DNA of 64,000 bases from NCBI RefSeq assembly GCF_013201545.1, contig NZ_CP053746.1, positions 1,341,001 through 1,405,000 of the forward strand, given 5' to 3'. The stretch's first letter is position 1. Each line of letters opens with the position of its first letter. The notes below the pieces were generated by a model, which worked only from the letters and a program-made list of their open reading frames with translations, ran no database searches and was not told where the DNA came from. The translations under genes and the position numbers were made by a program. Below, one piece after another: positions 1 to 64,000 of this stretch. Source of the stretch: Pseudomonas graminis. GTDB lineage: Bacteria > Pseudomonadota > Gammaproteobacteria > Pseudomonadales > Pseudomonadaceae.

Positions 1-1024
1 CGAAGCTGATGGTCGGCACGCGATCACCGTCGGTCACACGGGATTTTCCGATGATTCGTACACCCGGTGTCTCCCGCAGAAACGCCAGCAGTGTTTCGGC
101 CAGCAGGTCTTCCTGCACTTCAAAGGCATCGAATGCGGCCTGCATCAACTGGCGTTCGCTGCCACTGGCGCCGAGCCGTTGGCCGACGTCGATCAGGTAA
201 TCGCTGATGCCGATGCAGCCGTAGGACAGCTCGTAGTTCAAGTTGCCGGGCTGCAGCTTGTAGGGAATGACCTCCTGGCCGATGAAAAAGTGGTTCAGGC
301 TCGGCAGTTCCAGCAATGCTTCCCGCTTGCCCCACAGCACAGCAAAGTGTGGGCCGAAGGTCTTGTAGAAGCTGAAGACGTAATAATCGGCACCGCTGGC
401 TTGCACGTCGACCAGCCGATGGGGCGCGTAGGCCACGGCATCGACGCACACCTTGCCGCCCACCGCGTGCACCCGGCGCGCAACCTCGGCGACCGGGTTG
501 ACGCTGCCGAGGATGTTCGACGCATGGGTCATGGCCAGGTAGCGGGTTTTGTCGCTGAGCAGCGCGTCCAGATCAGCCAATTCCAGGTCCATGCTCTGCG
601 CATTGACCGCCCAGACGCGCAACGTCGCCCCGCGCTCTTCGCACAGCCGCACCCACGGCCCGATATTGGCTTCGTGGTCGCAGTTGGTGACGATGATTTC
701 GTCGCCGGGATTGATCGACGGCGCGATGGCGCGGCAAAGGATTTGCAGCAAATGGGTGGTCGAGCCGCCCATCACGCACTCTTCCGGGTAGCGCGCGTTG
801 ATCAGTTGCGCGACCGATTCCCGCGCCTGCATGACCCGCGCGCCAGCGTCCACCGACTCGCTATAGGAGGCGCCCAGTTGCACGGCGCTGTTGAGCAAGT
901 AATCGGTGATGCGCTCGGCGACCGGCTTGAGCACGGCCGATCCGCCGGCATTGTCCAGGTAGGCGTAACCGCTGCCGAGCGCAGGAAACTGGCTGCGTAC
1001 GTAATCGATGTCCAAGGCATTCAA
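1..1024 (-). CDS. PLP-dependent class V aminotransferase, cysteine desulfurase-like (3' end cut by window edge)
   Basis: The reading frame stays open from a TTG at 1024 to the left edge, so the C-terminus lies outside. An in-frame stop sits just upstream and a GGAG lies 8 bases before the TTG, so TTG is the only sensible start. The protein opens with a short segment and then YLDNAGGSAV, typical of fold-type I class V enzymes. A later SFYKTFGPH contains the lysine expected to form the PLP Schiff base. The pattern resembles the VC1184-type cysteine desulfurase-like subfamily rather than housekeeping IscS or SufS. It follows the amino-acid ABC transporter genes on the same strand by about 20 bases, so it probably acts on the imported substrate. 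The substrate is not known. Confidence 0.8.
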   Translation of the reverse strand, partial: MNALDIDYVRSQFPALGSGYAYLDNAGGSAVLKPVAERITDYLLNSAVQLGASYSESVDAGARVMQARESVAQLINARYPEECVMGGSTTHLLQILCRAIAPSINPGDEIIVTNCDHEANIGPWVRLCEERGATLRVWAVNAQSMDLELADLDALLSDKTRYLAMTHASNILGSVNPVAEVARRVHAVGGKVCVDAVAYAPHRLVDVQASGADYYVFSFYKTFGPHFAVLWGKREALLELPSLNHFFIGQEVIPYKLQPGNLNYELSYGCIGISDYLIDVGQRLGASGSERQLMQAAFDAFEVQEDLLAETLLAFLRETPGVRIIGKSRVTDGDRVPTISF

Positions 1025-1045
1025 GGGATGAGCTCCAGAGTCTGA

Positions 1046-1780
1046 TCAGTGATGCAGGATGGCCTGCAAAAACGCGCGAGTTCTCGGCTCTTGCGGGGCC
1101 GTGAAGAAATCGTGCGGGTTGTTCTGTTCGATGATTCGGCCGTTCTCCATGAAGATCACCCGGTCGGCGACCTTGCGCGCAAAGCCCATTTCGTGGGTCA
1201 CGACGACCATGGTCACGCCCGAGCGGGCGAGGTTCTGCATGACGTCCAGCACTTCGCCGACCATCTCCGGGTCAAGTGCCGATGTGGGCTCGTCGAACAG
1301 GATCACCCGGGGTTCCATTGCCATGGTCCGGGCAATGGCCACGCGCTGCTGCTGGCCGCCGGACAACTGGCTCGGGTATTTCGCCGCGTGGGCGCCCATG
1401 CCGACTTTCTCCAGCAACAGGCGCGCGCGTTCGTTGGCGTCACGGCGAGACATGCCACGCACCCGCACCGGCGCCAGCGCCACATTGGCGAGCACGGTGA
1501 GGTGCGGGTACAGATTGAAATTCTGGAAGACCATGCCGACTTCGCAGCGGATGCCCGCCAATTTTGGGCCTGTTTCAACGCGCTGGCTGCCGACGCGTAT
1601 GTCGCCCTGCTGATACTCCTCCAGCAAGTTGATGCAGCGGATCAGTGTCGATTTCCCGGAGCCCGATGGCCCGAGGATGACCACCACTTCGCCTTGATCG
1701 ACCGTCAGGTTGATGTCGGTCAGGGCCTGGAATGGCCCGTAGAATTTGGCCACGCCTTCCATTTCGATGACGGTGCTCAT
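1046..1780 (-). CDS. Polar amino-acid ABC transporter ATP-binding protein
   Basis: A 244-residue ABC ATPase of the GlnQ/HisP type, which drives uptake through a membrane permease at the cytoplasmic face. Walker [10 protein letters not shown], the signature LSGGQQQR and Walker [14 protein letters not shown] are all present, followed by the switch histidine in [10 protein letters not shown]. Length is normal for the family. Its start overlaps the stop of the upstream permease gene by 4 bases, so translation is probably coupled. With the permease and binding protein upstream and the aminotransferase downstream it forms a four-gene operon. Substrate specificity cannot be read from this subunit. 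Confidence 0.93.
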
Positions 1781-2454
1781 GAACTCTTCCTCCCGGCGCC
1801 ATTACGCCGCTCGATCCAGCTCACCAATTGCACCAGCGGCAGAAGCAGCAACAGGTACATCACCGCCGCGCCCACCAGCGGTGTCGGGTTGGCCGCCAGC
1901 GCCTGGGCTTGAGTGGCTTGTTTCAGAAGATCGGGCATCGCCACGACGGACGCCAGCGCGGTGTCCTTCATGACGTTGATGCAGTTGCTGGTCATTGGCG
2001 GCATGACGATGCGCATGGCCTGGGGCAGGATGATGTCGCGCATGGTGTTGAAAAAACTCATGCCTTGGGACGCCGAGGCTTCGAACTGCCCGCGCGGAAT
2101 GGCTTCGATGCCGGAGCGGAAGATCTCCGCCGAATACGCGCAGGACACCAGCGACAGCGCCGCAGTCGCTGCCGCAAAGGACGACAGGCGAATGCCCACG
2201 AACGGCAGCGCGTAATAGATCAGCACCAGCAGCACCAGCAATGGAATCGAGCGCAGCACGTCGATGTACACCCGCGCCAGAAACCGCACCGGCGCGTACC
2301 CGTACAACCGCAGCATCGCCAGCACCAGCCCGCCCACCAGGCCGAGAATGATGCTGACCACACCGAGCATCACCGTCACGCCCAGGCCGCGGAGCATCAG
2401 TGGCAGCGCATCGACGAACACGCTCCAGTTGAAGAACGTTTCTAACAACTCCAT
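1777..2454 (-). CDS. Polar amino-acid ABC transporter permease (HisM/GlnP type)
   Basis: A 225-residue integral membrane subunit with several hydrophobic helices. It carries the family EAA-like loop [22 protein letters not shown] that contacts the ATPase, followed by MRIVMPP. It forms the inner-membrane channel for the binding protein encoded immediately upstream. Only one permease gene is present, so the channel is presumably a homodimer. The start ATG at 2454 lies 52 bases after the stop of the binding-protein gene. Confidence 0.9.
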
Positions 2455-2506
2455 TGCGATTCCTTGGTGGCGAGCAGTGACGGACGCGGGCGTGAGCGGT
2501 CAGGGG

Positions 2507-3283
2507 TTACTTGAGTACGTCGACCACTTTGACGGTGCTGGACTCCGGATCAGCGTCGGCACCGAACCACTTCTTGTGCAAGTCGGCGATCACGCCTTCT
2601 TTCTTCATCGTGGAGATGATGTCGTTGACCTGACCGGCTGAGGCCCAGCCCTTGGCGTGCATCAACGAGTACTTCTCACCGGTAGGAATTTTCGCGACGA
2701 CTTTGTACTGCGGCTTGTCCTTGATGTAGTACAGGACCGCCGGGATATCGCTGATGTAGCCGTCCATACGGCCGGACGCGAGGTCGAGCATTGCAGGCGA
2801 CAGCCCTTCATAGCGTGAGACTTCCTTGAACTTGTATTCGGCCTGATGGGCGTTGACCCACATGTCGCCGGTGGAGCCGGTGTCGACGCCGACCACCTTG
2901 CCGTCCATGTCTTTCAGGCCGTTGATGCCGGATTTGGCGAGCACGGACAGGGATTGGTCGCTGTCGTAATACGGCTGGGCGAAGCCGACGGACTCAAGGC
3001 GCTTGGGGGTGATGGTGATCGAGGAGATGGCGATGTCAGCGCGCTTGGACTGCACGGCGCTGAACAGGCCGTTGAACGGGATGTTGACGAATTCCACGGT
3101 CTTGCCGGCGCGTTTGGCGACTTCCTTCACCACATCGACTTCGAAACCGACAATCTCGCCTTTCGCGTCCTGAAACTCCCACGGCACGTTGCCCACGTTG
3201 GCGCCGACGGTCCAGTCTGCGGCCCAGGTGGATGCGGAAAAGGCGGTTGCCACGGCCATGCTCAAGAGTACTTTCACATTCAT
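2507..3283 (-). CDS. Periplasmic amino-acid-binding protein of an ABC transporter (SBP family 3)
   Basis: A 258-residue protein with a cleavable signal peptide (hydrophobic stretch to about residue 21, ending in STWA before ADWTVG). The mature part has the family 3 pattern: WEFQDAKGEIVGFEVDV, then ADIAISSITITPKR, then a second lobe with VGVDTGSTGD. It captures the substrate in the periplasm and delivers it to the permease encoded next. It is the first gene of the operon, and a long non-coding stretch lies upstream. The ligand is probably a polar amino acid, but this is inferred from family only. Confidence 0.9.
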   Translation of the reverse strand: MNVKVLLSMAVATAFSASTWAADWTVGANVGNVPWEFQDAKGEIVGFEVDVVKEVAKRAGKTVEFVNIPFNGLFSAVQSKRADIAISSITITPKRLESVGFAQPYYDSDQSLSVLAKSGINGLKDMDGKVVGVDTGSTGDMWVNAHQAEYKFKEVSRYEGLSPAMLDLASGRMDGYISDIPAVLYYIKDKPQYKVVAKIPTGEKYSLMHAKGWASAGQVNDIISTMKKEGVIADLHKKWFGADADPESSTVKVVDVLK

Positions 3284-3746
3284 GTCTTGCTCCCCGATTG
3301 ATCAGTCAGTTCAAGAAGGCCGCCTTACCACAAGAGGGGGCGTTTCGAGGATCAGACTAGGATGACGAATCAAATAATTCAACAAATAAAATAAATGAAT
3401 TAAATGCTTCAATCGGGTGCGAAAGTTATCCGCATTGGTGCAGGTGGGAAAGCGGGCAAGGCTGTGGGGTGTACAGAAAATGATCAGTGATTTGAAGGAT
3501 GCCATGCACCGAAGCGGCGCATGGATGGCTGGGTGCGCGTCGGGAATTGCCGGTCGCGCAGCAAGGATGGTCCGTGTAGGAGTGAGCTTGCTCGCGAAGA
3601 CATCATTCCAACCGCTAAAAAATTCAGCGGATGTACCGGCCTCTTCGCGAGCAAGCTCACTCCCACATTTCATTTGTTGGCATTTGCATTTGTGGTGTCG
3701 TCACGCTTGGCAAGAGCTGACGTTGCCGCGATGTATCGCTCTCAAC
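3284..3746. other. Intergenic region, no gene supported
   Basis: About 460 bases between the start of the binding-protein gene and the end of the hemolysin III gene. The open frames here are low-complexity products of a REP palindrome and lack a plausible start. The part next to 3284 is AT-rich and should hold the promoter of the transporter operon. The remainder holds one REP element. Confidence 0.6.
3574..3667. repeat. REP palindrome pair (GAGCTTGCTCGCGAAG class)
   Basis: An inverted pair reading GTAGGAGTGAGCTTGCTCGC on one arm, with its complement ending in GAGCAAGCTCACTCCCAC, separated by about 45 bases. The same class recurs in the array at 14651-15182 and at 31541-31633. This is the intergenic REP typical of fluorescens/syringae-group Pseudomonas. 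Confidence 0.85.
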
Positions 3747-4364
3747 TCACAAAACATAACGCGAAATCGCGACAAAGTGCAGCAGGCTCCCGGCAATCAC
3801 AAACAGGTGCCAGACCCCATGAAAGTGTCGGACCTTGGTGTCGAACGCGAAGAAAATGATCCCCACGGTGTAGAACACGCCACCCAGCGCCAGCCAGATG
3901 AATCCGGTCATGCCCAGCGCGGCGATCAGCGGATTGACCGCGACCAGCACAATCCAGCCCATGACCGCGTAAATGACGATGGACATCACCCGCGCTTCGG
4001 AGCGGGGTTTGATTTCCTGGAGTATGCCGATGATCGCCAGCGTCCAGACGATACCGAACAACATCCAGCCCCACGTCCCGTGCAGCGTCACCAGACAAAA
4101 CGGCGTGTAGCTGCCGGCGATGAGCAGATAGATCGAAAAGTGATCAACCTTTTGCATGATCACTTTGGCCCGGCCGCGAACGCTGTGATAGACCGTCGAC
4201 GCGCTGTACAGCATTACCAGCGCCACGCCGTAGACCGCGACGCTGATGATCTTCCAGATATCCCCGGACATCGTCGCAACAACCAGCATCCACACCGCGC
4301 CGATCGTCGCCAGAATCGCCCCCACCAAGTGGGTCCAGGCGTTGAATTTTTCTCCGTAGTACAT
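3747..4364 (-). CDS. Hemolysin III family (PAQR-like) integral membrane protein
   Basis: I start at the ATG at 4364 (MYYGEKFNAWTH), preceded by GAGGT nine bases upstream. The frame opens further but that extension has no family character. The 205-residue product is almost entirely hydrophobic with about seven membrane spans. It carries the family's metal-binding-like residues: NAWTHLVGA near the start, STVYHSVRG in the middle, and RHFHGVWHLFV near the end. Family members are called hemolysin III or TrhA and are distant relatives of adiponectin receptors; their cellular role is poorly defined. It is divergent from mdcR. Confidence 0.88.
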   Translation of the reverse strand: MYYGEKFNAWTHLVGAILATIGAVWMLVVATMSGDIWKIISVAVYGVALVMLYSASTVYHSVRGRAKVIMQKVDHFSIYLLIAGSYTPFCLVTLHGTWGWMLFGIVWTLAIIGILQEIKPRSEARVMSIVIYAVMGWIVLVAVNPLIAALGMTGFIWLALGGVFYTVGIIFFAFDTKVRHFHGVWHLFVIAGSLLHFVAISRYVL

Positions 4365-4528
4365 CCGCAAACTACCTCTCAATTGCATGACACACGCCAA
4401 GCGTCCTGCTTCTGAACCCCAATGACAACGCATTGTGTCGTGTTATCGAGAATTTAATGCAGTCAGCAACCGATCTCTTCGGCACAATCGGGCGCTCTCA
4501 AAACAAGAACCCGGCGCGGGCCCACACG

Positions 4529-5449
4529 ATGCAGATCGACGAAGAGCTCACCCTCAAGAAGCTGGAAATCTTTCTGGCGTTCATGCGCACCGGCAATCTG
4601 GCGCGCGCGGCAGCGGAGCTGCAGACGAGCACGGTCAGTGTGCATCGGGCGATTCACTCGCTGGAAAGCGCGTTGCGGTGCCCGCTGTTCAAGCACGAAG
4701 GTCGCAACCTCACGCCCCTCGAAGGCGCTTATGTGCTGGAAGAGCGCGCGCAGAAGCTGGTGCAGGACGTGCTCGTCACCATTGAACAAACGCGTCAGGC
4801 AGCGGGGTTTTCGGCGGCGCGTTTCAAACTGGGCGCGCTGTATTCACTGACGGTCAAGACCGTGCCGCAGCTGATCATGGGCCTGAAAATCCGTCGCAGC
4901 GAACTCAACATCGACCTGATTCTGGGCTCGAACATCGACCTCTTCTACAAGCTGAAGAACATGGAAGTGGACGCGATTCTGGTGTCGCTCAACGAGAGCG
5001 TGAGCGATCCGGATTGTGAGCAACTGCCGCTGTTCTCCGACGATATTTTTCTCGCCACGCCGGCTGACTCACCCTTCGCGCTACAGAGCGAGGTGGACCT
5101 GAGCGACCTTCGGGAGGCGACCTTCATTACCCTGACCCAGGGTTTCGCCACCCATCGGGATGGCGCGCGAGTATTTGAGCAGGCCGGGTTCGAACCGAAG
5201 GTCGCCATGCAGGTCAACGACATCTTCACGCTGTTGAGCATGGTCAGCTCGGGTGTGGGTTACGCATTGCTGCCGGGGCGAATCGCCGCCGTCTACGAAA
5301 ACCGCGTCCGCCTGGTGCCCCTGCAAGCGCGATACCGCATGCAGCAGCACATCGGACTGGTCTTCCTCAAAGCCCGGGAACGCGACCCGAACCTCTTGGC
5401 GTTGCTGGCGGAGTGCCGGATGTACTCGAACCGGCTGGCCCAGGCCTGA
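4529..5449 (+). CDS. mdcR: LysR-family regulator of malonate decarboxylase genes
   Basis: I take the ATG at 4529 (MQIDEELTLKKL), giving 306 residues. The longer frame adds an atypical leader and would reach into the divergent promoter. The N-terminus is a winged helix-turn-helix (LEIFLAFMRTGNLARAAAEL then TVSVHRAIHSLE). The C-terminus is a periplasmic-binding-protein-like effector domain. It sits convergent to madM at the end of the mdc operon, the usual place for mdcR, and is expected to activate the operon in response to malonate or a derivative. A candidate operator lies 7.4 kb away upstream of mdcA. Confidence 0.9.
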   Translation: MQIDEELTLKKLEIFLAFMRTGNLARAAAELQTSTVSVHRAIHSLESALRCPLFKHEGRNLTPLEGAYVLEERAQKLVQDVLVTIEQTRQAAGFSAARFKLGALYSLTVKTVPQLIMGLKIRRSELNIDLILGSNIDLFYKLKNMEVDAILVSLNESVSDPDCEQLPLFSDDIFLATPADSPFALQSEVDLSDLREATFITLTQGFATHRDGARVFEQAGFEPKVAMQVNDIFTLLSMVSSGVGYALLPGRIAAVYENRVRLVPLQARYRMQQHIGLVFLKARERDPNLLALLAECRMYSNRLAQA

Positions 5450-5475
5450 GCCGACGCGCCCGCGCAAAAAAAGCC

Positions 5476-6240
5476 TCAGCCCAGAATCCCGCGCACGATG
5501 AAGTACAGCAGCGACGGCCCCAGCAGACAACCCAGCCCGGTGTGGAATGTCGCGGTCAGCGCGCCGTAAGGCACCAGCCGCCGATCCGTTGCCGCCAGTC
5601 CTGCCGTCACGCCGCTCACGGTGCCGGCCAGGCCGCCGAAGACCATCGCGGAACGCGGGTTATCCAGCCCCATCCAGCGCGCGGCCATCGGGGTGCCGAC
5701 CATCACCAGAATGGCTTTGATCAGACCGGTCGCGATCGACAGCGCCATAACGTCCGAGGTCGCGCCCAACGCCGCACCGGTGACCGGCCCGACGATGTAA
5801 GTCACTGCACCCGCGCCGATGGTGGTGATGCTCACGGCGTCGCGATAGCCGAAGGCATATGCTACGCAGCAACCGACGATGAACGGCAGCATCGTGCCGA
5901 GCAGCAGCGAAAACGCGCCGACCCATCCGGCCTTTTTCGCTTCGGTGGCCTGCACTTCGAAAGCCGTGGCCACGATCGCGAAATCACGCAACATCGACCC
6001 GCCCATCAAGCCGATCCCGGAAAACAACGCCAGATCCGCCAGCCCTTTCTGCCCGCCGGTCATCGTGCCGCCGACCCACGCCAGCACCAGGCCGATGACG
6101 ATCGCAATGGCCGAACCATGAATGCGTCCGAACGTCAGGCGCTTGGACAGCACCACCGAAATCCACATCACCACGCCTACGACCGCAAACGCGGTGACCA
6201 GGCCCTGACTGATCAGGTCTTTCTGAATGAGCTCCCACAT
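5476..6240 (-). CDS. madM: Malonate transporter subunit MadM
   Basis: A 254-residue multi-spanning membrane protein opening MWELIQKDLISQGLVTAF, with glycine-rich hydrophobic segments such as SGIGLMGGSMLRD. MadL and MadM together form a malonate/cation symporter. Its ATG lies one base after the madL stop, so the two are co-translated. Its 3' end faces mdcR with 26 bases between the stops. Confidence 0.92.
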   Translation of the reverse strand: MWELIQKDLISQGLVTAFAVVGVVMWISVVLSKRLTFGRIHGSAIAIVIGLVLAWVGGTMTGGQKGLADLALFSGIGLMGGSMLRDFAIVATAFEVQATEAKKAGWVGAFSLLLGTMLPFIVGCCVAYAFGYRDAVSITTIGAGAVTYIVGPVTGAALGATSDVMALSIATGLIKAILVMVGTPMAARWMGLDNPRSAMVFGGLAGTVSGVTAGLAATDRRLVPYGALTATFHTGLGCLLGPSLLYFIVRGILG

Positions 6241-6241
6241 A

Positions 6242-6676
6242 TCAGCGGCCTCCTGCTGGCGAAACAGTCGGCGCGATCACCGGAAGCGGGTTCGCCAGTT
6301 CATCCTCTTTGGGCAGTGGCTCGCCCTTGTTGATGCGACTGATGACCGCAATCGTGCAGCCGCAGACCACCACCGACACCACCGCCGCGATGACCGCGAT
6401 CGGCCCGCCCTTGAGCGCCGTGACGACGTTTTGCTGAGCGGCCATGGCCACGACGACCGGGATGTACATGGCGCCCCAGAAGCCGACGCCCATTTCGCAG
6501 CCTTCGCTCATGCCGCCGCGCTTTTGCATGAACAGCCGCGCGCAGATCAGCAGGATCATTGCGATCCCGACGCCGCCTACGTTGGATTTCACGCCCAGCA
6601 GCACGCCGAGCAGATCACCGAGAATCACCCCTGCGAGGGTGCAGATTGCGAGTAACGCCACGCCATAAATCACCAT
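6242..6676 (-). CDS. madL: Malonate transporter subunit MadL
   Basis: The small partner of MadM, 144 residues from the ATG at 6676. A GAGGA lies 8 bases upstream of that ATG. A TTG at 6691 in the same frame overlaps this ribosome-binding site and is rejected. The protein is hydrophobic with about four spans, opening MVIYGVALLAICTLAG. The cytoplasmic tail is proline- and charge-rich. It follows mdcH by 67 bases on the same strand. Confidence 0.92.
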   Translation of the reverse strand: MVIYGVALLAICTLAGVILGDLLGVLLGVKSNVGGVGIAMILLICARLFMQKRGGMSEGCEMGVGFWGAMYIPVVVAMAAQQNVVTALKGGPIAVIAAVVSVVVCGCTIAVISRINKGEPLPKEDELANPLPVIAPTVSPAGGR

Positions 6677-6743
6677 TGTTCTTATCCTCAAATTGCATCG
6701 TCGAAGTTGTTGTTTTTGTGTTCCTTCGAAAGCAGCAGTCGGT

Positions 6744-7679
6744 TTATGAGTGGCGGCGTTCCTCCTCTCGCGACAGCGCGCTGAGCGTGTCCAGCCGGGC
6801 GCCCTGAAAGGCGACGACCGATCCTTGTTCGAAAACGCGACGCGCCAGGCCTGTCAGCACGGTGCCCGGCGGCAGTTCGATGTGCAGCCGCGCACCTCGC
6901 TCGTAGGCGGTTTGCACCGTGCTGCGCCAGTCGATCACCCGGCACATGTTGAACGCCAGATCGTCGCGGACCTTGTCGGCGCTGAGCACCGGCCGCGCGG
7001 TGCTGCCGCTGAGGTATTTCAGCGTCGGCGCTTTCACGGAAACTCGGGCGAATGCATCGGCAAGGGCGCGTGCCGGTTCGGCCAGCAGTTCGCAATGGGA
7101 CGGTACGCTGACCGCCAGCCGCTTGGCCGCCGCAGCGCCCTGCTCTTTTGCGAGCGCAGCGACGGCCGTCATGGCTTCGTCTCGGCCAGCAATAACGAAC
7201 TGGGTATCAGCGTTGATGTTGGCCAGATAGACCGGCGTCTCAACGCTGTGAATGCGTGCGATCAGGCTTTCGACCGTGGGTTGGTCCAGCCCGATCAGCG
7301 CGGTCATGCCGTAGCCTTGTGGATAAGCGCTTTGCATCAGCTCGCCCCGCAGCGCGACCAGGCGCACGGCATCTGAAAACTCCAGAGCCCCCGCGATCAC
7401 CGCGGCGGGATAAGCGCCGATGGAAAGACCCGCAACCATGTCGGGGGAGTTTCCATCGGCCATCAACACCCGTGCACAGGCGACGCCCGCGATTAGCAGG
7501 CACAGCTGAACAGCGCGAGTCGATTGCAGCGCCGCGGAGGTGTCGAGCGTCAGGAGGTCCTCGTTCAACGCCGCGCTCGCTTCTTCCAGGCACTGCGTAA
7601 CCAACGGGTGCTCCGGCAACGCGTGGAGCATGCCCGGCTGTTGCGCACCCTGGCCGGGGAATGCCCAGAAGCTGCTCAT
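6744..7679 (-). CDS. mdcH: Malonate decarboxylase epsilon subunit (malonyl-CoA:ACP transacylase)
   Basis: An acyltransferase of the FabD fold that loads malonyl onto the acyl-carrier subunit MdcC. The start at 7679 (MSSFWAFPGQGAQQ) overlaps the mdcG stop as ATGA. Visible motifs are FPGQGAQ, the nucleophile elbow GLSIGAYPA (serine in GLSIG), and VPSHCELL carrying the catalytic histidine. About 311 residues, normal for the family. Confidence 0.93.
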   Translation of the reverse strand: MSSFWAFPGQGAQQPGMLHALPEHPLVTQCLEEASAALNEDLLTLDTSAALQSTRAVQLCLLIAGVACARVLMADGNSPDMVAGLSIGAYPAAVIAGALEFSDAVRLVALRGELMQSAYPQGYGMTALIGLDQPTVESLIARIHSVETPVYLANINADTQFVIAGRDEAMTAVAALAKEQGAAAAKRLAVSVPSHCELLAEPARALADAFARVSVKAPTLKYLSGSTARPVLSADKVRDDLAFNMCRVIDWRSTVQTAYERGARLHIELPPGTVLTGLARRVFEQGSVVAFQGARLDTLSALSREEERRHS

Positions 7680-8302
7680 GCCGCGGCCGCCTGCGCCAGC
7701 CATGGGTTATCCACAAGCCGCGCGCCGTCTTCGGCTTTGAGCAGCACCTGGCGAGACGATCCTGCCCACTCGCGCAGCGCCACGGCGCCAAACGGGGTTT
7801 GCAGCTGAAGGTCGATGCGGCAGACCGCACCGGCGAGCTGATCGATCAAACGCGCGGCGTGCTGGCGATCAAGGAGATCCGGGGTGCGCAGGATGAGATC
7901 CAGGTCGCTGTCCGCGTGCAGCACCGGCACGCCACTGGCCAGTTCGAAACCGGCGCCACCCGCCACGCCCCACGGCAGGCCGAGCGCATTCATCACGGGA
8001 CGGATCTGCTGCAAGGCGCGCAACGCCGGCCAATCAGCGTGAGGCGTCATGGCGATCAACGCTTCAGGCCGCACTCGCCGTTGCACATCCTCGAGCTTCA
8101 TGTGGGTGGCGTAGCGCTGATCTCGCGATTGACCCCTTACGCCCACCGCCACCAGGCCTGCCGCGACACGGGCGCGGCGCACCACCACCGGATGACCGAG
8201 GCCAACGGCTTCAAATGCCCACGCCGGTGCGTCGATCGGCAACGCAGCCGCCGACAAACCCCACAACAGGTCGTGGGGCAGCAGCGGCTGAAAAGTGCTC
8301 AT
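7676..8302 (-). CDS. mdcG: Malonate decarboxylase holo-ACP synthase (phosphoribosyl-dephospho-CoA transferase)
   Basis: Transfers the 2'-(5''-triphosphoribosyl)-3'-dephospho-CoA prosthetic group made by MdcB onto the serine of MdcC. The product is 208 residues from the ATG at 8302, which overlaps the mdcE stop as TAATG. Another ATG two codons earlier is possible. The nucleotidyltransferase-like segment DSDLDLILR (around residue 130) carries the metal-binding aspartates. Its stop overlaps mdcH by 4 bases. Confidence 0.9.
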   Translation of the reverse strand: MSTFQPLLPHDLLWGLSAAALPIDAPAWAFEAVGLGHPVVVRRARVAAGLVAVGVRGQSRDQRYATHMKLEDVQRRVRPEALIAMTPHADWPALRALQQIRPVMNALGLPWGVAGGAGFELASGVPVLHADSDLDLILRTPDLLDRQHAARLIDQLAGAVCRIDLQLQTPFGAVALREWAGSSRQVLLKAEDGARLVDNPWLAQAAAA

Positions 8303-9105
8303 TACCATTGCGCCCGCAACAGCTCGCGGACTTTCGACGATGCCTCACGATTCGGCGCGCCGAGGCGTGAACTCAGGTCATTGACGCCGGCGAGGGTGTC
8401 TTTGATCGCTGCAATCAAACAGTCCTGAACCAGCGTGAGATCCGACGCAGTGGGCTGCTCGACCTGACTGACCGACAGAGTTTCCCACAGCAAACCGAGG
8501 CTGGCGTAGCTGTCGATGTCGTAGGCCATCGGCGGAACGCTGGCGGCGAGCTTTTCCAGTTCTTCGACGCTGCGCAGTGTCACCCGCGCCGCAGAGGCCT
8601 TGCCCATCGCGTGAACCATCACGCCCGGATCGCGCAGGGCAATCAGGCGATTGGCCTGATAACCGTGGGCGAGAAACGCGCCGGACATCGCCTTGCCCAC
8701 CAGCAGCCCGATCACCGGGTGCCCGGCCAAACGCGCCCGAGCATAAGCGTCGACCGCCCCGGCCAGCGCTTGATGAATGCCCAGCGCTTCCTCGCGGCGG
8801 CCATAGGCCTGACTCGGCACGTCGATGATCGCAATCAGCGTGCGCTTGTTGTCACTGTCTTGATCCAGCTCGATGGCGCCGTCCACCGCCTGGGCCAGTC
8901 CCCATCCTTCGAGCAAACCGACCTCGCCATTCTGTGCGCGGGGAAAGCGGTTATCTGGATCGGCGACCACGGCCAGGAATCTCGCCGGACGATCACCCAG
9001 CGTGCCATCAGCCGCTTTCACCGACGCCGGCAGACCCGACACTTCAGGGGCGTTGGCGGCCAGCGCGTTGAACCAGTTCAATCCACGAAGCGAGTAAGCA
9101 CTCAT
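8302..9105 (-). CDS. mdcE: Malonate decarboxylase gamma subunit
   Basis: The start is the ATG at 9105 (MSAYSLRGLNWF), overlapping the mdcD stop as ATGA. The open frame runs further upstream but only as read-through inside mdcD. The 267-residue protein has a crotonase-like carboxyltransferase fold. The segment GLLVGKAMSGAFLAHGYQANR forms the oxyanion region. With MdcD it catalyses decarboxylation of the malonyl thioester on MdcC, regenerating the acetyl form. Confidence 0.92.
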   Translation of the reverse strand: MSAYSLRGLNWFNALAANAPEVSGLPASVKAADGTLGDRPARFLAVVADPDNRFPRAQNGEVGLLEGWGLAQAVDGAIELDQDSDNKRTLIAIIDVPSQAYGRREEALGIHQALAGAVDAYARARLAGHPVIGLLVGKAMSGAFLAHGYQANRLIALRDPGVMVHAMGKASAARVTLRSVEELEKLAASVPPMAYDIDSYASLGLLWETLSVSQVEQPTASDLTLVQDCLIAAIKDTLAGVNDLSSRLGAPNREASSKVRELLRAQW

Positions 9106-9953
9106 GACCGGTCTCCTTGATAGGCGCTGCGTACGGCAGCGGGCTCTATCTGCCGTGCCGTGTCTACTTGAGCCAGACGCTCGAGGAACCAGGCGTACCG
9201 GCTGCTGCGTTCCTGCTCGGGCTTGCCCTTGTGCAGCAACACGTGCACCTGTTGCTGAATGTCGCTGATGTCGTCGGCGACAAACGCGTCCACCAGACCG
9301 CTGGCAAAACGTTGCTCGCCCCCGGTCAGGCTCCAGATGAACGGCCGGTCGCGGGAGTCGTATTCTTCGATGCCAGCCTCCTGCTCGATCACCTGCGGAC
9401 CGTTCAGGCCGAGACGCGCTTCCTGAGTGACAACGAGGTAACTGCACAAACCCGCCGCAATGGACATGCCGCCGAAGCAGCCGACGCTGCCCGCCACCAC
9501 GCCAATCACCGGCTGATAGCGACGCAGATCAACAATGGCGGCGTGAATGTCGGCGATGGCCGCCAGCCCGAGATTGGCTTCCTGCAAGCGCACGCCCCCG
9601 GTTTCCAGCAGCAAAACCGCTGCGGTCGGAATGCCCTTGCGATTGTCTTCGGCCGCCAGTTCCAGCGCGCCGGCCATCTTCGCGCCGCCGACTTCGCCCA
9701 TGCTGCCGCCCTGGAAACCGCCTTCGATGGCGCAGATCACCACCGGTTTGCCATCGATCGTGCCCTTGGCGATCACCACGCCATCGTCGGCCTGTGGCAC
9801 GACGCCTTGCTTGGCCAGCCAAGGGGAGACGAGGCGCTCGAAGGGATCGATCAGCTCGCGAAAACTGCCGTCATCCAGCAGTGCGCGGGCGCGTTGCCGG
9901 GCACCGAGTTCGACGAAACTGTGCTGCTGCAGAAGCCGCGTGCTGTCACTCAT
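9102..9953 (-). CDS. mdcD: Malonate decarboxylase beta subunit
   Basis: Starts at the ATG at 9953 (MSDSTRLLQQHSF), overlapping the end of mdcC by 8 bases. The 283-residue carboxyltransferase-fold protein carries EGGFQGGSMGEVGGAKMAGA and LLLETGGVRLQEAN, typical of acyl-CoA carboxyltransferase beta-type subunits. It pairs with MdcE to form the decarboxylase core. Confidence 0.92.
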   Translation of the reverse strand: MSDSTRLLQQHSFVELGARQRARALLDDGSFRELIDPFERLVSPWLAKQGVVPQADDGVVIAKGTIDGKPVVICAIEGGFQGGSMGEVGGAKMAGALELAAEDNRKGIPTAAVLLLETGGVRLQEANLGLAAIADIHAAIVDLRRYQPVIGVVAGSVGCFGGMSIAAGLCSYLVVTQEARLGLNGPQVIEQEAGIEEYDSRDRPFIWSLTGGEQRFASGLVDAFVADDISDIQQQVHVLLHKGKPEQERSSRYAWFLERLAQVDTARQIEPAAVRSAYQGDRS

Positions 9954-10245
9954 GACCGACCTCCTCGAAACCTTGCTCCAGGCGCAGCCGAACCACGCCC
10001 GGTGTCGCGCCAAAATCGTGGATGTCGATGCTCATGGCCGGTGGCGTCTGGCCGTCGAACATCCGCTGAAAAAGGTTTTCCCAACGCGCCGAACTGCCGT
10101 TGACCGACGTCAGCACCTGGATCGTCAGCTTGCCCGGCTGGCCCGGTTCAAGCAGCACTTCCAGATCACCTGAACCGACACAGCCCACCAGAGCGCGACC
10201 CCGTGGCGGCTGCCCGGCAGGGAATTCAAAAGACAGGGTTTCCAT
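9946..10245 (-). CDS. mdcC: Malonate decarboxylase acyl-carrier (delta) subunit
   Basis: A 99-residue carrier that bears the dephospho-CoA-type prosthetic group. The segment LVGCVGSGDLEVL puts a serine at residue 25, the position modified in the characterised family members. It is not related to phosphopantetheine ACPs in sequence. It sits two bases after the mdcB stop and overlaps mdcD by 8 bases. Confidence 0.93.
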   Translation of the reverse strand: METLSFEFPAGQPPRGRALVGCVGSGDLEVLLEPGQPGKLTIQVLTSVNGSSARWENLFQRMFDGQTPPAMSIDIHDFGATPGVVRLRLEQGFEEVGHE

Positions 10246-10247
10246 GA

Positions 10248-11156
10248 TCAGACGTTCCTCGTTGCATCGCCGAGCGCAGGCTCCAGGCGATCAATAAACA
10301 GGCAAGCGGCGAGCAGATCGGCAGCGCCGCCGGGGGAGGCGTTCAGGCTCAACAGTTGTTGATCCAGCTGATTGAGCGCGCGACGACCGCTGAGGGTCGC
10401 GCTGCCACCGGCGTCCAGCACCCGCTGCGCGCCGTGTTGCATGGCATGCAGGCCTTCTTCACCCGCGCGGTACAGCACGCAGGTATCGGACAGCGTGGTC
10501 ATGATCGCCAGCAGCGCATCAAGTCGCGCGTTTTGCTCGCCATGCCCGGCGGCGCGGCTGCGGACGAGTTGCGGCAAGCCGGTTTGAGTGACGGCAGGGA
10601 AGCCTGCTTGCGCTTGTTCTCGGGCACCCATTGCGCCGTACTTCTGCGCAACGGTCTGGCCATGGCTCTGGCTGTGGCTCTGGTCGGCGGCCTGGTGACG
10701 ATCCTCGATCAGCGCCAGCTGGCCTGCGCGTCGGCTCAGCCCCTCTGGAGAAAGATCATCGGGATTCAGCGCAGCAGCAGTGACCAGCAACCCCAGAGCC
10801 CAGATCGCGCCACGGTGCGTGTTCACTCCGTTGGTGGTGCGCATCATCGCGGCTTCACCTTCGCGACCGAGGCGGCCAATGGTTTCTCGCAGCGCCGGGT
10901 TGATGTCACTAGTGGCAATGGCGGCGTCGGCCATCTGCTTGAATGCAGGCCACAGCGACAGCGCAGACGCGTGCATCAGACCCAAGTGCAAATCCGTATG
11001 GGCGCCACTGCTGCGACGATCAACCAGCGCCGGTTTCGGCGACAGGTCGGCCTCGTCGATCAGTGCATCAACCGCCAGATCGGCCAGGCGCTCTGCCAGT
11101 GATGCAGGGTTTGGCGTTGCGTCGAAGGCATCGAAAGCTACATTGAATGCGCGCAT
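10248..11156 (-). CDS. mdcB: Triphosphoribosyl-dephospho-CoA synthase (CitG/MdcB)
   Basis: Makes the prosthetic-group precursor from ATP and dephospho-CoA. I start at the ATG at 11156, which overlaps the mdcA stop by one base (TGATG). The 302-residue protein has the family pattern [16 protein letters not shown] near residue 42 and [17 protein letters not shown] around residue 100. The enzyme is dedicated to the mdc system here, since no citrate lyase genes are adjacent. Confidence 0.92.
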
Positions 11157-12832
11157 CACCAGCTCCTGAATTTCGCAGGCGGGTTGTACAAACCGCCGGA
11201 CCATTCCACCAACTCGGCGATGCTCTTGGCGGCGAGCAGTTCGCGGCTGGCGTCGGTGCGGCGAATGCCCAAATCCTCAGGCAGCGCGATCAGCCCTTCA
11301 CGGCGCATGCGGGCGGTGTCTTTCGGGTTGTGACGCAGGCCGATGGGCGTCACGCCCGCGACGGCGGCGATCATGGCCTGACGCTCTTCCAGGGATCGCG
11401 CCTTGTACAGATAGGCAATGCCTTCTTCGGTCAACAGATGGGTCACGTCGTCGCCGTAGATCATGATCGGCGCCAGCGGCATCCCGCTCTTTTTCGCGAC
11501 TTCGACGGCGTCCAGCGTCTCGACGAAGGTCGGTTTGCCGCCTTCCTGGAAGGTCTCGACCATTTGCACCACGAGCTTCTTGCCGCGCTCAAGATAGGCG
11601 TCCGGCCCGTCACCGCTTTGCTGACGCATGTCCAGCCAGGCAGGCGTGGCGTGACGTCGACCGCGCGGGTCGTGGCCCATGTTCGGCGCGCCGCCAAAGC
11701 CGGCAAGGCGCCCGCGGGTAACGGTAGAAGAATGGCCATCGCCGTCGACTTGCAGCGTGGCGCCAATGAACAGGTCAACGGCGTATTGCCCGGCCAGCTG
11801 GCACATCATCCGGTTGGAACGCATGGAGCCATCGTGGCCGGTGAAGAACACGTCGGGCCGTGCAGCGATGTAATTTTCCATGCCCAGCTCGGTGCCGAAA
11901 CAATGCACGCTTTCGACCCAGCCGCTTTCAATGGCAGGGATCAGCGTCGGGTGCGGGTTCAGCGTCCAATTGCGGCAGATCTTGCCCTTCAGGCCCAAGG
12001 ATTCACCGTAGGTCGGCAGGATCAGTTCGATGGCGGCGGTGTTGAAGCCGATGCCGTGGTTGAGGGACTGGACGTTGTGTTTCTCGTAGATCCCGCGAAT
12101 CGCCATCATCGCCATCAGCACGTGCACTGGCTTGATGTGGCGCGGGTCACGGGTGAACAGCGGCTCGATGTAGAACGGCTTGTCGGCGACGACCACGAAG
12201 TCGACCCATGACGCCGGGATGTCCACGCGCGGCAGGTCGCTGACGTCATCCACCAACTGGTTGACCTGCACGATGACGATGCCGTCGCTGAAGGCCGCCG
12301 GTTCGATCAGGGCGGGGGTGTCTTCGGTGCTGGCGCCGGTGTAGATGTTGCCGGCGCGGTCAGCCATAAAACCGGCCGAGAGCACGACGTTGGGAATCAG
12401 GTCAACCAGCAGACGGGAATACAGCTCGATGTAGGTATGAATCGCGCCGATTTCCAGCAGGCCGTCTTCCAGCAACTGGCTGATGCGCAAGCTTTGCGTA
12501 CCGGCGAAAGAGAAATCCAGCTTGCGGGCGATGCCGCGTTCGAACAGGTCCAGATGCTCGGCACGGCCGACGCTGGGCATGATCATGTGCAGGTCGTGGA
12601 GCTTGGCGGGATCGGTCTTGACCAGTGAGCGGGACAGGAAATCTGCCTGCTTCTGGTTGTTGCCTTCCAGCACCACGCGATCGCCCGGCGCAATCAGCGC
12701 CTCAAGCGCGGCGACAATCTTGTCGGTCGGCAGTACAACGCCATCGGCGAAGGAACGCACCAGGTCGAGCCGTCGCAGCTTTTCAGTGCGACGACGCGAC
12801 CAGCGCGGGTCAAGTTTCGTTGTTGTGGTCAT
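11156..12832 (-). CDS. mdcA: Malonate decarboxylase alpha subunit (acetyl-S-ACP:malonate ACP transferase)
   Basis: First gene of the operon, 558 residues from the ATG at 12832 with GGAG nine bases upstream. It exchanges acetyl for malonyl on MdcC and belongs to the CoA-transferase fold. Visible stretches are [16 protein letters not shown] near the N-terminus and [14 protein letters not shown] in the second half. Every gene from here to mdcH overlaps or nearly touches the next, so the block is one tightly coupled operon. A palindromic candidate operator lies 76-100 bases upstream. Confidence 0.94.
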
Positions 12833-12907
12833 GCTGACTCCACGTGTTCGCTGTCGTGGGGCAGATTAGGAGGGGTTGAGGTGCGGCATCAATCAAGTAA
12901 CTGGCGG

Positions 12908-12932
12908 GATCGTTACGTTCAGAGTAATGATC
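12908..12932. promoter_or_regulatory. Candidate MdcR operator upstream of mdcA
   Basis: An inverted repeat with 9-base arms, GATCGTTAC and GTAATGATC, around a 7-base centre; the arms differ at one position. Its inner part fits the T-N11-A box of LysR-type regulators. It lies about 76 bases upstream of the mdcA start and overlaps the last codon region of the fic pseudogene. Seen in sequence; the link to MdcR is inferred. Confidence 0.5.
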
Positions 12933-14078
12933 AGTCCGCCCAGTTGATCTGATAACGGGTGCTGCGCCCGCCGCCGGGGAGTTTACGTAGGCAGCCTTTT
13001 TCCAGAAGGTCTTGAAGATGCCGGGTGGCGGTGGCTTTACTGACTTTGGCGACCGCCTGATATTGAGCGGCGCTGATGCCACCGGTAAAACCCGCGTCGG
13101 GCTTCTCCGACAAAAGGTCGCCATTCAATAACCGATTGAGCACCTTGGTCTGCTCCACAGAGAGGCCGTCATCCCGATGGGATTGCCAGAATCTCGCCTT
13201 CGCCAACACTCGCTCGAGATGCTGCATGGCCTGCTCAAGCGTGTGGAACAAGGTCTGTAAAAACCAGACGAGCCACTCGGTGATGTTCAGGCCACCACGT
13301 TGGGTCGCCTCCAGAATCCGGTAATAGTCCTGACGGCAGGCAAGGATGCTGGCGGACATGGCGTAAAAGCGTATGGCCTGGTGTTCGCCCTGGGCCATGG
13401 CCAGATCAGTGATTGCGCGGGTCAAACGTCCATTGCCATCGTCGAACGGGTGCAGCGTCACGAACCAGAAATGCGCGATGCCCGCTCGGATCAGCGGGTC
13501 CAGGGTTGGATCGACGCGGCTGCTGTTGAACCAGTAAAAGAAGTCATCAAGCTTTTGCTCCAGGCCTTCGCGCGCAGGCGCCTCGAAGTGCACCACGGGC
13601 CGGTCGATGCGACCGGACACGACCTGCATGGCTCAGGCCCTCTGAGCGTCCCGACTTGGATGGGGTATGCCGTCAACGCGCTCGGCTCGGGGAACAACAA
13701 CTGATGCCAGCGCATCAGCCGTTTAGACGTCAACGGCATGTCGTATTGTTGGGTGGCATCCAGCATCAGCTCCGCCAGACCTTCACTGCGCGCCGTCACG
13801 CGTTCATCGCTGGCGAGCCCGAGCCGTTTTGCCAGCGAGGAGCGCACCGACTCCACGTTGAGTTGCTCACCCTCAATGGCCGATGAGGTGATGAGGTTCT
13901 GCAGCAAAGCGTCCAGTTCACGCTCGACATTCGCGGCGGCGCCTGAAGCGCCAATCATCCCCAATAGCTGACCCTGCGCCTGGGTGCAGGCCCGCAACAG
14001 CGGCGCCAACGGCTCTACGTCCCAGGAAAAGGACGGCCATTTGGGGTGTTGCCAAATCCATTTCGCTGACTGTTTCAC
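12931..14078 (-). pseudogene. Fic-family AMP-transferase with C-terminal winged helix, split by a frameshift
   Basis: Two overlapping frames make one Fic protein of about 380 residues. The N-terminal frame (start 14078) has the DUF4172-type opening WIWQHPKWPSFSWD and an inhibitory-helix motif SSAIEGE. It should then read into the frame holding MQVVSGRIDRPVVHFEAP and the intact catalytic motif HPFDDGNGR. The C-terminus looks like a winged helix (ISAAQYQAVAKVSKATATRH). The break is at about 13630: one extra C (GAGCCC instead of GAGCC before ATGCAG) would restore a continuous protein. Either a real single-base loss or a sequencing error. Family members AMPylate target proteins. Confidence 0.85.
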
Positions 14079-14098
14079 GGGACGCCTCGGAAGGGTGC

Positions 14099-14160
14099 GA
14101 GCCGATTAGAAACTCTATTCGGCTCACAGGATGAGCCGAATATGCGGTTTATTCGGCTCA
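14099..14160. promoter_or_regulatory. Array of GAGCCGAAT half-sites upstream of the Fic gene
   Basis: Four half-sites in 62 bases: GAGCCGAT at 14099, ATTCGGCTCA at 14117, TGAGCCGAAT at 14132 and ATTCGGCTCA at 14151. They form two nested palindromes with 5- and 9-base centres. The array begins 20 bases upstream of the fic ATG. This is operator-like and could be bound by the winged helix at the C-terminus of the Fic protein; that link is inferred. Confidence 0.6.
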
Positions 14161-14186
14161 TCGTCTAGGAGGGATTGGGGAGGAAA

Positions 14187-14326
14187 ACGATATATATGTA
14201 CCGCAATCGACCCTTTTCGAATTTTTAAACTGCCCACTTCACAAATCTGATATCCGAGCGCCATGTCGCAGTTGCCTGAATTGCCTTCTCCGACCCAGAC
14301 TCCTACCGTTGAAGACGATATATATG
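14187..14326. repeat. Direct repeat ACGATATATATG flanking the antitoxin leader
   Basis: The same 12 bases occur at 14187-14198 and 14315-14326, exactly 128 bases apart, the second ending 23 bases before the antitoxin ATG. The core is nearly palindromic and TA-rich, like operators of ribbon-helix-helix antitoxins. Function is inferred. Confidence 0.45.
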
Positions 14327-14349
14327 CCTTTCAAGCGCCTGGAGATCTC

Positions 14350-14582
14350 ATGTCATCGACTGTCCTGTCATTCCAAGCCGATGAAGAAACAGTACAAACA
14401 CTCGACCAGTTGGCCGGCACCACTGGCGTGATCGGCGATATCACCTTCAGCAAGCACTGAGCCGCTACCTGGAAGCCGAGATGCGCCAGATCCAGGCTGT
14501 CTCGGACGGCATAGCGGATGTCAACGCAGCAAACCTTACCGATATCGAATCTGTAAAAGCGAAATACTTCAGCCTGATATGA
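14350..14582 (+). pseudogene. Ribbon-helix-helix (CopG/ParD-like) antitoxin, frameshifted
   Basis: The ATG at 14350 has GGAG eight bases upstream. The frame reads MSSTVLSFQADEETVQTLDQ and LAGTTG, a typical antitoxin N-terminus, then stops at 14460. From about 14427 another frame continues the family pattern: RDRRYHLQQALSRYLEAEM, ending with ESVKAKYFSLI at 14582. One missing C (GGCGTGATCGG instead of GGCCGTGATCGG) explains the break. The reconstructed protein is about 78 residues, normal for the family. It would bind its partner toxin and repress its own promoter. Confidence 0.7.
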
Positions 14583-14695
14583 GCCGGCTTCCGCTGGCAG
14601 TTCTTGAATACTCCAGACAGACACAAGTTGAGCATGCTGGAGATCAAATTGCGGGAGCGAGCTTGCTCGCGAAGAGGCCACGGCAGCTGCTATAA
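14579..14695 (+). pseudogene. Possible toxin gene stub, cut off by the REP array
   Basis: An ATG overlaps the antitoxin stop as ATGA, the usual arrangement of antitoxin-toxin pairs. The frame opens MSRLPLAVLEYSRQTQVEHA and then runs into REP sequence at about 14651, ending at 14695 after 38 codons. The short LEYSRQ pattern is compatible with the first strand of ParE/RelE toxins but too short to prove it. If correct, the toxin was lost when the REP array arose or expanded. Confidence 0.4.
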
Positions 14696-15182
14696 CTTCA
14701 GCGTTTGAAATACTGCCTTCGCGAGCAAGCTCACTCCTACAGGGGGCTGTGTTGGGCATGCTACCTGCGGCGGCTGACATGCAGGCGTGGGAGCGAGCTT
14801 GCTCGCGAAGGGGTCGGTGCATCCACCAAATCTTCAGCGTTTGAAATGCAGCCTTCGTGAGCAAGCTCACTCCCACAAGGGCTGTGTTGGGCATGCAATC
14901 TGCGGCGGCTGACATGCATTCGTGGGAGCGAGCTTGGTCGCGAAGGGGTCGGTACATCCACCAAATCTTCAGCGTTTGAAATGCAGCCTTCGTGAGCAAG
15001 CTCACTCCTACAGGGGGCTGTGTCCGGCATGCAATCTGCGGCGGCTGACATGCATTCGTGGGAGCGAGCTTGGTCGCGAAGGGGTCGGTACATCCACCAA
15101 ATCTTCAGCGTTTGAAATGCAGCTTTCGCGAGCAAGCTCACTCCTACAGGGGGCTGTGTCCGGCATGCAATCTGCGGCGTTT
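14651..15182. repeat. Tandem array of four REP units
   Basis: Four units begin at 14653, 14789, 14924 and 15060, a period of 135-136 bases. Each holds an inverted pair (GGGAGCGAGCTTGCTCGCGAAG type and GAGCAAGCTCACTCC type) around a centre containing CTTCAGCGTTTGAAATGCAG, then a spacer with GCATGCAATCTGCGGCGGCTGAC-like sequence. The last three are nearly identical, the first differs in its centre. This explains the 617-base gap before chpC; no gene is supported in it. Confidence 0.9.
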
Positions 15183-15199
15183 GAGAGCCGGGAAGTCTC

Positions 15200-15688
15200 T
15201 TACAAGTTTGGCGTCATCTGAACCAACCCCGCCTCCACCAACCACTCTTCCAGCGCCACAAGGTCCGGGATCTTCGCCACGGTCTCGCCCACTTGCACCG
15301 CGGCCAGTTCCAGCTCGGCCAGCGGCACGTCGACATAACTCAGCTGGCTGTCCAGCTTGCAGGAACGCGGAATGCCCTGTGTCAGCAGGGCGATGAATTT
15401 GAGGTCGGGCCGCCCGCCGAGGGCGTTGAGCACGACGATGCGAGCGCGACCTCCAACGCGGGCGCGGCTGCCGCAGGCGGCTTCGAAGCTGAGCAGCGGC
15501 AGACTGCGGTTGCGCCAGTTGATCGGGCCCAGGTACCACTGCGGCGCGGCGGGGTCGGCGACGCTGTCTTGATAGTCGATCAGCTCGGCGACTGCCACGT
15601 TGGGCAACAACAGGTGCCGGTCACTCAGGGGAATCAGCAATCCGGTCAGGCTGGTCAGCCGCGCCGTTTGCGTCGTCGTGTCAGACAT
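15200..15688 (-). CDS. chpC: CheW-like adaptor of the Pil-Chp system
   Basis: A 162-residue CheW-domain protein, opening with a short leader then LTGLLIPLSDRHLLLPNVAV and carrying YLGPINWRNRSLPLLSFE. It would link a receptor other than PilJ, or PilJ itself, to the histidine kinase ChpA. It overlaps the end of chpA by 8 bases. In P. aeruginosa chpB lies between chpA and chpC; here it is absent, as ChpA runs directly into ChpC. Confidence 0.85.
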   Translation of the reverse strand: MSDTTTQTARLTSLTGLLIPLSDRHLLLPNVAVAELIDYQDSVADPAAPQWYLGPINWRNRSLPLLSFEAACGSRARVGGRARIVVLNALGGRPDLKFIALLTQGIPRSCKLDSQLSYVDVPLAELELAAVQVGETVAKIPDLVALEEWLVEAGLVQMTPNL

Positions 15689-18600
15689 GGGCGTGGCTCC
15701 AGTGGGCGATGCTTTCCAGCAGTGCGGCTTCCTGATACGGCTTGCTCATGTACTCGTTTACCCCCAGCGCCATGGCGTGGTCGCGGTGCTTCTGCCCTGA
15801 TCGCGACGTGATCATGATGATCGGCAGGTGCTTCAAGGCGTCGTCTCCGCGAATCTTGCTGACGACTTCAAAACCGTCCATGCGTGGCATTTCGATGTCC
15901 AGCAGCATGATGTCCGGGGTGTGCTCCTGCAGCAGCGCCATGGCATCGACGCCGTCCTTGGCCGTCAGCACGTTCATGCCGTTGCGCTCCAGCAAGCGGC
16001 CGGTGACCTTGCGCACGGTCACCGAGTCATCCACTACCATCACCAGCAACGGCCGCGCCTGTTCGGGTTCTACATAACGCACCGGCGCATGACCGGCGAC
16101 CTGCAACGCGAGCAACTTGGCGTGGAAGCGCCGGATGTGCGCAAACAGGTCGAGAATCAGCACCACGCGGCCGTCCCCCAGAATGGTCGCACCGGCAATG
16201 CCGGGTATCGAAGAAAACTGCGGGCCCAGGTTTTTCACCACGATTTCCCGCGAGCCGGCCAGCGCGTCCACCTGCACCGCAACCCATTGATCGTGTACGT
16301 GAACGAGAAGCACCGGCAGCGGCTGGGTCTGTGGCTGGCCGCTCAGTTTCGGCGGATGACCGTTATTGAGCAGTTCGCCCAAATAACGCAACTCGTAACT
16401 CCGTCCGCTGTACTCGTACCGCGGCGGCACCGTGTGATAGCAGGACTCCAGCTCGCTCGGCATCACGCGCACGATGCCCTCGATGCTGTTCAGCGGCACG
16501 GCATACTGTTCTTCGCCGCACTGAACCATCAGCGCCCGATTGACCGACACCGAGAACGGCAAACGGACACGGAAACGCGCCCCCTCGCCCGCTTTGGAAT
16601 CAATGACCATCGAGCCGCCCAGGTCCTTGACCTCGGCGTGCACCACGTCCATGCCGACGCCGCGCCCGGAAATCTGAGTGATGGTCTCGGCGGTGGAAAA
16701 GCCTGGGCGCAGGATGAACTGCAGAATGTCGTGTTCGCTCAGTTCGGCGTCCGGGCCGATCATGCCGCGCTTGATCGCCTTGCGCCGCACGGCCTCGAAG
16801 TCGACACCGGCGCCGTCGTCGCGCATCTCGATAACGATGTCGCCGCCTTCGTGGGCCAGACTCAGCGTGATATGCCCCCACTCGGGTTTGCCGGCGGCCA
16901 GACGTTCCTCGACGCTCTCCAGACCATGATCGACAGCGTTGCGCAGCATGTGCTCCAGCGGCGCAACCATGCGTTCGAGCACGTTGCGGTCCATCTCGCC
17001 CTCGGCGTTGATCACGTCGAACTTGACCTTCTTGTTCAGCTCGCCCGACACCTGACGAACGATCCGACGCAGGCGCGGCACCATACGCTCGAACGGGACC
17101 ATGCGCGTGCGCATCAGGCTTTCCTGAAGCTGGGTGTTCACCCGCGCCTGCTGCTGCAGCAGGGTTTCGGCCTCATGGGCGCGGGTGTCGAGGGTTTCCT
17201 TGAGGTCCATCAGGTCGGACGCGGACTCGAACAGCGCGCGGGATAACTGCTGCAGCTGCGAATGACGGTCCATTTCCAGCGGGTCGAATGCTTCATAACC
17301 GCGCCGATCGACGTGGTGGTCACGGCTGAGGATACGGCCCTGGGTCTCGATGTCGAGTCGGCGCAGCTGATCGCGCATCCGCTCGATGGTGGTTTCCATT
17401 TCGACCAGCGTGATCTGCGCGTCGCTGACCTGCTGCTCGACACGGCCCCGGAATATCGAGGTTTCCCCCGCAAGATTGGCCAGGTCCTCCAGTTGCTCGG
17501 CCGGAACCTTGATCATCTCCGGGCCGGTACGCTCGCCGTCGGCCTCCGCCTGTGCGGACGCTGGATCAACGGCGGCCGCTGGCACCTGAGCCGGCGCATC
17601 CTGAGGTGTGTCGACAGCGTCTCGGGCGGTTCCGGACGAGGTGTAGTGAGCGATGCTCTCGATCAGCAGCGCCGGGTTGGGCAGCGGCTCGTAACCCCGA
17701 ACGGCATCCACCATGTCGGCGAGCATGTCGTGGCCGCTTTGCAGCAAGCCGTTGAGCAGCGCGCTGTTTTTCAGCGCACCCGCCGACAATCCTTCGTACA
17801 GCGACTCCAGCTCGTGGGCCAGATCGCCAATCGGCGCGATCTCCACCATGCGCGCGCCGCCCTTGAGCGTGTGCAGATCACGCAGCAGGTTTTCCACTTC
17901 CAGCGCGTTGTGCGGGTCGGCCTGCCAGCGCACCAACGCCGCGCTGCTGCTTTCGATGATGTCGTCGGCTTCTTCGAGGAAGATTTCCAGCAGTTCCGGA
18001 TCACGCTCGTCCAGCGAGTGAATCATTGAGCTGACATTGCGCGTCTCGCCGTCATGGGGCAGCAAGTAACAGTTGCGCTGACGAAACTCGCGAATCTTCT
18101 CGATCAGGTGCGCGGGACTGGTCAGCGCCGAGCGGTGCTGCAACTGCTCAAGCATCAACGACAGGTGATCGTGGCTGTGCACCAGCAGTTCGGCCAGTTG
18201 CGGCGAGTAACCGCAACGTCGGTCAAGCAGGCCTTCGTAGAGCGATTCCAGCTCGTGACCGAGGTCGCCCACCGGCCCGATTTCGGCCATGCGCGCGCCT
18301 CCCTTGAGGGTGTGCAGGTCACGTTGCAACGATGACAGCGGCAGCGGGTTGTCCGGGTCGTCGAGCCAGCGTTGCAACGCAGGGCCGGCGATGTCGAGAA
18401 TGTCCATCGCCTCTTCAAGAAAGATCTCGACGATTTCCTGATCGAAATCATCACTCGCAGGCTGCGCAGGCCGAGCGAGGCGTTCGCTGACCTCCTCCAT
18501 CTCTGTAATATGGGTCGCGCCAGCGCCATCACTTTTGATCACGCCCATCGCGCCGGGGTCCAGCGCTTCGGCGAGCAGCCCGCGCAAGGCGCTCACCCGC

Positions 18601-21600
18601 TCGGGACAAGGCTGAACTTCCTGTCCGGCGGCGACCTGATCGAGCATGTTGATCAGCGCTTCATGGGCCTTTTCGGCTTCGTCGAAAAAACGCTCGCTGA
18701 CGGCAAGGCTGCTCTCCTCCACGGCGCCATACAGGTCGAGCAGTGCTTCGCAGAGTTCGTCGACCTGAGGCAGGTCGGCCATATGTGCGCCGTGGCCGAG
18801 CATGGTCAATTCGTCCAGCAGCGCATTCAGTTCCTGGCGGTGGCCGGGGTGCAGGCGCCAGTCTTTGAGCAGGTTGTCGGCGTCCAGCAGGATGTCCATT
18901 CCCTCGGCCAGAAAGCTCGCGATCAACTGCGGATTACGCCGCGTGCGCAGGCCATTGCTGTCGTCGCTCAAGGCATCGGCCAGCCGTGCGTCAAGCAGCT
19001 CCTGGGCCCGTTGAATCAGTGCGGCAGCGCCTTCGATGGGCAGCAGCGGGTCGACATTCAGCTGAGCCAGACCTTGATGGAACAAAGGCTCGGCCGCACG
19101 CAGCAGGTCGATTTCGTCCTGGCCGACCGCGATCAGGTTGGTCTTGAACTCGCGAACGAGTTGATCCAGCGGGCTCGCCAGCTCGGCAATCGGCAGGACG
19201 CCTGCCATGTACGCGCTGCCTTTGAGGGTGTGCAGCGCGCGCAGCAAATCGTTGCTGAATACGGGCGCATCGGCGTCCTGCGAGGCGTCGAGATAACGGC
19301 TCACCGTGTTCAGGTGGGTATGGGCTTCCTGACGGAAGATCTCCAGCAACTGCGGGTCAAAACCCTCTTCGTCCTCCGGCCGTTGCGCAGACTCGACGTC
19401 ACCTGCCTCGCCCTGGGCCAGCGCGTGAGCCTGGGCGGCCAGTTGGTCGACATCGTCACGCTGACGCTGAACGTCCTCGGCGAAATCGCGAATCACGTCC
19501 GGCAGCAAAGTCTGTACGTCCGTGAGCAACTTCTGCACCCGTGCATCCGGCTCGACGCTGTGTTCCAGCACGCGGTTCAGCAGGTTCTCTACCGACCACG
19601 CCAGCTCGCCCAGAATCAGCGCGCGCACCATCCGGCCGCTGCCCTTGAGGGTGTGAAACGCCCGACGAATCTCGCCCAGCGCCGAGAGATTGCCGGGATC
19701 GGCAAGCCAGCGGGGCACGTACTCGCGCAGGGCTTCGAGCATCTCGTCGGTTTCTTCGAGGAAGACTTCGCGCAACTCGTCATCAATCGCCTGCTCACCC
19801 TTCGGCGGCGGCAACAAGCTGGCCGGCATGTTTCGCGCCGGCGGGTTGACCGCCGACAGCGGGCTGGCCAGCACTTCGGCGAGGGTGCGGCTCGGGCTGA
19901 CCAGGGCCTGCCGCTCGTGCAGATCCTGCAGTTCTTCTTCGCTGATGACTTCTTCGAGCACCGGCACATCCACCGCATCGGGCACCGGCGAGTAACCGAG
20001 CCGGGCGAGACTTTCCTGGGCCAGGTCCAGCACATGTTCACCCGGCGCTTCCGGGTCTTCGGCCATGCGTTCGAGGTAGTACTCGACGCCGATGATCACG
20101 TCCGCCAAGTGATCGAGCTGCGAGGCCGCCGGGCTCTCAGCGTCGACCAGCAAGCGCTCGGTGATGTAGTCGTTACAGGCCGCCAGCAGGCCGGATGCCC
20201 GCGCCAGCGGAATCATCGCCAGCGCGCCGCGCACCTGAACCAATTGCTCCGACAGCGGCAGCAGACGTGCCCGGTCCATTTCGCCGTCGACGTAGGCGTC
20301 GATCACATCCTTGGCCTGCTGAAGGACGATGCGCGCTTCCTTGATGACCAGCTGATGAATCTGGCTGAGGTCCGTGGTCGGCAGACGGCTCTCTTCGGGG
20401 CTGCTCTGGTTGACGGTTCCGGCCATGCCCGCGAGAGTCGATTCGACGTACAGCAGCGCGCCGGCGACGTCCATCAACGAGGCATCGTCGGGCTCGCGCT
20501 GCCCTTGGGCCATGCCCTGCACCACGGTCATCTGATCAATGATGACTTTGCGCGGCTGCCCAAAGCCCAGCACCGCCAGGGTGTCGGCGATCTGCCGCAG
20601 CGGTGGCAGCAACGCACTCAGCTCGCTGACGTGCTGACGATCTCCGCGCACGAACACATCAAGCCGCTCCTTGGTCCGCACCAGCTCATCACACAGCGCA
20701 ATGATCACAGAGCGCATGGCGTCGCGGTCCGGCCCGGCCATGCGCGCGCGTTCTTCAGCGACCAACGCACTGTGCGGCAGGGCATCGGCGAGGGCGTATT
20801 GGTCCTTAAGGTCCGTCATCTTCTGCGCCTCGCTGTCGGACTTGGCGATGTAAAACAACAGGCTTTTCAGGAGTTCGTCGGGCGCAGGCTGATTAATCCC
20901 CTCGATGCCTTGATCCAGCAGACGCTTCAGCTCTTTGTCAGCGTCCTTGAACAGGCTGCGCAGCGCCGGGCTGTTGGTGAAGTTACCGCTGACCATGGTT
21001 TCGACCAGCGCGGAAGCGATGCGCCAAAGCGGTTCGAGCGGCGCGTCCTCGCACAACACTTCAAGCCGCGCGAACACCTTGCCCATGTAACCGAGTTGAG
21101 TCTGCACGTCCTGATCGCGAAGCAGCCCGACCAGCGCGGTTTGCAGCGTCTGCCGCAGTTTGCGCAGCTTCGCGGGCAGCTCCGGGCTGTCGCGCTCGGC
21201 CAATGCGTCGGCATCAAGGGCAGGGATAGACAGCAATTGTGGCGAGAACAGGCTGGTTTCCGACAACAGGCTTTCGCCCCGGGCGCTGCGCAGATCATTG
21301 AGCAGCGGCAGCACCACCAGCGGCAGATCACGGCGAGCGGAATGCACACGCTCCAGGTAGAGCGGCAGTTGGGTCATCGCCAGATTCAGCAGCTGAATCG
21401 CTTCGCTTTCCTGGCTGACGTGGCCCTGCTTGAGGGCCAGCGCCAGCTGTTCAATCTCCTCGGCGAACAACGCGGCGCCGTAGAACTCGATCATCTGCAG
21501 GCTGCCATGAACCTGGTGGATGAGGTCAAGGCAAACGTCCATCGCCGATGCGTCGTGGGGTCGGGCGACGAAGGTGTCCAGTGCCTGTCGGGCGTGGGTG

Positions 21601-21662
21601 AGGGTTTCGGCTATTTCGCCTTTGACCCACTCCAGGGCCACGTAATCGTGACGGTCAGCCAT
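15681..21662 (-). CDS. chpA: Multidomain chemotaxis histidine kinase/response regulator of twitching motility
   Basis: A 1993-residue CheA-like hybrid kinase that controls type IV pilus function. Histidine phosphotransfer motifs are at H49 (IHQVHGS), H670, H811, H1117 and H1264 (each HTLKG, or HTLKG-like). A threonine variant sits at T954 (TMLGHGAHM). The kinase core follows: N box MLRNAVDHGLE near 1572, then DDGAGV, and GRGVGMDVV near 1670. A CheW domain leads to a C-terminal receiver from about 1870 (VVDDSVTVRK, LLDIEMPRMDG). The start has CCGGAG upstream. It lies 90 bases after pilJ, with no pilK gene between. Confidence 0.96.
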   Translation of the reverse strand: MADRHDYVALEWVKGEIAETLTHARQALDTFVARPHDASAMDVCLDLIHQVHGSLQMIEFYGAALFAEEIEQLALALKQGHVSQESEAIQLLNLAMTQLPLYLERVHSARRDLPLVVLPLLNDLRSARGESLLSETSLFSPQLLSIPALDADALAERDSPELPAKLRKLRQTLQTALVGLLRDQDVQTQLGYMGKVFARLEVLCEDAPLEPLWRIASALVETMVSGNFTNSPALRSLFKDADKELKRLLDQGIEGINQPAPDELLKSLLFYIAKSDSEAQKMTDLKDQYALADALPHSALVAEERARMAGPDRDAMRSVIIALCDELVRTKERLDVFVRGDRQHVSELSALLPPLRQIADTLAVLGFGQPRKVIIDQMTVVQGMAQGQREPDDASLMDVAGALLYVESTLAGMAGTVNQSSPEESRLPTTDLSQIHQLVIKEARIVLQQAKDVIDAYVDGEMDRARLLPLSEQLVQVRGALAMIPLARASGLLAACNDYITERLLVDAESPAASQLDHLADVIIGVEYYLERMAEDPEAPGEHVLDLAQESLARLGYSPVPDAVDVPVLEEVISEEELQDLHERQALVSPSRTLAEVLASPLSAVNPPARNMPASLLPPPKGEQAIDDELREVFLEETDEMLEALREYVPRWLADPGNLSALGEIRRAFHTLKGSGRMVRALILGELAWSVENLLNRVLEHSVEPDARVQKLLTDVQTLLPDVIRDFAEDVQRQRDDVDQLAAQAHALAQGEAGDVESAQRPEDEEGFDPQLLEIFRQEAHTHLNTVSRYLDASQDADAPVFSNDLLRALHTLKGSAYMAGVLPIAELASPLDQLVREFKTNLIAVGQDEIDLLRAAEPLFHQGLAQLNVDPLLPIEGAAALIQRAQELLDARLADALSDDSNGLRTRRNPQLIASFLAEGMDILLDADNLLKDWRLHPGHRQELNALLDELTMLGHGAHMADLPQVDELCEALLDLYGAVEESSLAVSERFFDEAEKAHEALINMLDQVAAGQEVQPCPERVSALRGLLAEALDPGAMGVIKSDGAGATHITEMEEVSERLARPAQPASDDFDQEIVEIFLEEAMDILDIAGPALQRWLDDPDNPLPLSSLQRDLHTLKGGARMAEIGPVGDLGHELESLYEGLLDRRCGYSPQLAELLVHSHDHLSLMLEQLQHRSALTSPAHLIEKIREFRQRNCYLLPHDGETRNVSSMIHSLDERDPELLEIFLEEADDIIESSSAALVRWQADPHNALEVENLLRDLHTLKGGARMVEIAPIGDLAHELESLYEGLSAGALKNSALLNGLLQSGHDMLADMVDAVRGYEPLPNPALLIESIAHYTSSGTARDAVDTPQDAPAQVPAAAVDPASAQAEADGERTGPEMIKVPAEQLEDLANLAGETSIFRGRVEQQVSDAQITLVEMETTIERMRDQLRRLDIETQGRILSRDHHVDRRGYEAFDPLEMDRHSQLQQLSRALFESASDLMDLKETLDTRAHEAETLLQQQARVNTQLQESLMRTRMVPFERMVPRLRRIVRQVSGELNKKVKFDVINAEGEMDRNVLERMVAPLEHMLRNAVDHGLESVEERLAAGKPEWGHITLSLAHEGGDIVIEMRDDGAGVDFEAVRRKAIKRGMIGPDAELSEHDILQFILRPGFSTAETITQISGRGVGMDVVHAEVKDLGGSMVIDSKAGEGARFRVRLPFSVSVNRALMVQCGEEQYAVPLNSIEGIVRVMPSELESCYHTVPPRYEYSGRSYELRYLGELLNNGHPPKLSGQPQTQPLPVLLVHVHDQWVAVQVDALAGSREIVVKNLGPQFSSIPGIAGATILGDGRVVLILDLFAHIRRFHAKLLALQVAGHAPVRYVEPEQARPLLVMVVDDSVTVRKVTGRLLERNGMNVLTAKDGVDAMALLQEHTPDIMLLDIEMPRMDGFEVVSKIRGDDALKHLPIIMITSRSGQKHRDHAMALGVNEYMSKPYQEAALLESIAHWSHAHV

Positions 21663-21752
21663 GGTGACTCCGGTTGCCTGTGCTCTGACGCTGCTTCATT
21701 TGCGATAACGGGTGCATTAACGGGGCTATCAAACGGGCGCTCACGACGGCCA

Positions 21753-23789
21753 TCAATGCCGCGATGTCGGCAGCGTAAAGCCGGAAACCGAGCGGCGCAT
21801 CTCGCTGGCCATCTTCGCCAGATTGCCCATGCTCCGGGCAGTCGCCGCCGTGCCTGAGGTGGTCTGCGTGGTGGTCTGTTGGATCACCAGCATGGTCGAC
21901 GAAATCTGCTGGCCCAACTCAGCCTGCTGCTGCGCCGCGTTGGTGATGCTCTCGACCAGCGCGGCGAGGATCTTCGACACCCCTTCGATTTCTTCCAGCG
22001 CAACGCCGGCGTCCTGCGCCAGCCGCGCACCGCGCACCACTTCGGCGGTGGTCTGCTCCATGGAGATCACCGCTTCGTTGGTGTCGTTCTGAATCGCGCG
22101 CACCAGCGTTTCGATCTGCTTGGTCGCTGACGACGAGCGCTCGGCCAGCCGCTGTACCTCATCGGCCACCACCGCGAAACCGCGCCCGGCATCGCCGGCC
22201 ATCGAGGCCTGGATCGCGGCGTTGAGCGCAAGAATGTTGGTCTGGTCGGCAATGTCATCAATCAGGCTGACGATGTCGCCAATCTCCTGGGAAGACTCGC
22301 CCAACCGCTTGATGCGCTTGGACGTGTCTTGAATCTGCTCGCGGATGTTGTCCATGCCGGTGATGGTGTTGTGCACCACCTCGTTGCCCTTGTTGGCGAT
22401 GGTCACAGACCGCTCGGCCACCGCAACGGACTCGGACGCGTTGGCCGAGACCTGATCGATGGAGGTTGCCATGTCATGGATGGCGTTAGAGGCCGCTGCG
22501 ATCTGCAACGCCTGATGCTCGGACGCCGCGGCCAATTGGGTCGCAGTGGTCTGCGTGTCTTTCACGGCGCCGAACACTTGCTCGGCGGTGAGGTTGATGG
22601 TCGACACCAACTCGCGCAGTTGATCGATGGAGTAGTTGATCGAATCGGCAATCGCGCCGGTGAAATCCTCGGTCACCGAGGCGGCCACGGTCAGGTCCCC
22701 GTCCGCCAGGTTTTCGATCTCGTCGAGCAGGCGCATGATCGCGTTCTGGTTGCGCTCGTTCTTCTCTGCGGTTTCGCGCAGTTGCCGGTTGGTTTCGCGC
22801 ACCATCACCAGGCCAATCAGGATGATCGACGCCAAGGCCAGCAGGCCGAGTATGTAGCCGCCATAGCTGTACGCCGCGCGCCCACCGGCCATGTGCTCGA
22901 AACTGTTGGCCAGCACCGAGGCTTCGTCGAGGAGCGTCTGCGAGAGGTTGAAGATGCTGCCCGCCGCTTCACGGACTTCCAGCAGCTCCGGCGAGGTTTC
23001 AAGGATTTCGTCGACCGACCCCGAGACGAACTGGAACAGCTCGGCAATCTCGGCCAGCCGCGCCCGCGCATCGCGGTCTTCGACCTGGGCGATTTTCAGG
23101 GTGGCATTCCCTTCGAGCATGCCGTTGAGCACACGCCCGAACTGGCTGGCATCACGACCGAAAGCATCCGCTGCCTGAACCGCGGTTTCGTCACCGGACA
23201 ACACCGTGTTCACCGCACCCAGTATCCGCTCGGCCAGCAGCGACTGCCGCTGCGCGAGGGCGACTTGAGCCGCGGGCGCACGGGTTTGCAGGAGAATGTC
23301 GACGACCTTTTCGGATTCGATCTGCAATTGCGGGATAGTCTCGGCGAGCGTCGCCGCGACCTGATGCAGCGAGAGCACGGTCTGCTCACGGGCCAGAATC
23401 ACGTCGGTGCTTTTGCGCAGATTCTCCCAGTCGTTCTGTACCGCTTTCAGCTCATCGCTCACCGCAGCGGGCGCAGCAGGCAGGCCGGTGTTCTTGTCGC
23501 CTTTCTTCAAATACTGCCAGCGCGTGTCGAAGTCGTTGCGCGCGTCGGCCAACAGCTTGAATGCCGCCGCCTTGCCCGCCGCCGCTTCCGTGGCGTTCTT
23601 GGCGATGCGCTGGGACAGCACGCGAAGCTCGCCGGCGTGGCCGATGTATTGTTTGTCGTAGTTGGATTGCGTGCTGAGGTACGCGAAGTTGACGAACAGC
23701 AGCATGATGAAAACGATGAGGCAGATGAACAGCACGACGATCTGCGATCGACTGCGCGCGCCTTCCAGTGACTTGCCGGTATTACTCAT
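21753..23789 (-). CDS. pilJ: Methyl-accepting chemotaxis protein of the Pil-Chp system
   Basis: A 678-residue transducer. One membrane helix lies near residues 17-40, a periplasmic region carries a PilJ-type sensor, and a second helix lies near 310-330 ([16 protein letters not shown]). The cytoplasmic signalling domain has the conserved hairpin tip [20 protein letters not shown] followed by [15 protein letters not shown]. It feeds ChpA through PilI and ChpC. Length matches the family. Confidence 0.95.
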
Positions 23790-23863
23790 TGCTCAGGGCT
23801 CCGCCTGATGTTCGATTGAGGGGGGCATTAGCCGTCTGGACAGGCACTGTTCAACGCCGCACA

Positions 23864-24403
23864 TCAGAGCGCAACATCCATAAACTCAGGCGACTGTACC
23901 AGCGCGCGAGGGCTGAACACCTGCCAGGCCTGCTCGCGCACAAAACGCCCCCGTGTGTACGGCGCGACGCGGGGTTCGCTGTCGTGACCCGCTTCAGGCA
24001 TCAGGCTCCGCTCGCTGAAATGCTGCATGCCCAACACCTCGTCGATGAGCAGACCGACGAACACACCCTCGAAGTCGATGACCAGCACGCGCCGGTGTTT
24101 GCGCTGGGGTGAAAGTTCGTGACCAAAAAAGGCGCACAGATCCATGATCGGCAACAAGCGGCCGCGCAGATTGGCGATTCCGCAAACCCACGCCTTGGCG
24201 CCCGGCAATACCGCGCAGCGCGGTTCGTGAAGGATTTCGTCGACCTCGCCCATGGGCGCCACGTAATGGCGCTCGCCCATGCGGAAGCCAATGCCGCCCC
24301 AACCTTGTTGTCGGGTTTCCTGCAACGGCAGGCCGGCAGCGAGGGAGCGGCAGCGCTGGTCGATATCGAGCAGCAGCTGGAAGGCGGTTTGTGACCGAGC
24401 CAT
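23864..24403 (-). CDS. pilI: CheW-like adaptor PilI
   Basis: A 179-residue CheW-domain protein with VAPMGEVDEIL, then VCGIANLRGRLLPIMDLCAF, and VLVIDFEGVFVGLLIDEVLG. It couples PilJ to ChpA. It follows pilH by 16 bases and precedes pilJ by 74 bases on the same strand. Confidence 0.93.
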   Translation of the reverse strand: MARSQTAFQLLLDIDQRCRSLAAGLPLQETRQQGWGGIGFRMGERHYVAPMGEVDEILHEPRCAVLPGAKAWVCGIANLRGRLLPIMDLCAFFGHELSPQRKHRRVLVIDFEGVFVGLLIDEVLGMQHFSERSLMPEAGHDSEPRVAPYTRGRFVREQAWQVFSPRALVQSPEFMDVAL

Positions 24404-24419
24404 GAGCGTCAGCCGGGGG

Positions 24420-24785
24420 TCAGCCCGCGAGCACCGCGTTCAGGGTTTTCATGAGGGTTTCTTCGTCCACTGGCTTGGTCAGGTAATCCCGCGCGCCCTG
24501 GCGTTTGCCCCAGACCTTGTCGGTTTCCTGATCTTTAGTGGTAATCATGATGACGGGGATCATGCTGGTGTCAGCGTCTTTGGTCAGCTGACGAGTCGCC
24601 TGAAAACCGTTGAGGCCCGGCATGACGATGTCCATCAACACGGCATCGGGCTTTTCCTGCCGGGCCAGGGCCACGCCGTCGGCACCGTTTTCGGCCTTGA
24701 GTACCTGGTGGCCGTGCTTCTCCAGCATGCCGGTCAGCTTGTACATTTCGGTCGGCGAGTCATCGACGATCAGAATTCGAGCCAT
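24420..24785 (-). CDS. pilH: Single-domain response regulator PilH
   Basis: A 121-residue receiver with no output domain. The acidic pocket is VDDS at residues 8-9, the phospho-acceptor is D52 in LMDIVMPGLNG, and the conserved lysine is in YLTKPVDEE. In P. aeruginosa PilH modulates PilG/pilus retraction signalling from ChpA. Confidence 0.95.
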   Translation of the reverse strand: MARILIVDDSPTEMYKLTGMLEKHGHQVLKAENGADGVALARQEKPDAVLMDIVMPGLNGFQATRQLTKDADTSMIPVIMITTKDQETDKVWGKRQGARDYLTKPVDEETLMKTLNAVLAG

Positions 24786-24830
24786 GGTGCTTCCCCATAG
24801 AAAAAGCCGTCCCGCACAAGGGGGTCGGCA

Positions 24831-25241
24831 TCAAGATAGTTGTTGTTCGACTGCAACGAACCCGGGCACATGGGCCTTGATCGCACTGAGCAGTTCTTCC
24901 TTGCTGAACGGTTTGGTCAAAAACTGATCGGAACCGACGATGCGCCCCTTGGCCTTGTCGAAGAGCCCGTCCCTTGAGGACAACATGATCACCGGCGTGG
25001 ATTTGAACGCCCGATTGTTCTTGATCAACGCGCACGTCTGATACCCGTCGAGCCTGGGCATCATGATGTCGACGAAAATGATTCTGGGATGATTGTCGGC
25101 AATCTTGGCCAGTGCGTCGAAGCCGTCGATGGCGGTGATCACTTCACAGCCGACGTTTTTCAGCAGCGTCTCGGCGGTGCGACGAATCGTTCGGGAGTCG
25201 TCGATGACCATCACTTTCAATGGGGCTGAATGCTGTTCCAT
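24831..25241 (-). CDS. pilG: Single-domain response regulator PilG
   Basis: First gene of the Pil-Chp operon. I start at the ATG at 25241 (MEQHSAPLKVMVIDDS) giving 136 residues. The longer open frame adds an arginine-rich leader not typical of the family. Acidic pocket D14-D15, phospho-acceptor D58 in FVDIMMPRLDG, lysine in LTKPFSKEE. It transmits the ChpA signal to pilus extension. Confidence 0.94.
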   Translation of the reverse strand: MEQHSAPLKVMVIDDSRTIRRTAETLLKNVGCEVITAIDGFDALAKIADNHPRIIFVDIMMPRLDGYQTCALIKNNRAFKSTPVIMLSSRDGLFDKAKGRIVGSDQFLTKPFSKEELLSAIKAHVPGFVAVEQQLS

Positions 25242-25482
25242 ATCTGCTCTACCATCGCCGCGGCGAATCAGATGGGTTGCCTTCCGCCGGGCATCTGGTT
25301 TTGGGTCGGGATGATCGGGAGGCGCCAGAGACAGCTGGCGCGACACCGGATGCCGAGCCTTTTTAGCACACTCTCCACGGTCAATCCATAAAGCCTTGCC
25401 CCTTGACCCAAAGCCGGCGCGGCGCCACCCTGACGCCTATTTTCGGCCTGTCGTGGCCATTACCGATCAGAGGATATTACCC

Positions 25483-26439
25483 ATGAGCATTCGCCTGGGA
25501 ATCGTCATGGACCCCATCGAGCGCATCTCCTATAAAAAGGACAGCTCGCTGGCCATGCTCCTGGCAGCGCAGGCCCGCGGCTGGTCGTTGTTCTATATGG
25601 AGCAGCACGACCTGTACCAGGACGCCGGCCAGGCCCGCGCCCGCATGAAACCGCTGAAAGTCTTCGCCGACCCGGCTCACTGGTTCGAGCTGGAAGCCGA
25701 AGTCGACAGCGGTCTGGATGATCTGGACGTGATCCTGATGCGCAAGGATCCGCCGTTCGACATGGAGTTCGTCTACTCCACCTATCTGCTCGAACAAGCC
25801 GAGCGCGCCGGCGTGCTGGTGGTCAACAAGCCGCAAAGCCTGCGTGACTGCAACGAGAAGCTGTTCGCCACGCTGTTCCCGCAATGCACGCCGCCCACGC
25901 TGGTCAGCCGTCGTGCGGACATCATCCGTGAGTTCGCTGCGAAGCACGGCGATGTCATTCTCAAGCCGCTGGACGGCATGGGCGGCGCATCGATCTTCCG
26001 CCACCGCGTCGGTGACCCGAACCTGTCGGTGATCCTCGAAACCCTGACCAAGCATGGCCATGAGCAGATCATGGCGCAGGCGTATCTGCCGGCGATCAAG
26101 GACGGCGACAAGCGCATTCTGATGGTTGACGGCGAACCGGTTCCGTATTGCCTGGCAAGGATCCCGGCCGCTGGCGAAACACGAGGCAATCTGGCAGCAG
26201 GTGGTCGTGGCGAAGCCCGCCCTCTGACGGACCGCGATCGCTGGATCGCCGCCGAAATCGGCCCGACGCTGCGGGAAAAAGGCTTGCTGTTTGTAGGCCT
26301 GGACGTAATTGGCGAGCACCTGACCGAAATCAACGTCACCAGCCCGACCTGCATCCGCGAGATCGACAACGCGTTCGGGACGGACATTGGCGGCATGTTG
26401 ATGGATGTGATCGAGAAGAAGCTGCAGGCGCGCGCTTAA
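25483..26439 (+). CDS. gshB: Glutathione synthetase
   Basis: Joins gamma-glutamylcysteine and glycine with ATP. Starts at the ATG at 25483 (MSIRLGIVMDPIERISYKKD), with AGAGG upstream; 318 residues, normal length. ATP-grasp motifs include ILKPLDGMGGASIF, KDGDKRILMVDG and LTEINVTSPTC. It diverges from pilG, 241 bases apart, as in other Pseudomonas. Confidence 0.96.
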   Translation: MSIRLGIVMDPIERISYKKDSSLAMLLAAQARGWSLFYMEQHDLYQDAGQARARMKPLKVFADPAHWFELEAEVDSGLDDLDVILMRKDPPFDMEFVYSTYLLEQAERAGVLVVNKPQSLRDCNEKLFATLFPQCTPPTLVSRRADIIREFAAKHGDVILKPLDGMGGASIFRHRVGDPNLSVILETLTKHGHEQIMAQAYLPAIKDGDKRILMVDGEPVPYCLARIPAAGETRGNLAAGGRGEARPLTDRDRWIAAEIGPTLREKGLLFVGLDVIGEHLTEINVTSPTCIREIDNAFGTDIGGMLMDVIEKKLQARA

Positions 26440-26448
26440 CCCGGCTCC

Positions 26449-26478
26449 TTGTGGGAGTGACGCTGATTACTCCCACAA
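26449..26478. terminator. Hairpin after gshB
   Basis: Perfect 10-base inverted repeat TTGTGGGAGT / ACTCCCACAA around a 10-base loop, ten bases past the gshB stop. No strong T-run follows, so it may be a REP remnant acting as a terminator or mRNA-stabilising stem. Confidence 0.5.
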
Positions 26479-26611
26479 TGAAAGGCACCTTCCACTAATC
26501 GGCCCGGTGACATCAAACGCCAAGCCAGTCCTGACATTGCGTTATCATGCGCGGCCTGAATTTTTGCGCTAGGTGAGTAGTAATGCTGGCACATGTGCTG
26601 CCGGAGCGTGG

Positions 26612-27514
26612 ATGAACGCTGCGGTCGACGATGATCTCCCCCTGTCCCTGACCCGCACTGGCGTGCGCCCTGCCGATCGCCTCGGGTTTACCCTGATGAT
26701 CGCCGCACTGGTGCATCTGGCCGTCATCCTTGGCGTTGGTTTCACCTACGTCAAACCGGAAAAGATCAGCCAGACCCTGGAGATCACTCTCGCCCCTTTC
26801 AGAAGTGATACCAAGCCGAAGGACGCTGACTTCCTCGCCCAGGAAAACCAGCAGGGCAGCGGCACCCTCGACAAGAAAGCGGTGCCGAAGACCACCGAAA
26901 TCGCCCCCTATCAAGACAACCAGATCAACAAGGTCACGCCACCGCCTGCGGCCAAACCGGTGGTCAAGCAGGACGCGCCGAAGACCGCTGTCGCCACGAA
27001 AGCCCAGTCTCCGCAAAAGACCGTCGCCAAGCGCAATGAGGTCAAGCCGGAAGAACAGAAGAAAGTCGCACCGACCATCGACAGCACGCAGCTGAACAGC
27101 GAAATCGCCAGCCTCGAAGCCGAGCTGGCGGATGAGCAGCAGGCCTACGCCAAGCGTCCGAAGATCCACCGCCTGAGCGCCGCCTCGACCATGCGCGACA
27201 AAGGTGCCTGGTACAAAGAAGACTGGCGCAAGAAGATCGAGCGCATCGGCAACCTGAATTATCCGGACGAAGCGCGCCGCAAGCAGATCTACGGCAGCCT
27301 GCGGATGATGGTGTCGATCAATCGCGACGGCTCACTGTATGAAGTCTTGGTTCTCGAGTCGTCGGGTCAGCCGCTGCTGGATCAGGCCGCGCAGAAGATT
27401 GTCCGGCTGGCCGCACCGTTTGCGCCGTTCAGTGGCGATCTGGCCGATATCGACCGGCTTGAAATCATCCGTACCTGGAAATTCGCGCGCGGGGACAAGC
27501 TGTCGAGTAATTGA
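26612..27514 (+). CDS. tonB3: TonB-like energy transducer (TonB3 locus)
   Basis: 300 residues from the ATG at 26612, which has GGAG eight bases upstream. One membrane anchor near residue 30 (FTLMIAALVHLAVILGVGF) is followed by a long proline/lysine-rich periplasmic spacer. The C-terminal TonB domain carries YPDEARRKQIYGSLRMMVSI and a terminal PFAPFSGDL. In P. aeruginosa the gene at this position is tonB3, needed for twitching motility, so its place beside pilG is meaningful. It has no exbB or exbD here. Confidence 0.88.
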   Translation: MNAAVDDDLPLSLTRTGVRPADRLGFTLMIAALVHLAVILGVGFTYVKPEKISQTLEITLAPFRSDTKPKDADFLAQENQQGSGTLDKKAVPKTTEIAPYQDNQINKVTPPPAAKPVVKQDAPKTAVATKAQSPQKTVAKRNEVKPEEQKKVAPTIDSTQLNSEIASLEAELADEQQAYAKRPKIHRLSAASTMRDKGAWYKEDWRKKIERIGNLNYPDEARRKQIYGSLRMMVSINRDGSLYEVLVLESSGQPLLDQAAQKIVRLAAPFAPFSGDLADIDRLEIIRTWKFARGDKLSSN

Positions 27515-27621
27515 TCAGCCAATGCCGCGCACTATGAAACCTGACCTGCGTCGCGATTTATCCGCCCGTGAGTCGGTTCTGCCAGTTGTCACAACAGCCC
27601 CGCGACGCCACACTAGGGCTC

Positions 27622-28191
27622 ATGAAAAACGTCTCTCCGTCGTACCTCAAACACCAGTTTCTGATCGCCATGCCCCACATGCACGATGAGAACTTCGCCC
27701 AGACCTTGACCTACATCGTCGAGCACAACGCCAATGGCGCCATGGGCCTGATCGTCAACCGACCGCAAAGCCTGTCGCTGGCAGATGTCCTTGAACAGCT
27801 GCGCCCCGAATTGCCGCCTCCTGCGCGGTGCAGGGATATCCCCATTCACCTCGGCGGGCCGGTGCAAACAGATCGCGGCTTTGTCCTGCACCCTTCCGGT
27901 CAGGTCTTCCAGGCGACGGTCGACCTGGGTGGCATTTCGCTCTCGACCTCCCAGGACGTGCTTTTCTCTATCGCAGACGGCTACGGCCCTGATCAAAATC
28001 TGATCACCCTCGGCTATGCCGGCTGGGACGCCGGCCAGCTGGACGCCGAGTTTGCAGCCAACGCCTGGCTCAACTGCGCGTTCGACCCGGCAATCCTTTT
28101 CGACGTCGAAAGCGAAGACCGCCTCGACGCCGCTGCCGCTAAACTGGGCGTCAACCTGAACCTGCTGACCAGCCAGGCGGGTCACGCCTGA
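27622..28191 (+). CDS. algH: UPF0301/AlgH family protein
   Basis: 189 residues from the ATG at 27622 (MKNVSPSYLKHQFLIAMP). Conserved features are NANGAMGLIVNRP and HLGGPVQTDRGFVLH. It is the YqgE/AlgH (DUF179) family, whose biochemical role is unresolved; in P. aeruginosa it was linked to alginate gene regulation. Its stop overlaps the ruvX start. Confidence 0.92.
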   Translation: MKNVSPSYLKHQFLIAMPHMHDENFAQTLTYIVEHNANGAMGLIVNRPQSLSLADVLEQLRPELPPPARCRDIPIHLGGPVQTDRGFVLHPSGQVFQATVDLGGISLSTSQDVLFSIADGYGPDQNLITLGYAGWDAGQLDAEFAANAWLNCAFDPAILFDVESEDRLDAAAAKLGVNLNLLTSQAGHA

Positions 28192-28628
28192 TGGCCGGAC
28201 TGCGCCTGCTGCTGGGGTTCGACTACGGCACCAAACAGATCGGCGTGGCGGTCGGCCAGGTGATCACCGGGCAGGCGCGCGAACTCTGCACATTGAAAGC
28301 GCAGAACGGCGTGCCGGACTGGGACAAGGTTCAGGCGCTGATCAGCGAGTGGAAACCGGACGCCATCGTCGTCGGCCTGCCGCTGAACATGGACGGCACG
28401 CCGAGCGAGATGAGCGCCCGTGCCGAGAAGTTTTCGCGCAAGCTCAATGGCCGCTTCAACCTGCCGGTCTACACCCACGACGAACGCCTGACCACGTTTG
28501 AAGCCAAAGGCGAACGCGCCTCTCGCGGCCAGCACGGCAGCTACCGGGACAATCCCGTGGACGCCATCGCCGCAGCGCTTCTGCTGCAAAGCTGGCTGGA
28601 AGCCAACACCGCGCTGTTTGAAACCTGA
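28191..28628 (+). CDS. ruvX: Holliday junction resolvase-like/pre-16S rRNA nuclease YqgF
   Basis: 145 residues with the RNase H-like fold: [13 protein letters not shown] at the N-terminus, [14 protein letters not shown], and [14 protein letters not shown] [13 protein letters not shown] with acidic catalytic residues. Family members process the 5' end of 16S rRNA. It overlaps algH by one base, the conserved proteobacterial arrangement. Confidence 0.93.
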
Positions 28629-28704
28629 TCCATCTACGCTGCATCGAATTCGATTTACCCCGGACGTTCGTGCAGCGCACGCCGGGGCACCTGAAGGAGC
28701 AACC

Positions 28705-29226
28705 ATGAGCCTGCCAAATCCCGCCGAACTGATCAGCCAGATGGCGATTGATCTCAACGCGCACCTGAACAAACGCGGCATCCAGGAGCCTCGTTTCATC
28801 GGCATTCGCACCGGTGGCGTGTGGGTCGCGCAGGCGCTCCTTGAAGCGCTCAACATCCAGTCGCCGCTGGGTACGCTGGACGTCTCCTTTTATCGCGACG
28901 ACTTCAGCCAGAACGGCCTGCACCCGCAAGTGCGACCGTCAGAGCTGCCGTTCGAGATCGAAGGCCAGCACCTGGTGCTGATCGATGACGTGCTGATGAG
29001 CGGGCGCACCATTCGTGCAGCGCTCAACGAACTGTTCGATTACGGCCGCCCGGCCAGCGTGACCCTGGTGTCGCTGCTGGACCTGGACGCCGCCGACCTG
29101 CCAATCCGCCCGAACGTGACGGGCGCGACCCTGTCATTGGGGCCTAACGAACGGGTCAAGCTGTCCGGGCCAACGCCGCTGACGCTTGAACTGCAAGACC
29201 TTTCCACCGATTCCGCCGCCCTCTAA
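28705..29226 (+). CDS. pyrR: Bifunctional pyr regulator / uracil phosphoribosyltransferase
   Basis: 173 residues from the ATG at 28705 with AAGGAG upstream. The frame runs upstream through ruvX but only as an overlap. The phosphoribosyltransferase PRPP loop is [17 protein letters not shown], and [12 protein letters not shown] lies near the N-terminus. It precedes pyrB by 12 bases, so it belongs to the pyrRBC' operon. In pseudomonads PyrR regulates pyr expression. Confidence 0.93.
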
Positions 29227-29238
29227 GAGTCCTTTGCG

Positions 29239-30243
29239 ATGACGCCTCTCGACGCCAAGCGCCCGCTGCAACTGAACCATCAGGGCCAGCTGCAGCACTT
29301 TCTCTCCCTCGACGGTTTGCCCCGCGAACTGCTCACCGAAATCCTCGACACCGCCGACTCGTTCCTCGAAGTCGGCGCCCGGGCGGTGAAGAAGGTCCCG
29401 CTGCTGCGCGGCAAAACCGTGTGCAACGTGTTCTTCGAAAACTCGACCCGCACCCGCACCACGTTCGAGCTCGCGGCGCAGAGGTTGTCGGCGGATGTCA
29501 TCACGTTAAACGTGTCGACCTCCTCCACCAGCAAGGGCGAGACGCTGTTCGATACGCTGCGCAACCTTGAGGCCATGGCCGCCGACATGTTCGTCGTGCG
29601 CCACGGTGACTCCGGTGCGGCGCACTTCATCGCCGAACATGTCAGCCCGCAGGTGGCGATCATCAACGGCGGCGACGGCCGTCATGCACACCCGACCCAA
29701 GGCATGCTGGACATGCTGACCATCCGCCGCCACAAGGGCAATTTCGAGAACCTCTCGGTGGCGATCGTCGGCGATATCCTGCATTCCCGCGTCGCGCGCT
29801 CGAACATGATCGCGCTCAAAGCGCTGGGCTGCCCGGACATCCGCGTGGTCGCGCCAAAAACGCTGCTGCCGGTGGGCGTCGAGCAGTACGGCGTGAAGGT
29901 CTACACCGACCTGACCGCAGGCCTGAAGGACGTCGACGTGGTGATCATGCTGCGCCTGCAACGCGAGCGCATGTCGGGCGGCCTGCTGCCGAGCGAGGGT
30001 GAGTTCTACCGGCTGTTCGGTCTGACCACTGCGCGCCTGGCCGGCGCCAAGCCCGATGCCATCGTGATGCACCCAGGCCCGATCAACCGGGGCGTGGAGA
30101 TCGAATCGGCAGTAGCAGACGGCCCTCATTCGGTCATTCTCAATCAGGTGACCTACGGCATCGCCGTGCGCATGGCCGTTCTGTCCATGGCCATGAGTGG
30201 CCAAACCGCACAACGTCAGTTCGAGCAGGAGATCGCCCAGTGA
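29239..30243 (+). CDS. pyrB: Aspartate carbamoyltransferase catalytic subunit
   Basis: 334 residues, second step of pyrimidine synthesis. Carbamoyl-phosphate binding motif [15 protein letters not shown], the 80s-type loop [10 protein letters not shown], and MHPGPINRG near the end. Pseudomonas enzymes assemble with the inactive dihydroorotase encoded by the next gene instead of a PyrI regulatory chain. Its stop overlaps the pyrC' start. Confidence 0.97.
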
Positions 30244-31511
30244 AGTTCAGCATCCTCGGCGCTCGCGTCATCGACCCTGTCAGCGGTCTGGATCAAGTCA
30301 CCGACATCCACCTCGAAGCGGGCAAGGTGCTCGCCCTTGGCGCGGCACCCGCCGGCTTCAGCCCTACGGAAACCATCGACGCCGCCGGCTTGATCGCCGC
30401 CCCCGGGCTGGTTGACCTGAACGTGTCGTTGCGCGAGCCGGGTTACAGCCGCAAGGGCAACATCGCCAGCGAAACCCGTGCAGCGGCGGCAGGCGGCGTC
30501 ACCAGCCTGTGCTGCCCGCCGCGGACCAAACCGGTGCTCGACACCTCCGCCGTTGCCGAGCTGATCCTTGATCGCGCCCGCGAAGCCGGCCACAGCAAGG
30601 TCTTCCCCATTGGTGCGTTGAGCAAGGGCCTGGAAGGCGAGCAATTGGCCGAGCTGATTGCCCTGCGCGACGCGGGCTGCGTGGCATTCACCAATGGCAT
30701 GGTGAATTTCCGCAGCAATCGCACGCTGTGCCGTGCCCTCGAATACGCGGCGACGTTCGATCTGACCGTGATTTTCAACTCCCAGGACCACGATCTCGCT
30801 GAAGGCGGCCTGGCCCACGACGGGCCGACGGCTGCGTTTCTGGGCCTGCCGGGTATTCCGGAGACGGCTGAAACGGTGGCACTGGCGCGGGACCTGTTGC
30901 TGGTCGAGCAAAGCGGTGTGCGCGCGCATTTCACGCAACTGACCAGTGCGCGCGGTGTGGCGTTGATTGCTCAGGCCCAGGCCCGAGGTCTGCCGGTGAC
31001 GGCGGACGTTGCGCTATATCAGTTGATCCTGACCGACGAGGCGCTGACCGGCTTTTCGAGCCTGTACCACGTGCAGCCGCCGCTGCGCACACGTGCAGAC
31101 CGCGACGCATTGCGCGAAGCAGTGAAGTCGGGCGTGGTGCAGGCGATCTCCAGCCATCACCAACCCCATGAGCGTGACGCAAAACTGGCCCCGTTCGGCG
31201 CGACCGAGCCGGGCATCAGCAGCGTGGAGTTGTTGCTGCCCCTGGCGATGACGCTGGTCGAAGACGGCCTGCTGGACCTGCCGACGCTGCTGGCACGCCT
31301 CAGCTCCGGACCCGCCGCTGCGCTGCGCCTGCCGGCCGGAACACTGACCGCCGGCTCGCCTGCGGACGTGGTGCTGTTCGATCCCGCCGCTTCTACGGTT
31401 GTAGGCGAGAAGTGGCTGTCGAGAGGCGAAAACTGCCCGTTCCTCGGCCATTGTCTGCCGAGCGCCGTGAAGTACACGTTTGTGGATGGGCGGGTTAGCT
31501 ATAACGGGTGA
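30240..31511 (+). CDS. pyrC': Dihydroorotase-like non-catalytic subunit of aspartate carbamoyltransferase (PyrC')
   Basis: 423 residues. The start is GTG at 30240 overlapping the pyrB stop as GTGA. The fold is an amidohydrolase, but where active dihydroorotases have Asp-x-His-x-His it reads [13 protein letters not shown], with both metal histidines replaced. It is therefore expected to be inactive and to serve a structural role with PyrB, as described for Pseudomonas. A true dihydroorotase must be encoded elsewhere. Confidence 0.92.
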
Positions 31512-31540
31512 GATGCCCAACCTCAGGCAGACGTTGATGA

Positions 31541-31633
31541 TGTGGGAGCGAGCGTGCTCGCGAAGGCTCACTTTCAGCCTCAGAGAAAGTGGCTGAATGC
31601 ACCGGCCCCTTTGTGAGCACGCTCACTCCCACA
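31541..31633. repeat. REP palindrome pair after pyrC'
   Basis: TGTGGGAGCGAGCGTGCTCGCGAAG with a distal complement GAGCACGCTCACTCCCACA, about 45 bases apart. Same class as 3574 but with GCGTGC/GCACGC in place of GCTTGC/GCAAGC: the two arms carry compensating changes. Confidence 0.82.
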
Positions 31634-31724
31634 GGTTTTGTGTCGCGCGCTGCCTTCTCCGATGACTCGCCTCATGGTGGGAGGATCTCTCTCACTTCCA
31701 CGGACGAGCCCAAAGAAACCGCTA

Positions 31725-32141
31725 TTACCGGCGGGCGTTCTTCACCGAGATCTGGTCATTCAGCGTCCAGAAGTCGTACAGCACGCCCAGCAGCGCCAAA
31801 CCTCCGGTGAACAGGTAAATGATCCCGGTGATCCATTTGCCCTGATACATCCGGTGCACACCGAACACGCCCAGAAAGGTCAGCAGAATCCAGGCGAGGC
31901 TGTAATCGGTCGCACCTGCGTTGAATCGCAGGTCCGCTTCCCGATCCATCGCCGGAATCAGGAACAGGTCGATCAGCCAGCCAATGCCAAACAAACCCAG
32001 CGTGAAAAACCAGATAGTGCCGGTCACCGGCTTGCCGTAATAAAAACGGTGAGCGCCGGTAAATCCCACAATCCACAGCAGATAGCCCATGACCTTGCTG
32101 TGGGTGTCCGGACGTTGAACGTCGGGTTGATAGGTGTTCAT
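31725..32141 (-). CDS. TM2-domain membrane protein
   Basis: 138 residues from the ATG at 32141 (MNTYQPDVQRPDTHSK), GAGGT ten bases before. It carries two TM2-type units: LLWIVGFTGAHRFYYGKPVTG and LTFLGVFGVHRMYQGKWITG, each a helix, a short GxHRxY turn, and a second helix. Function unknown. It lies downstream of the pyr operon and is divergent from the NlpC/P60 gene. Confidence 0.85.
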   Translation of the reverse strand: MNTYQPDVQRPDTHSKVMGYLLWIVGFTGAHRFYYGKPVTGTIWFFTLGLFGIGWLIDLFLIPAMDREADLRFNAGATDYSLAWILLTFLGVFGVHRMYQGKWITGIIYLFTGGLALLGVLYDFWTLNDQISVKNARR

Positions 32142-32391
32142 TGTTGACCTCGTCTGCTGCAATAGAAAAAAATATGCGTAAGTTTTGTGACTTTAGTGAC
32201 GCCGTCCGACGTATGGCTTGAACCTCTTTTCAATCGTGCAAACCCTTGTTCTGCAAGGTGATCAGCACAGCAAGATGACGATTTTGCCGCCAAAACTGAC
32301 TTCAGGGGCAGTAAATTGTTCGACAAGGGGGCTCAGAATTTCGCAAAAAGCTGTTATAAAGTTGCGCGCTGACCAACATGAGCCCTGCCTA

Positions 32392-33123
32392 ATGCGTCCA
32401 TTTTTCAAGACATGGCTGACTATTTGTCTATTTATGCCACTGGCCGCCCACGCCACCAATCGTGAGCAAACGCTTCCACCGAGCTTCACCGGTTTCACCG
32501 CCAGGTCCGAGTCGCCGGAATCCGTTTCACGCAACATTGCCGCTCAACGGTCTGCAATGGCTGCACTGGAACAGACGGCTACTCCACTCGAGTCCTCTGG
32601 CAAGCGAGCCAAAGCTGTTAAGGGTAAATCGTCCCGCAGCACTCGCAAAATTTCGCAAAACACTGTCGCCCTGGCCAACACGGCGCAGATGGGTACCAAA
32701 CAGAGCAGCACCGTGGTCAACCGGGCCGTAAATGCCATCGGTACACCTTATCGTTGGGGCGGCACCAGCCCAACAAAAGGGTTCGACTGCAGCGGGCTGG
32801 TGAAATATGCCTTCAACGACGTGAGCGAAGTCGATCTGCCGCGCACGTCCAACGCCATGGCCGAAGGTCACGGTCAAAAGGTAGACCGCAAGGATTTGAA
32901 GCCGGGCGACTTGCTGTTTTTCAACATCAAGAGCCGCAAGGTGAACCATGTTGCCATCTACCTCGGCAACGACCGTTTCGTTCACGCGCCACGCCGTGGC
33001 AAATCCGTGACGATCGATACGCTGAAGAAGCCGTACTGGGACAGCCATTACGTCGTCGCCAAACGTGTGCTGCCAAAGCAGCCGCCGAGCCAGAAGGGCA
33101 CCGTGCGCATCGCCCAGCGTTGA
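32392..33123 (+). CDS. NlpC/P60 family peptidoglycan endopeptidase
   Basis: 243 residues from the ATG at 32392, with a signal peptide (LTICLFMPLAAHA). A basic, serine-rich linker precedes the C40 peptidase domain. Catalytic C133 lies in FDCSGLVKY and H186 in NHVAIYLG, with HAPRRGKSV close behind. Likely cleaves peptide cross-links in the cell wall. It occupies the position next to pilT where P. aeruginosa has pilU; convergent with pilT across a long hairpin. Confidence 0.88.
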   Translation: MRPFFKTWLTICLFMPLAAHATNREQTLPPSFTGFTARSESPESVSRNIAAQRSAMAALEQTATPLESSGKRAKAVKGKSSRSTRKISQNTVALANTAQMGTKQSSTVVNRAVNAIGTPYRWGGTSPTKGFDCSGLVKYAFNDVSEVDLPRTSNAMAEGHGQKVDRKDLKPGDLLFFNIKSRKVNHVAIYLGNDRFVHAPRRGKSVTIDTLKKPYWDSHYVVAKRVLPKQPPSQKGTVRIAQR

Positions 33124-33144
33124 TCGCACACACCGCCTGAAAAC

Positions 33145-33178
33145 ACTGTGGGGAGCGAATTGATTCGCTCCCCACAGT
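33145..33178. terminator. Bidirectional hairpin between NlpC/P60 and pilT genes
   Basis: Perfect 15-base inverted repeat, ACTGTGGGGAGCGAA and TTCGCTCCCCACAGT, around a TTGA loop. It lies between two convergent stops. No long T-run on either strand, so efficiency is uncertain. Confidence 0.65.
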
Positions 33179-33193
33179 CGTTTGCCTTCCTTA

Positions 33194-34228
33194 TCAGAAA
33201 TTATCCGGCGTTTTCGCCTTCTCCCGCGCACTCTCACGCGTGATCAGCCCCTTGCTGATCAGATCCTTCAGGCACATGTCCAGCGTCTGCATCCCCAGCG
33301 ACCCCCCGGTCTGAATCGACGAATACATCTGCGCCACCTTGTCCTCGCGGATCAGGTTACGGATCGCCGACGTGCCGATCATGATCTCGTGAGCAGCGAC
33401 CCTGCCTCCGCCGACCTTCTTCAGCAGCGCCTGAGACACGATGGCGTGAAGCGACTCGGAAAGCATTGAGCGGATCATCGACTTTTCCTGCGCCGGGAAC
33501 ACATCGACGATACGGTCGATGCTCTTGGCAGCGGACGTGGTGTGCAGCGTGCCGAACACCAAGTGGCCGGTTTCTGCCGCCGTCAGGGCCAGGCGGATGG
33601 TCTCAAGGTCGCGCAGCTCACCCACCAGAATCACGTCAGGGTCTTCTCGCAGCGCCGACCGCAGCGCTTCGGCAAAGCCGTGGGTGTCGCGATGGACTTC
33701 GCGCTGGTTGATCAGGCTTTTTTTGGACTCGTGTACGAATTCGATCGGGTCTTCAATGGTGAGGATGTGGTGATGCTTGTTGCTGTTCAGGTAATCGACC
33801 ATGGCCGCGAGGGTGGTCGACTTGCCTGAACCGGTCGGACCGGTGACCAACACCAGGCCGCGGGGCACGTCGGTAATCTTGCGAAACACTTCGCCCATGC
33901 CCAGCTCTTCCATGCTCAGGACCTTCGACGGAATGGTCCGAAACACCGCGCCGGCGCCGCGATTCTGGTTGAACGCGTTGACCCGAAAGCGCGCCACGCC
34001 TGGGACTTCGAAGGAAAAGTCTGTCTCCAGGTCCTCCTCGAAGTCCTTACGCTGCCTGTCGTTCATGATGTCGTAGATCAGCGCCTGAACCTCTTTCTGG
34101 TCCAGTGCGGGCAGGTTTATCCGCCGCACATCACCATCGACGCGAATCATCGGTGGCAGGCCGGCAGAGAGATGCAAGTCCGACGCGCCTTGCTTGGCAC
34201 TGAAGGCCAGCAGCTCGGTAATATCCAT
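33194..34228 (-). CDS. pilT: Type IV pilus retraction ATPase
   Basis: 344 residues from the ATG at 34228 (MDITELLAFSAKQGASDLHL). Walker A GPTGSGKSTT, the Asp box ILTIEDPIEFVH, Walker B VILVGELRDLETI, and the C-terminal AIRNLIREDK motif needed for retraction are intact. Cytoplasmic hexamer powering pilus disassembly. No pilU gene follows. Confidence 0.97.
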   Translation of the reverse strand: MDITELLAFSAKQGASDLHLSAGLPPMIRVDGDVRRINLPALDQKEVQALIYDIMNDRQRKDFEEDLETDFSFEVPGVARFRVNAFNQNRGAGAVFRTIPSKVLSMEELGMGEVFRKITDVPRGLVLVTGPTGSGKSTTLAAMVDYLNSNKHHHILTIEDPIEFVHESKKSLINQREVHRDTHGFAEALRSALREDPDVILVGELRDLETIRLALTAAETGHLVFGTLHTTSAAKSIDRIVDVFPAQEKSMIRSMLSESLHAIVSQALLKKVGGGRVAAHEIMIGTSAIRNLIREDKVAQMYSSIQTGGSLGMQTLDMCLKDLISKGLITRESAREKAKTPDNF

Positions 34229-34282
34229 ACAGCTCCTCATCACATAGAATGCCGCAGACTTTAGCCCTGCTGGCGCAAATCA

Positions 34283-34969
34283 ATGTCCACGATAGCAGAG
34301 AACATTTCAACGCTCGCCGAGCGAATTCATAGCGCGGCCCAAGCGGTCGAGCGTGACCCGGCGTCTGTCGGCCTGTTGGCGGTGAGCAAGACCAAACCGG
34401 CGAGCGACCTGCGGGAAGCCTACGACGCCGGACTCCGCAATTTCGGCGAGAACTACCTTCAGGAAGCCCTCGGCAAACAGGCTGAATTGAGCGACCTGCC
34501 CTTGATCTGGCATTTCATCGGCCCCATCCAGTCCAATAAGACTCGCGCCATCGCCGAGCACTTTGCCTGGGTGCATTCCGTGGACCGTCTGAAAATCGCG
34601 CAGCGGCTGTCCGAACAGCGTCCGCCAGAACTGCCGCCACTGAACATCTGCATTCAGGTCAACGTCAGCGGCGAGGCCAGCAAGTCAGGCTGCGACCCTG
34701 AAGACCTGCCCGCACTGGCCCAGGCGATCAGCGTGCTGCCCAACTTGAAACTGCGCGGCCTGATGGCCATTCCCGAACCCACCGATGATCGCGACGAACA
34801 GAACGCTTCGTTCGCCGCCGTCAGCACCCTGCAGGCACAACTGGGCCTGCCGCTGGACACGCTTTCGATGGGCATGAGCCACGACCTCGAAGCCGCCATC
34901 GCACAAGGCGCGACCTGGGTGCGGATTGGCACTGCCCTCTTTGGCGCCCGCAATTATGGGCAGCCTTAA
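34283..34969 (+). CDS. yggS: PLP homeostasis protein YggS family
   Basis: 228 residues. The PLP lysine is in LLAVSKTKPASDLREAY, and LSMGMSHDLEAAI binds the phosphate. A cytoplasmic protein with no clear catalysis that buffers pyridoxal phosphate. First gene of yggS-proC-yggT; divergent from pilT with 54 bases between. Confidence 0.95.
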   Translation: MSTIAENISTLAERIHSAAQAVERDPASVGLLAVSKTKPASDLREAYDAGLRNFGENYLQEALGKQAELSDLPLIWHFIGPIQSNKTRAIAEHFAWVHSVDRLKIAQRLSEQRPPELPPLNICIQVNVSGEASKSGCDPEDLPALAQAISVLPNLKLRGLMAIPEPTDDRDEQNASFAAVSTLQAQLGLPLDTLSMGMSHDLEAAIAQGATWVRIGTALFGARNYGQP

Positions 34970-34993
34970 CCTTTGCCTCACAGGAAACCGTTC

Positions 34994-35812
34994 ATGAGCA
35001 AAACCCGTATCGCGTTCATCGGCGCCGGCAACATGGCTGCCAGCCTGATTGGTGGCATGCGCGCCCAGGGCGTCGACGCTGAGCTGATTCGTGCCAGCGA
35101 TCCTGGCGCAGAAACCCGCGAGCGCGTGGCAAAAGAACACGGCATCAAAGTGGTCGCCGACAACGCCGAGGCCGTCGAAGGCGCCGATGTGGTGCTGCTG
35201 GCAGTCAAGCCGCAGATGATGAAATCCGTGTGCGAAGCGCTGAAGCCGGCACTCAAGCCTCATCAACTGATCGTGTCCATCGCCGCCGGGATTACCTGTG
35301 CCAGCATGCGGGCATGGCTGGGCGAGCAGCCCCTCGTACGCTGCATGCCGAATACCCCTGCGCTGTTGCGCCAAGGTGTCAGCGGCCTGTACGCCACGGC
35401 GGATGTCACCCCGGACCAACGCGAGCAGGCCGAGACGTTGCTGTCGGCGGTCGGGATTGCACTGTGGGTCGACGAAGAAGCCCACATCGACGCGGTGACG
35501 GCGGTGTCGGGCAGCGGCCCGGCGTATTTCTTTCTGCTGATCGAAGCCATGACGGCCGCAGGCGTCAAACTCGGCCTGCCGGCTGACGTGGCCAGCAAAC
35601 TCACCCTGCAAACCGCGCTGGGCGCGGCATTGATGGCCACCGGCAGCGACGTCGATGCGGCCGAACTGCGTCGCCGAGTGACATCCCCTGCGGGCACCAC
35701 TGAAGCCGCCATCAAATCTTTCCAGGCCGATGGCTTCGAAGCCATTGTGGAGAAGGCGCTGGGCGCCGCTGCACATCGCTCCGCCGAACTCGCCGAACAG
35801 CTGGGCAAATAA
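34994..35812 (+). CDS. proC: Pyrroline-5-carboxylate reductase
   Basis: 272 residues from the ATG at 34994 (MSKTRIAFIGAGNMA). Final step of proline synthesis. Rossmann motif GAGNMAASLIGG at the N-terminus and the C-terminal dimer segment with TAVSGSGPAYFFLLIEAM and VTSPAGTTEAAI. It lies 24 bases after yggS and 10 before yggT. Confidence 0.96.
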   Translation: MSKTRIAFIGAGNMAASLIGGMRAQGVDAELIRASDPGAETRERVAKEHGIKVVADNAEAVEGADVVLLAVKPQMMKSVCEALKPALKPHQLIVSIAAGITCASMRAWLGEQPLVRCMPNTPALLRQGVSGLYATADVTPDQREQAETLLSAVGIALWVDEEAHIDAVTAVSGSGPAYFFLLIEAMTAAGVKLGLPADVASKLTLQTALGAALMATGSDVDAAELRRRVTSPAGTTEAAIKSFQADGFEAIVEKALGAAAHRSAELAEQLGK

Positions 35813-35822
35813 GGAGCAATTC

Positions 35823-36413
35823 ATGAATGCACTCACCGGCGCCACGATTTTCGTCATCCAGACGCTCATCAGCCTGTACCTGACCATCGTTCTGCTGCGC
35901 TTTGTGCTGCAGCTGGTCAAAGCCAACTTCTACAACCCGCTCTGCCAGTTCGCCGTCCGTGCGACCCAGCCGTTGCTCAAGCCTATCCGGCGCATCGTGC
36001 CGAGCGTCTTCGGACTCGACACGTCCTCGCTGCTGCTGGCAATCGTCATTCAGGCGCTGTTAATGGCCTTCGTACTGATGATGACCTACGGCACCATCGG
36101 CGATATCCCGCACCTGTTGATGTGGTCGATCATCGGTATCACGTCGCTGCTGCTGAAGATCTTCTGGGTCGCGATGATCATCATGGTCATCGTTTCGTGG
36201 ATTGCTCCGGGCAGCCACAACCCGGCCGCTGAACTTGCCTACCAGATCAGCGAACCGATCCTGGCGCCGTTCCGTCGTATCATCCCCAACCTGGGCGGCA
36301 TGGACATCTCGCCGATCTTCGCCTTTATCGCGATTCAGGTGCTGCAGTCCTACGTCATGCCAGCGCTGGCGGCCTATGCCGGCATGCCGCAAGAGCTGTG
36401 GCGGTTGATCTGA
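35823..36413 (+). CDS. yggT: YggT family membrane protein
   Basis: 196 residues with two YGGT repeats, each a hydrophobic helix pair ending in PLLKPIRRIVPS or PILAPFRRIIPN. Starts at the ATG at 35823 with AAGGAG upstream. Role unclear; family members affect osmotic tolerance or division. It is the last gene of the operon, whose probable terminator now lies beyond the inserted IS. Confidence 0.93.
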   Translation: MNALTGATIFVIQTLISLYLTIVLLRFVLQLVKANFYNPLCQFAVRATQPLLKPIRRIVPSVFGLDTSSLLLAIVIQALLMAFVLMMTYGTIGDIPHLLMWSIIGITSLLLKIFWVAMIIMVIVSWIAPGSHNPAAELAYQISEPILAPFRRIIPNLGGMDISPIFAFIAIQVLQSYVMPALAAYAGMPQELWRLI

Positions 36414-36474
36414 CAGCCGCTGCATGCAGCAAATGAGAATGCGGTAACTCTGACCGTAGATACTCTGTTCCCGA

Positions 36475-37470
36475 TCAAGCTTTTTGCAGATGTTTTTCGC
36501 TGAAAAGCTTGGCCGTATTGAAGTCTTCGCCGCTGCGCATGCAAGCCCACAAACCTGTCAGGTATTTACGCATCACCGCGCAGATCGCTTGCATCTTACG
36601 TTTGCCTCGGCCCACCAGAGCCTCGTAAAAACCCTTCACATAGGGATCGCAGCGGATCGCAGTCAGCGCTGGCATGTACATTGAACAGCGTAAGTAAGCG
36701 TTGCCGCATTTGCTGAGCCTGCCAGGCTTGTCGATGCTCGTTCCAGACTGAGTCAGCCGTACATCCAGCCCTGCATGGCGGCTTACCTGGCCTGACTTCA
36801 AGGTCGTTGGCAGGGTCGCCATTTCGGCAAGCGCGGCCAGCGTGGAGACCTCGCCCATGCCGGGGGCCGCCAGCATATTATCGAACTGACCTTGGAGCAC
36901 CGGACAGCTGGCAACCAGATCCAGTCCAGCCTTTCTGAAGCGTTCAATACGCTTGTCAAAGGCTGCGATGGCCTCTTCTTCGTCTTCGATCAGCAGTGCC
37001 GAGGACGTGTCAGTCGCCTTAAGCGCGTGCAACTCATTTTTCGCCTGGGTACGGTGGTCGACCAGACGATTGATGTGCCGGCCGATAGCCCGCAGCTCAA
37101 GCTGGGCGGAAGTTGGCGGAGTCCACAAGCTAGGCGTCATACGCTCGCCATATTCGGCAAGCAACTGGGCATCGATTGCATCCGTCTTGCTGTGCTGAAG
37201 CTTCAGCCTGGCAAAATTACGGGAGCTTTTCGGGTTAATCACCGACACCGGCAAACCCGCTGCACTCAGCTCTATCGCCAGATCCAGGTAATAGATACCG
37301 GTGGCTTCCATGACAACGCTGAGCGGTTTGAGGGCCAGGAGTTTCTTGACGGCAGCCTTGCGGCCTTTAGGTGTTTGAGCAATTACCCACGCGCCGGCTG
37401 ATCGACCCTTATCGCGCCATCCCATAGCCGTCGTGCGTGAACCAACATCAAGACCGACGTGAATAGCCAT
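36475..37470 (-). mobile_element. IS110-family transposase gene (intact)
   Basis: 331 residues from the ATG at 37470, with GGAG nine bases upstream; an earlier in-frame ATG (37479) has no spacing to that site. The N-terminal DEDD/RuvC-like part begins MAIHVGLDVGSRTTAM and continues with VVMEATGIYY and KTDAIDAQLLAEYG. The C-terminal transposase_20 part has LLAAPGMGEVS and GTSIDKPGRLSKCGNAYLR with the expected serine. No defects are seen, so it could be active. Such enzymes are guided by a structured RNA from the element's non-coding end. It sits between yggT and metX. Confidence 0.9.
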
Positions 37471-37479
37471 GGCTTTCAT

Positions 37480-37735
37480 CTCCAGAAAAACTGGGTAATG
37501 ATGGCTCTGGTTCCCCTGACCTCGAACTTCATGCCGCTGCAACCTTGTAATGCGAAGTCCGACTTGTCGGCTTCTCGATACTCTACGTGGTGGGCAATGA
37601 GGCGGGGGGACCTCTCTACGGACAAGGTCAGGATTAACGTCTGCCTTAGGGACCGATCGGTCTCCCCCAGAACACATCTTTTTGGTTATGCATCCAGAAG
37701 ACTAGCGAGTCTGAGCGGGTGTGTGAGAAACATAC
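37480..37735 (-). ncRNA. Candidate bridge RNA region of the IS110 element (inner copy)
   Basis: The non-coding stretch upstream of an IS110 transposase is where guide (bridge) RNAs are encoded in characterised members. Here it contains a strong hairpin, GAAGTCCGAC / GTCGGCTTC at 37554-37574, and a 12-base palindrome GACCGATCGGTC at 37651-37662. No gene is present. Exact RNA ends cannot be set from sequence. Confidence 0.45.
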
Positions 37736-37765
37736 AAGACCGACGTGAATAGCCATGGCTTTCAT

Positions 37766-38020
37766 CTCCAGAAAAACTGGGTAATGATGGCTCTGGTTCC
37801 CCTGACCTCGAACTTCATGCCGCTGCAACCTTGTAATGCGAAGTCCGACTTGTCGGCTTCTCGATACTCTACGTGGTGGGCAATGAGGCGGGGGGACCTC
37901 TCTACGGACAAGGTCAGGATTAACGTCTGCCTTAGGGACCGATCGGTCTCCCCCAGAACACATCTTTTTGGTTATGCATCCAGAAGACTAGCGAGTCTGA
38001 GCGGGTGTGTGAGAAACATA
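37766..38020 (-). ncRNA. Candidate bridge RNA region, outer duplicated copy
   Basis: Identical to the inner copy shifted by 286 bases, with hairpin at 37840-37860 and palindrome at 37937-37948. It precedes only a truncated transposase start. If the RNA is made from each copy, its dose is doubled. Inferred. Confidence 0.4.
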
Positions 38021-38046
38021 CAAGGACCGGCTTCAGCCGGGAAGCT
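38021..38046. repeat. REP half-element abutting the IS110 end
   Basis: AAGGACCGGCTTCAGCCGGGAAG-type palindrome, the same class as 46195 and 61059, begins directly at the IS end. Only one half is present on this side, and no second half is recognisable at the other end of the IS. Confidence 0.7.
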
Positions 38047-38056
38047 TTTGATCTTG

Positions 38057-38087
38057 GGGCGACGGCACCAGCAGCCGTCGCCCTTTT
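38057..38087 (+). terminator. Rho-independent terminator, probably of yggS-proC-yggT
   Basis: GGGCGACGGC, loop ACCAGCA, GCCGTCGCCC, then TTTT. It lies after the IS and REP, about 1.6 kb from yggT. Before the insertion it would have followed yggT closely; that is an inference. Confidence 0.75.
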
Positions 38088-38214
38088 CCCGCCTAATGAA
38101 TGTCGCGCCGGCAAAAATCCAAAGCGTTACCCTCCGCGAATTCAGCCATTTAGTTTGTTGCCGCACCCCCGCGCGATCTTTAGACTTACGCCTCATTTCA
38201 GCGAGAGCAGGTCG

Positions 38215-39354
38215 ATGTCCACGGTCTTTCCCAAAGATTCTGTCGGTCTAGTCACGCCGCAAACGGCGCATTTCAATGAACCGCTGGCCTTGGCCTGCGG
38301 ACGCTCGTTGCCTGCCTACGATCTCATCTACGAAACCTACGGTCAGCTCAACGCCGCCAAAAGCAACGCGGTACTGATTTGCCACGCGCTTTCGGGTCAT
38401 CACCACGCGGCGGGCTACCACAGCGCAGAAGACCGTAAGCCGGGCTGGTGGGACAGTTGCATCGGCCCCGGCAAGCCTATCGACACCGATAAGTTCTTCG
38501 TCGTCAGCCTGAACAACCTCGGCGGATGCAATGGCTCCACCGGTCCCAGCAGCCTCAACCCGGAAACCGGCAGGCCCTTCGGCGCCGACTTTCCGGTGTT
38601 GACGGTCGAAGACTGGGTGCACAGCCAGGCGCGGCTTGCCGACCGGCTGGGCGTGGATCAATGGGCCGCCATCGTCGGCGGCAGTTTGGGCGGCATGCAG
38701 GCGCTGCAATGGACGATCACCTACCCCGAGCGCGTGCGGCACTGTCTGGCGATTGCTTCTGCACCCAAGCTGTCGGCGCAGAACATCGCCTTCAACGAAG
38801 TCGCGCGGCAGGCAATTCTGACGGACCCGGAATTCCACGGCGGCTCATTTCAGGAGCACGGCGTGATCCCCAAGCGCGGCTTGATGCTGGCGCGCATGGT
38901 CGGGCACATCACGTACCTGTCCGATGACTCGATGGGTGAGAAATTCGGCCGGGGCCTGAAGAACGAGAACCTCAACTACGACTTCCACAGCGTGGAGTTC
39001 CAGGTCGAAAGCTACCTGCGGTATCAGGGCGAGGAGTTTTCCGGGCGCTTCGACGCCAACACCTACCTGCTGATGACCAAAGCGCTGGACTACTTTGATC
39101 CGGCCGCCAACTTCAACGACAACCTCGCCGCCACCTTCGCCAACGCCAGCGCCAGGTTCTGTGTGATGTCGTTTACCACCGACTGGCGCTTCTCCCCGGC
39201 CCGCTCGCGGGAACTGGTCGATGCGCTGATGGCGGCGAAAAAGGACGTCTGTTATCTGGAAATCGATGCGCCCCAGGGCCACGACGCGTTCCTGATCCCG
39301 ATCCCGCGCTACTTGCAGGCTTTCTCCAGCTACATGAACCGAATTGCACTCTGA
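38215..39354 (+). CDS. metX: Homoserine O-acyltransferase (succinyltransferase, MetX family)
   Basis: 379 residues from the ATG at 38215 ([16 protein letters not shown]). Alpha/beta hydrolase fold with nucleophile S157 in [24 protein letters not shown] before it, and terminal GHDAFLIP carrying the histidine. First committed step of methionine synthesis. Pseudomonas MetX proteins of this kind use succinyl-CoA despite the name. It precedes metW by 7 bases. Confidence 0.95.
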
Positions 39355-39361
39355 GGACACC

Positions 39362-39982
39362 ATGAGAGCCGACCTGGAAATCATCCAAGACTGGATACCG
39401 GCAGGCAGCCGTGTGCTCGACCTCGGTTGCGGCGACGGCGAATTGCTGGCCTGGCTGCAGGAGCACAAGCAAGTGACGGGCTACGGCCTGGAGAACGACG
39501 CCGACAACATCGCCCGCTGCGTGGCGCGCGGCGTCAATGTCATCGAACAGGATCTCGACAAGGGGCTGGGCAACTTTGCCAGCAACAGTTTCGATGTGGT
39601 GGTCATGACTCAGGCGCTTCAGGCCGTGCACTACCCCGATCGCATCCTCGACGAAATGCTGCGCGTCGGCCGCCAGTGCATCATCACCTTCCCCAACTTC
39701 GGGCACTGGCGTTGCCGCTGGTACCTGGCGAGCAAGGGGCGAATGCCGGTTTCCGAGTTCCTGCCGTACACGTGGTACAACACGCCGAACATCCACTTCT
39801 GCACCTTCGAAGATTTCGAAGAGCTGTGCCGGGGTCGGTCGGCCAAGGTCATTGATCGGCTGGCAGTCGATCAACAGCATCGGCACGGCTGGGCCAGCAA
39901 GCTTTGGCCTAATCTGTTGGGGGAAATCGGCATCTATCGCGTCAGCAGCCCGGGCTTGCAGGACCACCAGATTGCCGTGTGA
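39362..39982 (+). CDS. metW: Methionine biosynthesis protein MetW
   Basis: 206 residues with a SAM-methyltransferase-like fold: RVLDLGCGDGELLAWL near residue 20, then VVVMTQALQAVHYPD. It is required with MetX for acyltransferase activity in related bacteria. Start at the ATG at 39362. Confidence 0.93.
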   Translation: MRADLEIIQDWIPAGSRVLDLGCGDGELLAWLQEHKQVTGYGLENDADNIARCVARGVNVIEQDLDKGLGNFASNSFDVVVMTQALQAVHYPDRILDEMLRVGRQCIITFPNFGHWRCRWYLASKGRMPVSEFLPYTWYNTPNIHFCTFEDFEELCRGRSAKVIDRLAVDQQHRHGWASKLWPNLLGEIGIYRVSSPGLQDHQIAV

Positions 39983-40073
39983 CCAGCGACTCAGGCAGGT
40001 GAAGCCCTGCCAGCCAGCGTCTGCACCGAAGTAAAGAGCCAAAGACAGCGACGCAAACCGGCTCAGCTTCAAT

Positions 40074-40117
40074 CAGCAGATTTCATGCAGCAGATTTTCA
40101 CGCAGCCGATTTTCACG
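40074..40117. repeat. Three short tandem repeats upstream of rdgB
   Basis: CAGCAGATTTCATG, CAGCAGATTTTCACG and CAGCCGATTTTCACG lie end to end, finishing 8 bases before the rdgB start. No function is evident. In P. aeruginosa a DUF4426 gene lies between metW and rdgB; here only 143 bases remain. Confidence 0.7.
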
Positions 40118-40125
40118 GACTCATC

Positions 40126-40731
40126 ATGACCCTCTCCCAGCTTGTACTGGCCAGCCACAACGCCGGCAAACTCAAAGAACTCCAGGCCATGCTCGGCGCG
40201 AGCGTTCATCTGCGCTCGATTGGCGAGTTCAGCACCGTGGAGCCCGAAGAAACAGGGCTGTCGTTCGTCGAGAACGCGATCCTCAAGGCGCGCAACGCTG
40301 CGCGTATTTCCGGTCTGCCGGCGCTGGCCGATGATTCAGGACTGGCCGTGGATTACCTGGGCGGTGCGCCGGGCATTTACTCCGCGCGTTACGCCGACGG
40401 TCAGGGTGATGCGGCGAACAACGCCAAATTGCTGGACGCCCTCAAGGACGTACCCGCCGAACAACGCGGCGCCCAGTTCGTCTGCGTTCTGGCACTGGTG
40501 CGCCACGCCGACGACCCGCTGCCGATCCTCTGCGAAGGTCTGTGGCACGGCCGCATCCTCACCGCCGCCAGCGGCGAACACGGCTTTGGTTATGACCCGC
40601 TGTTCTGGGTGCCGGAGCGCAACTGTTCAAGCGCCGAACTCACCCCGGCCGACAAGAATCAGATCAGCCACCGCGCCCGCGCCATGGCCCTCCTGCGTCA
40701 GCGTCTGGGGCTGAGCCCTGATCAACAATGA
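40126..40731 (+). CDS. rdgB: dITP/XTP pyrophosphatase
   Basis: 201 residues. Removes inosine and xanthosine triphosphates from the nucleotide pool. [12 protein letters not shown] at the N-terminus, the acidic [12 protein letters not shown], and GFGYDPLFW are all present. Its stop overlaps hemW as ATGA. Confidence 0.96.
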
Positions 40732-41942
40732 CTCAGGATTCCACCACCCGGCCGTTGATTCTGGGCGCGGCCGGCTTCTCCTCTGAGCAGCCACGCACGC
40801 CCCTTGCCGAGCTGCCGCCGCTGTCGCTGTACATCCATATTCCGTGGTGCGTGCGCAAATGCCCCTATTGCGATTTCAACTCCCACACGGCGAGCCCGGT
40901 GTTGCCGGAGCAGGAATACGTCGACGCGCTGCTGGCCGATCTCGACCAGGACCTGCCCCACGTCTACGGCCGCGAGCTGAGCACGATTTTCTTCGGCGGC
41001 GGCACGCCCAGTCTGTTCAGCGCCGATGCGCTGGGCCGTTTGTTGCGCGGCGTGGAACAACGCATCCGCTTCGCCCCAGACATTGAGATCACGCTGGAAG
41101 CCAACCCCGGCACCTTCGAGCAGGTGAAATTCAGCGCCTATCGCGGCCTGGGCATCAATCGCCTCTCGATCGGTATCCAGAGTTTTCAGGAGGCCAAGCT
41201 CAAGGCCCTCGGGCGTATCCATAACGGCGATGAAGCCGTGCGCGCGGCGGACATGGCGCGTCAGGCGGGTTTCGATAACTTCAACCTGGACCTCATGCAC
41301 GGTTTGCCGGATCAGTCCCAGGAAGACGCCCTCGGCGACCTGCGTCAGGCGATCGCCCTCGCCCCGACGCACCTGTCCTGGTATCAGCTGACCCTTGAGC
41401 CGAATACGGTGTTCTGGAATCAGCCGCCCACGCTGCCGGAAGACGACATTCTCTGGGACATTCAAGAGGCCGGTCAGACGCTGCTTCGGGAAAACGGCTA
41501 CGCCCAATACGAAGTGTCTGCCTACGCACAGCCGCAGCGCGAAGCCCGGCATAACCTGAATTACTGGGGCTTCGGGGACTTTATCGGGATCGGCGCGGGG
41601 GCCCATGGCAAGCTCAGCCACCCGGACGGGCGCATCATCCGCACCTGGAAAACCCGGCTGCCCAAGGATTACCTCAATCCGGCCAAGGCCTATCAGGCTG
41701 GCGAAAAGCTGCTGCCACTTGATGAGATGCCGTTTGAATTTTTGATGAACGCTCTGCGCCTGACAAAAGGCGTGGACGCTGCATTATTTCAGCGCCGCAC
41801 CGGTCTAATCGTCGATTCGCTCGCCAGCGCCCGTCTTGAGGCGGAGCAACGCGGCTTGCTGGAGACCGATCCGGCGCGGTTGGTGGCAACCGCGCGCGGC
41901 CAGTTATTCCTCAACGACCTGCTGCAGCACTTTCTTCTGTAA
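40728..41942 (+). CDS. hemW: Radical SAM heme chaperone HemW
   Basis: 404 residues. The [4Fe-4S] cysteines are C41, C45 and C48 (CVRKCPYC); [10 protein letters not shown] follows and a HemN-like C-terminal domain. It lacks the extra N-terminal cysteine that marks true HemN. It probably inserts heme into proteins rather than oxidising coproporphyrinogen. Confidence 0.94.
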
Positions 41943-41964
41943 GGCTCAACACTAAGGACACTGA

Positions 41965-42288
41965 ATGGAATTCGTACTCGACTTGCTGGCCACTGTCTCG
42001 CGCTGGAGTCGCAGCAATTTGTCGGAAATCGCCCTGGCACTGGTGGGCTGTCTGCTCATTCTGTTCGGAACTGACATCAAGGGCTGGATCGAAGGCCGCA
42101 TCGGCGGCTTTGCCGGCGCCCTGCGCATTCCGATCATGGCGCTGCTCTGCACCGTCGGCAGTGGCGCTGCGCTGATTTATGCAACGCCGTGGGTCGTGCG
42201 CGGCCTGAGCCAGTTCAACAACTACAGCCTGGCGCCGGTGTTGCTGGTGGTACTGGTACTGATCGGGGTGGTGGCTGATCGGAAATAA
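41965..42288 (+). CDS. DUF3392 family membrane protein
   Basis: 107 residues with about three hydrophobic helices, opening MEFVLDLLATVSRWSRSNLSE and ending VVADRK. Unknown function. It follows hemW by 22 bases and is the last gene of the metX run, ended by the hairpin at 42306. Confidence 0.85.
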   Translation: MEFVLDLLATVSRWSRSNLSEIALALVGCLLILFGTDIKGWIEGRIGGFAGALRIPIMALLCTVGSGAALIYATPWVVRGLSQFNNYSLAPVLLVVLVLIGVVADRK

Positions 42289-42305
42289 CCGGCCGGAAAC
42301 GTAAA

Positions 42306-42338
42306 AGCGCCCCTGCCCGCGGGCGCGGGAGGGGCGCT
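42306..42338 (+). terminator. Rho-independent terminator after DUF3392 gene
   Basis: AGCGCCCC, a GC-rich inner stem, then GGGGCGCTCTCT. Strong stem with a short T/C tail. Confidence 0.75.
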
Positions 42339-42381
42339 CTCTAGAAATCACACTCCGCTGTTGCTGGGTGCGATCAGCCCA

Positions 42382-42822
42382 TCAGCGAATGCTCTGGATG
42401 CTGCCTTTGTTGCCGGTCACTTTCACGTTCACTTGCTTGAAGATGAAGTAATCGTTGACGGTGACTTCGTAACGCGGCGCCACGATCAGGTCGGAACCGG
42501 ACGATTTGACGGCCTTGAAGGCCGCGGCTGCCTTGGTGGAGGAGATCGGGTCCGGCAGAGGAAGACCCATGCCACCGCCGCTCGCGCCGCCGTAGGTCAC
42601 GCCGTCCGCAAACTGCGTATCGCCGCCGATGTTCAACCAGCCGAACAGAACATTGGTGGACGACTCGCCGCTGATGGCTTCACCGACTTTGACGTCAGCC
42701 TTCAGATCAGTCTTCACGTCGCCGGACAGCGAAGCGCTTGGCTGGCTGACGTTGTAGCTGACACACCCGCTGGTGGTCGCAATCAGCGTGGCGATTGCAG
42801 CCATTTGCCAAAACTTGTTCAT
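42382..42822 (-). CDS. Small lipoprotein of unknown function
   Basis: 146 residues from the ATG at 42822. GAGGA lies six bases before it, while an ATG two codons earlier touches that site. A lipoprotein signal peptide ends in ATTSGC, so C20 would be acylated. The mature part is rich in Ser, Gly and Val (SYNVSQPSASLSGDVKTDL) and looks like TRL-type small lipoproteins. Monocistronic as far as can be seen. Confidence 0.75.
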   Translation of the reverse strand: MNKFWQMAAIATLIATTSGCVSYNVSQPSASLSGDVKTDLKADVKVGEAISGESSTNVLFGWLNIGGDTQFADGVTYGGASGGGMGLPLPDPISSTKAAAAFKAVKSSGSDLIVAPRYEVTVNDYFIFKQVNVKVTGNKGSIQSIR

Positions 42823-42989
42823 CTTCATTCCTCGTCATCAATATTGATATATGCAACGGCGGGGACTATGAAGATCAGAACTGAAAAGGGATGTCGGACG
42901 ATTCCGAAGACCCTGTAGCTTTATTAGGAAGAAATCGAAGGGTGCGTCATACAAGGCGAACTGTTGGCTGAAATGCGCTGTAAAAACTC

Positions 42990-43015
42990 AAAAGCGGCCG
43001 CTACCGGGCCGCTTC
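42990..43015 (-). terminator. Rho-independent terminator after trmB
   Basis: On the minus strand AGCGGCC, loop, GGCCGCTTTTGAGTTTTT: a short GC stem with T-runs, 15 bases past the trmB stop. Confidence 0.7.
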
Positions 43016-43029
43016 TGGTCAAGAAGTGA

Positions 43030-43788
43030 TCAGGCCAGCTTCTCGAACTTCAGGTCCCAAACCCCGTGACCGAGGCGTTCCCCACGGCGCTCGAATTTGG
43101 TGACCGGACGCTCCGCAGGGCGCGGAACGCATTTGCCGTCTTCTGCCAGGTTGCGGTAACCCGGCGCCACGTTCATCACTTCCAGCATGTATTCGGCATA
43201 GGGTTCCCAGTCGGTCGCCATGTGCAGCACGCCACCCGGCTTCAGCTTGGTGCGCACCAGCTCGGCAAATTCGGCCTGAACGATGCGGCGCTTGTGATGG
43301 CGGGACTTGTGCCAAGGGTCCGGGAAGAACAGCATCAGCCGATCCAGGCTGTTGTCGGCCACACAACGGTTGAGCACTTCGATCGCATCGCAATCATAAA
43401 CGCGCAGGTTGGTGAGCCCCTGGGTCAGTACGCCGTTGAGCAAGGCGCCGACGCCCGGACGGTGCACTTCCACGCCGATGAAATCCTGCTCTGGCGCCGC
43501 GGCGGCCATTTCCAGCAACGAGTGGCCCATGCCGAAGCCGATTTCGAGGGTGCGCGGGGCCGAGCGACCAAACACCTGATCGAAATCCACCGGGGCGTCG
43601 GCCAGCGGAAGCACGAAACGCTCCTTGCCCTGATCCAGACCACGTTGCTGGCCTTCGGTCATCCGACCGGCGCGCATCACGAAGCTCTTGATGCGCCGGT
43701 GATGGCTGTCATCGCCTGGCGCTTTGGCGTTTTCGTCATTCATCACTTCATCGTCCGGAAGTGGGTCGGGCGTTTGCGAATCAATCAT
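43030..43788 (-). CDS. trmB: tRNA (guanine-N7)-methyltransferase
   Basis: 252 residues from the ATG at 43788. Methylates G46 in the tRNA variable loop using [18 protein letters not shown] is motif I, and [18 protein letters not shown] is the family signature. It follows thiG by 10 bases. Confidence 0.95.
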
Positions 43789-43798
43789 CAACAGGCTC

Positions 43799-44593
43799 TT
43801 ACTTGATCAGACCATCCAGCGGCGAAGACGCGCTGGCATAGAGTTTCTTGGGCATACGGCCGGCTAGGTAGGCCATGCGGCCTGCCAGAATGGCGTGTTT
43901 CATGGCTTCGGCCATCAGCACCGGGTGTTGCGCGTGGGCGATGGCCGAGTTCATCAGCACCGCCTCACACCCCAGCTCCATGGCGATGGTGGCATCGGAC
44001 GCAGTGCCGACACCGGCATCCACCAACACCGGAACTTTCGATTCTTCGAGGATGATCTGCAGGTTGTACGGGTTGCAGATCCCCAGGCCAGTACCAATCA
44101 GGCCCGCGAGGGGCATCACTGCGCAGCAGCCGATTTCGGCGAGCTGGCGGGCGATGATCGGGTCATCGCTGGTGTAGACCATGACGTCGAAGCCGTCCTT
44201 GACCAGCGTTTCGGCCGCCTTCAGGGTTTCGATGACATTGGGGAAAAGGGTTTTCTGGTCAGCGAGGACTTCCAGCTTGACCAGATTGTGGCCATCGAGC
44301 AGCTCGCGGGCCAGGCGGCAGGTGCGCACGGCCTCGATGGCGTCGTAGCAACCCGCAGTGTTAGGCAGGATGGTGTAGCGGTCCGGCGGCAGCACGTCGA
44401 GCAGGTTCGGTTCGCCCGGGTTCTGCCCCAGGTTGGTCCGGCGCACTGCAACGGTGACGATCTCGGCGCCCGAGGCTTCGATGGCCAGACGGGTCTGTTC
44501 CATGTCCGTGTACTTGCCAGTGCCGACCAACAGGCGCGACTGAAAAGTCCGACCGGCCACGGTGAACGGCTTGTCGCTGCGAACGTTGCTCAT
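43799..44593 (-). CDS. thiG: Thiazole synthase
   Basis: 264 residues. Builds the thiazole phosphate of thiamine from deoxyxylulose phosphate, dehydroglycine and ThiS thiocarboxylate. RLLVGTGKY near the start, [12 protein letters not shown] with the Schiff-base lysine, and [11 protein letters not shown] are conserved. ThiS is encoded 67 bases upstream. Confidence 0.96.
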
Positions 44594-44660
44594 CTGAAAT
44601 CCTCTTTACGGTTGAGGTTCTTGCAGTGCTTGCGGACCAGGCCCGCAGCGCGTCGAGGGG

Positions 44661-44861
44661 CTAGCCGCCACCGATGGCGTGCACCACTTCGACCTGATCG
44701 CCTTCGGTCAGCGCCGTGGCGGCATGCTGGCTGCGCGGAACAATGTCCAGATTGAGCTCGACGGCGACTCGGCGCCCGGTCAGATCCAGACGTGACAACA
44801 ATCCCGCAACGGTCTCGCCATCGGGCAGCTCAAAGGATTCACCGTTCAACTGAATGCGCAT
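44661..44861 (-). CDS. thiS: Sulfur carrier protein ThiS
   Basis: 66 residues, ubiquitin-like fold. Ends in AIGGG, the C-terminal glycine being thiocarboxylated. FELPDGETVAGLL and VAVELNLDIVPRS are typical. First gene of thiS-thiG-trmB. Confidence 0.95.
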   Translation of the reverse strand: MRIQLNGESFELPDGETVAGLLSRLDLTGRRVAVELNLDIVPRSQHAATALTEGDQVEVVHAIGGG

Positions 44862-45000
44862 GCGAGAGGGCAGCCATCATTTTAGGGGCGAGCATTCTAG
44901 CCCGATCGGTCGGTATGACCAAGGCAAAGCCACGCCATTCGTCTCAGGCGTGGCCGAGTGCTTGCGACGCGTCCGCGGCAGACGCGCGCTCCAGACGGGA

Positions 45001-45384
45001 TTAAAGCGTGTCGAGTCCCAGGCGCCATGCCGTCCAGCCGAGAATCGCCCAGCCGATCAGGAAAAACAGGCCACCGAACGGGGTGATGATGCCCAGCTTG
45101 GTGGCGCCCGTCAGCGTCATCAAGTAGAGGCTGCCGGAAAACAGGATGATGCCCAGGGTGAAGGAGATCCCTGCATAGGTGACGAGCCGGCCCTGGATCT
45201 GCATCGCCAGCAGTGCCACGCCAAAGATCGCCAGCGCATGAATCAGTTGGTAGAGCACGCCGGTATGAAAGACAGCCAGGTACTCGGGGGTCAGACGGTT
45301 TTTCAGGCCGTGGGCAGCAAACGCACCAAGGGCAACGCCGGTAAATCCGAAGAAGGAGGCCAACATCAGAAAGGTTCGTAACAT
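45001..45384 (-). CDS. DUF423 family membrane protein
   Basis: 127 residues from the ATG at 45384, with GGAG 8 bases before; the TTG at 45390 overlaps the ribosome-binding region. Four predicted helices, with GVALGAFAAHGLK near residue 20 marking the YgdD/DUF423 family. Function unknown. Confidence 0.88.
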   Translation of the reverse strand: MLRTFLMLASFFGFTGVALGAFAAHGLKNRLTPEYLAVFHTGVLYQLIHALAIFGVALLAMQIQGRLVTYAGISFTLGIILFSGSLYLMTLTGATKLGIITPFGGLFFLIGWAILGWTAWRLGLDTL

Positions 45385-45420
45385 GTACAACTCCAGGCAA
45401 GTTCAATGACGCGTGGTCTG

Positions 45421-45426
45421 TATAAT
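45421..45426 (+). promoter_or_regulatory. Likely -10 element of mtgA promoter
   Basis: A perfect TATAAT lies 34 bases before the mtgA ATG. No convincing -35 hexamer at the expected distance. Confidence 0.4.
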
Positions 45427-45459
45427 GGCCCGCTCAACCGGTTCGGCCAAGCCATCTCT

Positions 45460-46170
45460 ATGCTGCAATTACTACTCCGTCGTGTCGCCAAAGGCCTGCT
45501 CTGGTTCGCAGCGGCAAGTGTCGTGCTGGTGCTGATTTTCCGCTGGGTCCCTCCTCCGTTTACCGCTTTGATGGTCGAACGCAAGATTGAATCCTGGTTT
45601 GACGGTCAGCCCATTGACCTGCAGCGCGACTGGGAGTCATGGGACCACATCTCAAATGACCTGAAAATCGCCGTCATTGCGGGCGAGGACCAGAAGTTCG
45701 CCGAGCACTGGGGTTTCGATATCGACGCCATTCAGGCAGCGCTGGTTCATAACGAACGCGGCGGCTCCCTGCGCGGGGCCAGCACGCTGAGCCAGCAGGT
45801 GTCGAAAAACCTGTTCCTGTGGTCGGGGCGCAGTTACTTTCGCAAGGGCCTGGAGGCTTGGTTTACCGGGCTGATCGAGGTGTTCTGGTCCAAGCAGCGC
45901 ATTCTTGAGGTGTACCTGAACAGCGTGGAATGGGACGACGGTGTTTTCGGCGCTCAGGCCGCTGCGCAGCATCACTTTCATGTGAATGCGAGCCAGCTGT
46001 CCACACAACAAGCGAGCTATCTCGCCGCCGTCCTGCCCAACCCCCGGGAGTGGAGCGCCAGCCACCCCAGCAGCTACGTCGCAAGTCGCGCGAGCTGGAT
46101 CCGCCAGCAGATGCGTCAGTTGGGTGGGGATGAGTATTTGATGGGGTTGAATCACAGTCGCAGGTGGTGA
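45460..46170 (+). CDS. mtgA: Monofunctional peptidoglycan glycosyltransferase
   Basis: 236 residues from the ATG at 45460. One N-terminal membrane anchor, then the GT51 domain: EDQKFAEHWGFD with the catalytic glutamate, GASTLSQQVSKNLFLW, and KQRILEVYLNSVEW. Polymerises lipid II glycan strands in the periplasm. No transpeptidase domain. Confidence 0.95.
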   Translation: MLQLLLRRVAKGLLWFAAASVVLVLIFRWVPPPFTALMVERKIESWFDGQPIDLQRDWESWDHISNDLKIAVIAGEDQKFAEHWGFDIDAIQAALVHNERGGSLRGASTLSQQVSKNLFLWSGRSYFRKGLEAWFTGLIEVFWSKQRILEVYLNSVEWDDGVFGAQAAAQHHFHVNASQLSTQQASYLAAVLPNPREWSASHPSSYVASRASWIRQQMRQLGGDEYLMGLNHSRRW

Positions 46171-46194
46171 GCCCCAGTCTGGCTTTATAGCTTT

Positions 46195-46288
46195 CGTAGG
46201 ACTGGCTTTAGCCGGGAAAGCGTTATGCGTCACGCCGCAAGCCTGATGGTGCTCAACCCGGCCTCTTCCCGGCTGAAGCCGGTCCTAC
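46195..46288. repeat. REP palindrome pair (GGCTTTAGCCGGGAA class)
   Basis: CGTAGGACTGGCTTTAGCCGG with distal complement CCCGGCTGAAGCCGGTCCTAC, about 50 bases apart. A different class from the GAGCTTGCTC type; it recurs at 38021 and 61059. Confidence 0.82.
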
Positions 46289-46385
46289 TCAGAAACCGCG
46301 TCCAGCCTGCGGGATGGGCAGGGTCAGATTCGCGTTCACGCTGTTAGTAGTTTCCGCATCAGGCGCAATACACCCCACAAACAAA

Positions 46386-46414
46386 AACGCCCCGATCAAC
46401 TCGGGGCGTTTTGG
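46386..46414 (-). terminator. Rho-independent terminator of rpoH (and mtgA side)
   Basis: AAAACGCCCCGA, loop TCAAC, TCGGGGCGTTTT. A/T runs on both sides allow use in either direction between convergent mtgA and rpoH. Confidence 0.85.
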
Positions 46415-46429
46415 GTTTCAGCGCAGCGA

Positions 46430-47284
46430 TCAGGCAGCGATCGACAGTTTCAGCTTGTTCATCGCGCTCTTTTCGAGCTGACGAATACGCTCGGCGGAGA
46501 CGTTGTACTTCTCGGCCAGGTCGTGCAGCGTGGCCTTCTCTTCCGCCAGCCAGCGCTGATACAGAATGTCGCGGCTGCGATCGTCGAGCACGTTCAGCGC
46601 TTCGTGCAGGTTGGCCGTCGAGCTGTCAGTCCAGTCGGAATCTTCCAGCTGACGCGCCGGATCGTAACGATGGTCTTCCAGGTAGTTGGCTGGCGACTGG
46701 AAGGCGCTGTCATCGTCGGCTTCTGCCGCCGGGTCGAAGGCCATGTCGTGGCCAGTCAGACGGCTTTCCATCTCGCGCACTTCACGGGGCTCAACGCCCA
46801 GACTCTCGGCGACGCGATGCACTTCTTCGTTGTTCAGCCAGGCCAGACGCTTCTTCTGGCTGCGCAGGTTGAAGAACAGCTTGCGCTGAGCCTTGGTGGT
46901 CGCGACCTTCACGATGCGCCAGTTGCGCAGGATGAACTCGTGAATCTCGGCCTTGATCCAGTGCACGGCAAAGGACACCAGGCGCACACCCATCTCGGGG
47001 TTGAAGCGCTTCACGGCCTTCATCAGGCCAACGTTACCTTCCTGAATCAGGTCAGCCTGAGCCAGTCCATAACCGGAATAACTGCGTGCGATATGCACGA
47101 CAAATCGCAGGTGGGCGAGCACCATCTGCCGAGCCGCCCCCAAATCCTGCTCATAGTAGAGACTCTCGGCCAGTTCACGCTCCTGCTCGGGCGTCAGCAG
47201 TGGAATGCTGTTAACCGTGTGCACATAGGCTTCCAGGTTTGCACCCGGGACTAAGGCATACGCAGGTTGCAAAGAATTGGTCAT
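46430..47284 (-). CDS. rpoH: Heat-shock sigma factor RpoH
   Basis: 284 residues from the ATG at 47284 with GGAGG upstream. Sigma-70 region 2 with [17 protein letters not shown] and [11 protein letters not shown], the RpoH box QRKLFFNLR, and region 4.2 helix-turn-helix [19 protein letters not shown]. Directs RNA polymerase to heat-shock promoters. Downstream of ftsYEX as in other gammaproteobacteria. Confidence 0.97.
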
Positions 47285-47414
47285 ACGAAAAACCTCCGAC
47301 ACATAACTCGTGCAGTTCAGCACTGCGAAATTGACCGGGAACCGCTAGACAAGTTCCCTGAGCTGAAAAGTCAATAGGTGAAACAAAATTTACTAACGAT
47401 GAAGCTACTCAACA

Positions 47415-48440
47415 CTAACGAGGCGCCAACTCTCTCAAATGGCGTGCTACCGCAATCCACGCACCGATATACCCCAACAGCACCGCTCCAAGCAAGAGCG
47501 ACGCGCCGTCGGACACTGGCACGCCGGCAAGGGCAAAATCGCTGCCGTACAGCCCGGCCAGTTTGACCACCGCATCGTTCAGCCAGTCTAGCCCAAAAGC
47601 CAGAACACCCCAGGAGAGCACCCCGGCGCCCAGCCCGTACAAAGCGCCCATATAAAGGAAGGGCCGGCGCACGTAGCTGTCCGTACCGCCTACCAACTTG
47701 ATGACCTCGATTTCCGTACGACGGTTCTCGATGTGCAGACGAATGGTGTTACCGATGACCAACAGCAGTGCTGCGACCAGCAAAACCGTCAGGCCAAACA
47801 CGAACCGATCACCCAGCTTCAAGATAGCGGCTAAACGCTCGACCCAGACCAGGTCTAGTTGTGCCTGCTGGACTTTGGGCAACTCGGCCAGCTGTGTACG
47901 TAATGCTTCCAGCGCGGCTTTGTCAACTTCCAGTGGTGTAACCAGCACGACACCGGGCAGCGGGTTTTCAGGCAGTTCCTTGAGCGCCTCGCCCAGCCCG
48001 GACTGTTTCTGGAATTCGTTCAGCGCCTCATCGCGGCTGATGTACTCAGCGTCAGCGACGCCGCCCATTTCCTTGATCTGACGAACAAGGCCTTCTCCCT
48101 CGCTCGGCGACGCATCCAGCTGCAGATACAGGGATATCTGCGCCGCACGCTGCCACGAACCGCCAAGACGCTCGACATTGCTTAGCAACAATGACAAGCC
48201 CATCGGCAAGCTCAGCGCGATGGCCATCACCAGACAGGTAAAGAAACTGCCGATGGGCTGCTTGCCGAGACGGCGCAGGCTGTCCAGCAGGCTTGAGCGG
48301 TGGGCCTCGAGCCAAGCGTTGAACAACTCACCGAAACTCGGGCCGTCATCGTCATCGCGTTTCTTTTTCTTTTGCGGCGCCGGGTCTGAAGCTTTGGGCG
48401 CTACGCGTTCGGAAACCTTGGGGCTGCGAGTGGCACTCAT
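47415..48440 (-). CDS. ftsX: Cell division protein FtsX
   Basis: 341 residues with a basic cytoplasmic N-tail, a first helix near residue 75, a periplasmic domain and three more C-terminal helices. LVGGTDSYVRRPFLYMG near residue 250 is the conserved FtsX loop. Works with FtsE to activate cell-wall hydrolases at the septum. Its start overlaps ftsE by 4 bases. Confidence 0.95.
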   Translation of the reverse strand: MSATRSPKVSERVAPKASDPAPQKKKKRDDDDGPSFGELFNAWLEAHRSSLLDSLRRLGKQPIGSFFTCLVMAIALSLPMGLSLLLSNVERLGGSWQRAAQISLYLQLDASPSEGEGLVRQIKEMGGVADAEYISRDEALNEFQKQSGLGEALKELPENPLPGVVLVTPLEVDKAALEALRTQLAELPKVQQAQLDLVWVERLAAILKLGDRFVFGLTVLLVAALLLVIGNTIRLHIENRRTEIEVIKLVGGTDSYVRRPFLYMGALYGLGAGVLSWGVLAFGLDWLNDAVVKLAGLYGSDFALAGVPVSDGASLLLGAVLLGYIGAWIAVARHLRELAPR

Positions 48441-49108
48441 ACGCCTGCCTCCCCGTCGCCGATCAGTCGGCCGCGCTGTAACGTCAGCATGCGGTGGCGC
48501 ATCCGTGCGATCAGTGCCAGGTCGTGGCTCGCAATCAGCACGCTGGTGCCCAAGCGGTTGATGTCTTCGAACACGCCCATGATTTCAGCTGCCAGCCGCG
48601 GGTCGAGGTTACCGGTGGGTTCGTCTGCCAGCAGCAGGGCCGGACGGTGAACGATGGCGCGGGCGATGCCGACGCGCTGTTGCTGACCGGTAGACAAGTC
48701 ACCCGGATACAGCTCGGCTTTGTCGGATAACGCAACCCGCTCAAGGGCCGAATCGACGCGCTTGACCACTTCGGTCTTGGACAGGCCGAGGATCTGCAGC
48801 GGCAGCGCAACGTTATTGAACACCGTGCGATCAAACAGCAACTGGTGATTCTGAAACACCACGCCAATCTGCCGACGCAAAAAAGGAATCTGCGCAGTGC
48901 TGATCTGGCCCAGGTCCTGACCCGCCAGCAGAAGCTTGCCAGTGGTAGGACGCTCCATCGCCAGCAGCAGGCGCAGCAAAGTGCTCTTGCCCGCGCCGGA
49001 GTGACCTGTCACAAATAGAAATTCGCCACGACGTACTCGAAAGCTCAGCTCATGCAGGCCGACGTGTCCGTTCGGATAGCGTTTACCGACCTGTTCGAAA
49101 CGAATCAT
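48437..49108 (-). CDS. ftsE: Cell division ATP-binding protein FtsE
   Basis: 223 residues. Walker A GHSGAGKSTLLR, signature DLSTGQQQRVGIARA, Walker B LLLADEPTGNLDP. Overlaps ftsY by 4 bases. Confidence 0.96.
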   Translation of the reverse strand: MIRFEQVGKRYPNGHVGLHELSFRVRRGEFLFVTGHSGAGKSTLLRLLLAMERPTTGKLLLAGQDLGQISTAQIPFLRRQIGVVFQNHQLLFDRTVFNNVALPLQILGLSKTEVVKRVDSALERVALSDKAELYPGDLSTGQQQRVGIARAIVHRPALLLADEPTGNLDPRLAAEIMGVFEDINRLGTSVLIASHDLALIARMRHRMLTLQRGRLIGDGEAGV

Positions 49109-50658
49109 GGGCGCTCCCGCTCGGCAAATAGGGCTTGGACGAACGGCTCGGCTTCGAAGGTGCGCAGATCGTCGATGCCTTCACCCACGCCGATATAGCG
49201 AATCGGCAGGCCAAATTGCTTCGCCAGGGCGAAGATCACGCCGCCTTTGGCGGTGCCGTCGAGCTTGGTCAGCGCGAGGCCGGTCAGCTGGACGGTCTGG
49301 TTGAACTGTTTGGCCTGGTTGATCGCGTTCTGACCCGTACCGGCATCCAGGACCAGCAGGACCTCGTGCGGCGCGTCGGCGTCCAGCTTGCCGATCACGC
49401 GGCGAACCTTCTTCAGCTCTTCCATCAGGTTGTCTTTGGTGTGCAAGCGGCCCGCGGTGTCAGCGATCAACACGTCGATGCCGCGGGCTTTTGCAGCCTG
49501 AACGGCATCGAAAATCACTGAAGCCGAGTCAGCGCCAGTGTGCTGGGCGATGACCGGAATCTTGTTACGCTCGCCCCAGACCTGCAGTTGCTCAACCGCT
49601 GCAGCACGGAAGGTGTCACCCGCCGCCAGCATGACTTTTTTGCCTTCAAGCTGGAGCTTCTTGGCGAGTTTGCCGATGGTGGTGGTTTTACCCGCGCCGT
49701 TGACGCCCACGACCAGAATCACGAACGGCTTGTGCTGTGCAGTGATGACCAGCGGAGCTTCCACTGGCTTGAGCATTTCGGTCAGTTCATTTTGCAGCGA
49801 TTTGTACAGCGCGTCGCTGTCAGTGAGCTGCTTGCGCGCCACTTTCTGCGTCAGGTTGCGCACGATTGCCGACGTTGCTTCCACCCCAACGTCCGCGGTC
49901 AGCAGCCGGGTTTCCAGCTCGTCGAGCATGTCGTCGTCGATGGCTTTCTTGCCGAGGAACAGGCTGGCCATGCCTTCGCCCAGGCTGGCGCTGGTTTTCG
50001 ACAGGCCCTGCTTCAGGCGCGCGAAAAAACCAGGCTGCTTGGGTGCGGTGGTTCCTTCGAACGGAACAGGTGGCACGCTGGTTTCAAGAACGGGCACAGC
50101 GGCCGCGGCTGGAACCATCGGTGCTGTCGTCAACGGCGGCGTCAGCGAAGGAAGATCATTGCCGGAAACCGGATCAGGGAGTGCGACCGGGGTCGGCTCG
50201 ATGGACGGAGCCACCTCGAACGACGTTGTGTCGATGACCGTCGGGTGAGCAGGCACTTCAGCCACAAAAGCGGCGGCGGATTCCACGTTGGACTCGGTGT
50301 GTGCCGGAATGGGCGGCGTGACGTGAGGCTCGCGCTCATCGGTGAAGGCGACGGGCTCTTCGGCAACGGGCAGGTGAAGCCAGGGATCTTCGATAGGGGC
50401 CGAAAGCGCTTCAATCGTAGCGGTTTGTGGCAAGGGTTGCGGCGCGTTTTGCGGCGCGCGCTCGGCCGGGATGGCCGGGGCGTTATGCTGCTCAGCAACC
50501 GCCGGGGCCTGATCGGGCACGGACTCTGGCGCTGGAGCGGGGGCATTCTGAGGCGGCTCGGGAGTGACTTCCTGCGGCTTTTTGCGCAGCCATCCGAACA
50601 GGCCTTTCTTCTCGCCAGCCGGGGCTGGGGTCTTCTTGTCGTCGTTGGAACCAAACAT
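49105..50658 (-). CDS. ftsY: Signal recognition particle receptor FtsY
   Basis: 517 residues. A long N-terminal Pro/Ala/Glu-rich acidic region of roughly 200 residues, then the NG domain: GVNGAGKTTTIGKLAKK, ADTAGRLHTK and ALTKLDGTAKGG. Docks SRP-ribosome complexes at the membrane. First gene of ftsYEX. Confidence 0.96.
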   Translation of the reverse strand: MFGSNDDKKTPAPAGEKKGLFGWLRKKPQEVTPEPPQNAPAPAPESVPDQAPAVAEQHNAPAIPAERAPQNAPQPLPQTATIEALSAPIEDPWLHLPVAEEPVAFTDEREPHVTPPIPAHTESNVESAAAFVAEVPAHPTVIDTTSFEVAPSIEPTPVALPDPVSGNDLPSLTPPLTTAPMVPAAAAVPVLETSVPPVPFEGTTAPKQPGFFARLKQGLSKTSASLGEGMASLFLGKKAIDDDMLDELETRLLTADVGVEATSAIVRNLTQKVARKQLTDSDALYKSLQNELTEMLKPVEAPLVITAQHKPFVILVVGVNGAGKTTTIGKLAKKLQLEGKKVMLAAGDTFRAAAVEQLQVWGERNKIPVIAQHTGADSASVIFDAVQAAKARGIDVLIADTAGRLHTKDNLMEELKKVRRVIGKLDADAPHEVLLVLDAGTGQNAINQAKQFNQTVQLTGLALTKLDGTAKGGVIFALAKQFGLPIRYIGVGEGIDDLRTFEAEPFVQALFAERERP

Positions 50659-50936
50659 GGAGGACGGCTATCTCACGGTAACGACGCGCCAGAGCGGCGC
50701 CTCTGAAAAATTCTGTATGCGAAACAGACTGCTTTTATGTCCGCTTGTTCATAGGTTGCCCGCGTCAAATGATCGGACCTCGCCAGGCCGTCCTACACGC
50801 TAATTCAGGCCAAGTCTTACAAGGTCTGTTTACGGCTCGGACATCTTAGCCATAGTCGTCAGGCAAACTGGCCGCTATCCTAACACCCCCGCGCCCGCTG
50901 ACGCTAAGCAGGCCGTCTCCAAGGTTCAAATCACGA

Positions 50937-52289
50937 ATGAATGCTCTAGCCCGCTGTGCCGCAGGCCTGCTGCTCAGCACAATCTGTTTGCCCTTCGCCG
51001 CATCGGCTGCCGACCCTCAACCCACCACCGAATTCACGCTGAATAACGGCCTGAAGGTCGTCGTGCGTGAAGACCACCGCGCACCGGTCGTGGTTTCGCA
51101 GGTCTGGTACAAGGTCGGCTCCAGCTACGAGACGCCTGGCCAGACGGGCCTGTCCCATGCGCTGGAACACATGATGTTCAAGGGCAGCTCGAAGGCGGGA
51201 CCCGGCGAAGCATCGCTGATCCTGCGTGACCTGGGCGCCGAAGAGAACGCTTTCACCAGCGACGACTACACCGCTTATTACCAAGTGCTGGCCCGTGATC
51301 GACTGGCGGTTGCCTTCGAACTGGAAGCCGACCGCATGGCCACCCTTCGCCTGCCCCCTGAAGAGTTCGCGCGGGAAATCGAAGTCATCAAGGAAGAGCG
51401 CCGCCTGCGCACCGATGACAAGCCGAACGCCAAGGCCTACGAGCGCTTCAAGGCCATCGCCTACCCCGCCAGCGGCTACCACACGCCGACCATTGGCTGG
51501 ATGGCAGACCTTGAGCGCATGAAGGTCGAGGAGCTGCGCCACTGGTATGAATCCTGGTACGTGCCCAACAACGCCACGCTGGTGGTGGTCGGCGACGTGA
51601 AGCCCGATGAGGTGAAAGCCTTGGCTGAGCGCTTCTTCGGTCCGGTGCCGCGCCGGGATGTACCGCCGTCGAAAAAACCGCTGGAGCTGGCCGAGCCTGG
51701 CCTGCGCCAGATCACCGTGCATGTCGCCACGCAGATGCCGAGCCTGATGTATGGCTTCAACGTGCCGAGCCTGGCCACCGCCACCGATCCACAGTCAGTC
51801 AACGCACTGCGCCTGATTTCGGCCTTGCTCGATGGCGGCTACAGCGCGCGCATTCCGACCCGCCTGGAGCGCGGCGAAGAACTGGTCACCGGCGCGGCGT
51901 CCGACTACGACGCTTACACCCGTGGGGACAGCCTGTTCACCGTCAGCGCCACGCCCAATCAGCAGAAGAAGAAAACCCTCGCCGACGCTGAAGCCGGCAT
52001 CTGGCGCCTGCTCGACGAACTTAAAACCAAGCCGCCCGCCAAGGAAGAGCTGGAACGGGTCCGGGCCCAGGTGATCGCCGGATTGGTCTATGAGCGCGAT
52101 TCTATTACCAGTCAGGCCAGCACCATTGGCGAACTGGAAACGGTGGGCCTGTCCTGGAAGCTCATTGATGAGGAACTGGCCGGGTTGCAAAGCGTGACAC
52201 CGGAAGACATCCAGAAAGCCGCCCGTACTTACTTCACCCGCGAGCGCCTTGCCGTTGCGCATGTTTTGCCTGAGGAGAAAGCCCAATGA
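50937..52289 (+). CDS. M16B zinc peptidase, catalytic subunit
   Basis: 450 residues with a signal peptide (LLLSTICLPFAASA). The inverted zinc motif HxxEH is present in LSHALEHMMFKG, and the distal glutamate in EVIKEERRLRTD. Periplasmic. Overlaps the next gene by 4 bases, so the two probably form a heterodimer. Confidence 0.93.
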   Translation: MNALARCAAGLLLSTICLPFAASAADPQPTTEFTLNNGLKVVVREDHRAPVVVSQVWYKVGSSYETPGQTGLSHALEHMMFKGSSKAGPGEASLILRDLGAEENAFTSDDYTAYYQVLARDRLAVAFELEADRMATLRLPPEEFAREIEVIKEERRLRTDDKPNAKAYERFKAIAYPASGYHTPTIGWMADLERMKVEELRHWYESWYVPNNATLVVVGDVKPDEVKALAERFFGPVPRRDVPPSKKPLELAEPGLRQITVHVATQMPSLMYGFNVPSLATATDPQSVNALRLISALLDGGYSARIPTRLERGEELVTGAASDYDAYTRGDSLFTVSATPNQQKKKTLADAEAGIWRLLDELKTKPPAKEELERVRAQVIAGLVYERDSITSQASTIGELETVGLSWKLIDEELAGLQSVTPEDIQKAARTYFTRERLAVAHVLPEEKAQ

Positions 52290-53782
52290 GCCAGCGCAAC
52301 GAATCCCGCTCTGCGCGAACGCGGGCCTGCTCATTCGCACTCGCCGTGACGTTTGGCCTGCTGGGCGCGGCGTCGGCGATGGCAGAGACCGCCGCGGATG
52401 CCCCTAAGGCCATCGACAAGGCCGCCAGCACGCTGGAGTCCCTGAAGGAGCTGGACGGTAAAGCGCCCGCTCGCCGTTCGCTGAACATTCAGTCGTGGAG
52501 TACCGCCGAAGGCGCTCGCGTGCTGTTTGTCGAAGCCCATGAGCTGCCGATGTTCGACATGCGCCTGCTGTTCGCGGCGGGCAGCAGCCAGGACGGCGCC
52601 AACCCCGGCATCGCGCTGGTCACCAACGCGATGCTCAACGAGGGCGTCAAAGGCAAGAACGTCAGCGCCATCGCCGAAGGCTTCGAAGGGCTGGGCGCTG
52701 ATTTCGGCAACGGCTCCTATCGCGACATGGCGATCGCTTCGCTGCGCAGCCTGAGCGCCGCCGACAAGCGCGAGCCTGCGTTGAAACTGTTTGCCGAGGT
52801 GGTGGGCAAACCGACGTTCCCGGCGGACTCGCTGGCGCGGATCAAAAACCAGTTACTGGCAAGTTTCGAATATCAAATGCAGAACCCGGGCAAGCTGGCA
52901 GGCGATGAGCTGTTCAAGCGGTTGTACGGCGACCATCCTTACGCGCACCCAAGTATGGGCACGGCGAAAAGCATCGCACCTTTGACTTTGGCTCAGCTGA
53001 AAGCCTTTCATGCCAAGGCCTATGCCGCTGGCAACGCAGTCATCGCGCTGGCTGGCGACCTGACACGCGCAGAGGCCGAAGCGGTAGCGACCCAGGTTTC
53101 CGCCGCGCTGCCGAAAGGTCCGGCACTGGCACAAACCGTTGCACCGACCGAACCCAAGCCGAGTGAAACCCACATCGAGTTTCCGTCCAAGCAGACGCAC
53201 CTCATGCTGGCTGAGCTGGGCATCACCCGAGGCGATCCTGAGTACGCGGCCCTGTCACTGGGCAACTCGATTCTCGGCGGCGGCGGTTTCGGCAGCCGTC
53301 TGATGACCGAGGTGCGGGAAAAACGCGGCCTGACATACGGCGTGTCTTCAGGCTTCACGCCGATGCAGGCACAGGGTCCGTTCATGATCAGCCTGCAGAC
53401 CCGCGCCGAACTGAGTGAAAACACGCTCAAGCTGGTCAAGGACATCACCCGTGACTTCCTTGCCAACGGCCCGACCCAGAAAGAACTCGACGATGCCAAG
53501 CGCGAACTGGCCGGCAGCTTTCCGCTGGCGACTGCCAGCAATGCGGCCATCGTTGGGCAACTGGGCGCGGTCGGCTTCTATAATCTGCCGCTGACCTACC
53601 TCGAAGATTTCATGACGCAGTCCCAGAGCGTCACGGTCGAGCAGATCAAGACCGTGATGAACAAACATCTGGACGCTGACAAGCTGGTGATCGTGACTGC
53701 AGGTCCGACCGTCCCGCAGAAGCCACTGCCGCCCCCTACTGACAAACCCGCCGAGCAACCGCTCGGCGTTCCGGAGCACTGA
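52286..53782 (+). CDS. M16B peptidase-like protein, non-catalytic subunit
   Basis: 498 residues with a signal peptide ending near ASAMA. The M16 fold is recognisable (REKRGLTYGVSSGF) but HxxEH is absent: the equivalent region reads GIALVTNAMLNEG. Expected partner of the upstream enzyme. Its stop overlaps the rsmD start (TGATG). Confidence 0.91.
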   Translation: MSQRNESRSARTRACSFALAVTFGLLGAASAMAETAADAPKAIDKAASTLESLKELDGKAPARRSLNIQSWSTAEGARVLFVEAHELPMFDMRLLFAAGSSQDGANPGIALVTNAMLNEGVKGKNVSAIAEGFEGLGADFGNGSYRDMAIASLRSLSAADKREPALKLFAEVVGKPTFPADSLARIKNQLLASFEYQMQNPGKLAGDELFKRLYGDHPYAHPSMGTAKSIAPLTLAQLKAFHAKAYAAGNAVIALAGDLTRAEAEAVATQVSAALPKGPALAQTVAPTEPKPSETHIEFPSKQTHLMLAELGITRGDPEYAALSLGNSILGGGGFGSRLMTEVREKRGLTYGVSSGFTPMQAQGPFMISLQTRAELSENTLKLVKDITRDFLANGPTQKELDDAKRELAGSFPLATASNAAIVGQLGAVGFYNLPLTYLEDFMTQSQSVTVEQIKTVMNKHLDADKLVIVTAGPTVPQKPLPPPTDKPAEQPLGVPEH

Positions 53783-54402
53783 TGACCTCGACTTCCAAGC
53801 CGCCACGTATCCACAAAGGGCACAAAATCCACACGGGCCTCGGCCAACTGCGGATCATCGGCGGCGAATGGCGCAGTCGGCGTCTGAGTTTCCCTGACGC
53901 CCCCGGTCTGCGCCCGACGCCGGATCGTGTGCGTGAAACCCTGTTCAACTGGCTGGCGCCGTACATCGAGGGCGCGCGCGTCCTCGATCCGTTCGCCGGC
54001 AGTGGCGCGCTGTACCTTGAAGCCCTTTCCCGCGGCGCCAGCATGGGTCTGGCGCTGGACACCAACTCGATGGCGATTTCCAGCCTGCGCGAGCACCTCG
54101 GTACGCTGCGTTGCACGGTTGGCAAAACTGCGACAGGCGACGCCCTTCGCCATCTGGAAACCCAGCCGGCCGAACACTTCGACGTGGTGTTCCTCGACCC
54201 GCCGTTCCACCAGGACTTGCTGATGCCTGCGTGCACGCTGCTGGAAGAGCGTAACTGGCTGGCGGACAACGCGTGGATCTACACCGAAAGCGAAACCGCG
54301 CCCTCCACGCTGGGCATGCCGGCCAACTGGCGCCTGCACCGTGAGAAGAAGGCCGGTCAGGTTCACTACGCGGTGTGGGAACGCAGTGTCGTCGCGAGCT
54401 GA
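53782..54402 (+). CDS. rsmD: 16S rRNA (guanine-966-N2)-methyltransferase
   Basis: 206 residues. LRPTPDRVRETLFNWL, motif I LDPFAGSGALYLEALSRG and catalytic VVFLDPPFH. Modifies 16S rRNA in the small subunit. Overlaps both neighbours, consistent with an operon from 50937 to 55402. Confidence 0.95.
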   Translation: MTSTSKPPRIHKGHKIHTGLGQLRIIGGEWRSRRLSFPDAPGLRPTPDRVRETLFNWLAPYIEGARVLDPFAGSGALYLEALSRGASMGLALDTNSMAISSLREHLGTLRCTVGKTATGDALRHLETQPAEHFDVVFLDPPFHQDLLMPACTLLEERNWLADNAWIYTESETAPSTLGMPANWRLHREKKAGQVHYAVWERSVVAS

Positions 54403-55402
54403 CCTTCCCGGGTTTACCCCGGCGTTCGGCCTGGGCAACCCGCACTTGCAGACGCTGTGGGGACCGCTCTGGCGTCCGACCACTCACCTTGAGCGCCGGC
54501 GCGAGCGCGTCTGGCTTGAGGACGGGGATTTCCTCGACATGGACTGGCACGGCCCACACGACGCCACTGTGCCGGTCGTGCTCGTGCTGCACGGTCTGAC
54601 CGGCTCGTCCAACTCCCCCTATGTCGCCGGGCTGCAGCACGCCATGGAAAAACGCGGCTGGGCAAGTGTCGCCCTTAACTGGCGAGGCTGTTCAGGAGAG
54701 CCAAATCTGTTGCCTCGCAGCTATCACTCGGGCGCCAGCGAAGACCTTGCCGCCGTGATCGATCATCTGCGCAAGGCCCGGCCATTGGCGCCGCTTTACG
54801 CTGTCGGGTATTCCCTCGGCGGCAACATCTTGCTCAAGCACCTCGGCGAAACCGGCCTCGACAGCCACCTGCAAGGCGCTGCGGCGGTATCCGTACCGTT
54901 TCGTCTGGACGAATGCGCCGACCGGATCGGGCTGGGCTTCTCCAAGGTCTATCAACGCCACTTCATGCGCGAGATGGTCGGCTACATCAAGGACAAGCAG
55001 AGGCGCTTTCAGCATGAAGGACTCAACGACGGCCTGGCAGAACTGGCGGCCTTGGGATCGTTGAAAGACATGCGCACCTTTTGGGACTTCGACGGGCGCG
55101 TGACAGCGCCGCTCAATGGATTCGTGGACGCCCATGATTACTACCGGCGCGCCTCCAGTCGGTACTTCCTCGGCGCCATCCGCACGCCAACCCTGCTGAT
55201 TCAGTCCCTTGATGACCCGTTCGTGTTCAAACACAGCCTGCCTGAAGCCTCTGAGCTGTCGTCCAGTACGGAATTCGACCTGCAGAGAAAAGGCGGGCAC
55301 GTGGGTTTTGTCGGCGGCACGATTAGAAAGCCGACGTATTACCTGGAGCAGCGGATTCCGGCGTGGCTGACGGACATCCATGGCGCGCAGACACACCGCT
55401 AA
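54386..55402 (+). CDS. YheT family alpha/beta hydrolase
   Basis: 338 residues, most likely from the GTG at 54386 overlapping the end of rsmD, with GGGA upstream. Nucleophile elbow VGYSLGGNILLKHL, oxyanion region LHGLTGSSNSPYV, and terminal GGHVGFVGG carrying the histidine. Carboxylesterase-like; substrate unknown. Confidence 0.9.
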   Translation: MSSRADLPGFTPAFGLGNPHLQTLWGPLWRPTTHLERRRERVWLEDGDFLDMDWHGPHDATVPVVLVLHGLTGSSNSPYVAGLQHAMEKRGWASVALNWRGCSGEPNLLPRSYHSGASEDLAAVIDHLRKARPLAPLYAVGYSLGGNILLKHLGETGLDSHLQGAAAVSVPFRLDECADRIGLGFSKVYQRHFMREMVGYIKDKQRRFQHEGLNDGLAELAALGSLKDMRTFWDFDGRVTAPLNGFVDAHDYYRRASSRYFLGAIRTPTLLIQSLDDPFVFKHSLPEASELSSSTEFDLQRKGGHVGFVGGTIRKPTYYLEQRIPAWLTDIHGAQTHR

Positions 55403-55469
55403 CGCCTGCACGATCGTTCAAGACACGTATGCGCCGCCCGCATAACATCGGGACATAAGGAGAAAAACC

Positions 55470-56198
55470 ATGTCCCGACATCAATTCTTCGTCCGCGGCC
55501 TTCGCGACAGCCTGCCGATGCTGGTCGGCATTGCCCCGTTCGGCATTATCTTCGGCACCCTCGCCGGCGTGGGCGGCCTGACGCTTTGGCAGGCGGTCGG
55601 CATGTCGATGTTCGTTTACGCAGGATCGGCGCAGTTCATCGTCATCAGCCTGATGGGCGCCGGGGCCGGCGCGGTGGTGATTCTGTTGACGACGTTCATC
55701 GTCAATCTGCGCCACGTGCTGTACAGCGCCACCCTGCAGCCACAGGTTCAGGAGCTGCCTCAGCGCTGGCGTTTGTTGCTGGCGTTCTGGCTGACGGACG
55801 AAACCTTCGCCATCGTTCAACGCCACTACCTGGTCCACGGCCGGACGCCGCTCGCGCATTGGTACTGGATGGGCGTGGCGAGCTCGCTGTACGCCTGTTG
55901 GGTGAGCAGCTCGCTGGTGGGTATGCTGTTTGGTCAGGCTTTTCCCGACATGGCCAGTTGGGGCCTGGAGTTCGCGATGCTGGCGACCTTCATCGGTATC
56001 GTCGTGCCGCTGCTGCGCAACCAACCGCAGATCGCCGCCGCGTTGGTCGCTGGCGCGGTTGCCCTGCTGACATGGTCGTGGCCCTACAAATTAGGGCTCA
56101 TGGCCGCTGCCTTCTGTGGCATCGCGGCGGGGGTGTGTCTGGAAAGACGGCAGCCTGAAAGGCAGAACGACGTGAACCCGAACCAGGTACGCCCATGA
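55470..56198 (+). CDS. azlC: AzlC family branched-chain amino-acid exporter, large subunit
   Basis: 242 residues, about six helices, with FVYAGSAQFIVISL and IVNLRHVLYSATL conserved. AAGGAG ribosome-binding site. Acts with AzlD, whose gene overlaps by 4 bases. Confidence 0.92.
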   Translation: MSRHQFFVRGLRDSLPMLVGIAPFGIIFGTLAGVGGLTLWQAVGMSMFVYAGSAQFIVISLMGAGAGAVVILLTTFIVNLRHVLYSATLQPQVQELPQRWRLLLAFWLTDETFAIVQRHYLVHGRTPLAHWYWMGVASSLYACWVSSSLVGMLFGQAFPDMASWGLEFAMLATFIGIVVPLLRNQPQIAAALVAGAVALLTWSWPYKLGLMAAAFCGIAAGVCLERRQPERQNDVNPNQVRP

Positions 56199-56518
56199 CG
56201 TACTGGTGGCTGATTCTGGGCATGGCCGCGATCACTTTTCTGATGCGCTACAGCCTGTTCGCCTGGCCGAACCTGCGTTTCCCGCCGCTGGTGCGCCAAG
56301 GCCTGCATTACGTACCCACCGCCGTGCTGACCGCCATCGTTGTCCCTGGCATGTTGCTGCCCGACGGCACGCACTGGCAGTTGTCCCTGGGCAACGCCTA
56401 CTTGCTGGCCGGGATCGTGTCGATTGGCATTGCGGCATTCAGCCGCAATCTTCTGGCGACCATCGGCGGCGGATTGCTGGTGTTCTTCTTGCTGCGCTGG
56501 GCGATGGGCCAGATGTGA
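56195..56518 (+). CDS. azlD: AzlD family branched-chain amino-acid exporter, small subunit
   Basis: 107 residues, about four helices, with ITFLMRYSLFAWPNLRFPPL and LRYVPTAVLTAIV-like stretch typical of AzlD. Convergent with the sulfurtransferase gene. Confidence 0.9.
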   Translation: MTYWWLILGMAAITFLMRYSLFAWPNLRFPPLVRQGLHYVPTAVLTAIVVPGMLLPDGTHWQLSLGNAYLLAGIVSIGIAAFSRNLLATIGGGLLVFFLLRWAMGQM

Positions 56519-56536
56519 GGCACATACGCCGCGACC

Positions 56537-57391
56537 TTAGTCCCCGGTCGCGACGCCTCGCTGCGGATCATTGATCCACTCGCTCCACGATCCCGCGTAC
56601 AGCGCCCCCAGCGGATACCCGGCGAGGGCCAAGGCAAACAGGTTGTGACAGGCCGTTACGCCGGAACCGCAATAAGCGACGAGCGCATGGGCAGGACGGC
56701 CTTGTAGTGCCTCGGCGAAGCGCTGCTTCAGTCGCTCTGCCGGGAGAAAGCGGCCATCCGGCCCGAGGTTGTCGGTGAATGCCGCGCACTGTGCGCTCGG
56801 AATGTGCCCCGCAATAGGGTCGATGGGCTCGACCTCACCCCGGAACCGCGCGGGGGCACGTGCGTCAATCAGCGTCATGGCGGGATCGCCGATGCGGGCC
56901 TGCAGTTGCTCGGCCGTCAGCACCATCGATTCATCTGGCACGCCGTCGAATGAACCCTCGGGTTGGTGCGGCGGATCAAGACTCAGCGGCAGACCCGCCC
57001 CATGCCAGGCCTTGAGCCCGCCATCGAGCACATACACGCCGTCGCGCTTGCCCAGCCACGCCAGCAACCACCAGGCTCGGGCGGCATACGCACCCGGGCC
57101 ATCGTCGTACAGCACGATATCGCTGTGGTTGTTCACACCCCAGAACCGCAAGCGCTCGATCAGTGTCTGCGGATCCGGCAGCGGGTGGCGACCTGTCACA
57201 CCCTTGGTGATGGCACCACTGAGATCATTGAGCAAGTCAGCGTAGGAAGCGCCTTCGATATGGCCCTCTGCGTAGCTGCGCTGGCCGTAGTCCAGATCGT
57301 CCAGCGACGAACGACAATCCAGTATCACAAGCCCGGGCTGGGTCAGGCGTTCTGACAATTGTTGCGGGCTGATCAATTGCGCGATGGACAT
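56537..57391 (-). CDS. sseA: 3-Mercaptopyruvate/thiosulfate sulfurtransferase (two rhodanese domains)
   Basis: 284 residues. The first rhodanese domain is inactive; the second carries C241 in VAYCGSGVTACHN. The CGSGVT loop favours mercaptopyruvate over thiosulfate. Cytoplasmic; substrate choice is inferred from the loop. Confidence 0.9.
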   Translation of the reverse strand: MSIAQLISPQQLSERLTQPGLVILDCRSSLDDLDYGQRSYAEGHIEGASYADLLNDLSGAITKGVTGRHPLPDPQTLIERLRFWGVNNHSDIVLYDDGPGAYAARAWWLLAWLGKRDGVYVLDGGLKAWHGAGLPLSLDPPHQPEGSFDGVPDESMVLTAEQLQARIGDPAMTLIDARAPARFRGEVEPIDPIAGHIPSAQCAAFTDNLGPDGRFLPAERLKQRFAEALQGRPAHALVAYCGSGVTACHNLFALALAGYPLGALYAGSWSEWINDPQRGVATGD

Positions 57392-57454
57392 GACAGGCTC
57401 CTGCAGGCAGTAAAAAAGGGCGATATGACAATCGAGTGAGACAACCGGGCCGAT

Positions 57455-58141
57455 TCAGCCAGCGTCTTCCAGTGCCTTGGCCAACGGCACGTAAAACTCC
57501 GCGCACAGCGTATTCACTGCTTCCCGCGCCTGGGGCGTGACGTAGGCCAGTTCCAGCATCAGCACCTGATAAACGCCGCGACGTATCGCGTCCTCATTCA
57601 GGTGAGCGGCGTTTTCCCGGGTGGTGCACAGAAAACGCACCCAAGACGTGAGGATGATCCACGCATTGAGCGTCAGCGATTCGATCTGGACCTTGTCCAT
57701 GCTCAGAATCTGCGCGTCGACAAAGCCGCTGTAAATGGACATCGCCTTGATCAGGCAGTGTTGAGAGAAGCGTCGATAACGCACCGCCAGCTCAGAATCG
57801 GTTTCAAGCAGGTGCTCGAGGTCGCGGTGCAGAAAACGGTAGCGCCACATGCCGTCGAGAATCGCCATCAAGTAATGGCGCTTGTCTTCGACACCCGGCA
57901 GACGGCCCTTGGACGGGTGCAGAAAGCTGTCGACCAGGGTTTCGTATTCGGTGAACAACTCAGCGATGATCGCCTGCTTGTTGGGGAAGTGGTAGTACAG
58001 ATTGCCGGGCGACATTTCCATGTGCGCAGCGATGTGATTGGTGCTGACGCTGCGCTCGCCCTGCTGATTGAACAGGTCCAGGCTGCAATGCACGATGCGT
58101 TCACGTGTGTTGATGCGTACGGTTTTGATGCGCGGCGCCAT
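57455..58141 (-). CDS. TetR-family transcriptional regulator
   Basis: 228 residues from the ATG at 58141; a TTG two codons earlier is rejected. The helix-turn-helix is VSTNHIAAHMEMSPGNLYYHF, the C-terminal ligand domain is family-typical. P. aeruginosa has a TetR gene beside its coniferyl-aldehyde-type dehydrogenase, so it may control that gene and the MFS gene upstream; ligand unknown. Confidence 0.88.
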   Translation of the reverse strand: MAPRIKTVRINTRERIVHCSLDLFNQQGERSVSTNHIAAHMEMSPGNLYYHFPNKQAIIAELFTEYETLVDSFLHPSKGRLPGVEDKRHYLMAILDGMWRYRFLHRDLEHLLETDSELAVRYRRFSQHCLIKAMSIYSGFVDAQILSMDKVQIESLTLNAWIILTSWVRFLCTTRENAAHLNEDAIRRGVYQVLMLELAYVTPQAREAVNTLCAEFYVPLAKALEDAG

Positions 58142-58213
58142 GTTCAACTCGAACGTCGAAATGTAACAGGAATGTGCCGGATCTTAACGCAAGCGTCGGG
58201 CCCGTTGCAGACT

Positions 58214-59410
58214 TCATCGCTCCACGGCAGTCGCCAGCCTGAGCCGAACCACCGCTGCCACACCCACCCCGAGCACGCCTGCCGCCAGCGCGTTGATCAA
58301 AATGACGCCGCGCAGCCCGATTGGCGCCGTCAGCACGCCGACCAGCAGACCGGCCAGCGGTTGCGACAAGTTGTTCAGCAGCGTGATGACGCCCACGGTC
58401 TTGCCGAAGTCGCGCTCCGGGATGACCCGCTGACGGATGCTGCGCATGTACACGTTGAACATCTTGTCGAAGCCGACGATCAGCAGAAAGCCGACGAGGT
58501 AGACCTCGGATGACGCACTGGTAGCGGTAATGAATGCACCCAGCAGCAAGGCGATATATGACATCGCACCGAGCAGTTTCAGCGGCAGGCTTATCCGCGC
58601 CAGGACAAACAGAATCGCGATGGTCAGCAAGGCGCCCGCCGCCTGGAGGCCAGCGTAAAAATCTTTGCTCTCGCTGAATGAGCCGATCATCATGGCGGCG
58701 GAGCTGGCCAGCGTGACACCGACGATCAGGTTGACGCCGACGGCAAGCAAAATGATCTTCTGCAACTCGGGCAGCCGGCGAATATGCCCGAAAGCGATTT
58801 TCAGTGGCTGAGTCCAGATGTCGGCGTGTTGATCAAAGCGCTCCAGCATGACATCGCTGTTGCGTTGCCAGACGCGCATGGCCAGATCCGCCGCGACGAA
58901 GACCAGCGCCACACCGATGACGACCCCCCACCACGGGCAGATTTCCAGCGCCAGCGCCGCCAGCAAAGGGCCGAGCACCAAGCCGGTCTGGTCGGCAATC
59001 TGAGAGTAGGACAGCGTCTTGCCGTAGCGGTAATCCGGGAAAATGTGCGGCATCACCACCTCACGGGCCATGATTCCCTGGGTGGTCAGGACGCCGCATA
59101 TTGCCGACAGACCGATCAGCCAGCCGATGCCGCCAAACAGGCCGTACAGCCCCATGGCGACCAGGCAGATCAAGGCGCGATATATCTGGCTGATGTGCAG
59201 CAGCCGGATGGGAGAGTGTTTGTCGCAAAGCGCGCCGCAAATGGGGAATGCAAGGAAGCGCGGCAATGTCTCGACGAAGAACGCAAGCCCTGCCAGTGAC
59301 GCGCTGTTGGTGCTCTGGAACACAATCAACGGCACCAGAAACAGGAGAACCTGATCGGCGAGGCGCGAGAGGAACAGGGAAAGAAAAAACGCCAGATAAT
59401 CCGTGCGCAT
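58214..59410 (-). CDS. Major facilitator superfamily transporter
   Basis: 398 residues with about twelve helices. The loop after helix 2 carries GALCDKHSPIRLL. An exporter of the EntS/MefA-like branch by overall pattern; substrate unknown. Divergent from the aldehyde dehydrogenase with 147 bases between. Confidence 0.85.
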   Translation of the reverse strand: MRTDYLAFFLSLFLSRLADQVLLFLVPLIVFQSTNSASLAGLAFFVETLPRFLAFPICGALCDKHSPIRLLHISQIYRALICLVAMGLYGLFGGIGWLIGLSAICGVLTTQGIMAREVVMPHIFPDYRYGKTLSYSQIADQTGLVLGPLLAALALEICPWWGVVIGVALVFVAADLAMRVWQRNSDVMLERFDQHADIWTQPLKIAFGHIRRLPELQKIILLAVGVNLIVGVTLASSAAMMIGSFSESKDFYAGLQAAGALLTIAILFVLARISLPLKLLGAMSYIALLLGAFITATSASSEVYLVGFLLIVGFDKMFNVYMRSIRQRVIPERDFGKTVGVITLLNNLSQPLAGLLVGVLTAPIGLRGVILINALAAGVLGVGVAAVVRLRLATAVER

Positions 59411-59557
59411 TGAGACTCCGTGTCAGGTGATGCAGGGCGCCAGTTCAGTTTTTTGCCCGGACAGTCTGGCGTGCGCCTGCGAGCGAATGCAAGCACCGTT
59501 GACTTCGTAGAGCAATGACTCTAAAAGCACTGCATAACGTCAATCAGGACCGCTGCG

Positions 59558-60997
59558 ATGCCCGTCGAATCCAGTCTTCTGCCATGTGCAGACGATGCCC
59601 CTCCCCTTCGCAGCAGCCTGGAGCAGGTATTCGACGAACAACGTCGCGCATTCGCCGCCAATCCGATGCCGACGCTGCAAGAACGCAGGCAATGGCTCGA
59701 CCGCCTGCACACGCTGCTCAGCACCGAGCGTCAGGCGATCATTGACGCGATCAGCGCTGATTTCAGCCACCGCAGCGCCGATGAAACGCTCCTCGCCGAG
59801 CTGATGCCCTGCCTGCACAACATCCGCCACGCCCAACGTCATTTGAAGAAATGGATGCGGCCTTCGCGCCGAAGCGTCGGCCTGGCGTTCCAGCCCGCCA
59901 GCGCCAAAGTCGTTTACCAACCATTGGGGGTGATTGGCGTGGTGGTGCCGTGGAATTACCCACTGTATCTGGCCATCGGGCCGCTGGCGGGCGCGTTGGC
60001 GGCGGGTAACCGCGCGATGCTTAAGCTCAGCGAATCCACGCCCGCCACCGGTGCCTTGCTGAAAACCCTGCTGGGGCGGGTGTTTGCGGAGGACCACGTC
60101 GGCGTTGTGTTGGGCGAGGCAGAGGTTGGTGCGGCCTTCTCCAGACTGCCGTTTGATCATTTATTGTTCACGGGTGCCACCAGCGTCGGGCGGCATGTCA
60201 TGCGCGCGGCGGCGGAAAACCTCACGCCCGTGACGCTGGAGCTGGGCGGCAAATCCCCCGCCATCGTGTCCCGCGACGTCCCGCTCAAGGACGCCGCCGA
60301 ACGCATCGCTTTTGGCAAAACCCTTAATGCCGGGCAAACCTGCGTAGCGCCCGACTACGTTCTGGTGTCCAGGGATCGCGTTGACGAATTCGTCGAATCC
60401 TACAGGGAAGCCGTCGCGCGGCTTTATCCGACATTGACGGATAACCCGGACTACACCGCCATCATCAATCAGCGGCATGTCGCACGGCTGAATTCGTATC
60501 TCGCCGACGCGCAAACCAAGGGTGCCCGGGTGGTTCAGCTGTTCGCCGAGGGGCAGGACCGCAGAATGCCGTTCAGCCTGATTCTGGATGTGAGCGACGA
60601 CATGCTGATCATGCAGGACGAGATCTTCGGCCCGCTGCTGCCGATCGTACCCTACGACCAGATCGAGCACGCGTTCGCCTACATCAATCAGCGTCCAAGG
60701 CCACTGGCGCTGTACTACTTCGGCTACGACCGACATGAACAGAACCGCGTGCTGGAGCAGACGCATTCGGGCGGCGTCTGCCTGAATGACACCCTGCTGC
60801 ATGTCGCCCAGGACGACTTGCCTTTCGGCGGCATCGGCGCGTCGGGCATGGGCCAATACCACGGGCACGAAGGGTTTCTGACGTTCAGCCATGCCAAAGG
60901 TGTGTTGATCAAGCAACGATTCAACGCCGCACGGCTGCTCTACCCGCCCTATGGAAAGGCAATTCAGAAGCTGATTCAGCGACTGTTCGTGCGCTGA
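59558..60997 (+). CDS. calB: Coniferyl-aldehyde-type NAD(P) aldehyde dehydrogenase
   Basis: 479 residues. Nucleophile C262 in NAGQTCVAPDY, general base E228 in LELGGKSP, and VVPWNYPLYLA. Lacks the long C-terminal of classical ALDH. Nearest family is coniferyl aldehyde dehydrogenase; physiological substrate is not certain. Confidence 0.88.
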   Translation: MPVESSLLPCADDAPPLRSSLEQVFDEQRRAFAANPMPTLQERRQWLDRLHTLLSTERQAIIDAISADFSHRSADETLLAELMPCLHNIRHAQRHLKKWMRPSRRSVGLAFQPASAKVVYQPLGVIGVVVPWNYPLYLAIGPLAGALAAGNRAMLKLSESTPATGALLKTLLGRVFAEDHVGVVLGEAEVGAAFSRLPFDHLLFTGATSVGRHVMRAAAENLTPVTLELGGKSPAIVSRDVPLKDAAERIAFGKTLNAGQTCVAPDYVLVSRDRVDEFVESYREAVARLYPTLTDNPDYTAIINQRHVARLNSYLADAQTKGARVVQLFAEGQDRRMPFSLILDVSDDMLIMQDEIFGPLLPIVPYDQIEHAFAYINQRPRPLALYYFGYDRHEQNRVLEQTHSGGVCLNDTLLHVAQDDLPFGGIGASGMGQYHGHEGFLTFSHAKGVLIKQRFNAARLLYPPYGKAIQKLIQRLFVR

Positions 60998-61783
<786 letters not shown>

Positions 61784-61849
61784 GGCCTTGCGTCGAGGTA
61801 AGGTGCATACCGAGCGCTAATGCGGCACAATTCGCCGCATTCGTTTTGA

Positions 61850-62134
<285 letters not shown>

Positions 62135-62214
62135 CCGAACGCATATCCTGTCGGCATACGTGCTTTCGCCGAAGACACTGGCTTATAACGCCTGTTGAAT
62201 TGAGCGAGATACGC

Positions 62215-63951
62215 ATGATCTCTATGCTGGAACGGATACCTGTTTTGTCGGGCGCAGTGTTTCTGCTGTGCGTTTGTTCGGCTCAGGCCAGCCCCGATCA
62301 TCCTGATCAGGCCGCCATCGCCAGCCCGCATCCCATCGCGACGGCAGCCGGTCAGGAAATCCTGGTCGACGGCGGTAACGCATTCGATGCCGCCATTGCC
62401 ATCAGCGCCACGCTTGCCGTGGTTGAACCTTACGCGTCGGGCCTCGGCGGCGGCGGGTTTTTCCTGCTGCGCCAATCGGGTGTCCCCATCCAGTATCAGT
62501 TTCTCGACGCGCGCGAAAAAGCGCCGCTCAAATCCAAACCCAAGATGTTCCACCGCAACGGGATCCTCCAGCCGGACCTGTCCCTGAACGGACCTCTGGC
62601 GGCCGCGATTCCGGGACTGCCCGCTGCGCTGGTCGAACTGGCTGAACGCTACGGCCGACTGCCGCTTTCGATCTCCCTGGCGCCGGCCATTCGGGTCGCG
62701 TATCGCGGTTTTAAGGTAGACAGTGTTTATCGCGAGCGCGCCAGTTGGCGGCTGTTCGCGCTGCGTAATAACAAGGAGAGCGCGCGCCTGTTCCTGCGCA
62801 ACAACGACGTGCCGAATCTGGGTGACGTCATCACCCAGCCGGAGCTCGCGCAGACGCTGGAGCACCTTGCCGACAATGGTCGCGCAGGGTTCTACAGCGG
62901 CCTGGTGGCGCAGGCGATGGTCAGTGGCGTTCGTCGCGCCGGCGGCATCTGGAATTATCACGACTTTGAAGAGTATGAAGTCGTCACGCGCACGCCTCTG
63001 CGCGTTCAGCTGGCCGATCAACGCGAGCTGATCAGCGCACCGCCGCCCTCGGCAGGTGGCATCGCTCTGGCGCAAAGTCTGTTCATGCTGCAACAGCTGC
63101 CGTGGCGAGAGTCGGGCAAAATCCAGCGGGCGCACTTTGTGATCGAGGCGCTGCGCCGCGCTTACCGTGATCGCGTGTTGCTCGGGGACCCTGACTTCGT
63201 GCCCAACCCGGTAGCCCAACTCCTCTCCATCGACTACTTGATGCAACTGACCACCAGCATCGACGCACACCGCGCCACACCCAACAACACCTTGCCGCCC
63301 GCTCCGCGCTGGCGTGAAGGCGACAACACTAGCCATTTCGCCGTACTGGATAACGAGGGCAACGCCGTGACGGCGACACTCTCACTGAATCTGCCCTTTG
63401 GCTCGGCGTTCACCGTGCCCGGCACCGGGATTATCCTCAATGATGAAATGGACGACTTTGCCATCGACACCCAGGGCAGCTCGGCAGCAGCAGCCGGTCA
63501 TGCCAATGCCATCGAGCCGGGCAAGCGACCGATCTCAAGCATGAGTCCGAGTTTCATCGAAGGCCCGCAGTCCCTCGCCGCCTTTGGCACCCCGGGCGGC
63601 AGCCGCATCCCCAGCATGGTGCTGCTGTCGATGCTGCAGTACCTCGACGATCAGCCGATTGCCAACTGGGCATCGACGCCGCGTTATCACCACCAGTTCA
63701 CGCCGGATGTGGTCGAGTACGAACCGGGCACATTCACGGAGCAGGACTTGGCTGACCTGCGCGAGCGCGGTTACACGTCAAAGGAGACGGCGAAGGATTT
63801 TGGCAATCAGCAGGTGCTGCTGTGGCACAAGAACAGTGCCAGGGTTGAAGCGGCCAGTGACCCACGCGGCATTGGCGTTTCGACGATATTCAAACCCGAT
63901 GCCGCGCTGAAGCTGATGCGCGCCTGCGCCGATCAGTCCTGCTTGCCGTAA
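62215..63951 (+). CDS. ggt: Gamma-glutamyltransferase
   Basis: 578 residues from the ATG at 62215; a second ATG at 62224 is possible. Signal peptide ending near SAQA. The precursor is expected to self-cleave before T372 (EGDNTSHFAVLD) to give large and small subunits. GTPGGSRIPSMV binds the gamma-glutamyl group. Periplasmic glutathione breakdown or transpeptidation. Confidence 0.94.
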   Translation: MISMLERIPVLSGAVFLLCVCSAQASPDHPDQAAIASPHPIATAAGQEILVDGGNAFDAAIAISATLAVVEPYASGLGGGGFFLLRQSGVPIQYQFLDAREKAPLKSKPKMFHRNGILQPDLSLNGPLAAAIPGLPAALVELAERYGRLPLSISLAPAIRVAYRGFKVDSVYRERASWRLFALRNNKESARLFLRNNDVPNLGDVITQPELAQTLEHLADNGRAGFYSGLVAQAMVSGVRRAGGIWNYHDFEEYEVVTRTPLRVQLADQRELISAPPPSAGGIALAQSLFMLQQLPWRESGKIQRAHFVIEALRRAYRDRVLLGDPDFVPNPVAQLLSIDYLMQLTTSIDAHRATPNNTLPPAPRWREGDNTSHFAVLDNEGNAVTATLSLNLPFGSAFTVPGTGIILNDEMDDFAIDTQGSSAAAAGHANAIEPGKRPISSMSPSFIEGPQSLAAFGTPGGSRIPSMVLLSMLQYLDDQPIANWASTPRYHHQFTPDVVEYEPGTFTEQDLADLRERGYTSKETAKDFGNQQVLLWHKNSARVEAASDPRGIGVSTIFKPDAALKLMRACADQSCLP

Positions 63952-64000
63952 CCATCGCCGGTGCAACCGAGGCAGCGGACAAATGCCGCCTTGCCCGGAT
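63933..64000 (-). CDS. Possible C-terminal end of a convergent gene, cut by window edge
   Basis: A frame enters from the right edge and stops at 63933, overlapping the ggt stop by 19 bases. It ends PGKAAFVRCLGCTGDGYGKQD with a CxxC pair. Too short to name; could equally be a chance frame. Confidence 0.25.
   Translation of the reverse strand, partial: PGKAAFVRCLGCTGDGYGKQD

Follow-up and report, generated by a model that had tools for sequence, protein, structure and literature searches.

Why does one insertion sequence of Pseudomonas graminis carry its left end (LE) twice in a row, and what could the second copy do? The element lies in the window analysed here, a stretch of 64,000 nucleotides (contig NZ_CP053746.1, positions 1,341,001 to 1,405,000), between two genes which we take from their reading frames to be yggT-like and metX-like. 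An initial annotation had described two apparently identical 286-bp units lying head to tail. This was borne out by a repeat search, which returned two 286-nt copies with 100% identity at a spacing of 286, and by Tandem Repeats Finder (period 286, 2.0 copies, 99% matches across 37444-38029). An exact tandem of 286 bp is far beyond chance. Read in the direction of the transposase gene, a unit starts with the first LE bases (TATGTTTCTC...), crosses the non-coding end and extends over seven codons of the transposase (ATG GCT ATT CAC GTC GGT CTT, followed by G), and the outer copy is indeed limited to these seven codons. The two joints named in the annotation are likewise present in the sequence, CAAGACCGAC inside the element and CAAGGACCGG at the REP. 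Between its cores the window element spans 36460-38022, that is 1,563 bp compared with 1,277 for the single-LE form. Elsewhere in the window, at 14696-15179, Tandem Repeats Finder reported a 136-bp unit repeated 3.6 times (94% matches), apparently a REP-type array.

Features of the element with the duplicated left end (positions of the window)
Feature	Position	Strand	Detail
Right target	36454-36457	-	ACGG
CT core at right end	36458..36459	-	
End of the right end (RE)	36460-36465	-	GAGTAT
RE hexamer	36473..36478	-	TTGATC, candidate -35, 17 bp before LE TATGTT in the circle form
IS110 transposase (recombinase) gene	36475..37479	-	intact frame
Inner 286-bp unit	37449..37734	-	second LE, runs on into the intact transposase gene
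CTTG in transposase codons 7-8	37449..37452	-	partner of the joint within the gene
Predicted donor-binding loop, inner copy	37543..37586	-	GAGTATC and ATTACAAG fit the RE and LE ends
Predicted target-binding loop, inner copy	37604..37668	-	left guide CGGTC near 37651-37655, right guide CCGTAG 37616-37621
Outer 286-bp unit	37735..38020	-	LE (guide-RNA end) and seven transposase codons; LE abuts the REP
CTTG at the unit-unit joint	37735..37738	-	CT core 37737-37738
Predicted donor-binding loop, outer copy	37829..37872	-	
Predicted target-binding loop, outer copy	37890..37954	-	right guide 37902-37907
CT core at outer LE	38023..38024	-	adjoins REP target half CCGGTC
REP palindrome half	38027..38041	-	CCCGGCTGAAGCCGG, beside the element

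The transposase frame behind the inner unit ends at 36475 and comprises 334 codons if it starts with the ATG at 37479, or 331 if it starts with that at 37470. The ATG at 37470, which is found 8 bases behind GGAG in relatives, is more likely to be the start. The protein matches both IS110 profiles, the RuvC-like DEDD domain PF01548 with 75.5 bits (cut-off 29) and the Tnp domain PF02371 with 55.7 bits (cut-off 21.3). The non-coding end upstream of the gene is long, with about 260 nt from core to start, and the right end (RE) is short and stops 18 nt past the last sense codon in single-RE copies. In the IS1111 group the guide RNA is located downstream of the gene. Membership in this group was ruled out by the long upstream non-coding end and the short RE. 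An Rfam search of 36300-38300 gave osmY as the sole match up to E 1; at 17.8 bits it lies far under the gathering score of 46.9 and was taken as chance. E. coli genomes and plasmids, searched at a sensitivity for distant matches, contained no match to the element. As far as the available text of two papers on IS621-type IS110 elements describes them (PMC11208160; PMC11208158), the window element is like these in the combination of PF01548 and PF02371, the long upstream non-coding end, the CT core, the target and donor guides (predicted here) and a candidate RE-LE promoter; it differs from them in having the LE twice in tandem, which is not the case in the other three copies of the genome.

Comparison of the copies placed the left end at target CCGGTC, core CT and LE TGTATGTT..., and the right end at RE ...GAGTAT, core CT and target ACGG. 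The suggestion that this IS110 end encodes a guide RNA is strengthened by the predictions, in which each unit contains a complete bridge RNA with guides fitting the REP targets. The left guide CGGTC in the LE fits CGGTC-CT and the right guide CCGTAG fits CT-ACGG, and the predicted donor loop fits GAGTATC and CTTGTA. In relatives, the guides change together with their targets (left CGGTC, CGCTC, CACTC; right CCGTAG, CTGTAG, ATGTAG). The predicted RNA folds, as a single sequence, with -64.5 kcal/mol (z -2.31, 3 of 200 shuffles as good). A consensus fold of 10 relatives has 39 pairs, 3 of them changed on both sides, with a covariation term of only -0.32. Since covariation within the fold is slight, the case for a bridge RNA rests more on the agreement between guides and targets.

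The P. graminis genome (one contig, 5,521,192 bases) contains four copies of the element. As the three further copies each have a single LE, one LE is the normal state, in agreement with what had been assumed, and a search of the whole contig found no second two-LE copy. Within the element, the window copy differs at two bases from each of the other three, which are alike; both differences are silent at the protein level, and the window base is the minority state at both places (3 of 12 and 1 of 12 relatives). One further difference between the copies falls in the target, outside the element. With 286 of 286 bases identical the tandem looks recent, as had also been proposed. All LE units across the genome are identical and therefore the sequence gives no pointer to the older unit. 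This identity would also suit an assembly artefact, in which the real genome has a single unit. We regard such an artefact as very improbable: the genome is a complete single contig, the joint is absent from the other copies, so that it cannot stem from a mix-up between them, and like structures occur in other assemblies, including 4 of 4 copies in the genome G213 described below. In an assembly labelled as the same species (G020), the sequence beside metX matches at 83% and the element is replaced by a repeat array of its own; with these other repeats at the locus, the pre-insertion sequence is unreadable there.

How the inner LE came to its place can be judged from its neighbour. We read 45 LE-target joints, 44 of ordinary insertions and the inner joint of the window. 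The ordinary joints belong to 44 of 46 loci of the close clade (Root562, with its LE at a contig edge, and a fragment in G058 were omitted). The left guide matches 5/5 bases at 31 of the 44 ordinary joints and 4/5 at the other 13. At the inner joint, where the left neighbour is GTCGGT, transposase codons 5-6 rather than a matched target, it matches 1/5. The right guide matches 6/6 bases at 32 of 44 joints and 5/6 at 12, four of those six bases having been fixed by the search word (CTAC). Taken as a 12-base target, the inner joint scores 3/12 in register and 7/12 when shifted by one base (core TT), and a score of 7/12 is reached or exceeded at 43 of 2718 places on both strands. As the one unmatched end beside 44 matched ones, the inner joint offers a natural contrast in the study of guide-target pairing.

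Two origins had been offered for the tandem, the first being insertion of the element at a target-like site in its own transposase gene. This does not agree with the values above: because the left guide matches 1/5 bases at the inner joint compared with 4-5/5 at the 44 ordinary joints, guided self-insertion of the ordinary kind is unlikely to have placed the inner LE. A fuller version supposes that a second copy, guided by the bridge RNA, inserted at a target-like site of the transposase gene, followed by homologous recombination that removed one gene body. The joint is exactly as a donor LE beside CT would give, and one scheme would make both the window form and the G213 form, since two alternative collapses would give LE-type and RE-type duplications. 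Against it stand the 1/5 and 3/12 in register at the window joint and the internal site of G213, which scores 2/12 in register with CG replacing CT; moreover, no nested copy was noticed among the loci read, where this was not an aimed search. Taken together, we consider such a guided insertion improbable.

The second origin, slippage between short matches, fits in so far as the joint falls in CTTG. Written on the transposase strand, the sequences are GCCGGTC-CTTG-TATG at the REP joint, GTCGGT-CTTG-ATG at the site in the gene and GTCGGT-CTTG-TATG at the tandem joint. CTTG is common to both partner sites and contains the CT core. According to the available text on the IS621 recombinase, its cut falls beside the CT core and frees a 3' end (PMC11208158). 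Annealing of a freed end of this kind at CTTG in a sister gene, followed by extension, would give exactly the tandem.

To the following reading we give an even chance of being correct: the tandem arose by a short-homology accident anchored at the element end, perhaps started by recombinase cleavage, which left an inert inner end. A complete IS110 element sitting in a REP would recently have had its left-terminus DNA joined via CTTG to a site within the transposase gene of a sister copy, which would produce the tandem copy of LE and seven codons. The likeliest trigger would be an aborted cut at the CT core, followed by mis-priming or mis-joining of the freed end, because one breakpoint lies at the CT core, where the IS110 recombinase cuts. 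The outer LE, which keeps the REP target half, would be the working end. Both the trigger and the inertness of the inner end are what we infer here; the structure, the ends, the agreement of guides and targets, the lack of a guide match at the inner joint, and the recurrence and spread described below can be read from the sequences.

Slippage without any cut would give the same tandem, and these two routes are indistinguishable in the sequence. A close rival, which we hold to be plausible and somewhat less probable, leaves the recombinase uninvolved: plain slippage during replication, or unequal crossing-over, between the short direct matches at the REP joint (GCCGGTCCTTG) and in the gene (GTCGGTCTTG). 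CTTG is present at both partners, with CGGT just upstream in both at a one-base offset, and 31 of 1265 element windows align to the REP joint at least as well. However, CTTG occurs 9 times on the transposase strand of the element, so that homology alone picks no place, and each of three events within a single clade involves an element end.

These events come from a scan of IS110 loci for tandem repeats of at least 25 bp and 90% identity, over each gene with 500 bp on its upstream and 600 bp on its downstream side. It covered 182 distinct loci (163 with both flanks), of which 46 have transposases at least 70% identical to that of the window element, 25 have 45-70% and 111 lie below. The scan was non-exhaustive and its loci are a selection, namely the best few candidates per genome in searches of the genus and the class. 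Beyond the window it found three more end-duplication events. In the close clade (46 loci, 13 assemblies), six loci representing three events have a tandem repeat, and each is a duplicated end: the window LE, an RE duplication of 412 bp in G213 (four loci) and one of 103 bp in Root562. Six repeats were reported for the other 136 loci, one of which (L065, Pontibacter pamirensis) is a 70-bp LE duplication. Judging by these sequences, lopsided end-duplicated copies recur among related elements. Under a rough post hoc model, in which a duplication of given length is placed at random and leaves one gene copy whole, the first three events have chances of about 0.012, 0.009 and 0.06 for a breakpoint so near the end, with a combined p of about 5e-4 (n=3), or about 1e-3 for the first two events only; the model fits Root562 poorly, as its transposase gene is broken in two pieces.

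Several further repeats were rejected as end duplications. By eye, those in L047, L062 and L136 lie outside the element, and that in L222, a locus of the same type as L224 and L226, probably does so too, the outer end of its element not being fixed; with the Pontibacter case these are five of the six repeats, the sixth being that in L190. Repeats flagged in L015, L032 and L082 were found by eye to lie outside elements or where there is no element, and among those flagged in L001, L017, L039, L040, L063 and L079 none was a tandem by the scan threshold near a gene. Two near-identical IS110 copies about 1.3 kb apart in G041 (L196) were considered as an RE-LE dimer and turned out to be separate insertions in two neighbouring copies of a tandem genomic repeat. 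Searches among relatives around G213 and G000 added no element to those already known.

The G213 element (L169-L172) is an IS110 of 1,695 bp with a 412-bp tandem of the RE and the last part of the gene. Its 4 of 4 copies found are identical over 1,695 bp and lie at four different targets, each of which is adjoined by the outer RE. That identical copies occupy four sites shows that an end-duplicated element can transpose. This element therefore moved as a unit by its outer end, and the end-duplicated form has become the mobile form in this genome. The window element should, by analogy, rely on its outer LE and still transpose as a unit. Both elements have a tandem end copy with one breakpoint within about one base of the terminus. 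In G213 the duplicated end is the right one, with 412 bp, and this form has reached four sites, whereas the window form was seen once. The junction in G213 reads GAGTATC/GCCGCC, where the core T is missing, and ATC is all that its partner sites have in common. In Root562 (Pseudomonas sp., L053:1143-1352) the 103-bp tandem of the right end is joined 5-7 bases outside the core, with two joint bases of unknown origin. A cut exactly at the core is thus not a general rule, given the missing core T in G213 and the offset in Root562.

The Pontibacter duplication (L065:2031-2180) speaks for slippage. Its 70 bp of LE end in the left target TACTGTTAT and in the same nine bases inside the LE, a homology that accounts for the join with no need of a cut. 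The LE copy of the nine bases is where the left guide seems to lie, and it is followed by CCTGTTTTAC, by eye similar to the right guide expected for the target (CCTGTTTAAC). An empty copy of the target elsewhere in the genome supports the boundaries; the core reads CC at the left joint, and GT at the right joint and in the empty copy. In the bridge RNA, as described in the available text of PMC11208158, the left guide pairs with the bottom strand, and its coding DNA is therefore a short direct repeat of the left target. Since every left guide is by nature such a repeat, which again favours slippage, the target-guide pair may be a built-in slippage site.

As to what the inner LE does, three roles had been suggested for a second copy: a doubled guide RNA, a promoter reading into the transposase, and an alternative end. 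Excision restores a promoter across the RE-LE joint, according to the available text of PMC11208160. The RE hexamer listed in the table reads TTGACC in the other 15 of the 16 distinct LEs read. At the inner joint, the hexamer at the same 17 bp spacing is CATGGC, with 0/6 matches to TTGACA, and the best of three spacings gives 3/6 at 16 bp; the best -35 match at the REP joint is also 3/6. A sigma-70 scan of 36400-38250 found no promoter at a cut-off of 9/12, which would miss the 8/12 circle candidate too. A new promoter reading into the transposase is thus not what the joint offers, as the -10-like hexamer of the LE has no matching -35 there, and the tandem would give the inner RNA no promoter of the circle kind. 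With no matched target half and no circle-junction promoter, the inner LE, though intact in its guide-RNA sequence, would be a passenger that is transcribed by read-through only. Both RNAs would be contained in a transcript that comes from the outer LE, and a second dose of guide RNA through read-through is possible. Translation from the outer start would give a peptide of 36 amino acids that stops within the inner LE. That the inner LE serves as an alternative end is unlikely, again because it has no matched target half.

A literature search returned no publication on duplicated IS110 ends, judged by titles and the openings of abstracts. The nearest published relative seen is ssr9 of ISPpu9 in Pseudomonas putida, an extra RNA-encoding segment with its own end boxes, which occurs in tandem in some strains (PMC8450116, available text). 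Both elements are of the IS110 type, lie in REPs, whose role as targets of insertion sequences is the subject of PMC1525189, and can carry an additional RNA-encoding segment with element-end boxes. As described for ISPpu9, ssr9 follows the gene on its downstream side, carries A and B boxes of its own and shows an end-core-end joint (box B, AG, box A). In contrast, the window element repeats the LE and seven codons upstream, with no RE between the units. An ssr9-type segment was rejected for the window, where the inner joint consists of transposase codons, CTTG and LE instead of end-core-end. The Ssr9 RNA is reported as about 180 nt long, sense to the transposase and bounded by end boxes (PMC8450116). 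From this description, Ssr9 could serve a mini-element as its bridge RNA and need not be a sponge RNA alone.

A broader claim, that self-cuts of IS110 recombinases regularly seed tandem end duplications and so open a route to elements with two guides or a spare end that still transpose, appears unlikely to us at present. If it were true, the second guide RNA of such an element might evolve towards another target, a course that ssr9 of ISPpu9 may have taken. As the G213 copies show, an end-duplicated IS110 can keep moving by its outer end, so that such forms can be inherited. A duplicated guide-RNA end is raw material for a second target without loss of the first, and the question whether the bridge recombinase itself causes end duplications becomes testable.
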